From the NCBI RefSeq assembly GCF_004339665.1, contig NZ_SMMU01000001.1, forward strand, positions 186,001 through 250,000: a stretch of DNA of 64,000 nucleotides, written 5' to 3'. Both the position numbers and the translations under genes were made by a program. Shown here piece by piece: positions 1 through 64,000 of the stretch (position 1 is its first letter; each line of letters starts with the position of its first letter). The notes beneath the pieces were generated by a model. That model had not been told where the DNA came from, searched no databases, and saw only the letters and a program-made list of their open reading frames with translations. The DNA comes from Azotobacter chroococcum. GTDB lineage: Bacteria > Pseudomonadota > Gammaproteobacteria > Pseudomonadales > Pseudomonadaceae.

Positions 1-253
1 GCCCGAAGCGCGGATGCAGGCCGTGGCGCACGGCGATCCGGGTCAGCGCGTTCATGAAGTCGAAGGCCAGGTCGCGCGGCAGCTCGCAGTCCTCCGCGAA
101 GGGCTGGCCGTCGATTTCGCCGTCCATGTGCAGGTGCAGCACCCGGCTCTTTTCCGGCGCCTCGCGCACCTCGTAATGCACGTCGTAGACGAAGGTCTGC
201 GGGTTGGACTTGTCTGGCAGCTGCTCGCGATGCAGGTGGCCCGGCTTGAACAT
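1..253 (-). CDS. DUF5064-like hypothetical protein, 5' part only
   Basis: Only the first 84 codons are in the window; the gene runs off the left edge. The ATG at 253-251 has a strong ribosome binding site, AGGAGG, five bases upstream (264-259). The peptide opens MFKPGHLHREQLP and continues with strand-like segments rich in charged residues. There is no signal peptide and no membrane segment, so it should be a soluble cytoplasmic protein. The opening resembles the small Pseudomonas family DUF5064 as I remember it, which has no assigned function. Family membership is tentative because the rest of the protein is missing. Confidence 0.6.
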   Translation of the reverse strand, partial: MFKPGHLHREQLPDKSNPQTFVYDVHYEVREAPEKSRVLHLHMDGEIDGQPFAEDCELPRDLAFDFMNALTRIAVRHGLHPRFG

Positions 254-401
254 GGGAACCTCCTCGCCGGGGGCAAGCCCCCCGGACTCCACCCTGCTCA
301 GTGTAGACAGCACGCGGCTGCGCCCGCCCGGCGAGTCGTCGCCGGACTTGTGATCGACCGCCCCGCTGGTTAACGTGGGCGCCCCTTCCAGGAGACCGCC
401 G

Positions 402-1073
402 ATGCGCCTTGCCCGCCCCCTCTTGTACTGCCTTCTGCCGCTGTTCACCGCCAGCCTGTCGTTCGCCGCAAGCAAGGACGCGTCCAGGGTCGAACAGGTC
501 CGTCTGCAGGGCGAGCTGAGCGTGCGCGACGGCGAGCTGCTGCTGCGCCCGTGCGACGAGCAGCGCCGTTTCGTGCTGGTCGATACCGGCGAGCTGGGCC
601 TGGCCGAGGAGGTCCGCGGCCTGCAGGGCGGCGGCAGCGACCCGCTGTTCGCCGACCTGCGCGGCACCCTCGGCTCCAGCGACAGGCCCGGCGTCGACGG
701 GCGCTTCGAGACGAGCAAGATCTATCGCCTGGAACTCGGCGGGCGCAGTTGCCAGGACCCGGACTTTCCCCGGATGCTGCTGCGCGCGGCGGGCCACGAG
801 CCGTCGTGGAGCGTCAGCGTCGGCAGCAAGGGCCTGCTGCTGCAGCGCCCCGGCCAGCCGCCGCTGGCCCTGCCCTATCTGGAGGAGCAGCTGCCCGGCG
901 GCAGCCTGAACCTGACCAGCGAGGCCGATGGCCAGCGTCTGGAACTCTGGGTGGCGCCGCAGCACTGCATCGACTCGATGAGCGGCGCGATCCGCCATAT
1001 GAGCGCCGAGCTGCGCCTCGACGGCCAGGTGCAGCGCGGCTGCGCCTACTTCGGCGGCGGCCGCGACGACTGA
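402..1073 (+). CDS. Secreted hypothetical protein, COG3650-like
   Basis: A 223-residue protein. The start at 402 is chosen because GGAG (391-394) lies seven bases upstream and because it opens a clean signal peptide, MRLARPLLYCLLPLFTASLSFA, cleaved near residue 22. An in-frame start at 375 would put arginines and prolines before it. The mature part has an N-terminal beta-rich half and a C-terminal half with GHEPSWSVSV, a Cys in 'HCIDSMSGA' and a Cys in 'QRGCAYF'. This pattern (EPxW, then C-x-DxMSG, then a GCA near the end) is typical of COG3650-type periplasmic or outer-membrane-associated proteins of unknown function. It converges with the antiporter operon with one base between the stop codons. 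Confidence 0.65.
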   Translation: MRLARPLLYCLLPLFTASLSFAASKDASRVEQVRLQGELSVRDGELLLRPCDEQRRFVLVDTGELGLAEEVRGLQGGGSDPLFADLRGTLGSSDRPGVDGRFETSKIYRLELGGRSCQDPDFPRMLLRAAGHEPSWSVSVGSKGLLLQRPGQPPLALPYLEEQLPGGSLNLTSEADGQRLELWVAPQHCIDSMSGAIRHMSAELRLDGQVQRGCAYFGGGRDD

Positions 1074-1074
1074 G

Positions 1075-1401
1075 TCACCAGGGCTTGCCGCGGGTCCGCT
1101 CGGCCAGCGGCAGCTTCTTCTGCATCGCCGCCTTGGCCAGCATGTGCGCGCTGACCGGTGCGGTGATGAACAGGAACAGGGTGATCAGCAGCTCGTGCAG
1201 GCTCGGCCCTTCCGGCCGGCCGGCGAAGAACAGCATGGAGGCGATCACCATGCCGCCCACGCCGAGGGTGGTGGCCTTGGTCGGGCCGTGCAGGCGGGTG
1301 TAGAAGTCCGGCAGGCGGTACAGGCCGATGGCGCCGACCAGGGCGAACAGGCTGCCGAGAACCAGAAACAGGCTGACCAGCGCTTCGATCCAGAAGGGCA
1401 T
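1075..1401 (-). CDS. mnhG: Monovalent cation/H+ antiporter subunit G
   Basis: 108 residues with three predicted membrane helices (about 6-28, 40-60 and 68-90). The family hallmark LPDFYTRLHGPTK lies between helices 1 and 2. MnhG/PhaG is the smallest-core subunit of the Mrp-type Na+(K+)/H+ antiporter, a multi-subunit inner-membrane complex related to complex I that exchanges cytoplasmic Na+ or K+ for protons. It is the last gene of the operon and starts 13 bases after the stop of subunit F, so it is probably translated from the same transcript. The polar C-terminal tail (KKLPLAERTRGKPW) is expected to be cytoplasmic. Length is normal for the family. Confidence 0.93.
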   Translation of the reverse strand: MPFWIEALVSLFLVLGSLFALVGAIGLYRLPDFYTRLHGPTKATTLGVGGMVIASMLFFAGRPEGPSLHELLITLFLFITAPVSAHMLAKAAMQKKLPLAERTRGKPW

Positions 1402-1414
1402 GAATGACGACTCC

Positions 1415-1684
1415 TCAGTCGATGATATCGCCGTGCAGCAGGTATTTGCCGGCCGCCACGGTGCCGACGAAGCCCATCACCGCGATCAGCAGCGCCGCCT
1501 CGAAGAACAGGTCCGAGCCCAGCCAGATGCCGAACAGCACGATCAGCGCCAGGGCGTTGATGTACAGGGTGTCCAGCGCCAGGATGCGGTCCGGCAGGCT
1601 CGGCCCCTTGACCAGACGAACCAGGTTGAGGGCCAGCGCCAGGCCGATGACCACCAGGCAGAAGGGAATCACGTAGGCGAGCAT
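1415..1684 (-). CDS. mnhF: Monovalent cation/H+ antiporter subunit F
   Basis: 89 residues and three predicted membrane helices, a normal length for MnhF/PhaF. The conserved segment GPSLPDRILALDTL sits between helices 1 and 2 and is diagnostic for the family. It forms part of the membrane domain of the Mrp antiporter together with the products of the five adjacent genes. Its start codon lies inside the end of mnhE (16-base overlap), which points to translational coupling. No sign of damage. Confidence 0.93.
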   Translation of the reverse strand: MLAYVIPFCLVVIGLALALNLVRLVKGPSLPDRILALDTLYINALALIVLFGIWLGSDLFFEAALLIAVMGFVGTVAAGKYLLHGDIID

Positions 1685-2172
1685 TGGAAGATCTCCAGCA
1701 GGGGCGCCTCATAGCGGCGCTTCACCTCGGCAGCCAGCTGCCCGGGGTCCGGCGCGTCCAGGGCATGCAGCAGCAGGGTCCGGCGATCCGCGCTGAGATC
1801 GGCGGACACCGTGCCCGGTGTCAGGGAAATGATGCTGGTCAGCACCGCCAGGACGAATTTGTCCTCGATGGCCACCGGCACCTCGACGAAGGCCGGGTTC
1901 AGCCGCTCCTTCGGCCCCAGCACCAGCTTCGCCACAGCCAGGTTGGCGACGAGAATGTCGCCGAACACCTTGAGTACGAACAGGCCCAGCTGCAGCGGCC
2001 GGCGCACCCGCGGCACCTCGATCAGGAAATCGCGGCAGAGCAGCGGGATCGCCCAGCCGAGAAAGGCTCCCAGCAGCAGATGGCCGAAGCTCAGGGTGTT
2101 CACCAGCATCAGCCAGATGACCGTCAGCAACAGGCTCAGGAGCGGATGCGGCAAACCGCGCAGCGCCTTCAT
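1669..2172 (-). CDS. mnhE: Monovalent cation/H+ antiporter subunit E
   Basis: 167 residues from the ATG at 2172, which overlaps the stop of mnhD (ATGA). The frame is open further upstream, but that stretch lies inside mnhD. Two or three N-terminal membrane helices (about 10-60) are followed by a soluble cytoplasmic domain with SLTPGTVSADL and the HALD motif, both typical of MnhE/PhaE. This subunit is needed for assembly or activity of the Mrp antiporter complex. The overlaps on both sides (4 bases with D, 16 with F) indicate one tightly coupled transcript. Confidence 0.93.
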   Translation of the reverse strand: MKALRGLPHPLLSLLLTVIWLMLVNTLSFGHLLLGAFLGWAIPLLCRDFLIEVPRVRRPLQLGLFVLKVFGDILVANLAVAKLVLGPKERLNPAFVEVPVAIEDKFVLAVLTSIISLTPGTVSADLSADRRTLLLHALDAPDPGQLAAEVKRRYEAPLLEIFQCSPT

Positions 2173-3671
2173 GCAGCACCTCCCATGCCGATCTGCAGAT
2201 AGGGCGAAAGATCCAGCAGCTGGCGTGCCGTGGCCTGCACGTAGGCCTGCAGCGGCGCAGCCGCCACGACCATCAGCAGGCTGCCGAGCAGCAGGCCGGC
2301 GCAGGCCAGGATGCGCAGGTGGTCGGCGCCGGCCTCGGCCACCGGCGACCCGGAGGTACGCCAGAACAGGGTGCTGCCGGAGCGGCTGAGGGCGATCAGC
2401 AGCCCCAGGCCGCCGATCAGCAGCACCGACCACATCAGCAGTGCCGGGGAACCGACCGGTACCGCCCGCAGCAGCATCAGCTTGCCGAGGAAGCCGGACA
2501 GCGGCGGCAGACCGGCCACCGAGATCGCCGCGAAGAAGAACAGCCCGCCGAGCAGCGCCGGCTGGCGCAGGCTGGGCCCGTGCTGCAGCTCGCCGCCCAG
2601 CTCGCCGCGCTGACGGGCGATCAGGTCGGCGAGGAGGAACAGGCCGCCGCTGACCAGGGTGCTGTGCAGCAGGTAGTAGAGTGCGGCGGCAAAGCCTTCG
2701 GCGGTGCCCAGGGCGATGCCGACCAGCAGGGTGCCGACCGACACCACCACCAGGTAGGCCAGCTGCGTCTGCAGGTTGCGCGCCGCCAGGGCGCCGAACA
2801 CCCCGGCGGCGAGGGTTATGGCGGCCAGCGGCCAGAGCCAGGGCTGCGCCAGATCGGCCAGCTCGCCGGCCCCGCTGCCGAAGATCAGCGTGAACACCCG
2901 CAGGATGGCATACAGGCCGACCTTGGTCATGATCGCGAAGAGCGCTGCCACCGGCGCCGTCGCCGCCGCATAGGCGCGCGGCAGCCAGAAGTACAGCGGC
3001 AGGATCGCCGCCTTGAGGCCGAACACCAGCAGCAGCAGGTAGCCGGCAGCCGCCAGCAGCGGTGCCTGTGTCGCATCGGCGCTGGCCACCTGACGGGCCA
3101 GATCGGCCATGTTCAGGGTCCCGGTCAGGCCGTAGAGGGTGCCCACGCCGATCAGGAAGAACGACGAACCGAGCAGGTTGAGCAGCACGTAATGCATGCT
3201 GGCCCGTACCCGCGCGGCGCCGTTGCCGTGCATCAGCAGCGCATAGGAGGCGATCAGCAGGATCTCGAAGAACACGAACAGGTTGAACAGATCGGCGGTC
3301 AGGAAGGCGCCGTTGATGCCGAGCAGCTGGAACTGGAACAGGGCGTGGAAGTTCGGCCCCCGCTCGTCGTCGCCGCGCACCGCGTAGAGCACCGCGAAGC
3401 CGGCCAGCAGGGCGGTGAGCAGCAGCATCAGCGCGCTCAGCCGGTCGAGCAGCAGGACGATGCCGAAGGGCGGCGCCCAGTCGCCCAGCGCATAGACGCG
3501 CAGCTGGTCGTCCCCGGCCAGGACCAGCAGCCAGACGGAGAGCGGCAGCAGCGCCCAGGTGGCGGCCAGGGACAGCCGGCGCTGGATGCCGCGCCCCAGG
3601 CGATGGCCGAGCAGCAGCAGGCTGCCGGCGAACAGCGGCAGGAGGATCGGCAGGATCGGTGCGTGCATCAT
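2169..3671 (-). CDS. mnhD: Monovalent cation/H+ antiporter subunit D
   Basis: 500 residues, about 14 membrane helices, NuoN/NuoL-like proton-translocating fold. The buried glutamate of helix 5 is visible in LFVFFEILLIASYALL. Later helices carry the lysines expected for the proton path (GLKAAILPLYFWLP, IMTKVGLYAI). MnhD is one of the two large antiporter-like subunits of the Mrp complex. The start ATG at 3671 overlaps the mnhC stop by four bases. The gene is full length. Confidence 0.95.
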   Translation of the reverse strand: MMHAPILPILLPLFAGSLLLLGHRLGRGIQRRLSLAATWALLPLSVWLLVLAGDDQLRVYALGDWAPPFGIVLLLDRLSALMLLLTALLAGFAVLYAVRGDDERGPNFHALFQFQLLGINGAFLTADLFNLFVFFEILLIASYALLMHGNGAARVRASMHYVLLNLLGSSFFLIGVGTLYGLTGTLNMADLARQVASADATQAPLLAAAGYLLLLVFGLKAAILPLYFWLPRAYAAATAPVAALFAIMTKVGLYAILRVFTLIFGSGAGELADLAQPWLWPLAAITLAAGVFGALAARNLQTQLAYLVVVSVGTLLVGIALGTAEGFAAALYYLLHSTLVSGGLFLLADLIARQRGELGGELQHGPSLRQPALLGGLFFFAAISVAGLPPLSGFLGKLMLLRAVPVGSPALLMWSVLLIGGLGLLIALSRSGSTLFWRTSGSPVAEAGADHLRILACAGLLLGSLLMVVAAAPLQAYVQATARQLLDLSPYLQIGMGGAA

Positions 3672-3997
3672 TGGTCCGGCTCCCGTCCGTCCACGTGGTC
3701 GCTGTGCACTTCGCCCAGGCCGCGCAGGGCGAGTACCACCACGAAGGCGGTCATGGCGAAGCCGATGACGATGGCGGTGAGCACCAGAGCCTGCGGCAGG
3801 GGGTCGCCATACTCGGCGCTCTTGCCGAGCACCGGCGCGACGCCGGTGCGCAGACGACCCATGGCGAAGAGAAACAGGTTCACCGCGTAGGAAATCAGGG
3901 TCAGCCCCATCACCACCGGGAAGATCCGCGCGCGCAGCAGCAGGTACACGCCGCTGGCGGTCAGCACGCCGAGGGTGATCGCGAACAGCGCTTCCAT
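3668..3997 (-). CDS. mnhC: Monovalent cation/H+ antiporter subunit C
   Basis: 109 residues with three membrane helices and NuoK-like sequence (LISYAVNLFLFAMG in helix 2). MnhC/PhaC pairs with MnhD in the Mrp complex as NuoK does with NuoN in complex I. It starts one base after the stop of the fused A/B subunit and overlaps mnhD, fitting an operon translated as a unit. The C-terminal tail (VDGREPDQ) is polar and probably cytoplasmic. Confidence 0.94.
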   Translation of the reverse strand: MEALFAITLGVLTASGVYLLLRARIFPVVMGLTLISYAVNLFLFAMGRLRTGVAPVLGKSAEYGDPLPQALVLTAIVIGFAMTAFVVVLALRGLGEVHSDHVDGREPDQ

Positions 3998-3998
3998 C

Positions 3999-6791
3999 TC
4001 AGGGCACCTCCTTGCTCGACTCGTCCTGACTGACGTGGCCGATGTTGGACAAAATCAGCAGGGTCGCGCCGACCACCACCAGATAGACCCCCAGGTCGAA
4101 GAGCATCGCCGTGGCCAGCTCGAACTCGCCGACCAGCGGCAGGCTGAAATGGCCGAACGCCGAGGTCAGGAAGGGTCGCCCGAAGGCCCAGCTGCCCAGC
4201 CCGGTGAGGGCGGCGATCAGCACCCCGGCGCCGGCCAGGGCGTGATAGCTGAAGCGCAGGCGGGCATGGGTCCAGGCCACGCCGTGGGCGATGTACTGCA
4301 GGATCAGCGCCACCGCAGTGATCAGTCCGGCGATGAAGCCGCCGCCCGGCAGGTTGTGGCCGCGCAGGAAGATGAACGCCGAGACCAGCAGCGCCATCGG
4401 CAGCAGCGCGCGCGACAGGCTGTCGAGAATCATCGGATGGCTGTCGGTGGACCACGGACGGCCATTGTGGTCGAGCGCCGGATGGGGCAGATGCAGGCCG
4501 TACAGCAAGGCATAGATACCCAACGCGGCAATGGCCAGCACGCTGATCTCGCCCAGGGTATCGAAGCCGCGAAAGTCCACCAGGATCACGTTGACCACGT
4601 TGCTGCCGCCACCGCCGCTCAGGCTGTTCTCCAGGAAGAAGGCGGCGATGCTCTCGTAGGGACGGGTCAGCACCGCATAGGCGAGCAGCGCCACCAGGAT
4701 GCCGCTGCCGACCGCCAGCAGCAGGTCGCGGATCACCCGCAGGCTGCTCGACTCGGCCGGGGAGCGGGCGGGCAGGAAGAACAGCGTGAGCAGCAACAGG
4801 ATGATGGTCACCACCTCCACCGACAGCTGGGTCAGCGCCAGGTCGGGTGCCGAATAGCGGGCGAAGGCCAGGGCCACCATCATCCCGCTGCCGCTGAGGA
4901 TCATCAGGGCGACCAGGTGGTTGCGGTGGAACACCGCGCTGAGCAGGGCGGTCAGGGCCAGTGCGGCGAGGCCCAGCACGGTGATGCCGTCCATCGGGGT
5001 CAGCGCCACGGGGCCGTCGATATCGGCCAGCGGCGCCAGGGCGAACGCCGCCAGCAGCAGGGCGCTGCCCAGCATCAGGCCCAGGTAGCGCTGCAGCGAG
5101 CCGTTCTCCAGCAGCCCGGTCAGGTCGCGGGAGAAGTCCACCAGCACGCCGGCGCAGCGGCGGAAGATACCTTGCGCGTCCAGCTCCGGCAGGCCCTCGT
5201 ACCAGCGGAACAGCGGCTGGCGCAGGACATAGACCAGCACGCCGCCGAGCAGGGCGACGATGCTCATCGCCAGCGGCAGGTTGAAACCGTGCCAGATCGC
5301 CAGGCTATAGGCCGGCAGCTCTCCGCCGAGGCTGGCCGAGGCCGCGACGGCCAGCAGCGGCGCCACGGTCCAGCCCGGCAGCATGCCCACCAGCAGGCAG
5401 AGGAACACCAGCACCTCGACCGGAATCTTCATGTAGCGCGGCGGCTCGTGGGGTTTGGCCTTGGGCAGGTCAACCGGCTCGCCGTTGAAGAACACCTCGT
5501 GGATGAAGCGCAGCGAATAGGCCACCGAGAACACGCCGGCGATGGTCGCGGCGATCGGCAACAGCCAGTGGAAACTGCCCAGCAGATTCTGCTGGAGCGT
5601 CTCGCTGAAGAACATCTCCTTGCTCAGAAAGCCATTGAGCAGCGGCACCCCGGCCATCGCCGCACTGGCCACCATGGCCAGTGCGGCGGTGTGCGGCATG
5701 TATTTCCACATGCCGTTGATGCGCCGCATGTCGCGGCTGCCGGTCTCGTGATCGATGATGCCCGCGGCCATGAACAGCGAGGCCTTGAAGATGGCATGGT
5801 TGATGATGTGGAACACCGCCGCCACGGTCGCCAGGTCCGAGCCGAGACCGAACAGCAGGGTGATCAGGCCCAGGTGGCTGATGGTCGAATAGGCCAGCAG
5901 GCCCTTGAGATCGTGCTGGAACAGCGCCGTCACCGCGCCCAGCAGCAGGGTCGCCAGGCCGCTCAGGCTGACCAGGTAGAACCACCAGTCGCTGCCGGAA
6001 AGGGCCGGATACAGGCGGGCCAGAAGGAAGACTCCGGCCTTGACCATGGTCGCCGAGTGCAGATAGGCCGACACCGGGGTCGGTGCCGCCATCGCCTGCG
6101 GCAGCCAGAAATGGAAGGGGAACTGCGCCGACTTGGTGAACACGCCGAGCAGCACCAGGATCAGCGTCAGCGGATAGAGGCCGTGGGCGCGGATCGTCTC
6201 GCCGGCGACGAGTACCTCGCTCAGCTCGAAGCTGCCGACGATGTGGCCGATCAGCAGCACACCGGCGAGCAGCGCCAGCCCGCCCCCGCCGGTCACGGTC
6301 AAGGCCATGCGCGCACCGCGGCGGGCATCCGAGCGGTGGTGCCAGAAGCTGATCAGGAGGAACGAGGAGAGACTGGTCAGCTCCCAGAACATCAGCATCA
6401 GCAGCAGGCTTTCCGAAAGTACCAGCCCCAGCATGGCACCCATGAACAGCAGCAGGAAGGCGAAGAAGCGCCCCATCGGCTCATGCCTGGCCAGGTAGTA
6501 GCGGGCATAGACGATGACCAGGATGCCGATGCCGAGAATCAGCAGGGCAAAGAGAAACCCAAGGCCGTCCAGACGCAGGCTGAGGTTCAGGCCCAGTTCC
6601 GGCAGCCAGGCGACACTGCTCTTGACGACCATCCCGGAAAACACTTTCGAGCTTTGGGAGAACAGCAGGATCAGTCCCAGCAGCGGAACCAGCGCAGCGG
6701 CCGCCGCGCACAGCGAACGCCCGCGGCGAGCTGCCAGCAACGGCAGGCAGGCGCCGAGAAACGGCAAGGCAATGATCAATGCAAGCGTCAT
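3999..6791 (-). CDS. mnhA: Monovalent cation/H+ antiporter subunit A, fused to B
   Basis: 930 residues. ATG at 6791 is preferred over the in-frame GTG six bases upstream because AGGA lies seven bases before the ATG and only one base before the GTG. The N-terminal two thirds form a NuoL-like antiporter module with the buried glutamate in [13 protein letters not shown] and a conserved [20 protein letters not shown] loop. The last roughly 150 residues match subunit B ([13 protein letters not shown]). A fused A+B polypeptide with separate C to G genes is the group-2 Mrp (Pha/Sha) arrangement found in pseudomonads and rhizobia. It is the first gene of the operon and acts in the inner membrane in pH and Na+/K+ homeostasis. 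Confidence 0.95.
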
Positions 6792-7130
6792 CGGCACGTC
6801 CTTTTCTGAGTCCTGGCCTGCAACCGGCCCTGTGGCGCCAAGGCTTCCATACGGCGGACGCGGACTCGCGACCCCGCATAGCCCCCTGCCGATTGCCGGC
6901 CCTGAACGAAACTGGTTTCAGCGATTGTCCATATCTATCGGCAGGCCATCTTGAATTGAATTATTTTGTAAAAAGGAAGCTTCGGATTTCCATTACAGGT
7001 ATGAATCAAGCATGGCTGGCACAGGTATGGCAAAGGAAGGAGACGCCAGACAAGCTATCCAGAAGCCGGCCAGCACGGACCGGCCGGCCGACTTCCGGCA
7101 AAGACGACCGATCGCTCAGCAAAACGGCAT
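6792..7130. promoter_or_regulatory. Upstream region of the mnh operon
   Basis: A 339-base gap between mnhA and the SlyB-like gene, both on the minus strand. The mnh promoter must lie here. The stretch 6940-7000 is A/T-rich compared with its surroundings. A small dyad, GAAAC-TG-GTTTC, occupies 6908-6919. I could not pick a convincing -35/-10 pair. The open frames across this gap have no ribosome binding site and no family resemblance. Confidence 0.4.
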
Positions 7131-7595
7131 TCAGTGGGCGACGCGGCTGGTGCCGTCGACGGTCAGGATGCGCACCCGCTCGCCGACCCGGAACACCTGG
7201 TTCGGCTGCACTTCCTGCACATAGGCCCGCATGCTGCCGTCATCCTCGCGCACGGTGATCTCCACGCCCTGGGTGCGGGTGACGCCCTCCTCCGCCGCGG
7301 CGCCGAGCAGGCCGCCGGCCACCGCGCCGATCACCGCCGCCACGGCGCTGCCACGACCCTCGCCGACGCCGCTGCCGGCCACGCCGCCGACGATGCTGCC
7401 GGCGCCGGCGCCGATCGGCGTCTTGGTGCCCTCGATGCGCACCGGACGCAGGGTCGCGATGGTGCCCATGCGCACGGTCTGCACGCTACGCGCCTCCCCG
7501 CGCGAATAGGATTCGCCGGTCAGGCTGGAGACGCAGCCGCCCACGGTCAGCATCACGGCAGTGAAAGAGGCGATCAACAGAAGGGGCTTGCGCAT
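7131..7595 (-). CDS. SlyB/Pcp-like glycine-zipper lipoprotein
   Basis: 154 residues. The start at 7595 opens a lipoprotein signal peptide ending in the lipobox LTVGGC, with Cys21 as the acylation site. The mature part has a glycine-zipper segment (about 60-95: GAGAGSIVGGVAGSGVGEG, then AVIGAVAGGLLGAA), the mark of the SlyB/Pcp outer-membrane lipoprotein family. A small C-terminal beta domain with DDGSMRAYVQEVQPNQ follows. Such proteins sit in the periplasmic face of the outer membrane and help stabilise it. In enterics slyB is PhoP-regulated; nothing in this sequence shows that here. Single gene, divergent from the small ORF at 7761. Confidence 0.85.
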   Translation of the reverse strand: MRKPLLLIASFTAVMLTVGGCVSSLTGESYSRGEARSVQTVRMGTIATLRPVRIEGTKTPIGAGAGSIVGGVAGSGVGEGRGSAVAAVIGAVAGGLLGAAAEEGVTRTQGVEITVREDDGSMRAYVQEVQPNQVFRVGERVRILTVDGTSRVAH

Positions 7596-7760
7596 TGCAG
7601 TTACTCCGCAGAAGTCATGTCGATCATTTAACTCCCGCCTCCTGCGGTTGTCACGGCGCGCCGGGACGGTGTCCGCGCTCGGGCGCACGACTTCCGGCCG
7701 GCGCCGGCCCACTTTCCGCCCGCGGGCGGATCGGCTAGGGTGGCGGCGCGGAGGATCGCC

Positions 7761-7997
7761 ATGGACTACTTCATCATCTTCATCACCACCGTGAGCGGGC
7801 TGTATTTCCACTGGTGGCTGTACGTACGCATCAAGCGCTGGATGGACCGCGACCTGGCCCTGTCGCTGGCCGGCTCCGACGATGCCCGGCGCGCCTACAT
7901 GCTGGAGCGCCTGGCCGAGGCCGGGCGCCAGGGCGTCCGGCGCCGCGACCTGGCGCAGTGGCTGGAACGGGCGGTGGCGGAGTATCCCGCGCCCTGA
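7761..7997 (+). CDS. Small hypothetical membrane-anchored protein
   Basis: 78 residues. ATG at 7761 has GGAGG six bases upstream (7750-7754). It begins MDYFIIFITTVSGLYFHWWLY, one hydrophobic helix, followed by a basic, helical cytoplasmic part (RIKRWMDRDLALSLAGSDDARRAYMLERLAEAG...). I do not recognise a family. The good ribosome binding site, host-like codon use and lack of overlap with another gene support a real gene. It is divergent from the SlyB-like gene and converges with the binding-protein gene that ends at 8001. Confidence 0.6.
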   Translation: MDYFIIFITTVSGLYFHWWLYVRIKRWMDRDLALSLAGSDDARRAYMLERLAEAGRQGVRRRDLAQWLERAVAEYPAP

Positions 7998-8000
7998 ACC

Positions 8001-9017
8001 TCAGCTCCCCTCGGCGCCGTGGGCCTCCTCGAAGAAGTAGTCCTTCCAGGAGGCCGCCTTGTTCTTCAGCACGCCCAGCTCGTGGAGCTTTTCGGCATAA
8101 ATGAAGGTGCGCTGCGGGACGATGGTGAAGTCGTTTTCCTTGTCCTCGACGATCTTCTCCACCAGCGCCGGCGCCAGCCTGGAGTTCTCCACGCGGATGT
8201 AGGTCTGTGCCGCGGCGCGCTTGTCGGCCTTGACGATGCGCTCGGCCTCGGCAAGGGCGTCGTAAAAGGCGCGGTAGGTCTTGGGATTCTCCTTGTGGAA
8301 CTTCTCGGTGGTATAGAGCACGTTGAAGGTCGCCGGTCCGCCGAGGATGTCGTAGGAGCTGATCAGCTTGCGCACCTTCGGGTTCTCCAGCGCCTGGTAA
8401 TAGAAGGGCGCGCTGGAGAAATGCGCGCTGATCTCCGAGGCGCCGGAGATCAGCGCCGCGGTGGCGTCGGGATGCGGCAGGCTGACGCTGATGCCGTCGA
8501 AGCGCTGGAACTGCTCCTTGCCGAAACGCTTGGCCGCCTCGATCTGCAGGGTCCGCGACTGGAAGCCGACGCCGGCGGCGGGCACCGCGATGCGGTCCTT
8601 CTCGCCCAGGTCCTCCAGCGACTTCACCGCCGGGTTGCTGGTCAGCAGGTAGTTGGGCTGCGAGCCCAGCGCGGCGATGGCCTTGACGTTCTGCCGGCCG
8701 CGGGTGCGGTCCCACATGGTCAGCATCGGCGGCACGCCGGCCGACACCACGTCGAGGGCACCGGCCAGCAGCGCCTCGTTCATCGCGGTGGCGCCGGAGA
8801 TGCTGCGCCACTCCACCTGGATGTCGATGCCCTGCTCATTGCCGTGCTTCTCGATGAGCTTCTGGTCGCGGACCACGTCGAGCAGCAGGTAGGCGATGCC
8901 GAACTGCTGGGCGATGCCGATGCTGCCCTCGGCCTGGGCCAGCAGCGGGCCGGTCAGCAGCCCGGCGAGCACGCCGGCGGCCAGTCGGGCGGGACGGAAA
9001 AACGGTTTTTTCTGCAT
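8001..9017 (-). CDS. ABC transporter substrate-binding protein, sulfonate/taurine type
   Basis: 338 residues starting MQKKPFFRPARLA with a Sec signal peptide cleaved near 'LAQA|EGSIG'. The mature part is a type-2 periplasmic binding protein of the NrtA/SsuA/TauA superfamily (IAQQFGIAYLLLDVVRDQKLIEKHG; then GALDVVSAGVPPML; then EKDRIAVPAAGVGFQS). It is clearly paralogous to the protein at 11850-12881; most motifs align without gaps. It is the last gene of the minus-strand cluster tauD-like, binding protein, ATPase, permease, SDR, binding protein. One transporter may thus use two binding proteins with different sulfonates. The ligand cannot be told from sequence. Confidence 0.88.
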   Translation of the reverse strand: MQKKPFFRPARLAAGVLAGLLTGPLLAQAEGSIGIAQQFGIAYLLLDVVRDQKLIEKHGNEQGIDIQVEWRSISGATAMNEALLAGALDVVSAGVPPMLTMWDRTRGRQNVKAIAALGSQPNYLLTSNPAVKSLEDLGEKDRIAVPAAGVGFQSRTLQIEAAKRFGKEQFQRFDGISVSLPHPDATAALISGASEISAHFSSAPFYYQALENPKVRKLISSYDILGGPATFNVLYTTEKFHKENPKTYRAFYDALAEAERIVKADKRAAAQTYIRVENSRLAPALVEKIVEDKENDFTIVPQRTFIYAEKLHELGVLKNKAASWKDYFFEEAHGAEGS

Positions 9018-9079
9018 GGGAAACCTCGGACGAACCCGCGCGAGGCCCGCGCGGGCGAAAACGGAAACGGCGCGGCGGA

Positions 9080-9949
<870 letters not shown>

Positions 9950-9951
9950 TA

Positions 9952-10821
9952 TCAGCGCTGCATGCCCCAGCGCTTGACGGTGCAGCGCTCGAGCAGGGCG
10001 AAGACCAGGCTCTCCACCAGCAGGCCGATGAGGATCACCACCACCAGGCCGGCGAACACCTTGTCGGTGTACAGCTCGTTGCGGTTCTGGAAGATGTACC
10101 AGCCGAGCCCGCCCTTGCCGGACGAGGCGCCGAACACCAGCTCGGCAGCGACCAGGGTGCGCCAGGCGAAGGCCCAGCCGATCTTCAGGCCGGAGAGGAT
10201 CGACGGCAGCGCGGCCGGGACCAGGATCAGGGCGACGAAGCGCAGCCCGCGCAGGCCGTAGTTGTGCCCGACCATGCGCTGGGTTTCCGGGACGCCGAGA
10301 AAGCCGGCGTAGGTGTTCAGCGCCAGCGACCAGAGCACCGAATGCACCAGCACGAAGATCAGGCTGCCCTCGCCCAGGCCGAACCAGAGCAGCGCCACCG
10401 GCAGCAACGCGATGGCCGGCAGCGGGTTGAACATCGCGGTCAGGGTCGACAGCAGGTCGCGGCCGAGCTGGCTGGAGACCGCCAGGCTGGTCAGGACGAA
10501 GGCCAGCAGGATGCCGATCAGGTAGCCCTGGACCAGCACCGACAGGGAGATCGCCACCTTCTCCAAAAGCTCGCCGCTGGCCAGGCCCTCGGCCAGGGCG
10601 CGGGCGACCTGCAGGAAGCCCGGCAGCAAGAGATCGTTGCCCTGCAGGCGGGCGAGCACCTCCCAGAGCAGCGCCAGCGCGGCGAGGATCAGCGACTTGC
10701 GCAGCCAGCCCTGCTGCCACAGGCGCTGCGCCAGCGACAGCTCGCGCTCGAGCGGCAGGTCGGTCAAGGGTTGCAGGGCGATTTCGTATTCCGGTCGCAA
10801 TGGAGGCGTGGTCTGGCTCAT
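9952..10821 (-). CDS. ABC transporter permease, sulfonate/taurine type
   Basis: 289 residues, SsuC/TauC-like with about six membrane helices. ATG 10821 (MSQTTPPLRPEYE) is chosen over an in-frame upstream start at 10884 because the upstream part lies in the repeat-bearing spacer. The EAA loop that contacts the ATPase is visible as MVGHNYGLRGLRFVALILVPAALPSILSGLKIGWAFAW. The terminal segment GKGGLGWYIFQNRNELYTDKV is typical of nitrate/sulfonate/taurine permeases. It forms the inner-membrane channel with the ATPase at 11015. Confidence 0.9.
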   Translation of the reverse strand: MSQTTPPLRPEYEIALQPLTDLPLERELSLAQRLWQQGWLRKSLILAALALLWEVLARLQGNDLLLPGFLQVARALAEGLASGELLEKVAISLSVLVQGYLIGILLAFVLTSLAVSSQLGRDLLSTLTAMFNPLPAIALLPVALLWFGLGEGSLIFVLVHSVLWSLALNTYAGFLGVPETQRMVGHNYGLRGLRFVALILVPAALPSILSGLKIGWAFAWRTLVAAELVFGASSGKGGLGWYIFQNRNELYTDKVFAGLVVVILIGLLVESLVFALLERCTVKRWGMQR

Positions 10822-10870
10822 GGTGTGTATCCGTAGAGTCTTGATAAAAACGTGAGTCCCGCTCCCTTGC

Positions 10871-10975
10871 AGGAGCGAATTCATTCGCGACCCGAATGCG
10901 CACGAGGCTTCGGGTGTTACTCAGGTCGCGGCGTTTCCGGCTGCCTTCGGCAGGTCGCGGATGAATCCGCTCCTA
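10871..10975. repeat. Pair of inverted REP-like repeats
   Basis: AGGAGCGAATTCATTCGCGA at 10871-10890 and, in opposite orientation, TCGCGGATGAATCCGCTCCT at 10955-10974. They are nearly complementary and lie in the 193-base gap between the ATPase and permease genes. The unit resembles the very common Pseudomonas intergenic repeat of the form TAGGAGCGGATTCATCCGCGA. Such paired repeats can fold into a large hairpin in the mRNA and change expression between upstream and downstream genes of an operon. Confidence 0.75.
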
Positions 10976-11014
10976 CATAAAAGCGATGGCCGCTCCCGCA
11001 CCCTCTTCCGTCCA

Positions 11015-11845
11015 TCACGCGGCATGCACGGCGGCGGGGCTTTCCCCTTCCTCGAACAGCAGCCGGTGGATGCGCCGGGCGGCGTGCTGGAAGTCGGCGC
11101 TGCCGCTGCTGTGCAGGTCGAAGGCGTGGCTGGCGACTTCGGCGCGGACCCGTCCCGGATGCGGCGAGAGCAGCAGGATGCGGTTGCCGACCACCAGCGC
11201 CTCCTCGATCGAATGGGTGACGAACAACAGGGTGAACTTCACCTCCTGCCAGAGTTCGAGCAGCTCCTCCTGCATCCGCCGCCGGGTCAGCGCATCCAGC
11301 GCGGCGAAGGGCTCGTCCATCAGCAGGATCTTCGGCTGCATGGCCAGGGCGCGGGCGATGGCCACGCGCGCCTTCATGCCGCCGGAGAGGGTGTGCGGGT
11401 AGGCGTCGGCAAACCTGGCCAGGCCGACCTTGTCCAGGTAATGCAGGGCGCGCTCTTCGGCCTCGCGGCGGCTCAGGCTGCGCGTGGCCAGCAGCGGGAA
11501 CATCACGTTCTGCCTGACCGTCTTCCACGGCGGCAGCTGGTCGAACTCCTGGAACACCGCAATGCGGTCGGGCCCCGGCTCGCGGACCTCGCGGCCATCC
11601 AGGCGGATCGCGCCGTCGCGCGGGCGGATGAAGCCGGCCACCGCCTTGAGCAGGGTCGACTTGCCGCAGCCGGAGGGGCCGAGCAGAACGAAACGGTCGC
11701 CCGGATCGACCTCGAAGCTGACCTCGTGGGTGGCGCGCACCAGCCGCTCGGCAGTGCGGTATTCGAGGCTGACGCCCTCGACCTGCAACAGCGGCCGGAA
11801 GGCCGTCGCCACGGCGGGTGCGGAATTCTGGAGAAAGGCGTTCAT
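11015..11845 (-). CDS. ABC transporter ATP-binding protein, sulfonate/taurine type
   Basis: 276 residues. Walker A GPSGCGKST at 56-64, Q-loop in AVFQEFDQLPPW, signature LSGGMKAR, Walker B ILLMDEP and H-loop VTHSIEEA are all intact. It belongs to the SsuB/TauB/NrtD class. The start ATG at 11845 is four bases downstream of the binding-protein stop, so the two are coupled. It energises uptake with the permease at 9952; binding is by the proteins at 11850 and probably 8001. The C-terminal tail (about 255-276) is longer than in SsuB but has no recognised domain. Confidence 0.92.
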   Translation of the reverse strand: MNAFLQNSAPAVATAFRPLLQVEGVSLEYRTAERLVRATHEVSFEVDPGDRFVLLGPSGCGKSTLLKAVAGFIRPRDGAIRLDGREVREPGPDRIAVFQEFDQLPPWKTVRQNVMFPLLATRSLSRREAEERALHYLDKVGLARFADAYPHTLSGGMKARVAIARALAMQPKILLMDEPFAALDALTRRRMQEELLELWQEVKFTLLFVTHSIEEALVVGNRILLLSPHPGRVRAEVASHAFDLHSSGSADFQHAARRIHRLLFEEGESPAAVHAA

Positions 11846-11849
11846 CGTC

Positions 11850-12881
11850 TCAGCTCCCCTCGGCCAGCCTGGGATCGGGGAAGAAGTAGTCCTGCCAGGA
11901 CGCCGGCTTGTGCTTCAGCGCGCCGACCCGGTGGAGGAACTCGGCCAGCGGATAGGTGTTCTTCGGCGTCACGCTGAACTCGAACTTCTCGTTGTCGATG
12001 ATCTTCAGCAGCGCGTCCTTGTCGATCTTCGCCTTGGTCACGCGGATGTAGGTGTCCGCCGCGGCGGCCTTGTCTTTCTGGGCGAAATCGGCCGCCTCGG
12101 CCAGCGCGTCGACGAAGGCCCGATAGGTCTTCGGGTTTTCCTGGCGGAATTTCTCGGTGGTGTAGAGCACGGTCGGCGAGTTCGGCCCGAGCAGCTCGTA
12201 GGTGTCGAGCACCACATGTACGTTGGGGTTTTCCAGCGCCTGGTTCTGGAACGGCGGGTTGGAGAAGTGGCCGGTCAGCTCGGTGGCGCCGCTGGTCAGG
12301 GCCGCGGTGGCCTCCGGGTGCGGCAGCGCGACCGTGTACTTGTCCAGCCGGTCGTAGGCCTTGTCGCCCCACTGCCTGGCGGCGGCGTACTGCAGGAAAC
12401 GCGACTGGATGGAGACGCCCACCGCCGGCACGGCGATGCGGTCCTTCTCGGCGAAGTCGGCGATGGTCTTGACCTTGGGGTTGTTGCTCAACAGGTAGTA
12501 CGGGAAGTTGCCCAGCGAGGCCACGCCCTTGACGTTCTGCCTGCCGTGGGTGCGATCCCAGACGGTCAGCAACGGGCCGATGCCGGCGCCGGCGATGTCG
12601 ATGGTGCCGGCCAGCAGCGCGTCGTTGACCGCCGAGCCGCCGGACAGCTGGTTCCAGTCGACCTTGATGTCGAGGCCCTGCTCCTTGCCGTGCTTCTCGA
12701 TCAGGTGCTGGTCGCGCACCACGTTGAGCAGCAGGTAGACGATGCCGAACTGCTCGGCGATGCGGATCTGGCCCTCGGCCTGGGCCGCCGCCGGCGTCAG
12801 CAGGCTGCCGGCAAGGCCGAGGCCCAGGGCGATGCCGCCGGCGAGGCGGCGAATCGCGGGAAAGCGTTTGCCTGGAAACAT
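11850..12881 (-). CDS. ABC transporter substrate-binding protein, sulfonate/taurine type
   Basis: 343 residues. ATG 12881 is chosen over ATG 12893 because GGAG lies seven bases before it and the longer form would precede the signal peptide with no ribosome binding site. Signal peptide about 1-35 (LAGGIALGLGLAGSLLTPAAAQA). The mature protein is a type-2 periplasmic binding protein like the paralog at 8001 (IAEQFGIVYLLLNVVRDQHLIEKHG; EKDRIAVPAVGVSIQS). The position directly before the ATPase and after a TauD-like dioxygenase suggests a sulfonate or taurine-like ligand. Confidence 0.9.
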   Translation of the reverse strand: MFPGKRFPAIRRLAGGIALGLGLAGSLLTPAAAQAEGQIRIAEQFGIVYLLLNVVRDQHLIEKHGKEQGLDIKVDWNQLSGGSAVNDALLAGTIDIAGAGIGPLLTVWDRTHGRQNVKGVASLGNFPYYLLSNNPKVKTIADFAEKDRIAVPAVGVSIQSRFLQYAAARQWGDKAYDRLDKYTVALPHPEATAALTSGATELTGHFSNPPFQNQALENPNVHVVLDTYELLGPNSPTVLYTTEKFRQENPKTYRAFVDALAEAADFAQKDKAAAADTYIRVTKAKIDKDALLKIIDNEKFEFSVTPKNTYPLAEFLHRVGALKHKPASWQDYFFPDPRLAEGS

Positions 12882-13000
12882 GGGAAGCTCCATAGATGAG
12901 TGACGAACAGGGATAGAGAGTCAGAGTCTGTTCATGCGCCGGTGCGACCGGGAGCGCACGGGCGCGAGCGGCCAGCGGCGCACTCGTGCCCCATACAGGG

Positions 13001-13888
13001 TCAGAACGGCGCGTCGCCCTGGATGGTGGTGCGATGCATCCGCCGCGGCAGGTGGTTCGGGCAACCGGTGGCCAGGTGGATCAGCGCGCGGTTGTCCCAG
13101 AACAGCAGGTCGTGCTCCTGCCAGCGGTGGCGGTAGGTGAGTTCGGGACGGACGCTGTGGGCGAACAGCTCGGCGAGCAGCCGGCGGCTCTCGTCTTCCG
13201 GGACATCGAGGATGCGCGTGGTGAAGTTCTCGTTGACGAACAGGCCCTTGCGTCCGGTTTCCGGGTGGGTGCGCACCACCGGGTGGACGACCTCCTTCAC
13301 CTCTTCCAGCTGGGCCTGGGTCAGCGTCGGCCGCTGGATGCCCTCGAACACCTCGTCGGCATAGTGCGCGGTGTAGGAATGCACCGCGCGGCGTCCTTCG
13401 ACGGCCTTGCGCAGCGCCTCCGGCAGGGTCTCGTAGGCGAGCTGCTGGTCGGCGAACAGGGTGTCGCCGCCCTCGGCCGGCAGTTGCCGGGCATGCAGCA
13501 TGGCGCCAAGGCTGGGCAGTTCCTTGTACGACAGGTCGGAGTGCCAGAGCTTGCCGGCATCACCCAGACCGATGGGCCTGCCGTTCTCGACGATGTTGGA
13601 GATGATGAAGATCTCCGGATGACCGGCCAGCAGGAACTGCTTGAGCACGTGGATCTGCAGCTCGCCGAAGCGGCGGCTGAAGGCGATCTGCTGCTCGGGG
13701 GTGATGTGCTGCTCGCGGAACACCAGCACCCGGTGATCCAGGAAGGCTTGGTGGATACGGGCGAAATCCTCCGGATTGACCGGACGGGACAGGTCCAGAC
13801 CGAGGACTTCGGCACCCAGTACGCCATCGAAAGGACGGACGTCGAACGACTGGGCAGGAACGGACAACAAGGATTCAACCGCTGACAT
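13001..13888 (-). CDS. TauD/TfdA-family Fe(II)/2-oxoglutarate dioxygenase
   Basis: 295 residues. ATG 13888 has GGAGA six to seven bases upstream; two further in-frame starts upstream lack one. The iron triad is His116 and Asp118 (LWHSDLS) and His285 (MHRTTIQGD), with the 2-oxoglutarate arginine following. TauD-type enzymes hydroxylate the carbon next to a sulfonate, releasing sulfite and an aldehyde with succinate and CO2. It is the first gene of the minus-strand operon with the ABC importer, matching the tauABCD logic. The substrate may be taurine or another sulfonate; family members also act on sulfate esters (AtsK) and 2,4-D (TfdA). Confidence 0.88.
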   Translation of the reverse strand: MSAVESLLSVPAQSFDVRPFDGVLGAEVLGLDLSRPVNPEDFARIHQAFLDHRVLVFREQHITPEQQIAFSRRFGELQIHVLKQFLLAGHPEIFIISNIVENGRPIGLGDAGKLWHSDLSYKELPSLGAMLHARQLPAEGGDTLFADQQLAYETLPEALRKAVEGRRAVHSYTAHYADEVFEGIQRPTLTQAQLEEVKEVVHPVVRTHPETGRKGLFVNENFTTRILDVPEDESRRLLAELFAHSVRPELTYRHRWQEHDLLFWDNRALIHLATGCPNHLPRRMHRTTIQGDAPF

Positions 13889-14034
13889 GGGGATCTCCAA
13901 ACGCATGATCGGGCATGACCCGAAGAAACTGGCGTGGACGCGAATGGCGCATCCATTTCTCTTCATGCGGCTCGGCGGTTGACCGGCAAGTACGCGACAG
14001 GCGCAATCTAATGGAATATAGATTTTTGTTTAAA

Positions 14035-14054
14035 TAACTTTTTTGCCTAAGTTA
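14035..14054. promoter_or_regulatory. Dyad in the A/T-rich leader of the tauD-like operon
   Basis: TAACTT-N8-AAGTTA at 14035-14040 and 14049-14054, inside an A/T-rich stretch (14008-14055) that lies about 150 bases upstream of the dioxygenase start. Sulfur-starvation promoters bound by CysB or Cbl in gammaproteobacteria are A/T-rich in the same way. This is a candidate activator site, not a proven one; no clear -35/-10 pair could be assigned. Confidence 0.35.
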
Positions 14055-14161
14055 ATGACCGCTCCTTGCGGCGAGCGGCACTTCGGCAAGGACGTCGGCC
14101 AGGCGGGGGCCGACGCCCGGCAGCCGCCTCCCGGCGGAAGGCGGCTGTGCCGCGGGTGGCG

Positions 14162-14584
14162 TCAGTCCTTCTCGACCGGCGCGCCCATCGGCTCCGGGAT
14201 CAGCATCAGCTTGCCGCCCATGTCGCGGCAGATGCCGGAGCGGGTCTTGCCGTCCGGGGCGGTGAAGGAGCCGGTGTCGCCGGCCTTCTTGCCTTCGCAG
14301 GCCTTGGCGGAACCCGCCGCCGAAGGCGGCGGCCCCATGCGGCCGTGCTCCGGCATCACGGCGAGCTTGCCGTGCATGTCGCGGCAGATGCCGGTCATGG
14401 TCTTGCCGCCGGGACCGGTGAAGGACGCCGTGTCGCCGGCCTGCTTGCCTTCGCAGGCGGTGAAGGCGGCGGCCGGCGGTCCCATGTGCTCGCCGCCCGG
14501 ATGACCGGCAGGCGCCTCCCCGGCGGCCATCGCCAGAGGCGAGGCCAGGCAGGCCAGCAGCGCGATGTGACGGATGTACAGCAT
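14162..14584 (-). CDS. Secreted protein with two tandem CEGK...CRDM repeats
   Basis: 140 residues with a signal peptide cleaved after 'LAMA' (about residue 20). The mature part consists of a short linker and two copies of a roughly 40-residue unit: CEGKQAGDTASFTGPGGKT..GICRDMHGKLAVMPE and CEGKKAGDTGSFTAPDGKT..GICRDMGGKLMLIPE. Each unit has two cysteines spaced alike, so two intra-repeat disulfides in the periplasm are likely. I recognise the unit from unnamed Pseudomonas secreted proteins but know no function. It is a lone gene with repeats downstream of the rhodanese gene on its upstream side. Confidence 0.75.
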   Translation of the reverse strand: MLYIRHIALLACLASPLAMAAGEAPAGHPGGEHMGPPAAAFTACEGKQAGDTASFTGPGGKTMTGICRDMHGKLAVMPEHGRMGPPPSAAGSAKACEGKKAGDTGSFTAPDGKTRSGICRDMGGKLMLIPEPMGAPVEKD

Positions 14585-14708
14585 GTTTCACCTCTCTGGG
14601 GTAATGCGGGGATGCCCATCAGAGCATAGCCACCCAGCGAGCGGTGATTCTTTACGCTTTCGATACAGTCCCTCGCCCGGTGCGGGCCGCTCAGATCCAG
14701 CCCTGCAA

Positions 14709-14858
14709 CGTGCCCACGCAGGAGCGTGGGCACGATCACCCTCGTCGTTGATGGTTCCCACGCTCCTGCGTGGGAGCCCAGGGCCGGGCGTTCCGGCGCC
14801 GCAGTGCCCCCGGAGCGCCTCCCTGCGGCGTGCCCACGCGGAAGCGCGGGCAACGATC
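14709..14858. repeat. Composite intergenic repeat, copy A
   Basis: Three hairpins built on CCCACGC/GCGTGGG: 14709-14734 (CGTGCCCACGC, 4-base loop), 14756-14775 and an imperfect one at 14830-14851. The part 14745-14858 is the inverted counterpart of copy B at 46993-47093 with high identity. The element fills most of the 313-base gap between the secreted repeat protein and the rhodanese gene. No coding capacity. Confidence 0.85.
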
Positions 14859-14897
14859 AACGCCTCGAAAAGCAAAAGACCTTGAAAGGGCTGCCGC

Positions 14898-16481
14898 TCA
14901 GATCACCAAGAAGCCGTGGGTGCCGTCGCGGCCCAGCTGCTCGACCAGACCGAACTCCCAGTCCAGATAGGCCTGCATGGCCTCGCGCGGGTTGTCGGTA
15001 CCCTCATAGGGACGCCGGTAGCGGTCGCTGCGCGGCACCGCCAGGGCGGTTTCGCCCTCCTCCAGCGGCAGGCCGGCGGCGATCCAGGCCGCGGTGCCGC
15101 CGGCCAGGACGAACACCGGCCTGCCGGTCAGCGCCTGCAGCTCGTCCACCGCGTAGCGCGCCAGCAGGCTGCTGCCGCAGGTGACCACGTAGCGTCCGGC
15201 CGGCGGCAGCTTCTCCAGGGCCTGCGGCAGCTGCGCGCGCAGCGCCCACCAGGCGCCGGGAATGTGCCGTCTGACGTAGTTGGCGCTGGTGGTGAAGTCC
15301 AGCACCAGGGTATCGCCCTCGGCCAGCCAGGCCTGCAGGGTTTCGGGGGCGATGTCCTCGCTCTGCGGCGCCGGCGGCACCGGCGCCGACCAGCCGCCCC
15401 GCTCGGCGAACTCCGCGGCGTTCAGGCCGTCCAGCACCTGCACCTCCCAGCCCATCTGCGCCAGCCAGGAAGCGCTCATGTTGGCGCGCACGCCGTCGTC
15501 GTCGGCCAGCACCAGGCGCGCACCGCGCACACTGGCGAAGTGGTCGGTTTCCTGGACCAGCTGGCCGCCCGGCGTGGAGCGCGCCCCCGGCAGGTGGCCG
15601 GCCTCGTACTCCTCCGGGGTGCGCACATCGAACAGGTAGGTGGTGCGGCCGGCCTCCTCCCGCCAGCGCGCCAGATCGGCGAGGCTGGCGCGACCGACGC
15701 CGGCCTTGTCCGCCACCGCGCGGGCGGAGGCGGCGGCCAGCGCGCGGTTTTCGGCGGAGACTTCGGGGAATCTGCGGCTCTGCCCGTGCTCCAGCTGCTG
15801 ACCGGCCAGGGTCCAGCCGATGGTGCCGTTGCGCAGCGCCGCCACCTCGTTGGGAATCCCGGCGTTGACCAGCGACTGGGTGCCGATGATGCTGCGGGTG
15901 CGCCCGGCGCAGTTGACGATCACCCGGGTTGCGGGATCCGGCGCCAGCTCGCGCACGCGCAGCACCAGCTCGGCGCCGGGCACGCTGATCCCACCGGGAA
16001 TGCTCATGGTCTGGTATTCGTCGAAGCGCCGGGCGTCCAGCACCACCACGTCGGCCTTCTTGTCCAGCAGCGCCTTGACCTCCTCAGCGGCCAGCGACGG
16101 CGTATGGCGCTCGGCCTCGACCAGCTCGCCGAAGGCCTTGCTCGGCACGTTGACGTCGATGAACAGCTCGCCGCCGGCGGCGCGCCAGCCGGCGAGGCCG
16201 CCCTCCAGCCGGGCGACGTCGCAGTAGCCCAGCGCCAGCAGGCGCTCGGCAGCCCGCTCGGCCAGGCCCTCGCCGTCGTCGTAGACGGTCACCGGCGTGC
16301 TGCGCCGCGGAACCCGCGCATAGACCTCGATCTCCAGGCGCGACAGCGGGAGGTTGGCGGCGAACAGCGGGTGACCCTCGGCGAACGGCGCTTCCTCGCG
16401 CACATCCAGCAGGGCCAGCTCCTCGCGCGCCAGCAGGGCGGCGCGGATATCGGCGAAGGAACGGGTGGCGATACGGCTCAT
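14898..16481 (-). CDS. Four-domain rhodanese-type sulfurtransferase
   Basis: 527 residues from ATG 16481, which overlaps the cysteine dioxygenase stop (ATGA). Four rhodanese modules follow each other: about 5-105, 128-235, 262-365 and 378-480. Only modules 2 and 4 have a cysteine in the active loop: Cys191 (NCAGRTRS) and Cys435 (TCGSSLLA). Modules 1 and 3 have DDGEGLA and DDDGVRA there and should be inactive. No signal peptide, so it is cytoplasmic. Coupling to a thiol dioxygenase suggests handling of sulfane sulfur or sulfite made from cysteine or 3-mercaptopropionate. Proteins of this length next to cysteine dioxygenase occur in other pseudomonads. Confidence 0.88.
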   Translation of the reverse strand: MSRIATRSFADIRAALLAREELALLDVREEAPFAEGHPLFAANLPLSRLEIEVYARVPRRSTPVTVYDDGEGLAERAAERLLALGYCDVARLEGGLAGWRAAGGELFIDVNVPSKAFGELVEAERHTPSLAAEEVKALLDKKADVVVLDARRFDEYQTMSIPGGISVPGAELVLRVRELAPDPATRVIVNCAGRTRSIIGTQSLVNAGIPNEVAALRNGTIGWTLAGQQLEHGQSRRFPEVSAENRALAAASARAVADKAGVGRASLADLARWREEAGRTTYLFDVRTPEEYEAGHLPGARSTPGGQLVQETDHFASVRGARLVLADDDGVRANMSASWLAQMGWEVQVLDGLNAAEFAERGGWSAPVPPAPQSEDIAPETLQAWLAEGDTLVLDFTTSANYVRRHIPGAWWALRAQLPQALEKLPPAGRYVVTCGSSLLARYAVDELQALTGRPVFVLAGGTAAWIAAGLPLEEGETALAVPRSDRYRRPYEGTDNPREAMQAYLDWEFGLVEQLGRDGTHGFLVI

Positions 16482-17086
16482 GCGGGAACACTCTCCCTGG
16501 ACAGATCCCAGATATTGGGCAGGACTTGGTTGGAATAACCGGAGATGAACGGCTTCTCGCTGCCATCCGGCAGATAGACCGCGCGCCGCACGGCGCCGAT
16601 GTTGGCGCCGTAGACGTGGATGCTGATCGACGGCTGGTCGGGGCTGGCGTTGAACACCCGGTGGATGTCGCCGATCCGCGGCGACACCGCCTCGACCTGG
16701 CCGGGCGACAGCCGCAGCGGCTCGCCGAGCGGACGCAGGCCCTCGGCGCTCACCTCGAAGTGCTGGGCGTCCTCGGCGCCGCGCAGCATGCCGATCAGGC
16801 CCCAGACCCGGTGATCGTGCACCGGGGTGGTCTGCCCCGGTCCCCAGACGAAGCTGACCACCGAGAAGCGCTGGCGGGAGTCGGCGTGCAGCAGATACTG
16901 CTGGTAGCGCTCGGGATCGGGCCGGGCGAAGGCTTCCGGCAGCCAGTCGTCGTGGCGGACCAGCTCGTGCAGCAGCAGCCGGCCTTCGCGCAGTACGCTC
17001 TCCTCGTCGTCGTGACGGTCGAGCAGATCGCCCAGGGCACCGACGAAATCGCGCAGCCGGTCCAGGCGCAGGGGGGATTGACTCAT
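16478..17086 (-). CDS. Cysteine dioxygenase-family thiol dioxygenase (cupin)
   Basis: 202 residues. The cupin iron site is His90 and His92 (PVHDHRVWG) and His142 (GDIHRVF). The HDHxxWG motif is typical of bacterial cysteine dioxygenases and of the Pseudomonas 3-mercaptopropionate dioxygenase subgroup. The enzyme adds O2 to a free thiol, giving a sulfinate. It is translationally coupled to the rhodanese gene and transcribed away from a LysR regulator 98 bases off, which probably controls the pair. Whether cysteine or 3-mercaptopropionate is preferred cannot be settled here. Confidence 0.88.
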   Translation of the reverse strand: MSQSPLRLDRLRDFVGALGDLLDRHDDEESVLREGRLLLHELVRHDDWLPEAFARPDPERYQQYLLHADSRQRFSVVSFVWGPGQTTPVHDHRVWGLIGMLRGAEDAQHFEVSAEGLRPLGEPLRLSPGQVEAVSPRIGDIHRVFNASPDQPSISIHVYGANIGAVRRAVYLPDGSEKPFISGYSNQVLPNIWDLSRESVPA

Positions 17087-17161
17087 CGTCGCTCATCCAT
17101 TGTGTGACAAGATGGCGCCACGTTACCAAGCGTCATATCATTATCAAAATGCACTTTATTC

Positions 17162-17179
17162 ATAAGCTAATATGCTGAT
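17162..17179. promoter_or_regulatory. Candidate LysR operator between cdo and lysR
   Basis: ATAAGC-N6-GCTGAT (5 of 6 positions complementary) within the 98-base A/T-rich divergent region. It contains a T-N11-A type spacing and ends five bases before the lysR start codon, the usual place for autoregulation by a LysR protein. Confidence 0.4.
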
Positions 17180-17184
17180 AACGC

Positions 17185-18096
17185 ATGAAGACAGATGACA
17201 TCGAAGCCTTCGTCGCCGTCGTCCGCTGCCAGTCGCTGAGCCTGGCCGCCGACAGCCTGCAACTGACCCAGTCGGCGATCACCCGCCGCGTGCAGAATTT
17301 CGAGGACGACCTCGGCACCCTGCTGCTCGACCGCAACACCAAGCCCCTCAAGCCGACGGCCATGGGCCTGCGGGTCTACGAGCAGTGCCGCGAGGTGCTG
17401 CGCAGCATGGACGTGCTGCGCGAAATCGTCGCCCGCGACGCCCCGCCCAGCGGCACCCTGCGCCTGGGCGTGCCGCAGACCATCGGCGACGTGGTGCTGC
17501 TCGACACCCTGGAGCAGCTGAGGAACACCTATCCCGACCTACAGACCCAGGTCTCCAGCGGCTGGGGCAGCACCTTGCTCGAGCGCCTGGAAAACCTCGA
17601 ACTGGACGCCGTGGCGGCGCTGTTTCCCGCCAGCAAGAGCTTTCCCGAGGGCATCGCCGCCACCTCGCTGGGGCGCCTGCGGCTCTTGGTGGTGGCCGCC
17701 CGCGGCAGCTCGGAAAGGCGCGGCGGCAGACTCGCCGACTGCTGCGACCGCGGCTGGGTGCTGAACCCGGACGGCTGCGGCTTCCGCGCCGGCCTGCAGC
17801 ACGCCATGGCCGAACAGGGCCTGAAACTGCGGATCAACCTGGAAACCTTCGGCAGCGAACTGCAGCTCGGCCTGGTGGCGAAGAACCTCGGCCTCGGCCT
17901 GGTTCCCGAGCCGCTGCTCTTGGCCAGCCGCTACCGCGAGCAATTGGAGGTCGTCGCCCTCGCCGACTTCAAGCCGACGGTCGACCTCTGGCTGCTGCAG
18001 CCGCGCTTCGTCGGCAACCTGCACGGCGCCATCGAACTGTTCGGCAACCTGGTGGCCCGCCACCTGGCTTCGCCGCCGGTGGCGGGCGGCGTCTGA
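17185..18096 (+). CDS. LysR-family transcriptional regulator
   Basis: 303 residues. N-terminal winged helix (2-60: DIEAFVAVVRCQSLSLAAD...LTQSAITRRVQNFEDDLG) and a type-2 periplasmic-binding-like effector domain (about 90-295). The helix-turn-helix is canonical. There is no ribosome binding site before the ATG, so it may be translated at a low level, common for regulators. It is divergent from the thiol dioxygenase/rhodanese operon and most likely activates it. The gene is complete and converges with the SIR2 gene across two hairpins. Confidence 0.9.
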   Translation: MKTDDIEAFVAVVRCQSLSLAADSLQLTQSAITRRVQNFEDDLGTLLLDRNTKPLKPTAMGLRVYEQCREVLRSMDVLREIVARDAPPSGTLRLGVPQTIGDVVLLDTLEQLRNTYPDLQTQVSSGWGSTLLERLENLELDAVAALFPASKSFPEGIAATSLGRLRLLVVAARGSSERRGGRLADCCDRGWVLNPDGCGFRAGLQHAMAEQGLKLRINLETFGSELQLGLVAKNLGLGLVPEPLLLASRYREQLEVVALADFKPTVDLWLLQPRFVGNLHGAIELFGNLVARHLASPPVAGGV

Positions 18097-18136
18097 ACGG
18101 GGGGCGGACTCATTCGCGGCGGGTGGCGCCCTGTAG

Positions 18137-18223
18137 GGTGGAAAACGACCGCAGGTCTTTTCCACCGGGCATTACGGGATGGAAGCGGATTGGTAGAAAA
18201 CGCGGTGTGGTTTTCTACCAATC
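18137..18223. terminator. Two strong hairpins between lysR and the SIR2 gene
   Basis: Hairpin 1: GGTGGAAAA (18137-18145) pairs with TTTTCCACC (18158-18166), and its loop holds a further GACC/GGTC pair. Hairpin 2: a perfect 14-bp stem, GATTGGTAGAAAAC (18188-18201) with 18210-18223, and an 8-base loop. Each stem has A and T runs in both orientations, so they can stop transcription arriving from either of the two convergent genes. The stems also resemble dispersed Pseudomonas repeats. Confidence 0.7.
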
Positions 18224-18284
18224 GGCGCTGGCAGCAATGACCTAAAGCAGACGCTCTCTCATTGTCAACCAAAACTTCAGAATC

Positions 18285-21200
18285 TCATTTGCCATCAGTT
18301 TTTTCCCAATATAGCTTTGAGGTTTCTCCAAGAAAACGCAATTCTGGTAGCGGGTCAGAGGACGTTAGTTGGACCCAGGCGGTGATGCTTTTAGAAACTT
18401 TCGTGGGTCTGCTGCTTACGAGCTCTCGCGCTAGTCTCGCGCAACTCCAGCGTAACGTTGGTACATTATCATCTGGCACTCCCGAGCCAAGCGGTCGGTG
18501 CTCATATGAAAGCTCTACGAGCATCTTTTTAAGCCCTGACTCAATTAATGCAAAAGAGCTTTCGCTAATCCATGCGCTCTGGTGCTTCGCAATGTCTAGC
18601 ATCAAGCTTAAGCCCCATGGCAGTGCTGGCATGCGGCGCGCTGCAATAATTCCAGAAAGCGTATTAATCAACAGCTCTGGCAGCCCAGACTGACTTAGAT
18701 CAGGCCGATGAATCCAGTATGAAATTACGTTTGAGGCATTATTTACTTTGGAAACATCCGAATCTATGAGGTGCTCTACCAGTTCAGCTTCCACTCGGAG
18801 CAGCTCATATTCATCGCGCTGCTTTAATGCTCTCATAAGACGGAATCGCCAAAAATTATTGCCAAATTCGGCGCTTTGATCAACGACTGACTGAAACCAT
18901 TTGCCTATATTTGAGTCACAGAGCGAGCCAGATGTGTTTTCGTTTTCAACCATCGCTGCGACAATGCTATCAAATAAGTCCAGTCGCTGATTGACTGCTG
19001 TGCGCAATTCATTTACATGGAGCAGTTCTTCACGTACGTCCTGCCACTCGTTGTCCCACCACCGCTTTACTAATTGAAGGCCTGCAAGCATGTCGCTTTC
19101 CGGCCATGGTTTTCTTTCCAGTGAACGAATCCAATTCTGTAGCAAGTCATTATTAGCAAGGGGACTCCAGGATTTTCTAGAGTTTCGGGAACTTATCGTG
19201 AAGGATGATGGTGCCGCGAAAGATGTTATTTCTTGACTAAGAATCCAGCGTCTAAAAGAGAGGTCAAAATCGACGTTATTATCATCTAGCCAAGTGAAGG
19301 CGGCCCAAGGATAGTGGCCAGGTATCAGTGGCCAGGATTCGCCTTTAACTAGAAACTGCCTGATGACCTCTTTTTGACTATTTGTGATGAAGCCCCAGCT
19401 ATTCAGCCAGAATAAACGTTGCCAGGCATCCTTCAACACTGTGGTGCTTGGGGCATTGCTCGGATTCTGGTTTAGCTGTAGCGGTTCTAATTTCGAAATT
19501 AGATTATCAATAACGGCCGAAATATTATGATTTTCGTTAGAAATAATTAAATCATTGTCACGCCGTTGAAGCATGTGCAGACATATCCAATCATCTTCAA
19601 AATACTGATCTCTTACCAACAAAGCAGTTACGTCAGGAATGCTGGCAATTGAAGGAGCAATTCTCGCCCTGTCATCCACCGGCAGAGCTTCAAAACACCG
19701 TGAAAGTACTAGCGCAAGCTCTTTCCAAAGCAGGTGAAGACGCCAAAGCAAAGGCTGGTGGTACAGGGCGATGACTCGTTCCATGAAAGAATATACTTTT
19801 GCTGTATCGCTAATGCGGATGACCAACCGAGCGAATACGTCCATGTGAAAGCCAGTCACACGTTGCAGATCTTCGTCATCGACCGGATCGCTGAACATAC
19901 GCTCGACAAGGCTTAGAGAGCGAGAGCAAATCTGTAGCGCAAGCGACTCCTCGGTGCGAGCAACTTGGTACCGAGATAGCCAGCCTGCTGTGTGCAGCAA
20001 TTGATTTGGATTTCTCGGTTTCAACATATTTTTGTTGAGGCCTCTTATCATTACGCTCAGCACCCGCTGCATTGAGTCCGCGTATTGCACCCACCACGCG
20101 GCTTGAGCAAATGAGCCAATGTCGAAGGTCACACTTTCAATGCGAGGCACCAACGCAACTCGATCGCTCAACGTTAGCCAGGCGAATGCTGCGTATATTT
20201 TATCTCTTAAGTTCTGAGAGCCGTTTAGCTGTTCAGTTGCTGAATAGCGTCCCAACTCAAATTGGGGAGTGTAGCTTTTGGGCTGAGATGGGGGAGGTGT
20301 TTCGGCATTTAAGGCAGCGGTAAGCTGTTGCAGCTCAAGCCGAGAGTCAAATCCTTTCGCTGCGAGATCCGCCAGCCGACGATCAAGCTGCTCGGATGGA
20401 AGCGCATTATTCGAGTCTTCTTCAGTAGAGGGCCAACGCCAACTTTTGGAGGTTTGTAAATAGCTTATCGCCAAGCATGCCCATGCTTCTTGAGATAAAT
20501 ATTGCGTGCTATTAGAACGCAACCGTTGATTGCTGCGTAACTGCTGCAGCCCTTTCAAGCTGACAGCAATACCTGCCTCTGGTTTGCCAACCTCTCCCAA
20601 AAGCATACCTTTTCGAACACGCATATAGCTGTCCGATGAGCGGATGTGCCATTCACTAAGTAAACGGTGGGCGATATCACGGTCACCCTCATAAAGTGCA
20701 AGTAGAATTGACTCGTGCGCAATCTCGTCATGAAGCTGAAGATCCTTCGGTAGCACGGACGCAAGAAGTTCTTTCAGTGCGTTGAAATCATCTCGACGAA
20801 GCTCTTGCCTAGCCCAGCGCAACAGGCTCAGTCCGAGATCACGCCAGCGTCGTTGAAATTCTATCGTTGATTCAATGCCGAACCGCTTAAGCTCCGTTTT
20901 CTGCTTATCGAACATAGTGACGGAATACTTGCTTGTTGCTTTGATCAAAGCCAGCGCGGCTAAGGCCAATGAGTCATCGAAGCACTGGAGAAGTACTTCC
21001 TGGTGCCAAGCGTACTCTGCGAGCACTGCAACTCCGACATGCGGCGTGTCCTGTACTAGTTTGTCGAGCAGATCTTTGCCATTTAAGAATCCAGGAATTG
21101 CATCAATGCTATGCTGAAAGCGCCGGCGTACAGAGATTGGTGCTATTAGCCATCCCGGATAAGTTCTACGCAAATTTCCAACAGGAGCATATACGTTCAA

Positions 21201-22139
21201 CAGGCGACTTCGCCGTTCGTCTACATCTTGATGAGGAAGGCGTGATACCTGATCCAGAGGGGGAAGGTCACCCCACTCAGAGTCTTCTTCCTCAAGCGGC
21301 TTTGCCAATAGCCGAAACATAGCGTCAAATCGGGAGAAGTAGTCCAACTCGTCTACCCCACTTGGCAAAGGCAAAACCACTGGGGTCACTTGGCGTGCTT
21401 CGAGTAGCGTTCGCTGACCAAGCGACGGGGCACGACTGACAAATAAATAGATGGGCAAAGCATGTTTATCAAGCATGTCACGAACCCATCCGATCCAGTG
21501 CAAGAAATTTGGATCATCACCGGAGAATCCAACGAGACAGAACACATTTTCAAGCAATGATTGGCGCACCAAATTTACGAAAGGTGCAAATAACTCTGGG
21601 TAGCGCCGATAGTCATCTTCCGTAAAGATGAATGGCCTCTGAGACGGAAAAGATCCGTGCAATTTTACAATGCGTCGTCTGCCTAGGATTTTCGATTGTG
21701 GAATGTCTTCGCGACAAATCACCGTATAATGGGCACGCTCAACGATGTCGTCCGCTGCTCGTTCCAATAAGGTGTCGTAGTTAGTAGTGAAGATCTCTGA
21801 CCATGGCAACTGAAGTAGTTGATTGTGCAAAATACCTGGACGCACTCTGTCGTCAGGAATGAGGCGCTTCAAAACTTCTTCGAGTGCGGGCTTAGAAAAA
21901 ACGCGGGCATATTGCTCACCCAGTTGCGTTACCATGCCTGCTGAAAAATCCTTCAGATCACTGTCCGTCGGGTTCAATTCGCGCCATAGTTCTTTCGCAA
22001 CGTCGTACCACATGGCCAACTGATCGCCATTTTCTGCATTTCGACTGAATCCGGCTCCTACCATGACTGCGGCATTGCCGTTGGCTAATGCTTTGCGGAT
22101 AGCGTTGTAGTGGACCTCATCGTTGATTTTTATAGACAC
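18285..22139 (-). CDS. SIR2-domain protein, probable anti-phage NADase (DSR-like)
   Basis: 1284 residues. GTG start at 22139 with AGGGG five bases upstream. The N-terminal SIR2_2-type domain (about 10-285) has GAGFS at 28-32, TTNYD with Asn120, KLHGS with His161, and GFSGDDPNF at 204-212; Asn and His are the residues needed for NAD+ cleavage in defence-associated sirtuins. The remaining 1000 residues look all-helical, with many W/L-rich repeats and no P-loop, which argues against the Avs5/STAND type and for a DSR1/DSR2-like plan in which the long C-terminal part senses phage proteins. Base composition is clearly A/T-richer than on both sides, a sign of transfer. No partner gene adjoins except the XRE regulator upstream. 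Confidence 0.82.
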   Translation of the reverse strand: MSIKINDEVHYNAIRKALANGNAAVMVGAGFSRNAENGDQLAMWYDVAKELWRELNPTDSDLKDFSAGMVTQLGEQYARVFSKPALEEVLKRLIPDDRVRPGILHNQLLQLPWSEIFTTNYDTLLERAADDIVERAHYTVICREDIPQSKILGRRRIVKLHGSFPSQRPFIFTEDDYRRYPELFAPFVNLVRQSLLENVFCLVGFSGDDPNFLHWIGWVRDMLDKHALPIYLFVSRAPSLGQRTLLEARQVTPVVLPLPSGVDELDYFSRFDAMFRLLAKPLEEEDSEWGDLPPLDQVSRLPHQDVDERRSRLLNVYAPVGNLRRTYPGWLIAPISVRRRFQHSIDAIPGFLNGKDLLDKLVQDTPHVGVAVLAEYAWHQEVLLQCFDDSLALAALALIKATSKYSVTMFDKQKTELKRFGIESTIEFQRRWRDLGLSLLRWARQELRRDDFNALKELLASVLPKDLQLHDEIAHESILLALYEGDRDIAHRLLSEWHIRSSDSYMRVRKGMLLGEVGKPEAGIAVSLKGLQQLRSNQRLRSNSTQYLSQEAWACLAISYLQTSKSWRWPSTEEDSNNALPSEQLDRRLADLAAKGFDSRLELQQLTAALNAETPPPSQPKSYTPQFELGRYSATEQLNGSQNLRDKIYAAFAWLTLSDRVALVPRIESVTFDIGSFAQAAWWVQYADSMQRVLSVMIRGLNKNMLKPRNPNQLLHTAGWLSRYQVARTEESLALQICSRSLSLVERMFSDPVDDEDLQRVTGFHMDVFARLVIRISDTAKVYSFMERVIALYHQPLLWRLHLLWKELALVLSRCFEALPVDDRARIAPSIASIPDVTALLVRDQYFEDDWICLHMLQRRDNDLIISNENHNISAVIDNLISKLEPLQLNQNPSNAPSTTVLKDAWQRLFWLNSWGFITNSQKEVIRQFLVKGESWPLIPGHYPWAAFTWLDDNNVDFDLSFRRWILSQEITSFAAPSSFTISSRNSRKSWSPLANNDLLQNWIRSLERKPWPESDMLAGLQLVKRWWDNEWQDVREELLHVNELRTAVNQRLDLFDSIVAAMVENENTSGSLCDSNIGKWFQSVVDQSAEFGNNFWRFRLMRALKQRDEYELLRVEAELVEHLIDSDVSKVNNASNVISYWIHRPDLSQSGLPELLINTLSGIIAARRMPALPWGLSLMLDIAKHQSAWISESSFALIESGLKKMLVELSYEHRPLGSGVPDDNVPTLRWSCARLARELVSSRPTKVSKSITAWVQLTSSDPLPELRFLGETSKLYWEKTDGK

Positions 22140-22228
22140 TGCTCCCCCTGTTGCCGCTGTAAAGCCGCCGCGTTTTCTATAAGAGTAATCATTGTAAGTA
22201 GCAGCCGATTAAGTTACATGGCATTGTG

Positions 22229-22248
22229 CTATGATGCCTATATGTCAA
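22229..22248. promoter_or_regulatory. SIR2 promoter region with a copy of the XRE-operator core
   Basis: On the minus strand TTGACA (22248-22243) is followed after one base by ATAGGCATCATAG (22241-22229), the exact 13-mer that forms two thirds of the palindrome upstream of the XRE gene. It lies 90-102 bases before the SIR2 start. A -10 at optimal spacing from TTGACA is poor, so the exact promoter is uncertain, but the shared sequence suggests control by the XRE protein. Confidence 0.55.
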
Positions 22249-22400
22249 TTGGTACTCTCGCGCCTAGCCGCTTCTGGTCGACTGCAGCCAATGGCCAATG
22301 GATGTCAGCCACTTGAGGCGCCACACGACCAAGCAAGTCCCCCCTCGTTCAGCTCCTGCAGCATCTGAGGGGGCAACGGGGAACCGATCATGATCCCCCC

Positions 22401-22679
22401 TCACGTCCCCTTCCTCCTCACCGCCACTATCCCCACCCGCATCCCGAACAGCCTGAACACGCTGTCCAGGGTCGCTACCGTGGGGTTGCCGGTGTCCTGT
22501 TCGAGCTGGCGCAGGGTACGCAGGGAGAGTTTGCACATGCGGGCGAAGTCGGTCTGGTTCAGGCCGGTGACGCGCAGGCGCAGTTGGCGGATCGCGCCGC
22601 CGAAGCTCAGGGTGCCGTCGGCCAGTTGCTGGCGGATTTCGTCGAGTACCGCGCCGCGGTCTTCTTCCGGCTTCTTCAT
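22401..22679 (-). CDS. XRE-family helix-turn-helix regulator (HipB-like)
   Basis: 92 residues. An N-terminal helical part (KPEEDRGAVLDEIRQQLADG) is followed by an XRE helix-turn-helix at about 30-85 (LRLRVTGLNQTDFARMCKLS, then RTLRQLEQDTGNPTVATLD) and a short basic tail. It resembles the HipB-type regulators of pseudomonads that usually precede a toxin, but no HipA or other toxin follows. Instead a 28-codon open frame (22391-22305) and then the SIR2 gene on the same strand come next, 261 bases downstream. Its GC content is host-like, unlike the SIR2 gene. A palindromic operator overlaps its promoter. Confidence 0.8.
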   Translation of the reverse strand: MKKPEEDRGAVLDEIRQQLADGTLSFGGAIRQLRLRVTGLNQTDFARMCKLSLRTLRQLEQDTGNPTVATLDSVFRLFGMRVGIVAVRRKGT

Positions 22680-22726
22680 GGCATGTCCGGCAGCGACTGC
22701 TGCGCGCCCCGTGTGAGTCGGTCCAG

Positions 22727-22761
22727 ATAGGCATCATAGTGCCTATTTTTAGCCTTCCCAA
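22727..22761 (-). promoter_or_regulatory. Promoter and palindromic operator of the XRE gene
   Basis: Minus-strand TTGGGA (22761-22756), 17-base spacer, TATGAT (22738-22733). The -10 lies inside the perfect dyad ATAGGCA-N6-TGCCTAT (22727-22746). Such an arrangement is what an autorepressing XRE protein needs. The start codon is about 50 bases downstream. Confidence 0.65.
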
Positions 22762-22771
22762 GCATGAAAAA

Positions 22772-23176
22772 GGTATTTAAATACCCATTTCGACGTCTTA
22801 CTCGTGCGAAACAGGCAATGTATTGCCTTCTGTCATGCAAGCGCATTCACGCCGATCCGGGCGCCGCCCTAACAACAGCAGGCCGATGGCGAAGCCGAAC
22901 GAAGGTGGATGGCTTCGGCCATCCACCCTACCTACTCCGAACCCGCGCAGCACGCATGAAAGCCATGCACAAAATGCAAATAAAGCAAATTAATGAAGAT
23001 TAAAGTTAAAACTGAGGAATATTAATTTATAAGAAAATCGAATTTCAGATTGCTCTCTTATGCATGCAGTATTGGGCCACCACTTCCTGCAGGCCCATGA
23101 ACCGGCGCTACAGATGGCTGGCCCACCGGACCACCGGACGACTCGGCATCGTGACAGTCGCCCCAGGTGCATTCCG
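22772..23176. other. Intergenic region before the monooxygenase/ABC operon
   Basis: About 400 bases without a gene. It holds a perfect 14-bp palindrome, GGTATTTAAATACC (22772-22785), and a hairpin with a 10-bp stem and TTCG loop, GGTGGATGGC/GCCATCCACC (22904-22927). An A/T-rich segment (22970-23060) probably carries the promoter of the downstream sulfur operon. No recognisable coding sequence. Confidence 0.55.
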
Positions 23177-24367
23177 ATGAGCATCATTCCACTTCGCAAC
23201 CCTTCCCGGGCAACCGCTGGCTCGCCCGTCCGCCCCGGCAGCCCGGGCTTCTCCGCACTGCTGAACCGTCTCGGCGAGGAATTCGCCGGGCGCGCCGCCG
23301 ACTACGACCGCAGCGGCGAGTTTCCCCAGGAAAATTTCCGCCGCCTGCATCAGGAAGGCCTGCTGGCCCTGACCATCCCCCTGTCCCAGGGCGGTCTGGG
23401 CGGCGGACTGGCCGAGGCCGTCGAGGCCATCGGCGCGGTGGCCAAGGGCGATCCGTCCACCGCGCTGATCCTGGCGATGCAGTACCTCCACCACAACCGC
23501 CTGCAGGACAACCCGCAGTGGCCGGAAGCGCTGCGCCAGCGGGTGGTCCGCGAAGCCGTCGAGGACGGCGCGCTGATCAACGCGCTGCGCGTCGAGCCGG
23601 CGCTCGGCTCGCCCTCGCGCGGCGGCCTGCCGGCCACCGTTGCCCGGCGCACGCCCGAGGGCTGGCGGATCAGCGGCAGCAAGCTCTACTCCACCGGCAG
23701 CTACGGGCTGACCTGGTGCAACGTGTTCGCCCGCAGCGACGACCCCGACCCGCTGGTCGGCGTCTGGCTGGTGCGCAAGGACAGCCCCGGCATCCGCATC
23801 GTCGAGGACTGGGACCACCTGGGCATGCGCGCCACCTGCAGCCACCGCATCGACTTCGACGACGTGCTGGTGCCGCTGGAGCAGGCAGTCAACGTGGCGC
23901 CGGCCAGCCGCCGGAGCACCGATACCGAACTCGACGCCGAGGGCCTGCTGTGGATGGGCGCCCTGCTCGGCGCCCTCTACGACGGCGTCGCCCGCGCCGC
24001 CCGTGACTGGCTGATCGACTGGCTGAAGCAGCGCACGCCGAGCGCGCTCGGTGCGCCGCTCGCCACCCTGCCGCGCCTGCAGCAGCTGGTCGGCGAGATC
24101 GACAGCCTGCTGCTGGTCAACCGCAGCCTGCTGGAGGCCGCCGCCGGCCGGCGCCTGCCGCCCGAAGCCAGCGGCCAGCTCAAGCACCTGGTCACCGACA
24201 ACGCCATCCGCGTCGTGGAGCTGGCCCTGCAGGCCTCCGGCAACCACGGCCTGAGCAGGAACAACCCCCTGGAGCGGCACTACCGCGACGTGCTGTGCGG
24301 ACGCATCCACACGCCGCAGAGCGATGTCGTGCTGGTCAAGGCCGGCCAGGCTGCGCTGGGCCTCTAG
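23177..24367 (+). CDS. Acyl-CoA dehydrogenase-fold flavin monooxygenase (DszC/SfnB-like)
   Basis: 396 residues from ATG 23177 (AGG about nine bases upstream); the frame stays open to 23060 but without a better start. Three-domain acyl-CoA dehydrogenase fold: helical N-terminal domain (1-130), beta barrel with the flavin-binding LYSTGSYGLTWCN (about 180-190), C-terminal helical bundle with HRDVLCGRIHTPQSD-like end. Members near sulfonate transporters are FMNH2-dependent monooxygenases that oxidise sulfides or sulfones rather than CoA esters. First gene of an operon with binding protein, permease and ATPase. The exact substrate is unknown. Confidence 0.8.
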   Translation: MSIIPLRNPSRATAGSPVRPGSPGFSALLNRLGEEFAGRAADYDRSGEFPQENFRRLHQEGLLALTIPLSQGGLGGGLAEAVEAIGAVAKGDPSTALILAMQYLHHNRLQDNPQWPEALRQRVVREAVEDGALINALRVEPALGSPSRGGLPATVARRTPEGWRISGSKLYSTGSYGLTWCNVFARSDDPDPLVGVWLVRKDSPGIRIVEDWDHLGMRATCSHRIDFDDVLVPLEQAVNVAPASRRSTDTELDAEGLLWMGALLGALYDGVARAARDWLIDWLKQRTPSALGAPLATLPRLQQLVGEIDSLLLVNRSLLEAAAGRRLPPEASGQLKHLVTDNAIRVVELALQASGNHGLSRNNPLERHYRDVLCGRIHTPQSDVVLVKAGQAALGL

Positions 24368-24418
24368 CAAATCCGCCGACCCCGAACCCATCACCCGACT
24401 CTCACGGAAGCGATTCGC

Positions 24419-25483
24419 ATGACCTTCAACTCCAGCCTCTCCCGCCGCCGCCTGCTCGGTCTGGCCGGTACCGCCGCCGCGGCCGCCGCCGTCGGCCGCT
24501 TCGCCTGGGCCGCCGATCCGCATGCCCACGCCGGCCATGCCGCGCCGGCACAAAGCTTCTCGCTCGACGCCAAGGGCTGGGCGCTGCCGGCGCCACGCAA
24601 GCTCAAGCTGGCGACCAACCTCAACGCCATCTGCCTGGCCCCGGTCGCGGTGGCCGACAGCCAGGGCTTCTTCCGTGCCCACAACCTGGAGGTCGAGTTC
24701 GTCAACTTCGGCCACTCCACCGAGGTGCTGCTCGAATCCCTGGCCACCGGCAAGGCCGACGCCGCCACCGGCATGGCGCTGCGCTGGCTGAAGGCGCTGG
24801 AGCAGGGCTTCGACGTCAAGCTGACCGCCGGCACCCACGGCGGCTGCCTGCGCCTGATCGCCCAGGAGAACGGCCCGCGCAGCTTCGAGGAACTCAAGGG
24901 CAAGACCATCGGCGTCACCGACATGGCCAGCCCGGACAAGAACTTCTTCTCGCTGATGCTCAAGCGTCACGGCGTAGATCCGGTCCGCGACGTGAACTGG
25001 CGGACCTACCCGGTCGACCTGCTCGGCACCGCCCTGGAGAAGGGCGAGATCCAGGCGGCCAGCGGCTCCGACCCGATGATGTACCGCCTGCGCAACCAGC
25101 CGGGCAAGCGCGAGCTGTCCAACAACCTGATCGAGGAATACGCCAACCTCAGCTGCTGCGTGGTCGGCGTCGGCGGCAATCTGGTGCGCAAGGAAAAGCC
25201 GGTCGCCGCCGCCGTCACCCACGCCATCCTGCAGGCCCACGCCTGGGCGGCGCAGCACCCGGAAACCGTGGCCCAGGACTTCCTCAAGTTCGCGGTCAAC
25301 ACCAGTTCCGAGGAGATCCACGCCATCCTCAACGAGCACACCCACGCCCACTACTCGGTGGGCAAGGCCTTCGTCGACGAGATCGCCGTCTACGCCCGCG
25401 ACCTGAAGGCCGTGGAAGTGCTGCGCGCCAGCACCGATCCCCGGAAATTCGCGGAGAGCATCCATGCCGACGTATTCAGCTGA
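24419..25483 (+). CDS. ABC transporter substrate-binding protein, Tat-exported
   Basis: 354 residues. The N-terminus SRRRLLGLAGTAAAAAAVG is a twin-arginine signal, so the protein is exported folded, possibly with a cofactor or metal. A His-rich stretch, DPHAHAGHAAPA, follows the cleavage site. The core is an NrtA/SsuA/TauA-like periplasmic binding domain (KLATNLNAICLAPVAVADSQGFF; GHSTEVLLESLATGKADAA; EELKGKTIGVTDM). GGAAG precedes the ATG by eight bases. It overlaps the permease gene by 20 bases. The ligand is probably a sulfonate or related anion. Confidence 0.87.
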   Translation: MTFNSSLSRRRLLGLAGTAAAAAAVGRFAWAADPHAHAGHAAPAQSFSLDAKGWALPAPRKLKLATNLNAICLAPVAVADSQGFFRAHNLEVEFVNFGHSTEVLLESLATGKADAATGMALRWLKALEQGFDVKLTAGTHGGCLRLIAQENGPRSFEELKGKTIGVTDMASPDKNFFSLMLKRHGVDPVRDVNWRTYPVDLLGTALEKGEIQAASGSDPMMYRLRNQPGKRELSNNLIEEYANLSCCVVGVGGNLVRKEKPVAAAVTHAILQAHAWAAQHPETVAQDFLKFAVNTSSEEIHAILNEHTHAHYSVGKAFVDEIAVYARDLKAVEVLRASTDPRKFAESIHADVFS

Positions 25484-26459
25484 ACTGCCGCGCCGGGCCG
25501 CCGCCCGCCCCTTCGCCGTGTGGAAGACCGGCCTGCTGGCGGCCGCCGGCTGGCTGGCCTTCGCCCTCTACAGCAGCGAGGCGCCCAACGCCATCCGCGA
25601 CTGGCCCTATACCCGCGAACTGGCCAACCTCTCGCTGGCCATCGCCGCCCTCTTGGCGCTGATCGCCCTGCTCCCCGGCCCGACCGCCCGGCTCGCCGAG
25701 CGCCTGCGCCCGGCCGGCCCGTGGCTGCTCGCCCTGCCGCTGCTGCTCGGTTTCTGGCAGCTCGCCACCGCCAAGCTGGGGCTGCTGCCGGTGCCCTTCT
25801 TCGCCCCGCCGCAGGCACTGCTGGAGGTCTACGCCGAGGACTGGCCGCGCCTCGCCGAGAGCCTGCTGCACTCCTTCTGGCTGCTCGCCAACGGCGTGCT
25901 GCTCGGCTCGGCGTGCGGCTTCATCGCCGGGGTGTCGATCGGCTGGTCGCAGCGCATCGGCTACTGGCTGCACCCGGTGCTGCGCATCCTCGGCCCGGTG
26001 CCCTCCACCGCGCTGCTGCCGATCTGCTTCTTCATCTTCCCCAGCAGCTGGGGCGCCAGCGTGTTCCTGATCGCCCTGGCGACCTGGTTCCCGGTCACCG
26101 TGCTGACCTGGTCGGGCGTCGCCAGCGTCGACCGCGCCTACTACGACGTGGCCCGCACCCTGGGCGCCAGCGAGCGCTTCCTGATCTTCCGCGTGGCGAT
26201 TCCGGCGGCCCTGCCGCACGTCTTCGTCGGCCTGTTCATGGGTCTGGGCGCGTCCTTCTCGGTGCTGGTGGTGGCCGAGATGATGGGCGTCAAGGCCGGC
26301 CTCGGCTGGTACCTGCAATGGGCCCAGGGCTGGGCGGCCTACGCCAACATGTACGCCGCGCTGCTGGTGATGGCGCTGCTCTGCTCGGGGCTGATCACCG
26401 CGCTGTTCCTGATCCGCGACCGCGTCCTGTCCTGGCAGAAAGGAGCCGTGAAATGGTGA
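25464..26459 (+). CDS. ABC transporter permease, sulfonate/taurine type
   Basis: 331 residues, longer than SsuC (about 260) because of an N-terminal extension with two extra hydrophobic segments (25-45 and 53-75). The core carries the EAA loop (DVARTLGASERFLIFRVAIPAALPHVFVGLF) and the typical SVLVVAEMMGVKAGLGWYLQWAQ end. It overlaps the binding protein by 20 bases and the ATPase by seven bases, a tightly coupled operon. It forms the inner-membrane channel of the importer. Confidence 0.9.
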   Translation: MPTYSAELPRRAAARPFAVWKTGLLAAAGWLAFALYSSEAPNAIRDWPYTRELANLSLAIAALLALIALLPGPTARLAERLRPAGPWLLALPLLLGFWQLATAKLGLLPVPFFAPPQALLEVYAEDWPRLAESLLHSFWLLANGVLLGSACGFIAGVSIGWSQRIGYWLHPVLRILGPVPSTALLPICFFIFPSSWGASVFLIALATWFPVTVLTWSGVASVDRAYYDVARTLGASERFLIFRVAIPAALPHVFVGLFMGLGASFSVLVVAEMMGVKAGLGWYLQWAQGWAAYANMYAALLVMALLCSGLITALFLIRDRVLSWQKGAVKW

Positions 26460-27244
26460 GCGCCAGCCTGAAGACCGCAGCCCCGACGCGGGGCCTGCAC
26501 CTGGAAGTGAAGAACCTCAGCCATGCCTTCGACCTGGGCAAGACCAGCCTGCCGGTGCTCAACCAGGTCGACCTGAGCCTGCAGCCGGGCGAGAGCGTCG
26601 CCCTGCTCGGCCCCTCGGGCTGCGGCAAGTCGACCCTGCTGCGCCTGGTCGCCGGGCTGGAGGCGCCGCTGTCCGGACAGATCCTGGTCGACGGCCAGCC
26701 GATCGGCGCGCCCGATCCGTCGCGCATCCTGGTGTTCCAGGACCCGACTCTCTACCCCTGGCGCACCGTGTGGGACAACGTCGCCCTCGGCCTGCAGGCC
26801 CGCGGCCTGATCAACAGCCAGCGCGAACGGGTCGACGCGGCGCTGGCCAAGGTCGGCCTCGGCGAGTTCCGCGACGCCTACCCGCGCCAGCTGTCCGGCG
26901 GCATGGCCCAGCGCGCCGCGCTGGCCCGCGCGCTGGTCAACGAACCGCGCCTGCTGCTGCTCGACGAGCCCTTGGGCAAGCTCGACTCGCTGACCCGCAT
27001 CGCCATGCAGGGCGAACTGATCCGCCTCTGGCAGCAGCAGCGCTACAGCTCGCTCCTGGTCACCCACGACGTGGAGGAAGCCCTGCTGCTCTGCGACCGG
27101 GTGCTGGTGTTCAGCAACCGGCCGGCGCGCATCCTCGCCGAGCTGAAGGTCGAGCGCCTCTACCCGCGCCACCGCGACGACCCGCACCTGGTCGAGCTGC
27201 GCCAGCAGGCGCTGGAGCTGCTTGGGCTGGGCAGCAGCTGGTGA
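26453..27244 (+). CDS. ABC transporter ATP-binding protein, sulfonate/taurine type
   Basis: 263 residues from ATG 26453, inside the permease stop region. AGGAG lies upstream at 26441-26445. Walker A GPSGCGKST at 53-61, FQDPTLYPWR Q-loop, LSGGMAQR signature, LLLLDEPLGKLDS Walker B/D-loop, VTHDVEEA H-loop; all intact. SsuB/TauB class. Last gene of the operon, and an IS630 element begins within five bases of its stop codon, so any gene that once followed has been cut off. Confidence 0.92.
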   Translation: MVSASLKTAAPTRGLHLEVKNLSHAFDLGKTSLPVLNQVDLSLQPGESVALLGPSGCGKSTLLRLVAGLEAPLSGQILVDGQPIGAPDPSRILVFQDPTLYPWRTVWDNVALGLQARGLINSQRERVDAALAKVGLGEFRDAYPRQLSGGMAQRAALARALVNEPRLLLLDEPLGKLDSLTRIAMQGELIRLWQQQRYSSLLVTHDVEEALLLCDRVLVFSNRPARILAELKVERLYPRHRDDPHLVELRQQALELLGLGSSW

Positions 27245-27246
27245 AA

Positions 27247-28270
27247 TACCGAAGCAGCCGGACGGCAGCGACCTCGTCGTCCGGCACGTCTTCACATACC
27301 TCCAGGTCATGCGTCAACAGGCGATCAAGGCTGTCCGCGAAGGGCAGACCGTCCAAAGCGTGGCGGCCGCCTTCGGCGTCAATATCCGCAGCGTCTTTCG
27401 ATGGCTGTCCGACTTCGCCAATGGCGGACAGAACGCCCTGCTCGCCAAGCCGATTCCCGGACGTCCGCCCAGGATCGGTGCCGAGGAAATGCGCTGGCTG
27501 GCACAGGCCGTTCGGGACTACTCGCCGCTGCAATACCGCTTCGAATTCGGCCTGTGGACCTTGTCGCTGATCGCCGAACTGATCCACCACCAGTTCGGCA
27601 AGACGCTGTCGTTGTCGGCGGTGAGCCGGATCATGAAGCTGCTCGGCTTCACCGCACAGAAACCCTTGCATCGCGCCTGGCAGCAGGATGCGGCGCTGGT
27701 GCGCCAGTGGGAAAGCGAGATCTGGCCGGCCATTCGGGCCGAGGCCCGCGCGGCGGGAGTGAGGATCTACTTCGCGGACGAGTCGGGCCTTCGCTCCGAC
27801 CATGCCGGCACGGCCTGGACAGCGCAGGGGGAAACGCCGGTGCTCGAGGTGACCGGCCGGCGCTTCTCGGTGAACATGCTGTCGGCAGTCGGGACGCGCG
27901 GCGAGTTCCGCTTCATGCTGCACGACGGGACGGTGACAGCCAGCGTGTTCCGCAAGTTTCTCAAGCGCCTGCTGGTCGGTGCCGAGCAACCGGTCTTCGT
28001 GATCGTCGATGGCCATCCGGTTCAAAAGGCCCGGCTGGTCAGGGCGTTTGTCGAAGAACAGGCGGGGCGCCTGAAGCTCTTCCATCTGCCGCCGTACTCG
28101 CCGCACCTGAACCCGGACGAACAGATCTGGGGGCACGTCAGGCGCAGTGTGTCCAGGCGTCCTGTGCAGAACCGGGAAGAAATGAAGAAATTGGCCCTGG
28201 GTGCGCTGCGCAGAATCCAGAAGCTGCCGGAGTTGGTGAAGTCGTTTTTCCGCCACCCGGACTGCCGATA
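27247..28270 (+). mobile_element. IS630-family insertion sequence
   Basis: The ends are inferred from an imperfect inverted repeat: left ATACCGAAGCAGCCGGACG (27246-27264) and, complemented on the right, ATATCGGCAGTCCGGGTGG (near 28270), each beginning next to TA, the dinucleotide target of this family. It carries one transposase gene. If the right end is correct, the transposase stop codon (28281-28283) lies just outside in flanking DNA. Boundaries are estimates. Confidence 0.7.
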
Positions 28271-28283
28271 TACAGCAATATGA
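27309..28283 (+). CDS. IS630-family transposase
   Basis: 324 residues from ATG 27309 (frame open to 27222). N-terminal helix-turn-helix (AIKAVREGQTVQSVAAAFGV, RSVFRWLSDF) and linker GRPPRIGAEEM, then a DDE domain: Asp in IYFADESGLRSDH, Asp in VFVIVDGHPVQKA and Glu in HLNPDEQIWGHV, matching the IS630/Tc1 DD-E spacing. No frameshift or internal stop, so it may be active. It catalyses cut-and-paste transposition into TA sites. Confidence 0.9.
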   Translation: MRQQAIKAVREGQTVQSVAAAFGVNIRSVFRWLSDFANGGQNALLAKPIPGRPPRIGAEEMRWLAQAVRDYSPLQYRFEFGLWTLSLIAELIHHQFGKTLSLSAVSRIMKLLGFTAQKPLHRAWQQDAALVRQWESEIWPAIRAEARAAGVRIYFADESGLRSDHAGTAWTAQGETPVLEVTGRRFSVNMLSAVGTRGEFRFMLHDGTVTASVFRKFLKRLLVGAEQPVFVIVDGHPVQKARLVRAFVEEQAGRLKLFHLPPYSPHLNPDEQIWGHVRRSVSRRPVQNREEMKKLALGALRRIQKLPELVKSFFRHPDCRYTAI

Positions 28284-28321
28284 TATTACCTTTAAAAAGA
28301 TTAGTAGCTATCGAAAGGGAG

Positions 28322-28891
28322 ATGCTTGTGGCTGAGTTGATTCAGATTGAGACTAGCCGTCTATTCCTTAGGTAATGGAGAACTTCGGATCACCTGCCGT
28401 TTGCAGAGCTCAATGCAGATCAGGAAGTAATGAGGTATTTTCCGTCCACGCTTAGTCGACAGGAAAGCGACGCAATGGCTGATCTATGCGAGTCACTTAT
28501 TGAGCAACGTGCTTGGGGCTTCTGGGCTGTTGAAGCAAAAGCAGATAAGTGCTTCATTGGCTTTGTGGGCTTGCATGTCCCAACTGCTGAGTTGCCTTTT
28601 TCGCCATGTGTTAAGATCGGTTGGCGGCTTTCATCGCTCTACTGGGGAAAGGGCTATGCCACTGAAGCGGCAAATGCCGCACTTAAAGTTGGATTCGAAA
28701 TGCTGAAACTGCCAGAAATAGTAGCCTTCACAACCATCGGCAATTTTAGAACGCGTGCTGTAATGAAACGTCTCGGTATGATTGAGAGTGCTTCGACTTT
28801 TAAGCACCCAGCAGTTCCAATTGGTAGTTGGCTCCAAGAGCATTGCCTTTATCGAATTGCTCGTGAGCAATGGATAGCCAGAAATTCATAA
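28322..28891 (+). pseudogene. GNAT acetyltransferase interrupted by one in-frame TAA
   Basis: Reading from ATG 28322 gives 17 residues ending SRLFLR, then TAA (28373-28375), then in the same frame WRTSDHLPFAELNADQEVMR and a full GNAT domain (GFWAVEAKADKCFIGFVGL; LSSLYWGKGYATEAANAAL, the acetyl-CoA loop; FTTIGNFRTRAVMKRLGM). In the family this site is often Gln (RLFLRQW), so a single CAA to TAA change explains the break. The 153 residues from ATG 28430 could be made alone but would lack strand beta-1. It resembles RimJ/RimL-type acetyltransferases. A/T-rich relative to its neighbours; probably acquired. Confidence 0.8.
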
Positions 28892-29322
28892 TAAATTTCT
28901 TATGCTCGAGCACTTTTAATTTTTGCTAAGTTTGGCAGTAGAAGGCTGGATTGAGTGTTTTTCATCCATCAGCTCGATGAGGCTTTATCCCCAGCCTTGG
29001 TGAATAAGGCTGTGGAAAACGCGGCCGGCCTCACGTGGGATGCGCGCCAGCATGGGGCGGTCAAAAACTGACCAGAGCGCAGGGGGATCGCAAATTTGTG
29101 AGGGAGGACCGGCGAGTTCTGCCTTGGGCGGCGATATGGCATCCCAGCCCCGGCTCCCATGAGTGGCAGAGGCTTTGCCAACGCTCTGGGACTTACGCCG
29201 CGGCTGCTCTGCCGCGCGTGGTGCCGTCTATGCGAAGCGGTGACGGCAGGGACGATGGGAGGGCATGCTATGAGTCGTCGTTTTGCACTCACCCTTGCAA
29301 TCGCCCCCAACGAGAAACCTCC
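28892..29322. other. Intergenic region before the 2-hydroxyacid dehydrogenase
   Basis: 431 bases. A hairpin CAGCCTT-N7-AAGGCTG lies at 28992-29012 and could terminate the acetyltransferase transcript. GC content rises sharply from about 29015. Short open frames here have no ribosome binding site and no family I recognise; some may be leftovers of mobile DNA, in line with the IS630 and IS6 sequences on both sides. Confidence 0.4.
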
Positions 29323-30282
29323 ATGCAGCCCACTATTCTCCTCGCTTCACGTGTTTCCGAGCCATTTCATGAACGCCTGAAAGCCCGTTTCAGGGTGATC
29401 GAGGCAACGGCCGCCGGCTTTGACGAGGCAGTTGCCGCGCTACCACCGGAACTGGCTGGGGAAATACGCATCGTCGTCGCGTTCGGCTCGACGCGCATGC
29501 CGGGAGCGTCGTTGGCTAGGCTCCCGCAACTGGGACTGATCTGCTGCCTGGGCAGCGGCTACGACGGCATCGACCTGGATCACGCACGGGAACGTGGGAT
29601 CGTCGTGACCAACAGTCCCGGCGCAAACGCGAGAAGCGTGGCCGATCTGGCGATGGGCCTGCTGATCTCGAGCATCAGGAATCTTTCCTCTGCCCGCGCA
29701 TACCTGGAGGCCGGGCGCTGGCAAGGCAACGCCGGCGAGCGCATGCAACCCGTGCGCGGACTGACCGGCCGCAGGCTGGGCATCTGCGGCCTGGGTGCCA
29801 TAGGCCTGAACGTCGCCAAGCGCGCCGCGGCCTTCGACATGGAGGTCGGCTACCACGGCAGGAAGGCCCGCCCGGAGGCTCCCTATCCGTATTTCGACTC
29901 CATCATGCAACTGGTCACCTGGGCGGACGTGCTGGTCGTGTCCATGCGGGCAGACGCCAGCACCTACCATGCGATCGACGCTGCTGTGCTGCAGGCACTG
30001 GGCCCGCAAGGATTTCTGATCAATGTTTCGCGCGGGACGACCGTGGACGAGAAGGCCCTGGTGCATGCCTTGAAAACCGGCCAGATCGCCGGCGCGGGGC
30101 TGGATGTCTACGAGCACGAGCCTTCGATCCCCAGCGAACTCTTCGAGCTTCCTCACGTGGCCCTGACGCCGCACATCGGCGGTAGCACCCTCGAGGCGGC
30201 GCAGGAGCAGGAGGCCTGTGTCCTGGCCAATATCGAGGCGTTTACGGCAGGGCAGCCGCCGCATACGCCTGTGCCCCTGTAG
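29323..30282 (+). CDS. D-isomer-specific 2-hydroxyacid dehydrogenase
   Basis: 319 residues from ATG 29323. NAD(P) motif GLGAIG at 156-161, then catalytic Arg237 (INVSRG), Glu266 (YEHEP) and His284 (PHIGG); all present. HGRKARP after strand 2 (Gly-Arg-Lys instead of an acid) suggests NADPH. The closest type is the glyoxylate/hydroxypyruvate reductase group, which reduces hydroxypyruvate to D-glycerate. A glycerate kinase and a CdaR regulator lie 1.3-2.5 kb downstream, with a wrecked MFS transporter between, so this was probably part of a glycerate or hydroxypyruvate utilisation locus. Confidence 0.87.
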   Translation: MQPTILLASRVSEPFHERLKARFRVIEATAAGFDEAVAALPPELAGEIRIVVAFGSTRMPGASLARLPQLGLICCLGSGYDGIDLDHARERGIVVTNSPGANARSVADLAMGLLISSIRNLSSARAYLEAGRWQGNAGERMQPVRGLTGRRLGICGLGAIGLNVAKRAAAFDMEVGYHGRKARPEAPYPYFDSIMQLVTWADVLVVSMRADASTYHAIDAAVLQALGPQGFLINVSRGTTVDEKALVHALKTGQIAGAGLDVYEHEPSIPSELFELPHVALTPHIGGSTLEAAQEQEACVLANIEAFTAGQPPHTPVPL

Positions 30283-30469
30283 GCATTCTCAGCCGGCCCC
30301 GGGCTGCAGCTTGAAACATACCGGAGGGTGCCTGCAGCTTACCTCTGACAAGGGCCGTAGCCGGCCCACAGGACCGCACAGGAGGCGCGACAGGCAGCTC
30401 GAGCGCTTTCTTTCCTTCTAATGGAGCGCAAATCGTCGCTGGTGGGCGTCTGGCGGCCTGCTGAATGGC

Positions 30470-30547
30470 CCCTCGTCTCCTGGCTACGATGGGCGAGCTG
30501 GGAATGGTACAGACCATCCTGGGCCATCAGAACCTCAGCAGTGCATG
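30470..30547 (+). pseudogene. Possible tyrosine-recombinase C-terminal remnant
   Basis: A short plus-strand frame reads RLLATMGELGMVQTILGHQNL then stops. The VQTILGHQNLS pattern matches the box II helix (LLGHSxLxTT) of phage-type integrases. Only about 25 residues remain and no box I or catalytic Tyr is present. Low confidence, but it fits the other mobile-element debris around it. Confidence 0.35.
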
Positions 30548-30872
30548 AACAAGTTGGCGACCTGATCATGGACCGAAGCAAATCGTTGCAACTGACTTGA
30601 AGCGGCGCATCACCTTCTCGCATACCCGGGTCGGTTGGTGCGAATTCTCCGCCCGGTTGTTCAACCCCCTTGTGCTGGCGGTGTTCGAGGTTCAACCCCA
30701 TTTTCCTGTTCGCCGCCGCATAACTCCCGAGCTTGTCAGTGATCAGGACACGCGGAGCGCGACCGTGCTTCCTGAGCAGCTTGCGCATGAGCCGCCTGCC
30801 TGTCGCGCCAGCGTTGCACCAGCACATCGAGCATCGCGCCGTGCTGGTCCAGCGCGCGCCACAGCCAGTGTT
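30540..30872 (-). pseudogene. IS6-family transposase remnant
   Basis: Minus-strand fragments in different frames reconstruct the C-terminal half of an IS6/IS26-like transposase: KHWLWRALDQHGAMLDVLVQ, then (shift) LMRKLLRKHGRAPRVLITDKL, GSYAAANRKMGLNLEHRQHKG, then (shift) NNRAENSHQPTRV.EKVMRRFKS, then (shift) QLQRFASVHDQVANLFMHC and a stop. The N-terminal half with the first Asp is missing and at least three frameshifts are present, so it is dead. Its 5' edge is fused to the MFS gene at about 30870. Confidence 0.85.
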
Positions 30873-31317
30873 TCCTGCTGCTGAGGGTGACGTAGAGCGA
30901 ATAGTTGAGGATCCAGCCGGAGAACGGCCCGCCCTCCAGGCCGGACACCGGAATGGCGGCCATGAACAGGGCCATGATGCGGCCGCGGCGGCTGGCCGGG
31001 AACCACTGCGAGAGGTAGAGCACCATGCCCAGGAAGAAGCCGGCTTCGGCGGCACCGGTGAACAGGCGCAGGGCGTAGAGCTGGCCGGGCGTCTCGACCA
31101 GCAGCAGGGCAGTCGAAGCCAGGCCCCAGGCGATCATCATCACGGCGATCCAGCGGCGCGGGCCGAAGCGGTTCAGCGCCAGGTTGCTGGGCACGCCGCA
31201 GAGCACGTAGCCGATGAAGAAGATGCCGGCGCCGAGGCCGTAGACGTTTCGATACAACGCGTTCCGCTCGTTCTGGACAGCGACGGAACAGGCTGTGGGG
31301 CTGTCGGGAAGGGACAT
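30873..31317 (-). pseudogene. Truncated MFS transporter (ACS family)
   Basis: About 148 residues of an anion:cation-symporter-type MFS protein. YGLGAGIFFIGYVLCGVPSN, RFGPRRWIAVMMIAWGLAS, LRLFTGAAEAGFFLGMVLYL and FPASRRGRIMALFMAAIP are typical of the glucarate/galactarate/glycerate transporter group. The usual first helix (YLDRVNVGFA region) is absent, replaced by a polar stretch, and everything after helix 5 has been replaced by an IS6 transposase fragment. It cannot be functional. Its position opposite cdaR and near glycerate kinase suggests it once imported glycerate or a sugar diacid. Confidence 0.8.
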
Positions 31318-31587
31318 TTCTTATCTCTCTTGTGGTTGTTATTCGGAGCCGCTATCCACCACGGGCTCCTTGGCTGCGGAGTCTCGGCGATCGACTGGCC
31401 ATCGTCTTCGGCGATCTGCACGACAGCCGGCCTGCCCGGTTGTGCAGATGAACAATGCCCCTGCCGGGGGACGAGCCGATGCTGGGCGCCCCATCGGGAT
31501 TCGGGACACCGGCGCGGGACTGGCGTACACAATTGAAGAGGCCCTTCCGAGAGGGCTGGACAGGTTTCGCCACGGGAGTGGACTTGC

Positions 31588-32691
31588 ATGTTCGAACTGG
31601 ACCATGAGCTGGCGCAGGACATCGTCACACGGGCGATGGCGATCCTGCCGTACAACGTCAACGTGATGGACAGCCAGGGGCTGATCCTCGCCAGCGGCGA
31701 GCCCAGCCGGATCGACACCCGCCACGAGGGCGCGCAGCTGGTGCTGTCCAACGCCCGGGTGGTGGCGATCGATAGCCAGGCGGCGGCCTGCCTGAAGGGC
31801 GTGCAGCCGGGGATCAACCTGCCGCTGTTCTTCGACCGGCAACTGATCGGCGTGCTGGGCATCACCGGCGACCCGGAGCAGGTACGCCTCTACGGCGAGC
31901 TGCTGCGCATGACCGCCGAAATGCTGGTCGCCCAGCGCCACCAGCAGGCCGAACACCGCTGGCGGCGCCAGCGCAGCGACGACCTGATGGCGCTGCTCCT
32001 GGAAGAAGGCGGCGACGCCCCGCGGCTGCTCGACGAGGCCCGCCTGCTCGGTCTCAAGCCGCAGCTGGCGCGCACGCCCTGGCTGTTCGAGCTGGCCGAG
32101 GGGCAGTCGGCCGAGCGACTGGGCGACTGGCTGCAGGGGCGCCATCCGGACAGCTGGTGCGTCTCGCCGGCGGCCGGCTCGCTAGTCTGGTGCCAGCCCG
32201 GAGCCAGCCTCGACGAGCAGGCGCAGACGCAGCTGCTGGAGCGGCTCGCGGCACAGGGCTGGCAGGTGCTGCGCGTCGCCGTCGGCGAGCTGGCCGAGGG
32301 CGTCGAGGGCATGCGCCACGGTTACCGCCGGGTGCGCGACCTGTTGGCCTACGGCCGGGCGATCCTCTCCCGACAGCGGCTGCTCGGCCTGTCGCGCTAT
32401 CGCCTGCCGGCACTGCTCTGGCACTACCGCGACAACGAGGCGGTCAGGGAACTGCTGCAGCCGCTGCAGCAGCTGCGTGCCCGCGATGCCGGCGGCCAGT
32501 TGCTCGGCACCCTGCGCAGCTGGTGCGAGCACCGCGGGCACAGCCAGGCCTGCGCCGATGCCCTCGGTGTGCACCGCAACAGCCTGCGCTACCGCCTGGA
32601 GCGGATCGCCGAGCTGAGCGGGGTCGATCCGCTGCGCCTGGATGGCCTGCTGACCCTCTACCTGGGCATGCAACTGCTGCCGGAGGCCTGA
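31588..32691 (+). CDS. cdaR: Sugar-diacid/glycerate-responsive regulator CdaR
   Basis: 367 residues. N-terminal diacid recognition domain (about 5-135: ELAQDIVTRAMAILPYNVNV, PGINLPLFFDRQLIGVLGITG) and C-terminal PucR-type helix-turn-helix (about 310-365: CADALGVHRNSLRYRLERI). GGGAG precedes the ATG by nine bases. E. coli CdaR activates galactarate, glucarate and glycerate genes. Here it stands next to glycerate kinase and opposite the wrecked MFS transporter, fitting a D-glycerate regulator. Complete gene. Confidence 0.9.
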   Translation: MFELDHELAQDIVTRAMAILPYNVNVMDSQGLILASGEPSRIDTRHEGAQLVLSNARVVAIDSQAAACLKGVQPGINLPLFFDRQLIGVLGITGDPEQVRLYGELLRMTAEMLVAQRHQQAEHRWRRQRSDDLMALLLEEGGDAPRLLDEARLLGLKPQLARTPWLFELAEGQSAERLGDWLQGRHPDSWCVSPAAGSLVWCQPGASLDEQAQTQLLERLAAQGWQVLRVAVGELAEGVEGMRHGYRRVRDLLAYGRAILSRQRLLGLSRYRLPALLWHYRDNEAVRELLQPLQQLRARDAGGQLLGTLRSWCEHRGHSQACADALGVHRNSLRYRLERIAELSGVDPLRLDGLLTLYLGMQLLPEA

Positions 32692-32824
32692 GGCTTTGTG
32701 CTTTTGCACAGAAATGCCGCGCCGCTCTTGGTCGTTCCGTCGACGCGCGCCGGATGCTTGCCCCGCAGAATGAGGCCAGCGCCTGCGCGCATCCCATCCT
32801 CCAAGACAAGAAGAGAAGTCCGCC

Positions 32825-33961
32825 ATGAAAATCGTCATCGCTCCCGATTCGTTCAAGGAAAGCCTGTCGGCCGCCGAGGTGGCCGCGGCCATCGCCGCCG
32901 GGCTCGGTGAGGTCTGGCCGCAGGCCGAGCTGCTCTGCCGGCCGATGGCCGACGGCGGCGAGGGCACGGTGGACGCGGTGATCGCCGCGGTCGGCGGCGA
33001 GCGCCGCGAAAGCCTGGTGCGCGGCCCGCTCGGCGAGCCGGTGGCGGCGCACTGGGGCTGGGTCGCCGGGAACCGCAGCGCGGTGATCGAGATGGCCGCG
33101 GCCAGCGGCCTGCACCGGGTGCCGGCGAACCGCCGCGATGCCTTGCGCAGCTGCACCTACGGCACCGGCGAGCTGATCCTCGCGGCGCTGGAGGCCGGCG
33201 CCGAGCGGATCGTCCTCGGTTTTGGCGGCAGCGCCACCAACGACGCCGGCAGCGGCATGCTGCGCGCCCTCGGCGCGTGCTTCGAAGACGCCGAAGGCCG
33301 CCCGCTGCCGCCCGGCGGCGCGGCGCTGGCGCAGCTGCAGCGGATCGACCTGACGGGCCTCGATGCGCGCCTGGCGCAGGTGGATTTCGAGGTCGCCTGC
33401 GACGTCGACAACCCGCTGTGCGGGCCGCGCGGCGCCTCGCAGGTGTTCGGTCCGCAGAAGGGCGCGACGCCGGAGCAGGTGCGCCAGCTCGACGCCGCCC
33501 TTGCCCGCTTCGCCGACGTCTGCGCGACGGCGCTGGGCCGCGATGCGCGGGACAACCCCGGCAGCGGCGCGGCCGGCGGCATCGGCTTCGCGGCGCGGAC
33601 CTTCCTCGGCGCGGCCTTCCGTCCCGGCATCGAGCTGGTCGCCGAGGTCAGCGGCCTGGAGCAGGCGGTGATCGGCGCCGACCTGGTGATCACCGGCGAG
33701 GGCCGGATCGACGAGCAGACCCTGCACGGCAAGACGCCGATGGGCGTGGCGACCATCGCCAAGCGCCACGGCGTGCCGGTCGTCGCCCTGGCCGGCACGC
33801 TCGGCGAGGGCTACGAGCGCCTCTACGGCCACGGCATCGACGCCGCCTTCAGCCTGGCGCCGGGACCGATCAGCCTGACCGCCGCCCTCGCCGACGCCCC
33901 CGTCCTGCTGCGCCGGCGCGCCGCCGACATCGCCCGGCTCTGGCGCCTGGCGCGCGGCTGA
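32825..33961 (+). CDS. garK: Glycerate kinase, GarK/GlxK family
   Basis: 378 residues, the usual length. Opening MKIVIAPDSFKESLSAAEVA, then PMADGGEGTVDAV, GFGGSATNDAGSGML and the CDVDNPLCGPRGAS segment are family signatures. It phosphorylates D-glycerate with ATP, giving 2-phosphoglycerate in most members of this class, feeding lower glycolysis. Cytoplasmic. It follows cdaR by 133 bases and is probably under its control. With the hydroxyacid dehydrogenase at 29323 it forms the remains of a glycerate pathway. Confidence 0.93.
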   Translation: MKIVIAPDSFKESLSAAEVAAAIAAGLGEVWPQAELLCRPMADGGEGTVDAVIAAVGGERRESLVRGPLGEPVAAHWGWVAGNRSAVIEMAAASGLHRVPANRRDALRSCTYGTGELILAALEAGAERIVLGFGGSATNDAGSGMLRALGACFEDAEGRPLPPGGAALAQLQRIDLTGLDARLAQVDFEVACDVDNPLCGPRGASQVFGPQKGATPEQVRQLDAALARFADVCATALGRDARDNPGSGAAGGIGFAARTFLGAAFRPGIELVAEVSGLEQAVIGADLVITGEGRIDEQTLHGKTPMGVATIAKRHGVPVVALAGTLGEGYERLYGHGIDAAFSLAPGPISLTAALADAPVLLRRRAADIARLWRLARG

Positions 33962-34176
33962 GGGCCGCGCCGACCTCCGCGTCCGCCCCGCCGCTGCCTT
34001 CCGGGCGCCGCGTCCCCGGCTTCCTGCCCCGGTGGCCACGGATGGTGAAATCGGCTCCAGTCCCCCAGAATAGGCCGCCCCCTGGCTGGAGCCCCTGCAG
34101 CACCGGCCCCGGGCGGACAGATCCGAGCGCTCGCGAGTCGAACAGGCGCTCACCCCTTCGAACCGGGAGAAAGTAG

Positions 34177-34437
34177 ATGCCCTTACTGGCCGGAATTCTC
34201 AGCGTTCTCGCGCTGCTGCTGGCTGCGGCCACCATCGTCGGCGTGATCGCGCCGTCGCTGTTCAGGAACCGAAAGACCGGACAGGTACCCAAGCGCCTGT
34301 CGGTGCTGGTGTGGGGGTGCATTGCCGTGTTCGTGGCGATGGTGCTGGCCGGCAGCCTCGTTCCGGCGCCGCCCCCTGCGCCGGCGACGGCCGGGGCTGC
34401 GGCAAATGAAGCTGCTTCGGGAAACGCTCCCCGCTGA
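34177..34437 (+). CDS. Small two-helix membrane protein
   Basis: 86 residues with GGGAGA (34165-34170) six bases before the ATG. Two hydrophobic helices (about 4-27 and 44-62) separated by a basic loop, FRNRKTGQVPKRLS, then an Ala/Pro-rich tail. I do not recognise a named family. The strong ribosome binding site and helix pattern support a real inner-membrane protein. It lies alone, 215 bases after glycerate kinase (a gap where I see nothing else), and just before the long inverted repeat. Confidence 0.6.
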   Translation: MPLLAGILSVLALLLAAATIVGVIAPSLFRNRKTGQVPKRLSVLVWGCIAVFVAMVLAGSLVPAPPPAPATAGAAANEAASGNAPR

Positions 34438-34487
34438 GGGGACTCTGATTCGGCTGGTGCTTGGCTGAACGCAGGGGGAGTGGCTGG

Positions 34488-35159
34488 GGATGTTGGCCCG
34501 TTTTCCGGGCGTCATGACGAAGCGCTTTCCTCGGCCCCAACGACGGGTTTCGCCTTGCACGGCGAGTCACTTTCTTCTTGCTTGCCCAAGAAGAAAGTGA
34601 CCAAAGAAGAACGGCACCCGACATCCGGCCCTTCACTGCGCTGCGCTCCGTTGCGGGTTCCCTCCCTCCGGCACTGCTCCGGGGGCACGCCGCGAAGGGA
34701 CGTCCCTGTCCCTTCGCGACTCGCTCGGCGTCCTGCCTCGCGTCCCCCTCCACAGCGCCTGCGCTCGGCCTTCTGTAGGGGACTTGGGTGTGGGCTGAAC
34801 CCTCACAAAGCCTCTCAGGTTTCAGGCGGCGGCTTCTGGCTTTTTGCTTTTTGACGCCAAAGCTGCCAAGCGGCACCGAACGCCCCTTGCAGAAGGCCGA
34901 GCGGAGTCGTCGTGGAAGGGGTTGAGCCGCATGGATGCGGCGAAAGGCCCGATGGCCAGGGATGGCCTTTCGGGCCGGGCCCCTGGAACGACGACGGAGA
35001 GAGGGAACCCGGAGCGCAGCGCAGGGCCGGATGATAGGGGCAAGCGGTTTTGGTTACTTTTGCCGCGACTGGCAAAAGTGACTCGCCGTGCAAGGCGAAA
35101 CCTGTCGGCGGGGCCGAGGAAAGCGCTTCGTCATATCCCCGGGAAACGGGCCACCATCC
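34488..35159. repeat. Long imperfect inverted repeat (two arms of about 275 bp)
   Basis: Left arm about 34488-34775 and right arm about 34890-35159 are reverse complements with interruptions; a central segment of about 114 bases is unique. Blocks of 24 and 28 identical bases occur, for example around 34514-34537 with its partner near 35112-35135, and 34547-34574 with its partner near 35074-35101. The unit (ending in a CTTTTxxTTxGGTTACTTTT-like hairpin region) resembles a dispersed Pseudomonas intergenic repeat, here present as two copies head to head. Several open frames cross it but have no family and are artefacts of the repeat. Confidence 0.85.
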
Positions 35160-35231
35160 ACCGAAGCCAGACCTCACACCAATAGTGGAGGTTGAAAGCG
35201 ACATCCCTCTGCCCCTTCCTCACACCACTAC

Positions 35232-35269
35232 ATTCATTTTTTACATATTAGAATATGCAAAAAATGAAT
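35232..35269. promoter_or_regulatory. 38-bp near-perfect A/T-rich palindrome upstream of a sulfur operon
   Basis: Arms ATTCATTTTTTACATATT (35232-35249) and AATATGCAAAAAATGAAT (35252-35269) are complementary at 17 of 18 positions with a two-base centre. It lies 121-158 bases upstream of the first gene of the organosulfur operon. It may be an operator or activator site for a sulfur-limitation regulator; a hairpin terminator for the other side is less likely because no gene ends nearby. Confidence 0.6.
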
Positions 35270-35389
35270 TTCCATCATCAAGACACGCTCTGTAGCCTTC
35301 TAAGCAACCAGCCGGACAAGATCCTTTTCTTATAAGAGACGAACAGGCCCTTGTCCTATCCATCCCTCGCACAGGCAGGAGCCCGGCAC

Positions 35390-36481
35390 ATGAGCGTTCA
35401 GATTCTCGGCATGATCGGCCATCGACTTTCCTCGGAAACCATCGCCCCGGTGGGTCCGGTGTTCGACAAGAACTACATCCGCAACTTCGCCCAGGCGCAC
35501 GAGAACGCCGGCTTCGACCGCATCCTGGTCGGCTACTGGTCCGATCAGCCCGACGGCTTCCTGGTCACCGCCCTGGCCGGCCTGTCCACCAGCCGCATCG
35601 GCCTCTTGCTCGCGCACCGCCCGGGCTTCGTCGCGCCGACCCTGGCCGCGCGCAAGCTGGCCACCCTCGACCAGTTGCTCGACGGCCGCCTGGCGCTGAA
35701 CGTGATCAGCGGCGGCAGCGACACCGAGCAGCGCAAGGACGGCGACTTCCTCGACCACGACCGGCGCTATGCGCGCACCGACGAGTTCCTCGAGGTGGTG
35801 CGCAAGACCTGGACCGCCGAGCAGCCGTTCGACCACCAGGGCGAGTTCTATCAGGTCGAGCAGGCCTTCTCGGCGGTCAAGAGCGAGCAGAAGCCGCACC
35901 TGCCGGTGTATTTCAGCGGCGCCTCGGACGCGGCGATCCGCGTCGCCGGCAAGCACGCCGACGTCTACATGCTGTGGGGCGAATCCCTGCAGCAGACCCG
36001 CGAACTGGTCGAGCGGGTCCGCGCCGAGGCGGCCAGGCACGGGCGCGACATCGAGTTCAGCGTGTCCTTCCGGCCGATCGTCGCCGCCACCGAGGACGCC
36101 GCCTGGGCCAAGGCCGAGGTCATCCTGAGCCGCGCCCGCGCGCGCCATGAAGTGGCCCGCCCGGAACTCTCCCTCAAGCCGGAAAGCATCGGTGCCCAGC
36201 GCCTGCGCGCCACCGTGGCCCAGGGCGAGCGGGTCGACAAGCGCCTGTGGACCGGCATCGCCGGACTGGTCGGCGGCGGCCACAACTCCACCGCGCTGGT
36301 CGGCACCCCCGAACAGGTCGCCGACGCCCTGATCGACTACTACGACCTGGGCATCCGCAACATCCTGATCCGCGGCTTCGACCCGCTCAACGACACCGTC
36401 GACTACGGCCGCGAGCTGATCCCGCTGATCCGCGCCAAGGCGGCCGAACGCGACTTGCAGAACAGCGCCCGCCGCGCCTGA
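35390..36481 (+). CDS. LLM-class FMNH2-dependent alkanesulfonate-type monooxygenase (SsuD-like)
   Basis: 363 residues from ATG 35390 with AGGAG eight bases upstream. Bacterial luciferase-like TIM barrel: FDRILVGYWSDQPDG, LAHRPGFVAPTLAARKLATLDQL, NVISGGSDTEQRKDGDF, then RYARTDEFLEVVR and VYFSGASDAAIRVAGKHADVYM, all close to the SsuD pattern. SsuD uses FMNH2 and O2 to cleave alkanesulfonates to an aldehyde and sulfite. No flavin reductase (SsuE/MsuE) is encoded nearby, so reduced flavin must come from elsewhere. First gene of the operon. Confidence 0.88.
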   Translation: MSVQILGMIGHRLSSETIAPVGPVFDKNYIRNFAQAHENAGFDRILVGYWSDQPDGFLVTALAGLSTSRIGLLLAHRPGFVAPTLAARKLATLDQLLDGRLALNVISGGSDTEQRKDGDFLDHDRRYARTDEFLEVVRKTWTAEQPFDHQGEFYQVEQAFSAVKSEQKPHLPVYFSGASDAAIRVAGKHADVYMLWGESLQQTRELVERVRAEAARHGRDIEFSVSFRPIVAATEDAAWAKAEVILSRARARHEVARPELSLKPESIGAQRLRATVAQGERVDKRLWTGIAGLVGGGHNSTALVGTPEQVADALIDYYDLGIRNILIRGFDPLNDTVDYGRELIPLIRAKAAERDLQNSARRA

Positions 36482-36555
36482 GCCCCTTCCCCGCCGCAAC
36501 ATCCGGCGCGACCGCACCAGCGGAGCGCTCCACAGCCTTTCGTGGAGAACGCTCG

Positions 36556-36621
36556 ATGACCGATCCGCTGCTCGCCCCGGCGAGCCTCCTTCCCCTGCCC
36601 GACCGCGAGACCGACCGATGA
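36556..36621 (+). CDS. 21-residue leader ORF coupled to the next gene
   Basis: ATG 36556 with GGAG (36544-36547) eight bases upstream; peptide MTDPLLAPASLLPLPDRETDR. Its stop overlaps the start of the downstream monooxygenase (ATGA at 36618-36621), while that gene has no clear ribosome binding site of its own. It fills part of the 136-base gap after the SsuD-like gene. Likely role: delivering ribosomes to the next start by translational coupling. It has no Cys or Met run that would make it an obvious sulfur-sensing attenuator. Confidence 0.5.
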   Translation: MTDPLLAPASLLPLPDRETDR

Positions 36622-37943
36622 GCCGCCAGATCCACCTGGCCGGCTTCCTGCTCGCCGGCCCCGTCGTCCACAGCCATGCCGTCTGGCGCCACCCGGACAC
36701 CCTCGGCGACTACCTCGATCCCGAGTACTACGCGCGCAGCGCCCGGGTGCTGGAGGAAGGCCTGTTCGACCTGCTGTTCTTCGCCGACCGCTTCGCCATC
36801 GGCGACCAGCTGGGTGGCGCCCGCGAACTCGCGCTGCGCTACGGCGCCCAGGACGCCACCCGCCTCGACCCGCTGCCGATCCTCTCCTACCTGGTCGGCC
36901 AGACGCGCCGGCTCGGCCTCGGCGTCACCCGCTCGACCACCTACTACGAGCCGGCCCACGTGGCCCGTTCGCTGGCCACCCTCGACCACCTGTCGCGCGG
37001 GCGCGCCGCCTGGAACATCGTCACCTCGATGAACGACAGCGAGGGCCGGCTGTTCGGCAAGGACCGCCATCTGGAACACGACCTGCGCTACGACCGCGCC
37101 GACGAGTTCGTCGAGGTCGCCCTGAAGCTGTGGAGCAGCTGGGCGCCGGGCGCGCTCAAGCTCGACCGCGAACAGGGCATCCTCGCCGACCCGGCCGGGG
37201 TCCGCGACGTCGCCCACCGGGGCGAATGGTTCAAGGTCGAAGGTCCGCTGAACATCCCGCGCAGCCCGCAGGGCCGCCCGCTGCTGATCCAGGCCGGCTC
37301 CAGCGGCCGCGGCCGGCGTTTCGGCGCGCGCTGGGCCGAGGCGATCTTCAGTATCCACGGCAACCTGCCGGCCATGCGCGCCTTCCGCGACGACGTGCGC
37401 CGGCAGGTGGTCGCCCAGGGCCGGGCGGCGGACCAGTGCAAGGTGCTCACCGCGGTGATGCCCTTCATCGGCGGCAGCGAGGCCGAGGCGCGCGCCAGGC
37501 GCGACCGCCACAACGCCCTGGCGCGCCCGGAGATCGGCCTGGCGACCCTGGCCGCGCAGCTCAACTTCGACTTCTCCGCCTACCCCCTGGATACCCGCCT
37601 GGAAGCGATCGCCGCACAGCCCGAAACCCCGCCGGCGGTGGCCGAGAAGCTGCGCTCGCTGGGCGCCTCGCTGAGCCTCGGCGAACTCGCGCAAAGCTTC
37701 GCCAGCAGCGTGCGCGTGCCGCAGCTGGTGGGCACCGGCGTGCAGATCGCCGAGCAGCTGGCGGAGATCTTCAACGCCGGCGGCTGCGACGGCTTCGTGA
37801 TCTCCCCCGGCTACCTGCCGGGCTCCTTCGCCGAATTCGCCGAGAGCGTGGTGCCGCACCTGCAGCGCCTGGGTCTCTACCGCCGCGCCTACGAGGGCAC
37901 GACCCTGCGCGAACACCTGGGCCTCGGCCCCCTGGAGGCCTGA
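36618..37943 (+). CDS. LLM-class flavin monooxygenase, NtaA/SnaA/DszA type
   Basis: 441 residues, the length of the NtaA/SnaA/DszA subfamily. Motifs: HSHAVWRHPDT near the start, LLFFADRFA, THYEPAHVARSLATLDHLS-like (YYEPAHVARSLATLDHLS), GRAAWNIVTSMNDSEGRLFG, and LLIQAGSSGRGRRFGARWAEAIF. These enzymes use FMNH2 and O2 on sulfones, nitrilotriacetate and related substrates. Start overlaps the leader ORF; the stop abuts the next gene directly. Within the operon it probably attacks a C-S bond after oxidation by the DszC-like enzyme downstream. Confidence 0.87.
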   Translation: MSRQIHLAGFLLAGPVVHSHAVWRHPDTLGDYLDPEYYARSARVLEEGLFDLLFFADRFAIGDQLGGARELALRYGAQDATRLDPLPILSYLVGQTRRLGLGVTRSTTYYEPAHVARSLATLDHLSRGRAAWNIVTSMNDSEGRLFGKDRHLEHDLRYDRADEFVEVALKLWSSWAPGALKLDREQGILADPAGVRDVAHRGEWFKVEGPLNIPRSPQGRPLLIQAGSSGRGRRFGARWAEAIFSIHGNLPAMRAFRDDVRRQVVAQGRAADQCKVLTAVMPFIGGSEAEARARRDRHNALARPEIGLATLAAQLNFDFSAYPLDTRLEAIAAQPETPPAVAEKLRSLGASLSLGELAQSFASSVRVPQLVGTGVQIAEQLAEIFNAGGCDGFVISPGYLPGSFAEFAESVVPHLQRLGLYRRAYEGTTLREHLGLGPLEA

Positions 37944-39122
37944 ATGGGCACCCCCACGACCGCCGAGGACTGGCTGGCGCTGGCCCGCGAGATCGGCGAG
38001 GAATTCGCCCGCGACATCGCCCGCCGCACCCGCACCCGCGAACGCCCCGACGCCCAGCTGCGGCGCCTCAAGGACAGCGGCCTGACCAACCTGGCGATCC
38101 CCCGCGAACTGGGCGGTGCCGGCCAGCGCTGGTCGCTGATCGTCCGCACCATCCGCGAACTGGCCGCCGGCGACGGCTCGGTCGGCATGCTCTACGGCTA
38201 CCACCAGCTCAACGTGGTCAACCTGCGCCGCGAGCCGCAGCCGCGCCGCGACCGCCTGCTGGCGGAAATCGCCGAACGCCGGCTGTGGCTGGCCGGGGTG
38301 GTCAACCCGCGCGACGACGACATCCTCGCCACGCCGGACGGCGAGGGTTTCCGCCTCGACGGCCGCAAGGGCTTCTGCAGCGGCGCGGCCTTCGCCGACC
38401 TGCTCAGCGTCAGCGCGCGGCATGCCCGCGACGGCCGGCGGCTGATGGCGCTGATCCCCGCCGACCGTCCCGGCCTGCACTACGCCGACGACTGGGACCA
38501 CTTCGGCGTGGAGCGCAGCGACAGCGGCAGCTTCGTCCTCAGCGAGGTGCGCGCCGAGCCCGGCGAAATCATCGCCAACGACCTGGAGGACGGCGACGAC
38601 TTCTCCGCGGTGATCCGCACCCCGGTCAACCAGTCCGCCTTCACCCAGTTCTACCTCGGCAGCGCCCTCGGCGCGCTGCGCGCGGCGCGCGCCTACGTGC
38701 ACCGCGAAGGCCGCGCCTGGCTGCACGCCGGAGTCGACAAGGCCCATCAGGACCCGCTGCTGGTCAGCCAGTTCGGCGAGCTGTGGATCGCCCTGCAGGG
38801 CGCCATCGCCCTGGCCGACCGCGCCGCGCTCAAGGTCGACGAGCTGCTCGCCGCGGACGAAGCCTTCACCGCCGAGCTGCGCGGCGAGGCCGCCATCGAG
38901 GTGGCCGCCGCCAAGGTGCTCGCCGCCCGCACCGCGCTCGACGTCACCAGCCGGGTGTTCGAGGTGATGGGCGCGCGCGCCACCCACAACCGCTACGCCT
39001 TCGACCGCTTCTGGCGCGACACGCGCACCCACAGCCTGCACGACCCGCTCGCCCACAAGCTGCTGGAAGTCGGCGAATACGCCCTGAACGGCCGGTACCC
39101 GCCGGTGCGGGCCTACACCTGA
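37944..39122 (+). CDS. Acyl-CoA dehydrogenase-fold monooxygenase (DszC/SfnB-like)
   Basis: 392 residues; the ATG follows the previous stop without a gap. Three-domain acyl-CoA dehydrogenase fold with FCSGAAFADLLSV in the flavin barrel and FDRFWRDTRTHSLHDPLAHK at the C-terminal end, the latter typical of DszC/SfnB-type flavin monooxygenases. The pair 'LLM type A' plus 'DszC type' recalls DszA/DszC of thiophene desulfurisation and SfnB in sulfone use. The ligand is unknown. Confidence 0.83.
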   Translation: MGTPTTAEDWLALAREIGEEFARDIARRTRTRERPDAQLRRLKDSGLTNLAIPRELGGAGQRWSLIVRTIRELAAGDGSVGMLYGYHQLNVVNLRREPQPRRDRLLAEIAERRLWLAGVVNPRDDDILATPDGEGFRLDGRKGFCSGAAFADLLSVSARHARDGRRLMALIPADRPGLHYADDWDHFGVERSDSGSFVLSEVRAEPGEIIANDLEDGDDFSAVIRTPVNQSAFTQFYLGSALGALRAARAYVHREGRAWLHAGVDKAHQDPLLVSQFGELWIALQGAIALADRAALKVDELLAADEAFTAELRGEAAIEVAAAKVLAARTALDVTSRVFEVMGARATHNRYAFDRFWRDTRTHSLHDPLAHKLLEVGEYALNGRYPPVRAYT

Positions 39123-39131
39123 GGACACGCC

Positions 39132-40103
39132 ATGCCCGGAAAACGCTTCAAACGCCTGCTCGGCGCCGCGCTGCTCGGCAGCTCCCTGCTCGCCGGCGCC
39201 CAGGCCCTCGCCGCCACCCTGGTGGTCGGCGACCAGAGCTTCAACAACCGCACGGTCATGGAGGCCGCCGGGGTGCTCGCCGACCTGCCCTACGCCCTGG
39301 AGTGGAAGCAGTTCACCGCCGGCTCGCCGGTGGCCGAGGCGCTGAACACCGGCAGCCTCGACGTGGGCCTTTTGGGCGACGCGCCGCCGCTGTTCCTCGG
39401 CGCGCTGGGCGCTCCGATCAAGGTGATCGGCGTCAGCACCCAGAACCTCGACGGGGTGGCCGTGCTGGTCCGCAAGGATTCGCCGATCCACAGCCTGGCG
39501 GACCTGCGCGGCAGGAACGCGGCGATCTGGAAAGGCTCCTGGAGCCAGCAGCTGCTGTTCACCGCCCTGGAGCGGGCCGGGGTTTCCCCCGACGAGGTGC
39601 AGCTGCGCTACCTCGGCGCCCTGGACGCCTCCCACGCACTGGAGGGCGGTGCGGTGGACGTGATCGCCACCTGGGAACCCTACGTCAGCCAGCAAGTGCG
39701 CAACGGCGCGCGGATCCTGACCACCGCCGAGGGCCTGATCCCGGCGCAGAGCTTCGTCGTCGCCACCGACAAGTCCATCGCCGACAAGCGCGAACTGCTC
39801 GGCGACTTCCTGCGCCGCCTGCAGCAGGCCCGCGACTGGGTCCGCCAGGACCCGGCCAACAGCAAGCGCTATGCCGACACCAGGGCCGAACTGACCCGCG
39901 CCGAGCGCGACATCGCCCGCCGCTGGTTCTCCGGCGCGGCCATCCGCGTGCGGCCGATCGACGACCAGGCGGTCGCCGAAGCCCAGAAGACCGTGGATTT
40001 CTTCAGCCGGATCGGCCTGATCAAGAGCTACCCGGCCGTCAGCCTGTTCGACGCCTCTTTCAACCGTTACCTGCAGTCGCCGCCCGCGCAGGCGGCCCGT
40101 TAA
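39132..40103 (+). CDS. Sulfonate-type ABC substrate-binding protein (paralog 1 of 3)
   Basis: 323 residues with a Sec signal peptide cleaved after 'AQALA' (about 27). SsuA-like: LVVGDQSFNNRTVMEAAG, GSLDVGLLGDAPPLF, AAIWKGSWSQQLLFTALERAG, DVIATWEPYVSQQV. It starts nine bases after the flavoprotein gene. No permease or ATPase is present in this operon, so it must share one encoded elsewhere, perhaps at 9952-11845 or 25464-27244. Closest relative in the window is the protein at 41915. Confidence 0.88.
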   Translation: MPGKRFKRLLGAALLGSSLLAGAQALAATLVVGDQSFNNRTVMEAAGVLADLPYALEWKQFTAGSPVAEALNTGSLDVGLLGDAPPLFLGALGAPIKVIGVSTQNLDGVAVLVRKDSPIHSLADLRGRNAAIWKGSWSQQLLFTALERAGVSPDEVQLRYLGALDASHALEGGAVDVIATWEPYVSQQVRNGARILTTAEGLIPAQSFVVATDKSIADKRELLGDFLRRLQQARDWVRQDPANSKRYADTRAELTRAERDIARRWFSGAAIRVRPIDDQAVAEAQKTVDFFSRIGLIKSYPAVSLFDASFNRYLQSPPAQAAR

Positions 40104-40117
40104 GGAGATTCCCCAAC

Positions 40118-40891
40118 ATGAACGCCATCACCCGGATCGCCCCGGTCAAGGAGCGCGTCAGCGCCGCAGAATGGGAAGCCCGCGTCAAGCTGGCCGCCGC
40201 CTACCGCCTGGCCGCCCGGCTGCGCTGGACCGACCACATCTACACCCACTTCTCGGTGCGGGTGCCGGGGCCGGACCGGCACTTCCTGATCAACCCCTAC
40301 GGCCTGGCCTTCGACGAAATCACCGCCTCCAGCCTGGTCAAGGTGGACATCGACGGCACCCTGCTCGACGACCCTACCGGCCTTGGCATCAACCGCGCCG
40401 GCTACATCATCCACAGCGCCATCCACCGCGCCCGCGAGCACACCCACGCGGTGCTGCACACCCACACCACGGCCGGCATCGGCGTATCGGCGCAGCGGGA
40501 CGGCCTGCTGATGATTTCCCAGCACGCCATGCGCTTCCACAAGCGCCTGGCCTACCACGAGTACGAGGGCATCGCCCTGGACCTGGACGAGCAGCAGCGG
40601 CTGATCGCCGACCTCGGCGAGCACGACGCGCTGATCCTGCGCAACCACGGCCTGCTCACCAGCGGCCGGACCATCGAGGAAGCCTTCTACAACCTCTATT
40701 TCCTGGAGCGCGCCTGCGCCGCCCAGCTGGCCGCGCAGTCCGGCGGCGCGGCGCTGCGCTTCCCCTCCGAGGCGGTGGCGGAAAAGGCCGCGCGGGGGTT
40801 CGAGCTCGCCATCGCCCAGGGCCGCCCGCAATCCCACTGGGACGCCTACCTGCGCCAGCTCGAGCGCGACGATGCGGGCTTCGCCCTCTGA
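40118..40891 (+). CDS. Class II aldolase/adducin-family protein
   Basis: 257 residues from ATG 40118 with AAGGAG ten bases upstream. Class II aldolase fold with zinc ligands His114 and His116 (LHTHTTAG) and His177 (LRNHGLLT), and the acid/base Glu67 (FDEIT). Family members cleave or isomerise phosphorylated sugars (fuculose-1-P, ribulose-5-P, methylthioribulose-1-P dehydratase). The placement between two sulfonate-binding proteins is unusual. It may cleave a carbon skeleton after desulfonation, or act on a substrate with both sugar and sulfur parts. Function is open. Confidence 0.85.
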   Translation: MNAITRIAPVKERVSAAEWEARVKLAAAYRLAARLRWTDHIYTHFSVRVPGPDRHFLINPYGLAFDEITASSLVKVDIDGTLLDDPTGLGINRAGYIIHSAIHRAREHTHAVLHTHTTAGIGVSAQRDGLLMISQHAMRFHKRLAYHEYEGIALDLDEQQRLIADLGEHDALILRNHGLLTSGRTIEEAFYNLYFLERACAAQLAAQSGGAALRFPSEAVAEKAARGFELAIAQGRPQSHWDAYLRQLERDDAGFAL

Positions 40892-40907
40892 CGCAAGGAG
40901 CCTCGTG

Positions 40908-41891
40908 ATGAAAAGCACCGCCCTGGCCGCACTGGCCGCCGCCCTCTTCCTGCATGCCTTCCAGGCACAGGCCGCCGAACCGCTGACCCTGCGCATCGCC
41001 GACCAGAAAGGCAACATGCGCGCCCAGCTGGAGGCGGCCGATGCGCTGAAGGATCTGCCCTACGTCATCCAGTGGTCGGAATTCCCCGCCGCCGCGCCGC
41101 TGGCCGAAGCCCTCAACGCCGGCGCGGTGGACGCCGGGATCATCGGCGACGCACCGCTGCTGTTCAGCCTGGCCGCCGGCGCCCAGGTCAAGGCCATCGC
41201 GGTGAACAAGTCCAACCCCTACGGCACCGCACTGCTGGTGGCCGGGGACAGTCCGCTGAAAACCGCCGCCGACCTCAAGGGCAAGCGCATCGCCACCGGG
41301 CGCGGCTCGATCGGCCATTTCGTCGCCCTCAAGGCGCTGGAAAAGGCCGGTCTCGCCGAGCAGGACGTGGAGTTCCGCTTCCTCGGCCCGGTGGACGCGA
41401 AGATCGCCCTGGCCAACGGCTCGGTGGACGCCTGGGCGACCTGGGAACCCTACACCGCCCTGGCCGAAAGCAGCGGCCAGGGCCGGGTGCTGGTCGACGG
41501 CCGCGGCCTGTGGGCCGGCAACAGCTACCTCGCCGCCACCGATAAGGCGCTGGCCGACCCGGCCCGCCGCGAGGCCCTGCAGGACTATCTGCAGCGCCTG
41601 AACGACGCCCAGCACTGGGCCTACGCGCACCTCGACGACTACGCCAGGACCCTGGCGCGGATCATCGGCTTTCCCGAGGACGCGGCCCGCCTGTCCTTCG
41701 CCCGCCGCGAACTGCGCTGGCAGGCGGTGGACGCGGCGACCGTCGCCCAGCAGCAGGCGACCGCCGACTTCTACCAGGCCCACGCCCTGCTGCCCAGGCG
41801 CCTGGACGTGGCGCCGACCTTCGACCACGGCTTCCGGATCGGCCCGCCCGCACAGGCGGCGAGCCTGGCCCCGCCGCCGGCCAGGCCCTGA
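40908..41891 (+). CDS. Sulfonate-type ABC substrate-binding protein (paralog 2 of 3)
   Basis: 327 residues from ATG 40908, AAGGAG seven bases upstream; an in-frame start at 40872 lies inside the aldolase gene. Signal peptide to about residue 23 (AALFLHAFQAQA). SsuA-like core: LRIADQKGNMRAQLEAAD, GAVDAGIIGDAPLLFSLAAG, GRGSIGHFVALKALEKAG, DAWATWEPYTALAE. It differs from its two neighbours in the ligand-loop region (GRGSIGHF against KGSWSQQL and PGAWSQQL), so it probably binds a different compound. C-terminal tail is Pro/Ala-rich. Confidence 0.88.
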   Translation: MKSTALAALAAALFLHAFQAQAAEPLTLRIADQKGNMRAQLEAADALKDLPYVIQWSEFPAAAPLAEALNAGAVDAGIIGDAPLLFSLAAGAQVKAIAVNKSNPYGTALLVAGDSPLKTAADLKGKRIATGRGSIGHFVALKALEKAGLAEQDVEFRFLGPVDAKIALANGSVDAWATWEPYTALAESSGQGRVLVDGRGLWAGNSYLAATDKALADPARREALQDYLQRLNDAQHWAYAHLDDYARTLARIIGFPEDAARLSFARRELRWQAVDAATVAQQQATADFYQAHALLPRRLDVAPTFDHGFRIGPPAQAASLAPPPARP

Positions 41892-41914
41892 ACCGGGGCC
41901 ACCAAGGAGTACCC

Positions 41915-42859
41915 ATGAAGTTTCCGCGTTTTCTGCGTAACGGCCTCGCCAGCCTGCTGCTGGCCGCGCCCCTGAGCCAGGCCGCCGACAGCGTGCTGCG
42001 CATCGGCGACCAGAACTACTACAACGTGCGCGCCTCGCTGGAGGCCTCCGGCGCGCTGGAGGGCGCGCCCTATCGGGTCGAGTGGAAACACTTCCAGTCC
42101 GCCGCGCCGCTGGCCGAAGGCCTCGACGCCGGGGCGCTGGACCTCGGCTTTCTCGGCGACTCGGGATTCATCTTCCTCGCCGCCAAGGGCGCACCGGTCA
42201 AGCTGATCGGCGTTTCCCGGCAGAACCCGGACACCATCGCCCTGCTGGTGCCCAAGGACTCGCCGGCCAAGACCATCGAGGACCTCAAGGGCAAGAAGGT
42301 CGCCTACTGGCCGGGCGCCTGGAGCCAGCAACTGACCCTGCGCGCCCTGCAGAAGGCCGGCCTGCCCGGCGACTACGTCGAGTTCGTCAAGCTGATGCCG
42401 ATCGACGCCGCCGCCGCGCTGCCGCAGGGCAGCATCGACGCCTTCCCGGTGTGGGAGCCGTACATTTCCCAGCAGATCCTCTTCTCCGGCGCGCGGCCGC
42501 TGCTCACCGCCAAGGGCCTGATGCCGGGGCTGTCCAGCATCGCCGCCAACGCCGCCGCCCTCGAACCCAAGCGCGCCGCCATCGCCGACTTCCTCGGCCG
42601 CCTCAAGCGGGCCCGCGCCTGGGTCGAAGCGCACAAGAGCGAGTACGCCGAGCTCTGGGCGCAGAAGGCCAACCTCGACCCGGCGGTGTCCCGCCACTGG
42701 ATCGGCCAGGCCAACATGACCGTCGCCCCGGTGGACGCGCAGGCCGCCCGCGACTACCAGGAGACCGCCGACTTCCTCAAGGAAACCGGCGCCCTGCCCA
42801 AGGCCTTCAAGGTGGACGAGGTGATCGACGGGTCCTTTGCCGAGGCGCTGCAGCCTTGA
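41915..42859 (+). CDS. Sulfonate-type ABC substrate-binding protein (paralog 3 of 3)
   Basis: 314 residues with a signal peptide cleaved after 'LSQA' (about 23) and AAGGAG upstream. SsuA-like: LRIGDQNYYNVRASLEASG, GALDLGFLGDSGFIF, AYWPGAWSQQLTLRALQKAG, DAFPVWEPYISQQI. Last gene of the operon. A GC-rich dyad, GGCCGC-N10-GCGGCC (42891-42912), in the 66-base gap before the convergent xenA gene may end transcription. It again lacks cognate permease and ATPase genes. Confidence 0.88.
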   Translation: MKFPRFLRNGLASLLLAAPLSQAADSVLRIGDQNYYNVRASLEASGALEGAPYRVEWKHFQSAAPLAEGLDAGALDLGFLGDSGFIFLAAKGAPVKLIGVSRQNPDTIALLVPKDSPAKTIEDLKGKKVAYWPGAWSQQLTLRALQKAGLPGDYVEFVKLMPIDAAAALPQGSIDAFPVWEPYISQQILFSGARPLLTAKGLMPGLSSIAANAAALEPKRAAIADFLGRLKRARAWVEAHKSEYAELWAQKANLDPAVSRHWIGQANMTVAPVDAQAARDYQETADFLKETGALPKAFKVDEVIDGSFAEALQP

Positions 42860-42925
42860 GTCGCCGCCTGCCTTCGGGTAGGCCCTCCACGGCCGCACCT
42901 CCGGGCGCGGCCACAAAGGCCGATT

Positions 42926-44020
42926 TCAGTTGTGGTAGCGCTCCAGCCAGTGGGCATAGGGCGCCGGCAGCGTCCAGGACGGACGTTCGATGCCCAGCTC
43001 GCGGGCCGCGGCATACGGCCAGTGCGGGTCGGCCAGGTGGGCGCGGCCGATCATGGCGAGGTCCAGCTGGCCTTCCTTGACGGCCCGCTCGGCGACCTGC
43101 GGGGTGCCGAAGCCCCAGGCCGACGCCACCGGGATGCCCACCTCGCGGCGTACCCGCTCGGCGATCGGTCCCATGAAGCCGGGTGCCCAGGGAATGTCGG
43201 TATCCGCGATGGTGAAACCGATGCTGACGCTCAGCAGGTCCAGGCCGGTTTCCTTGAAGCGCCGGGCCAGTTCGATGGATTCGGCGAAGGTCTGCTCGTC
43301 CCGGCCGTCGAACTCGATCACCCCGAAGCGGGCGGTCAGCGGCAGATGTTCCGGCCACACCTCGCGGACTGCCGCGAGGGTCTCCAGCAGGAAGCGGCAG
43401 CGCTTGTCGAAGCTGCCACCATAGGCATCGGTGCGCTGGTTGGAATGCTCGGAGAAGAAGCTCTGGGCCAGGTAGCCGTGGGCGAAATGCAGCTCCAGCC
43501 ACTCGAAGCCGGCGTCGCGCGCCCGGCACGCCGCGGCGACGAAATCGTCCCGTACCCGGGCGATGTCCTCCAGGGTCATGGCCTTGGGCACGTTCGGCAA
43601 GTGGTGGCCGAAGGGGATGGCCGAGGGGGCGATGGTCTGCCAGCCGCGCGGATCGCCCTCGGCGATGTGGTCGTCGCCCTCCCAGGGGCGGTTGGCGCTG
43701 GCCTTGCGGCCGGCGTGGGCGATCTGGATGCCGGGCACGGCCCCCTCGGCCTTGATGGCCTGGACCACCGGCACGAAGGCCTGAGCCAACTGGTCGTTCC
43801 AGATCCCGGGGCAGCCGGGGGTGATGCGGCCCTCCGGCGAGACGGCGGTGGCCTCGACGATCACCAGCCCCGCCCCGCCGCGGGCGATCGAGGCCAGATG
43901 CACCTTGTGCCAATCGTTGATCAGGCCGTCGTTGGCCATGTACACGCACATGGGCGGAACGGCGATGCGGTTGCGCAGGGTGACATCCTTCAGCGTGTAC
44001 GGCTGGAACAGAGCGGACAT
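42926..44020 (-). CDS. xenA: Xenobiotic reductase A, old yellow enzyme family
   Basis: 364 residues from ATG 44020 with AGGA seven bases upstream. Very close to Pseudomonas XenA: PYTLKDVTLRNRIA, Cys25 in PPMCVYM that tunes the FMN, HAGRKASANRPWEGDDHI, HFAHGYLAQSFFSEHSNQR and the C-terminal WTLPAPYAHWLERY whose Trp covers the active site of the partner subunit. NAD(P)H-dependent reduction of enones, nitrate esters and nitro compounds. Cytoplasmic dimer. It faces an ArsR-like regulator 89 bases away with a palindromic operator between them. Confidence 0.93.
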   Translation of the reverse strand: MSALFQPYTLKDVTLRNRIAVPPMCVYMANDGLINDWHKVHLASIARGGAGLVIVEATAVSPEGRITPGCPGIWNDQLAQAFVPVVQAIKAEGAVPGIQIAHAGRKASANRPWEGDDHIAEGDPRGWQTIAPSAIPFGHHLPNVPKAMTLEDIARVRDDFVAAACRARDAGFEWLELHFAHGYLAQSFFSEHSNQRTDAYGGSFDKRCRFLLETLAAVREVWPEHLPLTARFGVIEFDGRDEQTFAESIELARRFKETGLDLLSVSIGFTIADTDIPWAPGFMGPIAERVRREVGIPVASAWGFGTPQVAERAVKEGQLDLAMIGRAHLADPHWPYAAARELGIERPSWTLPAPYAHWLERYHN

Positions 44021-44053
44021 GGAGCTTCCTCGTGCGGTGAGTTGAATTCTGTA

Positions 44054-44071
44054 GTTCGATAATATTCGAAC
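44054..44071. promoter_or_regulatory. Palindromic operator between xenA and the ArsR-like gene
   Basis: GTTCGA-TAATAT-TCGAAC, a perfect 6+6 dyad with an A/T centre, in the short divergent region. ArsR-type repressors bind A/T-centred dyads of this size. On the minus strand TTGTTC-N16-CAGAAT overlaps it and may be the xenA promoter. Confidence 0.6.
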
Positions 44072-44108
44072 AATGGATGACGGACAATCCCTCCGGTATG
44101 ATTCCGCC

Positions 44109-44411
44109 ATGCGACCCTTCAAGCACCCCGCCGCCAGCGAATTCGTCCTCGAGCGCGTTCTCTACGCCCTGAGCGATCCGGTGCGCCTGGAGATCGTCCG
44201 GCGCCTCGCCGCGCTGGGCGAGGCCAGTTGCAGCGAACTCGACGGCGGCCGGCCGAAGTCGAGCGTCTCCCACCATTTCCGGGTGCTGCGCGATGCGGGC
44301 CTGGTCTGCACCCGCAGCGCCGGGACCACCCACATCAACTCGCTGCGCAGCGAGGAGATGAACGCGCGCTTCCCGGGCTTGCTCGAGGCAATCCTGTCGC
44401 AGCGCGAGTGA
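44109..44411 (+). CDS. ArsR-family winged-helix regulator
   Basis: 100 residues from ATG 44109; an in-frame ATG at 44073 begins two bases after the operator dyad and is less likely. ArsR fold: ALSDPVRLEIVRRLAAL, SCSELDGGRPKSSVSHHFRV (recognition helix), LRDAGLVCTRSAG beta wing. It has no conserved metal-binding cysteines (no ELCVCDL motif), so it probably senses an organic ligand or redox state. Divergent from xenA and the likely repressor of it. Confidence 0.85.
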   Translation: MRPFKHPAASEFVLERVLYALSDPVRLEIVRRLAALGEASCSELDGGRPKSSVSHHFRVLRDAGLVCTRSAGTTHINSLRSEEMNARFPGLLEAILSQRE

Positions 44412-44477
44412 ACCGTGCCCTGCGCAAGGCAGGGCAGGTCCCATGAAAGCCGCCCGCTCAGGACACACGCCTCCCGG

Positions 44478-45704
44478 CTAATCGGCCCGGCACAGCCCGC
44501 GCTTCGCGCCCGGCGCGATCTCGGCCCGGGCGAAGGCGAGCAGCGCGACCAGCGAAAGGGCGCTGCCGAGCGCGGCGATGCCCAGCCAGCCGGCGTGTTC
44601 ATAGAGCATGCTGGCCACCGAGGAGCCCGTGGCGCCGCCGACGAAGATGCTGGTCATGTACAACGCGTTGAGACGCCCGCGGCTGGCCGGGTCGAGGCTG
44701 TAGACCGCGCGCTGGCCGAGCACCATGTTCATCTGCACGGCGAAGTCGAGGACGATCCCGGTGATCGCCAGCCCGACGACCCCGAGCGGCAGCGGGACGA
44801 CGCCCGGCAGGAAGCCGAGGACACCGAGCGCCATGGCCAGCGCGGACATGGAGCGGGTATGGCCGGCGTCCGCCAGCCGCCCGGCGATGGGCGCGGCGAC
44901 CGCGCCGATCGCGCCGGCCAGGGCGAAGAGCGCGATCTGCGACTGGGACAGGCCGTACTCGCGCGACAGCGCCAGCGGAGCCGCCGTCCAGAACAGGCTG
45001 AACGCGGCGAACATCAGCCCCTGGTACAGGGCGCGCTGGCGCAGCACCGGCTCGCGCCGGAACAGTTGCCCGAGCGAGAAGAGCAATTGGGCGTAGCTCG
45101 CCCGATGGTCGGGCCGGCGGCTGGGCAGCGTGGTGGCGACGACCAGAGCGATGAGCAGCATCGCCGCCGCCGCGCCGAAGAACACCGCCCGCCACTGGAA
45201 GTGGTCGGCGATCAGGCTGGAGACCGGGCGGGCCAGCAGGATGCCCAGCAGCAAGCCGCCCATGATCGCGCCGACCACCCGGCCCCGGGTTTCCTCGGGC
45301 GCCAGGTGCGCGGCCAGGGGAATCAGCATCTGTACCGACACCGAGCCGAAACCGATCAGCAGCGAAGTCACCAGCAGGACGCCCGGCCCTTCGCTCAGCC
45401 CCGCGCCGATCAGGCCGACGACGGTGACCGCGAGGGTGGCCAGCATCAGCCGGCGGTTCTCGAGCAGGTCGGCGAGCGGCACCAGGAAGAACAGCCCCAG
45501 CGCGTAGCCGACCTGGGTCAGCGAGACGATGAGGCTCGCGCCGCCGGCGGAAAGGCCGATGTCCGGGGCGATCAGCTCGATGATCGGCTGGGCGTAGTAG
45601 ATGTTCGCCACGATGACGCCGCAGCAGAAGGCGAACAGCAGGACCAGTCCCCTGCCCATGACCCCGGCGCCCTGCGCAGGGGCGAGCGTTGCCGGGCGGC
45701 TCAT
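44478..45704 (-). CDS. MFS transporter, drug-efflux type
   Basis: 408 residues with twelve membrane helices. ATG 45704 has AGGAG eight bases upstream. Signature segments: FAFCCGVIVANIYYAQPII, PLADLLENRRLMLATLAV (the MFS loop 2-3 motif) and HLAPEETRGRVVGAIMGGLL. It resembles the YgaY/YnfM-like putative exporter group of pseudomonads. The LysR gene 229 bases upstream on the same strand is the likely regulator. The substrate is unknown. Confidence 0.85.
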   Translation of the reverse strand: MSRPATLAPAQGAGVMGRGLVLLFAFCCGVIVANIYYAQPIIELIAPDIGLSAGGASLIVSLTQVGYALGLFFLVPLADLLENRRLMLATLAVTVVGLIGAGLSEGPGVLLVTSLLIGFGSVSVQMLIPLAAHLAPEETRGRVVGAIMGGLLLGILLARPVSSLIADHFQWRAVFFGAAAAMLLIALVVATTLPSRRPDHRASYAQLLFSLGQLFRREPVLRQRALYQGLMFAAFSLFWTAAPLALSREYGLSQSQIALFALAGAIGAVAAPIAGRLADAGHTRSMSALAMALGVLGFLPGVVPLPLGVVGLAITGIVLDFAVQMNMVLGQRAVYSLDPASRGRLNALYMTSIFVGGATGSSVASMLYEHAGWLGIAALGSALSLVALLAFARAEIAPGAKRGLCRAD

Positions 45705-45933
45705 GGGCGTGACTCCTCTGCAAGGGTCCGGGCGAGCGGCGCCCTGGCGAGGCGTAGCTCGGGGGGGAAAGGGACAGGCGGGATGGCGAGAAAGAGTGGC
45801 TGGGGCATGGCGATTCTCCACGGCAGGTTGTCTGGCCGCAACCTTAGGCGCTGCCGGCAACCGGGAGAATCCGCCGGCGGCGCAACGCGGCTTTGCGCCC
45901 GGCGCAATGGCGCACGATCTTGCGATGCGCACC

Positions 45934-46827
45934 TCAGAGAATCCGCGCCATGAACGCCAGGAAGGCGTCGATCCGCGTCGAGCCGCGATGGTTGGGCAGA
46001 TACCGCGCGCTGATGAGCGGCCGGGTGTTGTCGGGATCGACCGCGAAGGCGTCGAACAGGCTGGTCAGCCGGCCGCCCGCCAGGTCCTCGTCGACGATCC
46101 AGTCCGGCAGGAGCGCCACGCCGAGGCCGGCGCGCGCCACCGCGTGCAGGGCTTCGACATTGTCACTCCTGAACCGCCCATGGACCGGCACGCGGATGAC
46201 TTCGCCCTGCGCCTGGAAAGTCCACACCTGCCGGGCGCTGCCGTAATTGAAACGCAGGCAATCGTGCGCGAGCAGATCCATCGGCTGCTCCGGCACGCCC
46301 CTTTCCCTCAGATAATCCGGACTGGCCACCACGCGCCGCCGGAACCGGCCGAGCGGGCGACTGATCACGCCGTCCATGGGCGCCGCCGCGCCGAGCCGGA
46401 TCGACAGATCCACCCGCTCGGCCAGCAGATCGACGATTTCGTCGCTCAGGGAGACGTCCAGTTCCAGCCGGGGATACCGGCGCAGCAGATCCCCCAGGTG
46501 CGGGCAGATGCGCGCACGCCCGAAGGCCATCGGCAGCGAGACGCGCAGGGGACCGGCCGGCTCGTCGCCGCGGTCCCGGATCGACGCATCGGCTTCCTCC
46601 AGTTCCTCCAGGATGCGCCGTGCGCTCAGGTAGTAGGCGGCTCCGGCCTCGGAGACCGTGACCTGGCGGGTCGAGCGGTTGAGCAGGACGCTGCCGAGCT
46701 CCTGCTCCAGCGCATCGACCATCCGCGTGACCGTGGAGGTCGCGACCTCCAGCTGGCGGGCGGCCGCGGAAAATCCCCTGGCGTCCACCGTGGCGACGAA
46801 CATCTTCAGAGCGAGCAACTTGTCCAC
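45934..46827 (-). CDS. LysR-family transcriptional regulator
   Basis: 297 residues. GTG at 46827 is chosen because GGAGG precedes it (four-base gap) and the protein then opens VDKLLALKMFVATVDARGFS, the usual LysR start; a TTG nine codons upstream is possible. Winged helix 1-60 (AARQLEVATSTVTRMVDALE), effector domain about 88-290. It belongs to the large CrgA/DmlR-like LysR subgroup. It lies upstream of the MFS gene on the same strand. Confidence 0.88.
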   Translation of the reverse strand: MDKLLALKMFVATVDARGFSAAARQLEVATSTVTRMVDALEQELGSVLLNRSTRQVTVSEAGAAYYLSARRILEELEEADASIRDRGDEPAGPLRVSLPMAFGRARICPHLGDLLRRYPRLELDVSLSDEIVDLLAERVDLSIRLGAAAPMDGVISRPLGRFRRRVVASPDYLRERGVPEQPMDLLAHDCLRFNYGSARQVWTFQAQGEVIRVPVHGRFRSDNVEALHAVARAGLGVALLPDWIVDEDLAGGRLTSLFDAFAVDPDNTRPLISARYLPNHRGSTRIDAFLAFMARIL

Positions 46828-46992
46828 GCGACCTCCCGCGCTCCATGCAGCCAACAGGCCGGGCGGGCCCTATGGTCTCACGACTTCGCCCCGAATCTCG
46901 CCCGGCAAGGATGCGGCCGGGATCAGGGATATTGGCGAGACACGGGGCAATCGCATGAAATGCCCGCCGGATAGCGGACTGGCAAGACTCAT

Positions 46993-47093
46993 GATCGTGC
47001 CCACGCTCCTGCGTGGGCACGCCGCAGGGGACGCTTCGGCGCAGAAGCGCCCCGCCCTGGGCTCCCACGCAGGAGCGTGGGAGCCATCAACGA
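46993..47093. repeat. Composite intergenic repeat, copy B
   Basis: Two hairpins: CGTGCCCACGC/GCGTGGGCACG (46996-47021, TCCT loop) and GCTCCCACGC/GCGTGGGAGC (47061-47084, AGGA loop), joined by about 40 bases. Read in reverse complement it aligns with 14745-14858 apart from a gap of about 12 bases. It sits between the LysR gene and the YcaC-like gene. Confidence 0.85.
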
Positions 47094-47126
47094 CTTCACT
47101 TCGCCCCGCGCAGGCCGGCGCCGGGA

Positions 47127-47747
47127 TCAGCCCTGGCTGGCGGCGTAGCTCTGCATCAGGTTGGCGTAGGCCGGCAGGTGACTGCCGAGCAGCCCGCCGA
47201 ACCCCTCGACGTCGTTGCGCCAGTCGCGGTGCAGCTCGCAGCCCACGGCGAACCAGTTCATCAGTTGCGCGCCGGCCTGGCTCATGCGGTTCAGCGCGGC
47301 CTCGCGCACCACCGGGTTGAAGGTGCCGGACGCGTCGGTCACGACGAACACCTCGAAGCCCTCCGCCAGCGCGGACAGGGTCGGAAAGGCCACGCACACG
47401 TCGGTCACCACCCCGGCGATGATCAGCTGCCGGCGCCCGGTGGCCTTGATCGCGCTTACGAAGTCGGCGTTGTCCCAGGCGTTGATCTGGCCCGGCCGCG
47501 GAATGTACGGCGCATCCGGGAACATGGCCTTGAGTTCGGGCACCAGGGGGCCGTTGGGGCCCTTCTCGAAGCTGGTGGTGAGGATGGTCGGCAGCTGGAA
47601 GAACCTGGCGATATCGGCGAGCGCCAGCACGTTGTTCTTGAACTCGTCAGGCGTGAAGTCGCGTACCAGCGACAGAAGGCCGGCCTGATGATCCACGAGC
47701 AGCACTACGGCGTTGTCCTTGTCCAGTCGGTTGTATGGGCGGGCCAT
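47127..47747 (-). CDS. ycaC: YcaC-like isochorismatase-fold hydrolase
   Basis: 206 residues from ATG 47747 with AGGA six bases upstream; the frame stays open far upstream but only as a shadow. Cysteine hydrolase fold with Asp19 (LLVDHQAG), Lys101-region and Cys118 (GVVTDVCVAFPTL). The sequence and length match YcaC of E. coli and P. aeruginosa, a ring-forming octameric hydrolase of unknown substrate. Cytoplasmic. A second, more distant paralog lies at 59935. Confidence 0.88.
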   Translation of the reverse strand: MARPYNRLDKDNAVVLLVDHQAGLLSLVRDFTPDEFKNNVLALADIARFFQLPTILTTSFEKGPNGPLVPELKAMFPDAPYIPRPGQINAWDNADFVSAIKATGRRQLIIAGVVTDVCVAFPTLSALAEGFEVFVVTDASGTFNPVVREAALNRMSQAGAQLMNWFAVGCELHRDWRNDVEGFGGLLGSHLPAYANLMQSYAASQG

Positions 47748-48015
47748 GGCAGTTCCTCTCGGGTGGGTGGGTAGCGGTGCGGCTACGGTCCCGGCAGGTG
47801 TCCAGGCGAACGGAAGAGTGCTGCCGCCTCGATACGCCGCGCGGCGCGGGCTCTCGCTGTCCTGAACCGGAATAAGGGAAAAGGGCCCCTTGCGCCGATC
47901 CGTGGCACGCTCATCGAGCATAGCCCGCCAGGAAGCCGTGGCCTTCGCGCAGGCGATCAGGGGTATGGACGGTACGAGACGGGAACGGCGGAAGCGCCGC
48001 GGGCGGGGCCCGGAA
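47748..48015. other. Upstream region of ycaC
   Basis: About 270 bases without a convincing gene. The ycaC promoter should lie here but I could not assign -35/-10 boxes. Nothing else recognised. Confidence 0.3.
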
Positions 48016-48044
48016 ACGAAAGGCCCGGCGCAAGGGCCGGGCCT
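48016..48044 (-). terminator. Terminator after the glycine-zipper gene
   Basis: On the minus strand AGGCCCGGC-N6-GCCGGGCCT (48044-48021) is followed by TTCGTTTCC, a GC-rich stem with a moderate T-run, 24 bases after the stop codon. Confidence 0.75.
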
Positions 48045-48067
48045 GGGGACGCTGTGCTCTACGCGGA

Positions 48068-48400
48068 TCAGTCGCGGTAGCTGTAGGCGCCGCCGTAGGT
48101 GCGGTCGTCGGCCAGGGCGGCGGCGTCGTAGACGCGGTTGCCGCGGGTCTCGACCTTGTCGCCGACGGCGAACTCGCGGTTCGGCGAGCGCAGCTCCTTC
48201 ACGTCGCCCTCGGCGGTACGGACCTTGTAGGCGCGGTCGCTGAGGCCGGCGGCGTCCTGGGCCTCGCCGCCGAACAGGGCGCCGAACAGGGCGCCGATGC
48301 CGGCACCGATCAGGGCGCCGACCGGGCCGCCGACGGCGCCGATCATCATGGCTGCCCACCAGGCACCGTTTCGGGCGCCTGCCCGGCAGACAGCGGACAC
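48068..48400 (-). CDS. Glycine-zipper protein with an abnormal N-terminus
   Basis: Up to 110 residues from GTG 48400, or 93 from the ATG pair near 48348. The core is a glycine zipper (AVGGPVGALIGAGIGALFGALFGG), followed by a beta-type tail with SDRAYKVRTAEGDVKELRSP. Relatives of this type normally start with a lipoprotein or Sec signal; here the region before the zipper (SAVCRAGARNGAWW) has none. Either the 5' end was lost by rearrangement, or the true start is the ATG and the zipper serves as the membrane part. A terminator follows. Confidence 0.6.
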   Translation of the reverse strand: MSAVCRAGARNGAWWAAMMIGAVGGPVGALIGAGIGALFGALFGGEAQDAAGLSDRAYKVRTAEGDVKELRSPNREFAVGDKVETRGNRVYDAAALADDRTYGGAYSYRD

Positions 48401-48517
48401 CCCCTTGATTCAACAGGCTCCGCCGAGGCAATCGGCGCAGAAACTGCGGCTCTTGCCATGAGTGACGGAAAACGCCGATCCAGTACCTGCATCGGCTGCG
48501 AATCCCGTCGCTGTCTC

Positions 48518-49954
48518 TCACGGCGCGCTGGAGGAATGCAGGTTGCTCACTGCCGTGCAGGGCAGGCCATCGGGCCCCCGTTCAGCGCTACAGGCGCGCT
48601 CGGCCGGTAATTCCGAGACGGGCTCGATCAGGTGCTTGCCACCCGTCTCGTCGCGCAGCAGGTCGAAGGCATCGTAGAGCCGGCCACTGGCCGTATAGGT
48701 GCGAACGGCGAGACGCTGCGACTCGACCTCGACGGTCTCGTAGAGCTGGGTGTCTTCGGCGGCCCGGTCGGGCTGGCGGTGAGCCCTGCCGTTCAGCCGG
48801 TACATCTTCGAGCCGGCTACGGACACCATGTAGACCGGCCCCTGCGTGGAGCCGGCCGCCTGTGCGGCGATCGCCGCCTCGTGCCCCGCCTCGGCGGTGA
48901 GGCGGCTGTAGCAATGGTCGTGGCCCTGCAGCACGAGATCGACGTTGTATCTTTCGAAGATCGGTTTCCATGCCGCCTTGAGGACTTCGGTGTCCTTCGC
49001 CCGGGCGCAGGTGAAGATCGGCTGATGCTCGATCACGACGTGCCAGCGCGCCGCACTGCTCCGCAACGTCTCCTCGAGCCACTGCTTCTGGCTCTCCAGG
49101 GCATTCAGGTGCAATGCGGCCGTGCCATCCAGCACGATGAAGCGCACCCCCTGGAAATCCACGTAATAAGTGGTGCCTTCGACGCCCCGCGCGCCATTGT
49201 CCGGCAGGGCGAACTGCAGCGACCAGTACGGACTCGAGTGGCGCCCCTTGCCCGCGATGGGGTTCCACGTCTTGAGGTATTCATGATTGCCGATGGCGGG
49301 CAACTGCGGCACCTCCGCATAGTAGAAGCCGCCCGCCTGGTTCCATTCGCCCCATTCGTCGTCGTGGATCAGCGCCTCGCCCTGCTCGACCATATCGCCC
49401 GCGTGAACCACCAGGGAGGGGCTGGCAGTGGAGAGGAAAGCCTGGCGGATGGTGCGCGCGCTCAGGGTGAGGATGTCGTCCTGGACATCGCCCAGATAGA
49501 TGAAGCGAAAGGGTTTGAAAGCCGCGGCCGCGGTATGGAACTGCAGCCATTCGCTCCAGCCGTCCGCGCCCTTGACCCGGTAGAGATAGGCGGTATCCGG
49601 CTGCAGGCCGGTGAAACGCGCCTGATGGTAGTAGGCGTCGCCGTTCTCCGTGGAGAGGAGCCGGCTGCTGCCACCCAGCAGACGGGCGCGCTCCTCCAGG
49701 CTGGGGCCGTCCAGCGCTGGGGCCAGTTGCACCTCGGCGCTGGTCTGGCGGCTATCCGTGCGGTAGGCCACCGCCAGTTCGCGGGCCGGATCGGCGCCCG
49801 GCGTGAGCACGATGCGGTCCGGCAGGCCCGTGGCGGCATAGTCCGAGCCAGGCGAATGGTGCGGCCTTTCGCGAGCACTGACGAGAACGCCAGCACCGAA
49901 CAGGCAGACGGCCAGGGCCGCACAGCACAAAGTCAGACGAGATCGGCCGAGCAT
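48518..49954 (-). CDS. Purple acid phosphatase-like metallophosphoesterase
   Basis: 478 residues with an N-terminal signal/anchor (CCAALAVCLFGAGVLVSA). A fibronectin-III-like domain (about 45-140, ending GLQPDTAYLYRVKG...EWLQF) precedes the calcineurin-like phosphoesterase domain: GDVQDD at 155-160, GDMVE at 186-190, GNHE at 222-225, then IEHQPIF and QGHDHCYSR. All metal ligands for a binuclear centre are present, except that the first motif has Gln where many have Gly. Predicted periplasmic phosphomonoesterase. AAGGA lies 12 bases before the ATG, a long spacing. Confidence 0.87.
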   Translation of the reverse strand: MLGRSRLTLCCAALAVCLFGAGVLVSARERPHHSPGSDYAATGLPDRIVLTPGADPARELAVAYRTDSRQTSAEVQLAPALDGPSLEERARLLGGSSRLLSTENGDAYYHQARFTGLQPDTAYLYRVKGADGWSEWLQFHTAAAAFKPFRFIYLGDVQDDILTLSARTIRQAFLSTASPSLVVHAGDMVEQGEALIHDDEWGEWNQAGGFYYAEVPQLPAIGNHEYLKTWNPIAGKGRHSSPYWSLQFALPDNGARGVEGTTYYVDFQGVRFIVLDGTAALHLNALESQKQWLEETLRSSAARWHVVIEHQPIFTCARAKDTEVLKAAWKPIFERYNVDLVLQGHDHCYSRLTAEAGHEAAIAAQAAGSTQGPVYMVSVAGSKMYRLNGRAHRQPDRAAEDTQLYETVEVESQRLAVRTYTASGRLYDAFDLLRDETGGKHLIEPVSELPAERACSAERGPDGLPCTAVSNLHSSSAP

Positions 49955-50298
49955 GAGCGGTCTTTTTCCTTAACGGGATTGTGGGAGGGGAAGTGCGCGC
50001 CCAGCCCAGTAGCCAGCCACGCGCGCCAGCCTCAGTCTGCTCGGGGCCGCGTGAGCCTTCGGTCAAAACCTCGTGAAAAATATGTCTACGGCGACACGGC
50101 CGCCTCGATCCCCCTGCCCGACGCGCCCCGCGTCCTGCCGGATGTCTATTTATATATTCCAAAAAGCTATTTATTTTTTTTAATTTCTTCAATCAAGATA
50201 TATAAACCGGACCACCGGAGCATCGCTTTCCAGCGCCGATCTCCAGTGCCTCCTCTTCCGGGGCCCCGTGCGGCGCCCCCTGAAGACGAGGTGAGGCA
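49955..50298. promoter_or_regulatory. Upstream region of the SfnB operon
   Basis: 344 bases. Contains a marked A/T-rich block (50140-50210) with TTTATATAT (50149-50157) and its complement ATATATAAA (50198-50206). No sigma-54 box (TGGCAC-N5-TTGC) was found, although sfn genes in other pseudomonads use sigma-54. The promoter of the operon starting at 50299 is expected here. Confidence 0.45.
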
Positions 50299-51573
50299 AT
50301 GACCAGTCCGTTACTTTCCCAATCCCGGCATCCCGACCAGCCGGAATTCGAGGCCACGTCCAGCGATCTGGACAGCCGCCCCCCGCTCACCCCCGCCCGC
50401 CTGCTGCAGAGCGACGGCGAAGCCCTCGAAGCGGCCCGCGTCCTGGCGCGCCAGGCGCTGGCCGGCGCCGCCCAGCGCGACCGCCTGCGCCAGTTGCCCT
50501 GGGACGAGGTCGACCTGTTCAGCGCCAGCGGCCTGGGCGGCATCGGCATTCCCCGCGCCTACGGCGGACCGGGCCTGTCCTTCGGCACCGTCGCCGAGGT
50601 GTTCCGCCTGGTTTCCGCCGCCGATCCTTCGGTCGGGCAGATCCCGCAGAACCAGTTCGGCATCCTCGGCCTGCTCGAAGGCAGCGCCACCCGCGAGCAG
50701 AAGGAACGCTTCTACAAGGCCGTGCTGCGCGGCGAGCGCATCGCCAACGCCGGCCCCGAGCGCGACACCCGGCATACCCTCGACGTCCGGGCGCGCCTGG
50801 TGCGCGACGGCGACGGCTACCGGCTGAGCGGCGAGAAGTTCTATTCCACCGGCGCGCTGTTCGCCCACTGGATCACCGCCAAGGCCATCGACGACAAGGG
50901 CCGCCTGGTGATGGCGCTGATCCCCCGCGGCGCGCCGGGGCTGCGCATCCTCAACGACTGGTCGGGCTTCGGCCAGCGCACCACCGCCAGCGGCACGGTA
51001 CTGCTCGACCGGGTGCCGGTGGCCGCCGAGAACCTGGTGGACGTCTGGCGCCTGGCGGAAAAGCCCAATATCCAGGGCGCCGCCTCGCAACTGATCCAGG
51101 CCGCCATCGACGCCGGCATCGCCCGCGCCGCGCTGGACGACGCCATCGCCTTCGTGCGCCAGCGCGCCCGGCCGTGGATCGACGCCAACGTCGAACGCGC
51201 AGCCGACGACCCCTACGTGATCGCCGAGATCGGCCGCCTGCAGATCGACCTGCACGCCGCCGAAGCGCTGCTGCGCCGCGCCGGCCGGGTGCTCGACCAG
51301 GTCAACGCCGCGCCGATCGATGCCGACTCCGCCGCCCGCGCCTCGATCGCCGTGGCCGAAGCCAAGGTGCTGACCACCGAAATCTCCGTGCTGGCCGGCG
51401 AGAAGCTGCTGGAGCTGGCCGGCAGCCGCGCCACCCTGGCCGAGTTCAACCTCGACCGCCACTGGCGCAACGCCCGCACCCACACCCTGCACGACCCGGT
51501 GCGCTGGAAGTACCACGCGATCGGCAACTACCACCTGAACGGCGCCAAGCCGGCGCGCCACTCCTGGATCTGA
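50299..51573 (+). CDS. sfnB: SfnB-family sulfur acquisition flavoprotein (tandem copy 1)
   Basis: 424 residues; GAGG lies upstream of the ATG. Acyl-CoA dehydrogenase fold: GIGIPRAYGGPGLSFGTVAEV, IPQNQFGILGLL, LSGEKFYSTGALFAHWI, FGQRTTASGTVLLDRV, and the SfnB end [20 protein letters not shown]. SfnB proteins are linked to growth on dimethyl sulfone and other organosulfur compounds as FMNH2-dependent oxygenases. It begins an operon with a paralog, an LLM monooxygenase and a MetQNI-type importer. The N-terminal 30 residues extend beyond the paralog. Confidence 0.87.
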   Translation: MTSPLLSQSRHPDQPEFEATSSDLDSRPPLTPARLLQSDGEALEAARVLARQALAGAAQRDRLRQLPWDEVDLFSASGLGGIGIPRAYGGPGLSFGTVAEVFRLVSAADPSVGQIPQNQFGILGLLEGSATREQKERFYKAVLRGERIANAGPERDTRHTLDVRARLVRDGDGYRLSGEKFYSTGALFAHWITAKAIDDKGRLVMALIPRGAPGLRILNDWSGFGQRTTASGTVLLDRVPVAAENLVDVWRLAEKPNIQGAASQLIQAAIDAGIARAALDDAIAFVRQRARPWIDANVERAADDPYVIAEIGRLQIDLHAAEALLRRAGRVLDQVNAAPIDADSAARASIAVAEAKVLTTEISVLAGEKLLELAGSRATLAEFNLDRHWRNARTHTLHDPVRWKYHAIGNYHLNGAKPARHSWI

Positions 51574-51580
51574 GGTCGCC

Positions 51581-52789
51581 ATGTCCGTCCACCAAGGTTT
51601 CCCGCGCAACCACGCCGCGCTGATCGAAAACGACGCCCAGGCCCTGCAGGTCGCCGACGAGCTGGCCGCCCAGTTCGTCCGCGAGTCCTCCCTGCGCGAC
51701 CGCGAGCGGCGCCTGCCGCATGCCGAGCTGGAGCTGTTCTCCCACGCCGGCCTCGGCGCCATCACCGTGCCGCGCGCCTATGGCGGCGCCGGGGTGTCCA
51801 GCGTCACCCTGGCCCAGGTGATCGCGCGCATCGCCCGCGCCGACGCCTCCCTCGGGCATATCCCGCAGAACCATTTCTACGCCCTGGAGGTGCTGCGGGT
51901 GAACGGCAGCCCCGAGCAGCGCCGCCGCCTCTATGGCGAAGTGCTGGCCGGCGCGCGCTTCGGCAACGCGCTGGCCGAGATCGGCACGCGCACCGCCCAG
52001 GAGCGCAGCACGCGGCTGCGCCGCGAAGGCGATGGCTACCGCATCCACGGGCGCAAGTTCTACGCCACCGGCGCGCTCTACGCCCAGCGCGTGCCGACCC
52101 TGGCGATCGACGACGACGGCGTCCAGCAGCTGGCCTTCGTCGACCGCCGCGCGCCGGGGCTGGAGATCGTCGACGACTGGGACGGCTTCGGCCAGCGCAC
52201 CTCGGCCAGCGGCACGGTGAACTTCGACGGCGTGCCGGTCGCCGCCGAGGACGTGGTGCCCTTCCAGAGCGCCTTCGCCCGGCCGACCACCGTCGGCCCG
52301 CTGGCCCAGCTGCTGCACGCCGCCATCGACGCCGGCATCGCCCGCGCCGCCTGGGAGGACACCCTGGCCTTCGTCGCCCGCCGCACCCGTCCCTGGATCG
52401 ACGCCGGCGTGAACCGCGCCGCCGACGATCCGCTGACCCTGCAGAGCATCGGCCGCCTGACCAGCCGCCTGCTCGGCGCCGAAGCGCTGCTCGAGCGCGC
52501 CGGCGAATTCGTCGACCGCGCCCAGGCCGCGCCGGACACGGAAAGCGTGGCGGCGGCCTCGATCGCCGTCGCCGAGGCCCGCGCGGCGACCACCGAGGTC
52601 GCCCTGGACGCCGCCAACCGCCTGCTCGAACTGGGCGGCAGCCGCGCCACCCTGGCCGAGCACAACCTCGACCGCCACTGGCGCAACGCGCGCACCCACA
52701 CCCTGCACGATCCGGTGCGCTGGAAGTACCACGCGGTGGGCAACTACTACCTGAACGACACCCTGCCGCCGCGCCGGGGGACCATCTGA
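51581..52789 (+). CDS. sfnB: SfnB-family sulfur acquisition flavoprotein (tandem copy 2)
   Basis: 402 residues, seven bases after copy 1 and overlapping the next start by one base. Same fold and motifs: [86 protein letters not shown]. It is clearly a duplicate of the upstream gene that has diverged in the N-terminal half and in the flavin barrel. The two may form a heteromer or act on different substrates. Confidence 0.87.
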
Positions 52790-54180
52790 TGAGCCGCAAG
52801 CAGATCCTGCTCAACGCCTTCAACATGAACTGCGTGGGCCACATCAACCACGGCCTGTGGACCCACCCGCGCGACCGCTCGACCGAGTTCAACACCCTGG
52901 AGTACTGGACCGAGCTGGCCCGGCTGCTCGAGCGCGGGCTGTTCGACGGGCTGTTCATCGCCGACATCGCCGGGGTCTACGACGTCTACCGCCAGTCGCT
53001 CGACCTGACCCTGCGCGAGGCCATCCAGCTGCCGGTCCACGACCCGCTGATGCTGGTCTCGGCGATGGCCGGGGCGACCCGCCATCTGGGCTTCGGGGTC
53101 ACCGCCAGCCTGAGCTACGAGCCGCCCTACCTGCTCGCCCGGCGCCTGTCGACCCTCGACCACCTGAGCCGCGGGCGGGTCGGCTGGAACATCGTCACCG
53201 GCTACCTGGAAAGCGCCGCGCGCGCCCTGGGCCTGGAACATCAGGTGGAGCACGACCGCCGCTACGACCAGGCCGACGAGTACCTGGAAGTGCTCTACAA
53301 GCTCTTCGAGGGCAGCTGGGAGGACGGCGCCGTGCTCGAGGACCGCGCCGGCCGCCGCTACGCCGACCCGGCGCGGGTGCACAAGGTCGAGCACCACGGC
53401 GAGTTCTACCGGGTCGAGGGCTACCACCTGTGCTCGCCCTCGCCGCAGCGCACCCCGCTGCTGTTCCAGGCCGGCACCTCGGAGCGCGGCCGGCGCTTCG
53501 CCGGGCGCCACGCCGAGGGCGTGTTCATCACCGGGCAGAACCCGCAGGGCGTCGCCGAACAGGTGCGCCAGGTGCGCGCCGAGGCCGTCGCCGCCGGCCG
53601 CCCGGCGGATGCCGTCAAGCTGTTCATGGGCCTCACCGTGATCGTCGCGCCGAGCGAGGCCGAGGCCCGCGACAAGCACGCCGAATACCTGCGCCATGCC
53701 AGCCCCGAGGCCGGCCTGGCGCACCTCTCCAGCTCGATCGGCATCGACCTGGCCGCCTACGGCCTCGACGAGCCGATCCGCTACCAGAAGACCAACGCCA
53801 TCGAGTCGGTGGCCAGGACCTTCACCGCCGCCGGCAGCGGCTGGACCCGGCGCAAGCTGCTGGAGCAGCACGCTCTGGGCGGTCGCTATCCGACCATCGT
53901 CGGCTCGCCGCAGCAGGTCGCCGACGCCCTGGCCAACTGGATCGAGCAGACCGACCTGGACGGCTTCAACCTGACCCGCACGGTGACCCCGGAAAGCTAC
54001 GCCGACTTCATCGACCTGGTGGTGCCCGAGCTGCAGAACCGCGGCCTGTACAAGACCGCCTACGCCGCCGGCAGCCTGCGGGAAAAACTCTTCGCCGCCG
54101 GTCCGCGCCTGCCCGCCAGCCACCCCGGCGCGGCCTGGCGCGACCTGTCCCGCGCCGCCGAACGCGCCCTGCGCGCCTGA
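52789..54180 (+). CDS. LLM-class flavin monooxygenase, NtaA/SnaA/DszA type
   Basis: 463 residues. Starts within the stop of the SfnB gene (TGATG). Motifs: [98 protein letters not shown]. It is a second DszA/NtaA-like enzyme in the window, distinct from that at 36618. With SfnB proteins it probably forms a two-step oxygenation route that frees sulfur from a sulfone or sulfonate. Reduced FMN must come from a reductase elsewhere. Confidence 0.87.
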
Positions 54181-54213
54181 ATCCACAGCCCATCCCGCAC
54201 AAGGAAATCGTTC

Positions 54214-55032
54214 ATGCCGTTCCCGTCCCTCTCCCGCCGCCGCTGGCTCAAGACCTTCGCCGGCGCCGCCCTGCTCGGCTTCTCCGGCCTGACCCTGGCC
54301 GCCAGCGACGCCCTGAAGATCGGCACCACCGCGGCCTTCGCCCCGCCGCTGGAAGTGGCCGCCGCCGAAGCCGCCAAGGAAGGCCTCAAGGTCGATCTGG
54401 TCGAATTCAGCGACTGGATCACCCCCAACACCACCCTGGCCCACGGCGACATCGACGCCAACTACTTCCAGCACATCCCCTTCCTGGAGAACGCCAAGCA
54501 GGAAGGCGGCTACGACCTGGTGCCCGTGGCCCCCGGCGTGCTGAACAACGTCGGCCTCTATTCGAAGAAGTACCAGAGCTTCGCCGAGCTGCCCGAGGGC
54601 GCCAAGGTCGCCATCGCCAACGACCCGGTCAACGGCGGACGCGGCCTGCAACTGCTGGAGAAGGCCAAGCTGATCACCCTCAAGCCGGGCGTCGGCTACA
54701 AGGCCACCCTGGCCGACATCACCGCCAACCCGAAGCATCTGAAGATCATCGAACTGGAGGCGGTGCAGCTGGTGCGCGCTCTGGACGACGTCGACCTGGC
54801 CCAGGGCTATCCCCTCTACATCCGCCTGTCCAACACCGTCGATCCGCACTCGGCGCTGCTGTTCGACGGCCTGGACCATCCGGAATACGTGATCCAGTTC
54901 GTCACCCGTCCGCAGGGCAAGGACGACCCGCGCCTGCGCCGCTTCATCGACATCTACCAGCATTCGCCCGCGGTGCGCGCCGCCCTCGACAAGACCCTCG
55001 GCGGCCTCTACGTGCCCGGCTGGGAGAAATGA
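54214..55032 (+). CDS. MetQ/NlpA-family substrate-binding protein
   Basis: 272 residues. The N-terminus [19 protein letters not shown] is Tat-like and lacks the lipobox Cys found in MetQ lipoproteins, so it should be a soluble periplasmic protein. Core motifs of the family: [62 protein letters not shown]. In MetQ the pocket binds methionine; here the operon context suggests a thioether, sulfone or sulfonate compound. ATP-binding protein and permease genes follow. Confidence 0.87.
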
Positions 55033-55034
55033 AC

Positions 55035-56180
55035 ATGAGCAGCCTGACCTCGGAATACCGCTACTTCGACGACGGCTCGCCCGATCGGGACGCCGAAGCC
55101 GCCGCCCCCGCCGCACGCGGCGGCGATGCGCTGCACGGCCACCTGCGCTTTTCCGGCCTCGGCAAGCGCTACGACGGCGCCCAGGGCCCGGTGCGCGCTC
55201 TGCAGGGCATCGACCTGACGGTCCGCCGCGGCGAGATCTTCGGCATCATCGGCCGCAGCGGCGCCGGCAAGTCGTCCCTGCTGCGCACCATCAACCGTCT
55301 GGAGCGGCCCAGCGAGGGCCGCGTGCTGATCGACGGCGAGGACATCGCCGGCTACGGCACGGACCGCCTGGTCGCCCTGCGCCGGCGCATCGGGATGATC
55401 TTCCAGCACTTCAACCTGCTCGCCGCGAAGACCGTCGGCGAGAACGTCGAGCTGCCCCTGCGGGTCGCCGGGGTGCCGCGCGAGCGGCGCCAGCGCAAGG
55501 TCGAGGAGGTGCTGCGCCTGGTCGGCCTGGAGGGCAAGCGCGACGCCTACCCGGCGCAGCTCTCCGGCGGCCAGAAGCAGCGCGTGGGCATCGCCCGCGC
55601 GCTGGTCCACGATCCGGAGATCCTGCTCTGCGACGAGGCCACCTCGGCGCTCGACCCGGAAACCACCCAGTCGATCCTCGCCCTGCTGCGCGAAATCAAC
55701 CGGCGGCTGAAACTGACCGTCGTGCTGATCACCCACGAGATGGAGGTGATCCGCGAGATCTGCGACCGCGTGGCGGTGCTGGAGCGCGGCGAGCTGGTGG
55801 AACAGGGGCCGGTCTGGCAGGTGTTCGGCGCGCCCCGCCATCCGGCCACCCGCACGCTGCTGGCGCCGCTGCAGCAGAAGCTTCCCGAGGACCTGCTGGG
55901 GCAACTGCAGGACGGCCGCCGGCAACCCAACGACCGCCTGCTGCTGGAGCTGCGCTACACCGGGGCGAGCGAGCGCGAGCCGGACCTGGCCGGTTTCGGC
56001 ATGCGCTTCGGCGGCCGGGTGAGCCTGCTGCAGGGCGGCGTCGAACGCATCCAGGGCCGCACCCTGGGACAGCTGCTGCTGGCCGTGGCGGATTCGCCCC
56101 TGGCCGCGGAGGCGCTGCGCCGGCAGGCGCTGGAAGTGGCCGATGGCGTGGAGGTGCTAGGTTATGTCGCCGCTGCTTGA
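55035..56180 (+). CDS. MetN-type ABC ATPase with NIL domain
   Basis: 381 residues. ATG 55035 has GGGAG eight bases upstream; the ATG at 55029 overlaps the previous stop but is too close to that site. About 38 extra N-terminal residues, then the ABC domain: Walker [11 protein letters not shown]-loop FQHFNLL, signature LSGGQKQR, Walker [15 protein letters not shown]-loop THEMEV. The C-terminal NIL/ACT-like domain (about 285-375), which in MetN senses cytoplasmic methionine and inhibits transport, is present but diverged. It powers the importer with the permease at 56164, which it overlaps by 17 bases. Confidence 0.9.
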
Positions 56181-56814
56181 GCGTCTCTGGCAGGCCCTGC
56201 TCGACACCCTGCTGATGGTGGGGGTCTCCGCCCTGCTCGCCCTGCTGCTGGGTATCCCGCTGGCGGTGCTGCTGGTCACCACCTCGCGTGGCGGCCTGTT
56301 CGAGGCGTCGCAGCTGAACCGGGTAGTCGGCTGGCTGGTCAACCTGTTCCGCTCGGTGCCCTTCCTGATCCTGATGGTCGCGCTGATCCCCTTCACCCGC
56401 CTCTTGGTCGGCACCAGCTACGGCGTCTGGGCCGCGGTGGTGCCCTTGACCATCGCCGCCACGCCGTTCTTCGCGCGGATCGCCGAGGTCAGCCTGCGCG
56501 AGGTCGACCCCGGGCTGATCGAGGCCGCCCAGGCGATGGGCTGCCGGCGCCGGCACATCGTCTGGCACGTGCTGCTGGCGGAGGCCCGTCCGGGACTGGT
56601 CGGCGGCTTCACCATCACCCTGGTGACGCTGATCAACGCCTCGGCGATGGCCGGCGCCATCGGCGCCGGCGGCCTCGGCGACCTGGCCTACCGCTACGGC
56701 TACCAGCGCTTCGACAGCCAGACCATGCTCACCGTGATCGTCGTGCTGGTCGCCCTGGTCTGCCTGCTGCAGTACGGCGGCGATCGCCTGGCCAGGGGCC
56801 TGAGCCGGCGCTAG
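56164..56814 (+). CDS. MetI-type ABC transporter permease
   Basis: 216 residues and five membrane helices, the MetI size. [18 protein letters not shown], then the EAA loop [26 protein letters not shown] and the [24 protein letters not shown] end are diagnostic. It starts inside the ATPase gene and is the last gene of the operon; a strong hairpin follows at 56858. Confidence 0.92.
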
Positions 56815-56857
56815 AGCCGTTTCGTCGTACTCGGGCTCAAGGATGCGCGGACTTCTT

Positions 56858-56966
56858 CCCTCTCCCCAAGGGGAGAGGGCGCTGAAGGCCATCACGCCCA
56901 AAGATCGCCGCAGTATTGAGCTGAACCGCCCCTGAGCTGATAGCCTGCCCATTTTTCGAGGGGCGG
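56858..56966. terminator. Hairpins between the importer operon and the broken lysR
   Basis: CCCTCTCCCC-AA-GGGGAGAGGG (56858-56879), a perfect 10-bp stem, and CCGCCCCT (56926-56933) with AGGGGCGG (56959-56966). The first is placed to end the plus-strand operon, the second to end the minus-strand lysR transcript that stops at 56969. Neither has a long T-run, though ATTTTT lies within the second loop. Confidence 0.55.
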
Positions 56967-56968
56967 CG

Positions 56969-57850
56969 TCAGGCATCTCCGAGTTGCTCGCGCAGGAACT
57001 CGATGAAACGTTGGGTCTTAGCCGGCAGTAGCCGTGTCTCGGTGAGGGCATAGACCGGGATGGGTTGGGCGGACCACTGTGGCAACACTCGACGCAGGCT
57101 TCCGCTGGCGAGGTCGTCGGCCGCGATGCCCTACGCCAATACGGCGATGCCCAGATCAAGAGTCGCCAGGCGCCGTAGCATGCCGACACTGTTGAGTTGG
57201 AAGCGACCGCCAACTTCGACCTCGACCCTCTCGCTCCCACGGGACAGCGTCCAGCTGTCAGCTTTGGCAGTGCGCAGACGCAAACATTCGTGCCGTACCA
57301 AGTCAGTCGGATGGCTTGGCTCGCCAAAAAGCTCGAGATAACCGGGCGAGGCGTACAGATAGCGGCGCAGGCTGGTGAGCTTGCGGGCGATCAGGTTCGA
57401 GCTCGCAGGCTCTCCCATGCGAATGACCACATCGACAGGTTCGCTTACCAGATCGACCTGGCGCGGTGTGAGGTCGAATTCAAAGCTGATGCCGGGGTAA
57501 CGCCGGGCGAACTCGGCGATCAGTGGTGCCAGATAGATAGTGGCGAAATCCACGGGCAGCGAGGCGCGCAGCGTACCGCTGGGCTGCGCGAGCATTTCGC
57601 CCAACTGCTCGTGAGCGAGCCTGGCTTCCTCGACGATGCGCTTGCAGCGCTCGAAGTACAGCTGCCCCGCCTCGGTCAGTTCGATCTTGCGCGTCGTGCG
57701 GTGCAGAAGCCGTAATCCAATGGCCTTTTCCAGCCCACTTATTCGACGCGACAGCGTCGAGTTCGGCATCCCCATCGCCTCCGCCGCTCGGCGGAAGCTA
57801 CGCGCTTTCACGACCTCGACGAACAGCGCCATGTCGTTCAGCAATTCCAA
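56969..57850 (-). pseudogene. LysR-family regulator with a premature TAG stop
   Basis: TTG start at 57850 with GGAG eight bases upstream, opening LELLNDMALFVEVVKARSFRRAAEAMG, a standard LysR helix-turn-helix. The frame reads 239 codons to GIAVLA, then TAG (57133-57131), then continues in the same frame GIAADDLASGSLRRVLPQWS to a normal end REQLGDA and stop at 56969, giving the usual length of about 293. A single-base change (for example GAG to TAG) explains it. The truncated product keeps DNA binding but loses the last part of the effector domain. Divergent from the old-yellow-enzyme operon it presumably controlled. Confidence 0.82.
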
Positions 57851-57952
57851 TTCAATTGCTCCATCAGTGGATCAGTCATTTCAATTTAACCCGGTTTATC
57901 CCGTATTCGGATTGGTCAATGATGATCACATCGCTTACCGAGGAGCACCGCA

Positions 57953-59023
57953 ATGAATCCGCTTTTTTCTCCAGTCCGTGTGGGTCGCCATACCTTGTCC
58001 AACCGTATGGTCATGGCCCCGATGACTCGCTCCCGTGCCGATGATGCCGGCGTGCCGAGCGCGCTGGTGCCGACCTACTACGCGCAGCGGGCCGGTGCCG
58101 GGCTGATCATTACCGAAGGTGTATTCCCTGTTGCGCTTGGCAAGGGTTACGTACGCACCCCGGGCATCGAGACAGCGGAGCAGGTGGCGGCCTGGAAGCA
58201 GGTCAGCGAAGCGGTGCACGCCCGCGGCGGCCGAATCTTCATGCAACTGATGCACTGCGGACGCATCTCCCACCCCTCGCTGCTGCCTGACGGCGCTCTG
58301 CCCCAGGCACCCTCGGCGATCAAACCCGCGGGGCAGACCTGGACAGCAACGGGCCTTGCGGACTTCGTCACCCCGCATGCGCTGAGCGTGGGCGAGATCG
58401 CCTCGGTCATCGAGGGCTACCGTCAGGCGGCACGCCGGGCTGTGGAAGCCGGGTTCGATGGCGTCGAGTTGCATGCCGCTTCGGGGTATCTGCCTGAACA
58501 GTTCCTCTCCTCGGGCAGTAACCGGCGCAATGATGAGTACGGTGGTTCGCTTGCAAACCGTGCGCGCTTTGTACTGGAGGTGCTGTCCGCGATGGCAAGC
58601 GAGATTGGCGGCGACCGCGTTGGCATCAAGATCTCGCCGGAAATGAACTTCAACGACATCGTCGATGCCAATCCGCAGGAAACCTACACCTATCTGGTCG
58701 AGCAACTGCGCGGGCTCGATCTCGCCTATCTGCACGTTGCGCTGTTCGGCGCCAGCACCGATTACCACGCGTTGTTGCACCCACTGTTCGACGGCAGCTA
58801 CCTGATCGGTGGCGGACTCGATCAACACTCCGCCGAATCCCTGCTGGCCGATGGCCAGGCGGATGCGGCGGTGTTTGGCAGCGCCTTCCTCGCCAATCCG
58901 GACCTGCCAGAGCGCTTTCGCCAAGGCGCCGCCCTTAACGTTCCGAACAAGGCGACGTTCTACGCACCGGGTGCAGAGGGGTATATCGATTACCCGGCCA
59001 TGGGCCCGGCCGCAAGCGCCTGA
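57953..59023 (+). CDS. Old yellow enzyme-family alkene reductase (NemA-like)
   Basis: 356 residues. NMRHTLSNR-type opening (FSPVRVGRHTLSNRMVMAPMTRSRA), HCGRISHPSLLPDG, the FMN/substrate pair His-Ala in ELHAASGYLPEQFLSS, SNRRNDEYGGSLANR and GGGLDQHSAESLLADGQADA. It belongs to the classical NemA/OYE group rather than the XenA/YqjM group (it has no Cys at the Cys25 position). It reduces activated alkenes, quinones or nitro compounds with NAD(P)H. First gene of an operon with pirin and an isochorismatase-fold protein; divergent from the broken lysR. Confidence 0.9.
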   Translation: MNPLFSPVRVGRHTLSNRMVMAPMTRSRADDAGVPSALVPTYYAQRAGAGLIITEGVFPVALGKGYVRTPGIETAEQVAAWKQVSEAVHARGGRIFMQLMHCGRISHPSLLPDGALPQAPSAIKPAGQTWTATGLADFVTPHALSVGEIASVIEGYRQAARRAVEAGFDGVELHAASGYLPEQFLSSGSNRRNDEYGGSLANRARFVLEVLSAMASEIGGDRVGIKISPEMNFNDIVDANPQETYTYLVEQLRGLDLAYLHVALFGASTDYHALLHPLFDGSYLIGGGLDQHSAESLLADGQADAAVFGSAFLANPDLPERFRQGAALNVPNKATFYAPGAEGYIDYPAMGPAASA

Positions 59024-59034
59024 GGAAAACTGCC

Positions 59035-59871
59035 ATGAACGCCATTGCACAGCTTCAGCGCATGCATCACGGCAGCCACTTCCGCGCGTTCACCCTGCGC
59101 GGAGGTGAGGCCGCCGAGCCAATCGACCCGTTCCTCGCCGTCGATCATGCCTGGATCAGCGGGCCGACCTTTCCACCGCACCCTCATGCGGGCTTTTCGG
59201 CCGTGTCGTATCTGTTTCCGGACTCGAAGACCGGGATCGACAATCGCGATTCCTTGGGCAACCGCAACCTGATTCAGCCTGGCGGCCTGCACTGGACTGC
59301 CGCCGGTCGCGGTGTGATGCATGAGGAAGTCCCCGCCGAGCCCGGCAAGACCGTGCATATGCTGCAGATTTTCATCAACCTCCCGCGTGACCGGCAAGAG
59401 GCCCCGCCATTCGTGCTCAGCATCGCGCCAGAGGACATACCCGTCGTGCAGCTACCGGGTGCCAAGGTGCGAGTCCCGCTGGGCAGTTTCGCAGGCGCAC
59501 GTTCCCCGTTAGTCCCGCCCACCGACGTGAGCATGCTGGACATCTCCATCGAAGAAGGCGCTGAAGTCAGAGTGCCGGTGGTCGATGGCCATACCGCGTT
59601 CGTCATGCCGATCGATGGCGCGGTAGGGATCGACGGTCAGCCCTTCAGTCTCGATGAGCAAAAGCTGCCGGTGAAGCTGCCGCAGGGCGAAGATCGGCTC
59701 GTTACGTTGTGCGCCAAACAAGGCAATGCCAGGGCCGTGCTGTTTTCTGGCGTGCCGCTTCGTCAACCGGTGTATTGGCAGGGGCCGTTGGCCCTTGCTT
59801 CTGCAGAGGCGCTGGCCGAGGCCATTGAAGCCTACCAGCGTGGGGCGTTCGGGAAGCTACAACCCGATTGA
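59035..59871 (+). CDS. Pirin-family cupin protein
   Basis: 278 residues, eleven bases after the reductase stop. N-terminal cupin with metal ligands in PHPHAGFSAVSYLF and a further HWTAAGRGVMHEEVP, the pirin signature; C-terminal domain has the YWQGPLALAS segment typical of the family. Some bacterial pirins are quercetinase-like dioxygenases; others modulate metabolic enzymes. With an old yellow enzyme it probably takes part in detoxifying quinones or other electrophiles. Confidence 0.9.
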   Translation: MNAIAQLQRMHHGSHFRAFTLRGGEAAEPIDPFLAVDHAWISGPTFPPHPHAGFSAVSYLFPDSKTGIDNRDSLGNRNLIQPGGLHWTAAGRGVMHEEVPAEPGKTVHMLQIFINLPRDRQEAPPFVLSIAPEDIPVVQLPGAKVRVPLGSFAGARSPLVPPTDVSMLDISIEEGAEVRVPVVDGHTAFVMPIDGAVGIDGQPFSLDEQKLPVKLPQGEDRLVTLCAKQGNARAVLFSGVPLRQPVYWQGPLALASAEALAEAIEAYQRGAFGKLQPD

Positions 59872-59934
59872 GCTATCTGGACGGTCAGTAATCCGGGGCG
59901 CCAGCGCCCCAACCCAACGGCCAGGAGAAGTACC

Positions 59935-60519
59935 ATGACTTACGAGAAATTCAGTGCCGACAATGCGGCCCTGCTGCTGATTGACCACCAGCTCGGCACC
60001 ATGGGCTGGGTGAAGTCCATTCCGTTCGATGAACTGAAGCGCAACGCGCTCATGCTCGCCCAGGCAGCGAGCATCCTGAAGCTTCCCGTCGTACTGACCT
60101 CCAGCATGGAAGAGCACGCCCAGGGTCCGCTGCTGAGCGAACTGGAAACGATCCTGCCTGCCGAGTTCGCCAATCGCGTCAAGCGTCTGGGGATCGTCAA
60201 CGCCATGGACGATGAGAACTTCGCCGCAGCAGTCAAGGCGACAGGGCGCAAGAAACTGATCATCGCCGGGGTCACCAATGACGTCTGCACGGTCTATCCG
60301 GCGCTGAGCCTGGTACGCGATGGTTATGAAGTACAGGTCGTCGCCGATGGCGGTGGTTCGCCAAGCGCAATGGCAGACGATATCGCCCTGCGCCGGATGG
60401 AAAAGGCTGGTGTGACGCTGACGACCACCAATCAGTTGATCGCGGAACTCGCAGGAAGCTGGGCTACGCCGGAAGGTGGCCAGTTGATACAGGTCCTGAT
60501 GACGGCACTTCAGGGCTGA
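59935..60519 (+). CDS. Isochorismatase-fold hydrolase, YcaC-like
   Basis: 194 residues; GGAG precedes the ATG. Active-site Asp17 (LLIDHQLG) and Cys118 (GVTNDVCTVYPAL), in the same positions as in the ycaC gene at 47127, but the sequences differ in most other places. Third gene of the reductase/pirin operon, 63 bases after pirin. It is a probable cysteine hydrolase for an amide or similar bond; the substrate is unknown. Confidence 0.87.
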   Translation: MTYEKFSADNAALLLIDHQLGTMGWVKSIPFDELKRNALMLAQAASILKLPVVLTSSMEEHAQGPLLSELETILPAEFANRVKRLGIVNAMDDENFAAAVKATGRKKLIIAGVTNDVCTVYPALSLVRDGYEVQVVADGGGSPSAMADDIALRRMEKAGVTLTTTNQLIAELAGSWATPEGGQLIQVLMTALQG

Positions 60520-60757
60520 ATACACCGGTGAGCGGTTTGCAGAACCCTGATGGGTGGCTCTGCAAATCTTCAGGTGGCAAGAAGGCTCGCGCCTACCCGC
60601 TGTTCGAGGCTACCTCCGGCACTTGCTGGTGCGAGTGCACGTTTGACTCGACCTCTCACCGCCCGCTTTGGGTCGATTTTTGCGTTGGCGGTCAGGGTGT
60701 GGCTGTGAATGACAAAAGCAGAAGGTAGGGCCTGAGCCTTGCATCACACCGATGTAC

Positions 60758-61306
60758 TCATTTTTTTATGAGCCACCATCCCATCCAGCGCGAGAGTCTG
60801 GGCATAACAACGTACGACATCAGGGCAACCACTATCATTGTTATGATTGCCGTTTTGACAAGAAATGGGAAGCCGGCAAGTAACGGCATTATAAACCAGA
60901 GGCAAAATGTAACAACCGGAAAGATTCCAAGCCAACTGACCACCGTCATGCGCCAACGCGGCGGTGGTGATGAGGACGGAACCGGCTTAGGGGAAAACCA
61001 GACCTCCAGCCCCGTCAGAAGACGATAATCAGGATCGCTTTCGGCCAATGAGTGCAAACGTTCATGCCAGATGGCACGCTCTTTAGATGCGTCCCAGTGA
61101 TCGAGATCTTTTTGAGTGGAAAATCGCTGGATTATTTGATATTCGCCCTGAGGCGAGTCCGGCGGAATTATCGTTGCCGATAGATATCCAGGGAAGTGAC
61201 TGGACTCATCAAGCATGCCGCGAACCAAATCCTCGTATGCTTTCTCGCAACCAGGCTTTGCTCGTCGACGAACGACACGGTAAACCGTTTTTTCAGTATC
61301 CTTCAT
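60758..61306 (-). CDS. ABM-domain protein with two C-terminal membrane helices
   Basis: 182 residues. N-terminal antibiotic-biosynthesis-monooxygenase (ABM) ferredoxin-like domain (about 8-100: VYRVVRRRAKPGCEKAYEDL, FPGYLSATIIPPD, YQIIQRFSTQKDLDHWDAS) then two membrane helices (about 120-140 and 147-165) and a basic tail. This architecture is a known class of uncharacterised membrane ABM proteins. It faces a LysR gene across a 190-base region with a clean dyad. Its GC content is lower than that of the sulfur genes. Confidence 0.85.
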   Translation of the reverse strand: MKDTEKTVYRVVRRRAKPGCEKAYEDLVRGMLDESSHFPGYLSATIIPPDSPQGEYQIIQRFSTQKDLDHWDASKERAIWHERLHSLAESDPDYRLLTGLEVWFSPKPVPSSSPPPRWRMTVVSWLGIFPVVTFCLWFIMPLLAGFPFLVKTAIITMIVVALMSYVVMPRLSRWMGWWLIKK

Positions 61307-61450
61307 CTATTCCCCACCGCCATCCGGCTTATGCACGGAGATCATTTAAATGATGACGGGCCCGGAGATACGATTCCAGCCTCATCGCATGCTCACTGAC
61401 CAGCCAATCAACACCACTTAGGCAACCATACCAAATATATAGTCCAATGG

Positions 61451-61468
61451 TAGTATGCAAAAATACTA
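61451..61468. promoter_or_regulatory. Operator-like dyad between the ABM gene and lysR
   Basis: TAGTAT-GCAAAA-ATACTA, perfect 6+6 dyad, in the divergent A/T-rich region 32 bases before the lysR start. Matches the LysR T-N11-A format. Confidence 0.55.
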
Positions 61469-61499
61469 ATTTCCGTTGCATATCTGCACCAATGAAGCC

Positions 61500-62447
61500 A
61501 TGAATGATCTAAACGACCTTCTCTATTTTGTCTTCGTTGTCCGGCACAACGGATTCACCGCTGCAGCGCGCGCCACCCGCATCGAAAAGAGTCGCCTCAG
61601 TCGCCGGGTCGCCGATCTAGAGAAGCGGCTTGGGGTCAGGCTGTTGCAACGATCGACTAGAAGTATTTCTTTGACGGAGGCCGGAGAGCAGTTCTATGAG
61701 CGGTGCGTTGCTACCGTCGAAGAAGCCGAGGCTGCTTATGATAGCGTTGCTAACTTACGCAAGGAGCCTGCTGGAACAGTCCGGGTGAGCTGTCCACTGA
61801 TATTAGCGCAAACCTACCTTGCCCCAATATTACCTGCTTACATGGCCTCCCACCCAAAGGTAAACTTGATAATAGAAGCGACGGATCGTGAAGTAAATTT
61901 GATCGATGAGCGTTTCGATCTGGCGCTGTGCGCTCGCCCTCAAATTGGAAATGCGGCAGGTCTTGTGGCCAAGAATCTGAGTATTGCTCAACGAATTCTT
62001 GTCGCCAGCCCTGACTACGTGCGCCGCAAGGGAGCACCCATTGCACCAACAGAGCTGCCGAATTTTGACACACTAGGGCGATTATCCGATATATATGATG
62101 GAAGCACCCGCTGGGAGTTAATTGACAAGAGCGGAGCTCGGCTCGAGGTAAGTCACTCTCCAAAACTTGTTTCTAACGACCTGCGACTCCAGTTGGAAAC
62201 CGCTGTTGGCGGTATCGGCATTGCCTTGCTTCCAGAGCCTATCGTTGCCGCCACCATTCGTGCCAAGTTGCTTGAGCGCGTCCTTCCCGATTGGTCGGCA
62301 ACGGCAAATATAATTTATCTGCTTTACCCTAGCCCTAGAGGAATGCTGCCATCGGTCAGAAGTGTTATTGATTATTTTATGACCCATCTACCGATAGGTA
62401 TCCAAGAGAGAAGTGTTATTGCAGATACCTTTCGCACTCCATATTAG
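61500..62447 (+). CDS. LysR-family transcriptional regulator
   Basis: 315 residues from ATG 61500 (a TTG eight codons upstream is in frame). Winged helix 1-60 (FTAAARATRIEKSRLSRRVA), effector domain about 88-300. CrgA/DmlR-like subgroup. A/T-richer than most neighbours, like the ABM gene opposite, so the two may have arrived together. Probably controls the ABM gene through the dyad at 61451. Confidence 0.88.
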   Translation: MNDLNDLLYFVFVVRHNGFTAAARATRIEKSRLSRRVADLEKRLGVRLLQRSTRSISLTEAGEQFYERCVATVEEAEAAYDSVANLRKEPAGTVRVSCPLILAQTYLAPILPAYMASHPKVNLIIEATDREVNLIDERFDLALCARPQIGNAAGLVAKNLSIAQRILVASPDYVRRKGAPIAPTELPNFDTLGRLSDIYDGSTRWELIDKSGARLEVSHSPKLVSNDLRLQLETAVGGIGIALLPEPIVAATIRAKLLERVLPDWSATANIIYLLYPSPRGMLPSVRSVIDYFMTHLPIGIQERSVIADTFRTPY

Positions 62448-62454
62448 GGTCTGT

Positions 62455-62522
62455 TGACGTTTTGGCGTGGGCTGCGACGGAGGCCCGTTTGGCGCAGCAA
62501 CGCAGCGCACTTCAAAACGTCA
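62455..62522. repeat. Inverted repeat after lysR
   Basis: TGACGTTTTG (62455-62464) and CAAAACGTCA (62513-62522), with GCTGCG/CGCAGC pairing inside, could fold into a long hairpin. It follows the lysR stop by 7 bases and may act as its terminator or be a REP-like element. Confidence 0.6.
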
Positions 62523-62640
62523 CCAGTCCTTCCTTGAGGAGATGAAGAACAGCGCCCCCTTGGTCACGCTGGTAGTCTCCCGCTATTTCCCCAACAGCTT
62601 GGACAAATACAGGAACCCCCGCCGGCCGAAACTCGATGAA

Positions 62641-62670
62641 TAAAAAAGGCCGGCCCTTGCGGAGCCGGCC
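62641..62670 (-). terminator. Intrinsic terminator of the OprD gene
   Basis: On the minus strand GGCCGGC-N9-GCCGGCC (62670-62648) is followed by a run of six T (62647-62642). It lies 66 bases after the porin stop codon. Classic rho-independent form. Confidence 0.88.
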
Positions 62671-62736
62671 AAGAGGTCGAAATGACCCAGCCTTTTGGTT
62701 ATGCGGGTTACGCCTGCGGCGTGGCTCGGACCACCG

Positions 62737-64000
62737 TCAGAGCAGCGGCAGGCTGTAGGTGACGTAGAAGCGGTTTTCGTCGAGGCTGCGCTGCGTGGCC
62801 ACGTCGCTGCGCAGTGTGGCGTGCCGGTAGGAGAAGCCGACGCCCTTGAACAGGCCGCCCTGCACGACGTAGTCCAGGCGCAGGTTGCGCTCCCATTCGC
62901 TGGCGTCGCTGCCATTGGTGTCGATGTTGTCGCCCGACAGGTAGACCGCCGAGGCCTTCAGGCCCGGCACGCCGAGCTTGGCGAAGTCGTAGGCGTAGCT
63001 GGCCCGCCAGGTGCGCTCGCCGGCGCGCAGGAACTTGTTGATCTGGCTGTCGGTGATCAGGTAGGCGGTGTAGCCGTCGCCCTGGTTGAGCACCGGGAAG
63101 TCGCTGTTGCCGGACAGCCGCTGCACACCGAAGCTCAGTTCGTGGGCGTCCAGCAGGTAGGTGAACTTGGCGCTCCAGGCACGGTTGTCGACTTCGCCCC
63201 GGTCGCGGTCGCCGGCCGACCAGTAGCCGCTGCTGCGATAGCCCTCGGCACGTCCGGAGGCACTGGCGTTCTTGCCGTCGGAGTCGCTGTTGAAGTAGCG
63301 CAGATCGGTCTTCAGCAGGCCCACCGGCAGCTTCCAGTCGTGCTGCAGGCCGACGAAGTGCTGCACGTAGAAGTCCTCCAGGTTGCCGTAGTAGTACTGC
63401 AGCAGGAGGTTCTTGCCGAGCTTGTAGTCGGCGCCGGCGAAGTAGAACTGGTTGCTGAACTGGCCGGTCTTGGCATTGTTGGCGCCGGCGATGGACAGGC
63501 TGTCGCTGTTGGTCGAGCTGCGGCCCTTGGCGCGCTCGAACTTGCCGCCGGTCAGGGTCAGGTTGGAAATCTCGTTGCTGGTCACCTGTGCGCCCTCGAA
63601 GGTCTGCGGCAGCAGACGGCCGTCGTTGTGGGTCACCGCCGGCAGCTTGGGCAGGAAGGTGCCCAGGCGCGCCTCGGTCTTGGAGAAGCGCACCTTGGCG
63701 GTCAGTCCCAGGCTGCCGTATTCGTGCACGGCGCGGCCGTCGCTTTCGGTGGGGAACAGCTGGCCGCTGTTGTTGGCGCTGGTCGGGTTGTAGTGAGTGC
63801 CCTTGCCGGAGTCGAGGCGGACGCCGACCAGGCCGAGGGCATCGACGCCGAAGCCGACCGGACCCTGGGTGTAGCCGGACTTGTAGTCGAGGATGAAGCC
63901 CTGGCCCCACTCCTCCTGCTTGGACGGAGGGGCTGCGCCATCGCGGTTGTCCTGGTTGAAGTAGAAATTGCGCAGCCCCAGGGTGGCCTTGCTGTCCTCG
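62737..64000 (-). CDS. OprD-family outer membrane porin, 3' part
   Basis: About 421 residues of the C-terminal part; the gene continues beyond the right edge and lacks its signal peptide here. OprD family marks: GQGFILDYKSGYTQGPVGFG, GVDALGLVGVRLDSGKG, YGSLGLTAKVRFSKTEARLG, LPAVTHNDGRLLPQTFEGAQ, and a C-terminal strand ending YVTYSLPLL. The family forms 18-stranded monomeric barrels that take up amino acids, peptides or carboxylates (OprD/OccD and OpdK/OccK groups). Which subgroup is not clear from this part. A good terminator follows. Confidence 0.9.
   Translation of the reverse strand, partial: EDSKATLGLRNFYFNQDNRDGAAPPSKQEEWGQGFILDYKSGYTQGPVGFGVDALGLVGVRLDSGKGTHYNPTSANNSGQLFPTESDGRAVHEYGSLGLTAKVRFSKTEARLGTFLPKLPAVTHNDGRLLPQTFEGAQVTSNEISNLTLTGGKFERAKGRSSTNSDSLSIAGANNAKTGQFSNQFYFAGADYKLGKNLLLQYYYGNLEDFYVQHFVGLQHDWKLPVGLLKTDLRYFNSDSDGKNASASGRAEGYRSSGYWSAGDRDRGEVDNRAWSAKFTYLLDAHELSFGVQRLSGNSDFPVLNQGDGYTAYLITDSQINKFLRAGERTWRASYAYDFAKLGVPGLKASAVYLSGDNIDTNGSDASEWERNLRLDYVVQGGLFKGVGFSYRHATLRSDVATQRSLDENRFYVTYSLPLL

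Follow-up and report, generated by a model that had tools for sequence, protein, structure and literature searches.

The locus raises the question of whether a small XRE regulator that stands directly upstream of a large SIR2-domain gene is the dedicated partner of that gene or its chance neighbour. We analysed a stretch of 64,000 nucleotides from Azotobacter chroococcum (hereafter the window), in which a first-pass annotation had proposed an anti-phage module whose toxic NADase is kept silent by a dedicated XRE repressor. In our judgement, the sirtuin is likely to be a Dsr2-family NADase that acts autonomously in abortive infection, and the XRE regulator an orphan HipB, the two being neighbours and not a dedicated toxin-antitoxin pair. 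The features on which this reading draws are collected in Table 1. Note that the module had been placed at 18285-22761; its start holds, whereas its end overshoots the XRE start codon (22679) by 82 bp.

Table 1. Features of the sirtuin-HipB locus, in window coordinates.
Feature	Position	Strand	Basis or remark
Segment swapped relative to congener G002, LysR gene to XRE stop	18239..22389	-	Comparison with G002
Stretch similar at the DNA level to the ortholog of a Pseudomonas MAG (L052), covering the gene and about 105 bp ahead of it	18270..22244	-	DNA alignment
Dsr2-family SIR2 protein gene (sirtuin)	18285..22139	-	1284 aa, GTG start, intact ORF
Alpha-solenoid region, residues 296-1284, putative sensor	18288..21254	-	Model mean pLDDT 82.6, pTM 0.82
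SIR2 NADase domain, about residues 10-282, including N120 and H161	21294..22112	-	Pfam, alignment, structure match
Operator-like sequence upstream of the sirtuin, with the exact operator 1 13-mer at 22229-22241	22226..22241	-	Second half-site absent
Orphan regulator of XRE/HipB type (92 aa), its hipA lost	22401..22679	-	Pfam, profiles, family loci
Junction of the hipA deletion, hipA leader fused to XRE start codon	22679..22680	-	22677-22688 matches both hipA ends in G003
HipB operator 1, AGGCA-N6-TGCCT, overlapping the -10 element of the former hipA promoter	22729..22744	.	Predicted by comparison
Sigma-70-like promoter TTGGGA-17-TATGAT of XRE, once of hipA	22733..22761	-	Motif scan
HipB operator 2, with one mismatch, spaced 42 bp from operator 1	22771..22786	.	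Predicted by comparison
HipB operator 3, spaced 42 bp from operator 2	22813..22828	.	Predicted by comparison

The larger gene encodes, as first described, a 1284-residue SIR2 protein in which the GAGFS motif, Asn120 and His161 were all found. The only Pfam domain recognised at E values up to 0.1 was SIR2_2 (E = 1.3e-21), so that no NTPase was recognised in the protein, and the long C-terminus is predicted to be almost wholly helical, both in agreement with the initial description. Its DSR-like character was borne out as well: the PADLOC Dsr2 profile (PDLC02184) matched residues 10-1261 on profile positions 12-1208 of 1222 (535 bits, 1.1e-160), the NCBIfam Dsr2 profile (NF041819) matched over its full length, and all 50 Foldseek matches listed for a model of residues 1-1196 were DSR2 chains. 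Since the NF041819 score of 520.3 bits lies far under the equivalog cut-off of 1400, we class the sirtuin as a relative within the Dsr2 family and not as an equivalog.

The two genes differ in base composition, with a G+C content of 48.1% in the sirtuin versus 65.9% in XRE. The A/T-rich island on which both had been placed was thus confirmed for the sirtuin, whereas XRE lies outside it because its G+C content is close to that of the window (66.3%). On base composition, the sirtuin is foreign and XRE is native. An ortholog from a Pseudomonas MAG (L052) shares 79% protein identity with the sirtuin. On the same side of XRE, G002 carries methylase and ResIII-type ORFs, and a further congener, G003, carries an NA-iREase2/NACHT-like gene and RelA_SpoT. 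Judged by gene content, the sirtuin occupies an exchange site for defence-type genes. Of 14 hipA-less loci, three (the window, G002 and G148) have a same-strand defence-type gene no more than 600 bp downstream, a count for which we claim no enrichment.

The small HipB-like regulator described upstream of the sirtuin on the same strand was also confirmed (HTH_3, 5.6e-6, 26.7 bits, cut-off 23), and a gap of 261 bp separates the two genes. The toxin gene hipA precedes XRE in operons of this HipB family: it was directly upstream in 53 of the 67 family loci examined, four of the 53 being partial hipA matches, and a HipA_C domain was confirmed in both of the two hipA neighbours checked. By the gene order of its relatives, XRE is what is left of a former hipA-hipB operon, in which it was the hipB gene. 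In the window, in Azotobacter beijerinckii DSM 378 (G001) and in G002, that is, in this genome and two other Azotobacter species, hipA is missing beside XRE, and the absent part runs from its own start codon to the XRE start codon. In G003, hipA is kept between an acyl-CoA dehydrogenase flank and XRE. The toxin gene was probably lost once, in the ancestor of the three species, and XRE now stands under the old hipA operators.

We then compared the surroundings of other Dsr2-like genes. Profile searches found the XRE family at none of 22 other Dsr2-like loci (0/16 and 0/6 further), two of the set of 16 having no DNA upstream of the gene, and the idea that XRE regularly accompanies Dsr2 on its upstream side is thereby rejected. 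XRE and a Dsr2-type sirtuin occurred together only in the window genome and the near-identical G001; the congeners G002 and G003 both carry XRE and gave no Dsr2 match at 1e-30, the latter having a weak SIR2 match (1.1e-8) elsewhere in its genome. Regulators of other kinds were seen near relatives of the sirtuin, namely a divergent Xre/MbcA/ParS antitoxin and a Mor-type activator at one locus each (by profile), in L052 an unrelated XRE on the opposite strand at a distance of about 1.9 kb and, at the locus of a further relative, a downstream XRE (both by eye on ORF lists), and a PadR and a LysR regulator on a Brevibacillus and an Ideonella plasmid, respectively (by annotation). Since Pfam was applied to one upstream neighbour each at 10 of the 16 loci, unrelated HTH genes elsewhere may be missed in this tally. 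In L052, Dsr2 has an inositol monophosphatase-like gene as a neighbour, and such a gene also lies directly downstream of hipB in five loci of the regulator's family. A former hipAB site in L052 was ruled out, as this gene wanders (63 of 396 genomes at 1e-45), hipAB being beside it in 4 of the 30 loci listed (about 1.5 kb on each side).

The proposed pairing, a toxin-antitoxin-like module in which XRE would have evolved specifically to repress or neutralise the SIR2 protein, draws on the gene order, the shared strand and the 261-bp gap, and small repressors ahead of defence operons have a precedent in, for example, RptR, as described in PMC12255303. It is nevertheless close to refuted, since the XRE family partners hipA, its own hipA has been lost, the family was found at none of the 22 other Dsr2-like loci searched, XRE is present in G002 and G003 without a Dsr2 match at 1e-30, and the two genes are unlike in base composition. 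In addition, a repressor is not needed to silence a DSR2-type enzyme, because the NADase activity of apo DSR2 was undetectable in vitro according to PMC11087589. It is equally hard to credit that the sirtuin gene is decaying and out of use: the copy of A. beijerinckii DSM 378 has an in-frame stop at codon 1107, but all 1284 codons of the window copy read through intact, and dN/dS against the L052 ortholog is 0.14.

Somewhat less improbable, though still doubtful, is that HipB, deprived of its toxin, has been re-employed to regulate the new Dsr2-type NADase, an operator half-site having arisen in the sirtuin promoter; the former antitoxin would bind this operator-like site and, perhaps together with read-through from its own promoter, set the level of the foreign enzyme. 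The exact 13-mer ATAGGCATCATAG stands ahead of both genes, these being its only two exact copies in 4.86 Mb, and at least 13 shared bases were found in only 16 of 5000 shuffles when the comparison was with the 380 bp upstream of XRE, and in 5 of 5000 when it was with the 125-bp operator region; as there is no third exact copy in the genome and such sharing is unlikely by chance, it hints at cross-regulation. The 13-mer site is intact in G001, and by dN/dS (0.11 between the orphan copies of the window genome and G002, with 9 synonymous and 3 nonsynonymous changes) XRE is under purifying selection after the loss of hipA. A sequence scan found no terminator between the two genes, so that read-through from XRE into the sirtuin would be possible, and the hipA-less XRE of L026 lies about 50 bp ahead of a SoFic-type Fic gene. 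On the other hand, the operator-like site lacks the second half-site and ranks only 32 in the 64-kb window by a palindromic matrix (score 2.0) and 19 by a half-site matrix. The three sites upstream of XRE score 27-36 with the former matrix, which they match by construction, being among the 12 distinct operators from which it was built. We therefore do not regard the site ahead of the sirtuin as a full HipB operator, which leaves just the 13-mer coincidence, and the motif was noticed before being tested. Moreover, a count by eye gave 5 differences over the 13 positions in the aligned L052 stretch, and a promoter scan of 22100-23060 gave a single match, upstream of XRE (0.8 expected by shuffling), and none ahead of the sirtuin. 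Copying of the operator by recombination was not supported, because the sirtuin promoter aligns gap-free to that of the L052 ortholog at the place of the 13-mer, although similarity is fading there and the edge of the shared segment can be placed only approximately. Operator comparison showed no HipB operator ahead of the G002 methylase genes.

We therefore prefer the reading of an autonomous NADase beside an orphan HipB. The alpha-solenoid would sense a phage protein, upon which the SIR2 domain would act by hydrolysing NAD+, so that the infected cell is killed or arrested. The sirtuin gene would have been gained by horizontal transfer at an exchange site bounded by the XRE 3' end, and removal of hipA from start codon to start codon would have left over HipB, which most likely still binds its own three predicted operators. 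Among the literature matches listed, and judged by their listings, there was no description of the Azotobacter sirtuin-HipB locus. With this protein, the Dsr2-type sirtuins come to include a clade in which the putative sensor region is no longer recognisable by sequence as related to that of the solved Bacillus DSR2, and the locus is a clear case of a toxin gene excised from start codon to start codon with antitoxin and operators kept, the orphan antitoxin under selection adjoining a site of defence-type gene swaps. If the old antitoxin does control the new enzyme, orphan antitoxins would gain a testable function, and the locus would show how one can come to govern an exchangeable defence site; if it does not, the locus cautions against taking an HTH gene for the partner of the killer gene next to it.

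Compared with known systems, the regulator resembles RptR, which represses a defence island in E. coli and has the binding site TAGCTA, in being a small regulator upstream of defence genes with several promoter repeats. It is set apart from RptR, as described in PMC12255303, by that site, by the authors' finding of no close structural homologues of RptR, and by the tie of RptR to type I R-M across genomes, where XRE is tied to hipA. HipA-HipB modules (TIGR03070-like) share with the locus an XRE antitoxin of about 90 aa, hipA next to XRE in relatives, and palindromic operators upstream of the operon; they differ in that hipA is gone in the window and that XRE scores below the TIGR03070 (Y4mF) cut-off (30.6 bits versus 71.65). 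The solved DSR2 of Bacillus subtilis (PDB 8wkx, 8wyb and others) differs from the sirtuin in length (1005 versus 1284 residues), and sequence similarity between them was detected in the SIR2 domain only. The solenoid alone aligned with DSR2 (8wyb_C; Z 9.8, rmsd 7.0, 535 residues), but no better than with karyopherins and other unrelated solenoids, the DSR2 chains standing among many of these in the VIA comparison. The 50 Foldseek matches listed for the C-terminal region alone contained no DSR2 chain, which does not exclude a relationship. Because the NCBIfam cut-off was missed and the solenoid alone is not DSR2-specific, the sirtuin sensor may serve another trigger. The whole sirtuin model aligned with 8wyb_B over residues 4-933 (Z 28.9, rmsd 14.9, 653 aligned). 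In both proteins, a SIR2 domain is followed by a long helical region. The catalytic Asn and His are shared, N120 and H161 corresponding to N133 and H171 of DSR2 as counted along the sequence alignment, and the SIR2 fold itself matched (8wy9_D; Z 28.1, rmsd 2.7, 268 residues).

The gene described in the first-pass annotation as a 1284-residue, DSR-like SIR2 protein is a real and intact member of the Dsr2 family. Its reading frame is open from a GTG start, SIR2_2 is the sole Pfam domain recognised, and residues 10-1261 match the PADLOC Dsr2 model (1.1e-160), followed by the ThsA models at 5.8e-26 and weaker. The NCBIfam Dsr2 equivalog model gave 520 bits, below its cut-off of 1400, so that the sirtuin is a Dsr2-family relative and not an NCBIfam equivalog. 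Solved structures recognised it by sequence in the SIR2 domain only; counted along the alignment, N120 aligns with N133 of DSR2 and H161 with H171, the residue mutated in the deposited H171A entries.

Coordinates of the features discussed (positions in the window unless a locus is named)
Location	Strand	Feature
18194-18205 / 22168-22179	+ / -	inverted 12-mer TAGAAAACGCGG, on each side of the sirtuin gene
18239-22389		segment exchanged relative to the congener G002
18285-22139	-	sirtuin gene
22229-22241		13-mer ATAGGCATCATAG of operator 1, recurring 5' of sirtuin
22401-22679	-	XRE gene, 92 aa, HTH_3
22677-22688		matches both ends of the hipA gene of the congener G003
27243-32729		missing at the matching place in G002, where 27242 and 32730 sit about 290 bp apart; the A/T-rich gene at 28430 within it encodes a GNAT acetyltransferase
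L026:1357-2998		orphan XRE and Fic gene (genome G148)
L040:3818-6831		NA-iREase2-domain gene beside hipB-hipA (G003)
L047:4970-8830		Dsr2-like copy (genome G031)
L052:4708-5526		inositol monophosphatase-like gene adjoining Dsr2
L062:3644-8495		Dsr2-like gene of a viral contig; about 90 bp 5' of it, a gene for a divergent Xre/MbcA/ParS antitoxin
L157:8368-10756		Dsr2-like SIR2 gene, then metallophosphoesterase and caspase-family gene on the opposite strand, by annotation (Rhizobium rhizogenes plasmid pC6.5d)

Comparison of predicted structures matched most of the protein to DSR2, while its C-terminal part taken alone looked generic. With residues 1-1196 modelled (mean pLDDT 79.9, pTM 0.62), DSR2 chains were all of the best 50 Foldseek matches listed; the first 44 were long alignments, with low TM-scores of 0.21-0.29 (query length) and rmsd near 20. 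VIA gave Z 28.9 over 653 aligned residues (rmsd 14.9) against 8wyb_B, and Z 28.1 (rmsd 2.7) for the SIR2 part alone against 8wy9_D; given the high rmsd of the longer alignment, the domains are not superposable as one rigid body. The long helical C-terminus noted earlier was recovered, as residues 296-1284 folded alone gave a confident alpha-solenoid (pLDDT 82.6, pTM 0.82). Its fold matches were generic, with karyopherins on top and no DSR2 chain among the best 50 listed, and its VIA score against DSR2 (Z 9.8) was tied with many unrelated solenoids. From this model and its generic solenoid matches, the putative sensor is predicted to be an alpha-solenoid.

Dsr2-like matches at 1e-30 occurred in 6 of 398 family genomes, the window's own counted, and at 1e-50 the window's own genome stood alone among 369 class genomes. 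The second genome with the sirtuin, Azotobacter beijerinckii DSM 378 (G001; 100% best-segment identity), belongs to the same genus, and its near-identical copy (L002/L045) has an in-frame stop at codon 1107. The closest ortholog, at 79% identity, is in a Pseudomonas MAG (L052). A Dsr2-like copy in L047 has Asn at the expected catalytic His (IVKLNGS versus IVKLHGS) and, by its sequence, may be inactive or altered; the genes 3' of it resemble, by eye, phage structural genes.

The XRE gene upstream on the same strand is likewise real, and its relatives were found in far more genomes (138/398 at 1e-10). Of these 138 genomes, 67 contributed one XRE locus each to our classification (7 + 60 fetched); most were among the better-scoring, and G001 and others were excluded. 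At 53 of the 67 loci hipA lies immediately 5' of XRE on the same strand, and HipA_C was found in both hipA proteins checked. The other 14 lack hipA and 4 of the 53 show just a partial match to it (L039, L046, L106-L110 and others for the two groups together), so that toxin loss with retention of hipB seems recurrent. In L026, as in L109, a SoFic-type Fic gene (PADLOC SoFic 1.1e-41; Pfam Fic) lies about 50 bp 3' of an orphan XRE of the family. An inositol monophosphatase-like gene, a widespread accessory gene, lies directly 3' of hipB in five loci (L065, L108, L116, L117 and L118).

The proposal that a dedicated XRE repressor keeps the sirtuin silent did not hold at other Dsr2-like loci. The XRE-family profile matched at 0/16 of these (in L048 and L055 the sequence does not extend 5' of the gene), including that of the closest ortholog, and at 0/6 further ones found by tblastn (records of five plasmids and a phage, 5 kb per side). 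As positive control, the window XRE was recovered at 180 bits by the first profile, of which it was itself a member, and at 177.7 bits by a second one made after removal of the G000 (the window's genome) and G001 copies; this second profile had no match beyond it. Pfam found no HTH_3 in 10 upstream neighbours scanned. On present evidence, the XRE-sirtuin pairing is accidental rather than dedicated.

Congeners carry XRE at 97% (G002) and 92% (G003) identity, with no Dsr2 match at 1e-30. In G002, different DNA of 5661 bp, with methylase and ResIII-type ORFs, takes the place of the 4151 bp that in the window lie between a LysR gene common to both genomes and a boundary 11 bp beyond the XRE stop. 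The A/T-rich island reported earlier covers the sirtuin (48.1% G+C) but not XRE (65.9%; window 66.3%). This swap and the base composition indicate, at the sequence level, that the sirtuin arrived beside XRE and that the two genes did not come as a pair. In G003, whose flank opposite XRE is unlike the window's, the NA-iREase2 gene (NACHT match just under cut-off) is overlapped by a RelA_SpoT gene; they are a possible defence pair, and PADLOC matched neither.

The gene order in G003 is operators, hipA, XRE, while in the window and G002 the hipA leader DNA is joined straight to the XRE start codon. Since this loss is common to G000, G001 and G002, it is probably ancestral to them. The orphan XRE copies of G000 and G002 differ by 9 synonymous and 3 nonsynonymous changes (dN/dS 0.11), and XRE appears still functional in some way.

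The predicted operators are AGGYA-N6-TRCCT palindromes 5' of hipA or XRE, spaced exactly 42 bp; the window, G002 and G003 have three each, and one of those in the window carries a mismatch. A slightly relaxed pattern had at least one match in 27/53 hipA-bearing loci and a pair 41-42 bp apart in 24/53, and such arrays of two or three palindromes upstream of hipA occur among L064-L123 and other loci; as 26/53 had no match, the motif is not general. The nearest operator overlaps the -10 of the window's XRE promoter-like sequence, the one found in 22100-23060 against 0.8 expected by chance.

XRE could still be linked to the sirtuin promoter through the operator-like 13-mer, whose exact sequence occurs in 4.86 Mb just at operator 1 and 5' of the sirtuin; three other sites match it with one mismatch. 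When the 261-bp XRE-sirtuin gap was shuffled 5000 times with its dinucleotide composition kept, at least 13 bases were shared with the 380 bp upstream of XRE in 16 shuffles and with the 125-bp operator region in 5, although the 13-mer was noticed before this test. However, the sirtuin-promoter copy has no opposite half-site; among sites of the window it comes 32nd by a palindromic matrix, scoring 2.0 versus 27-36 for the three XRE-upstream sites that helped to build this matrix, and 19th by a half-site matrix, and the L052 ortholog promoter differs at this position. We regard such a link as a lead with roughly one chance in five.

According to PMC11087589, apo DSR2 assembles into tetramers in which no NADase activity was detectable, and phage tail tube protein in its monomeric form turns the enzyme on. 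Bacillus DSR2 thus recognises a tail tube, whereas the putative sensor here, a predicted solenoid, may respond to that or to another trigger. The sirtuin of the window would, by analogy, be kept inactive through its own architecture, which would make a repressor unnecessary, and its NAD+ hydrolysis would stop infection.
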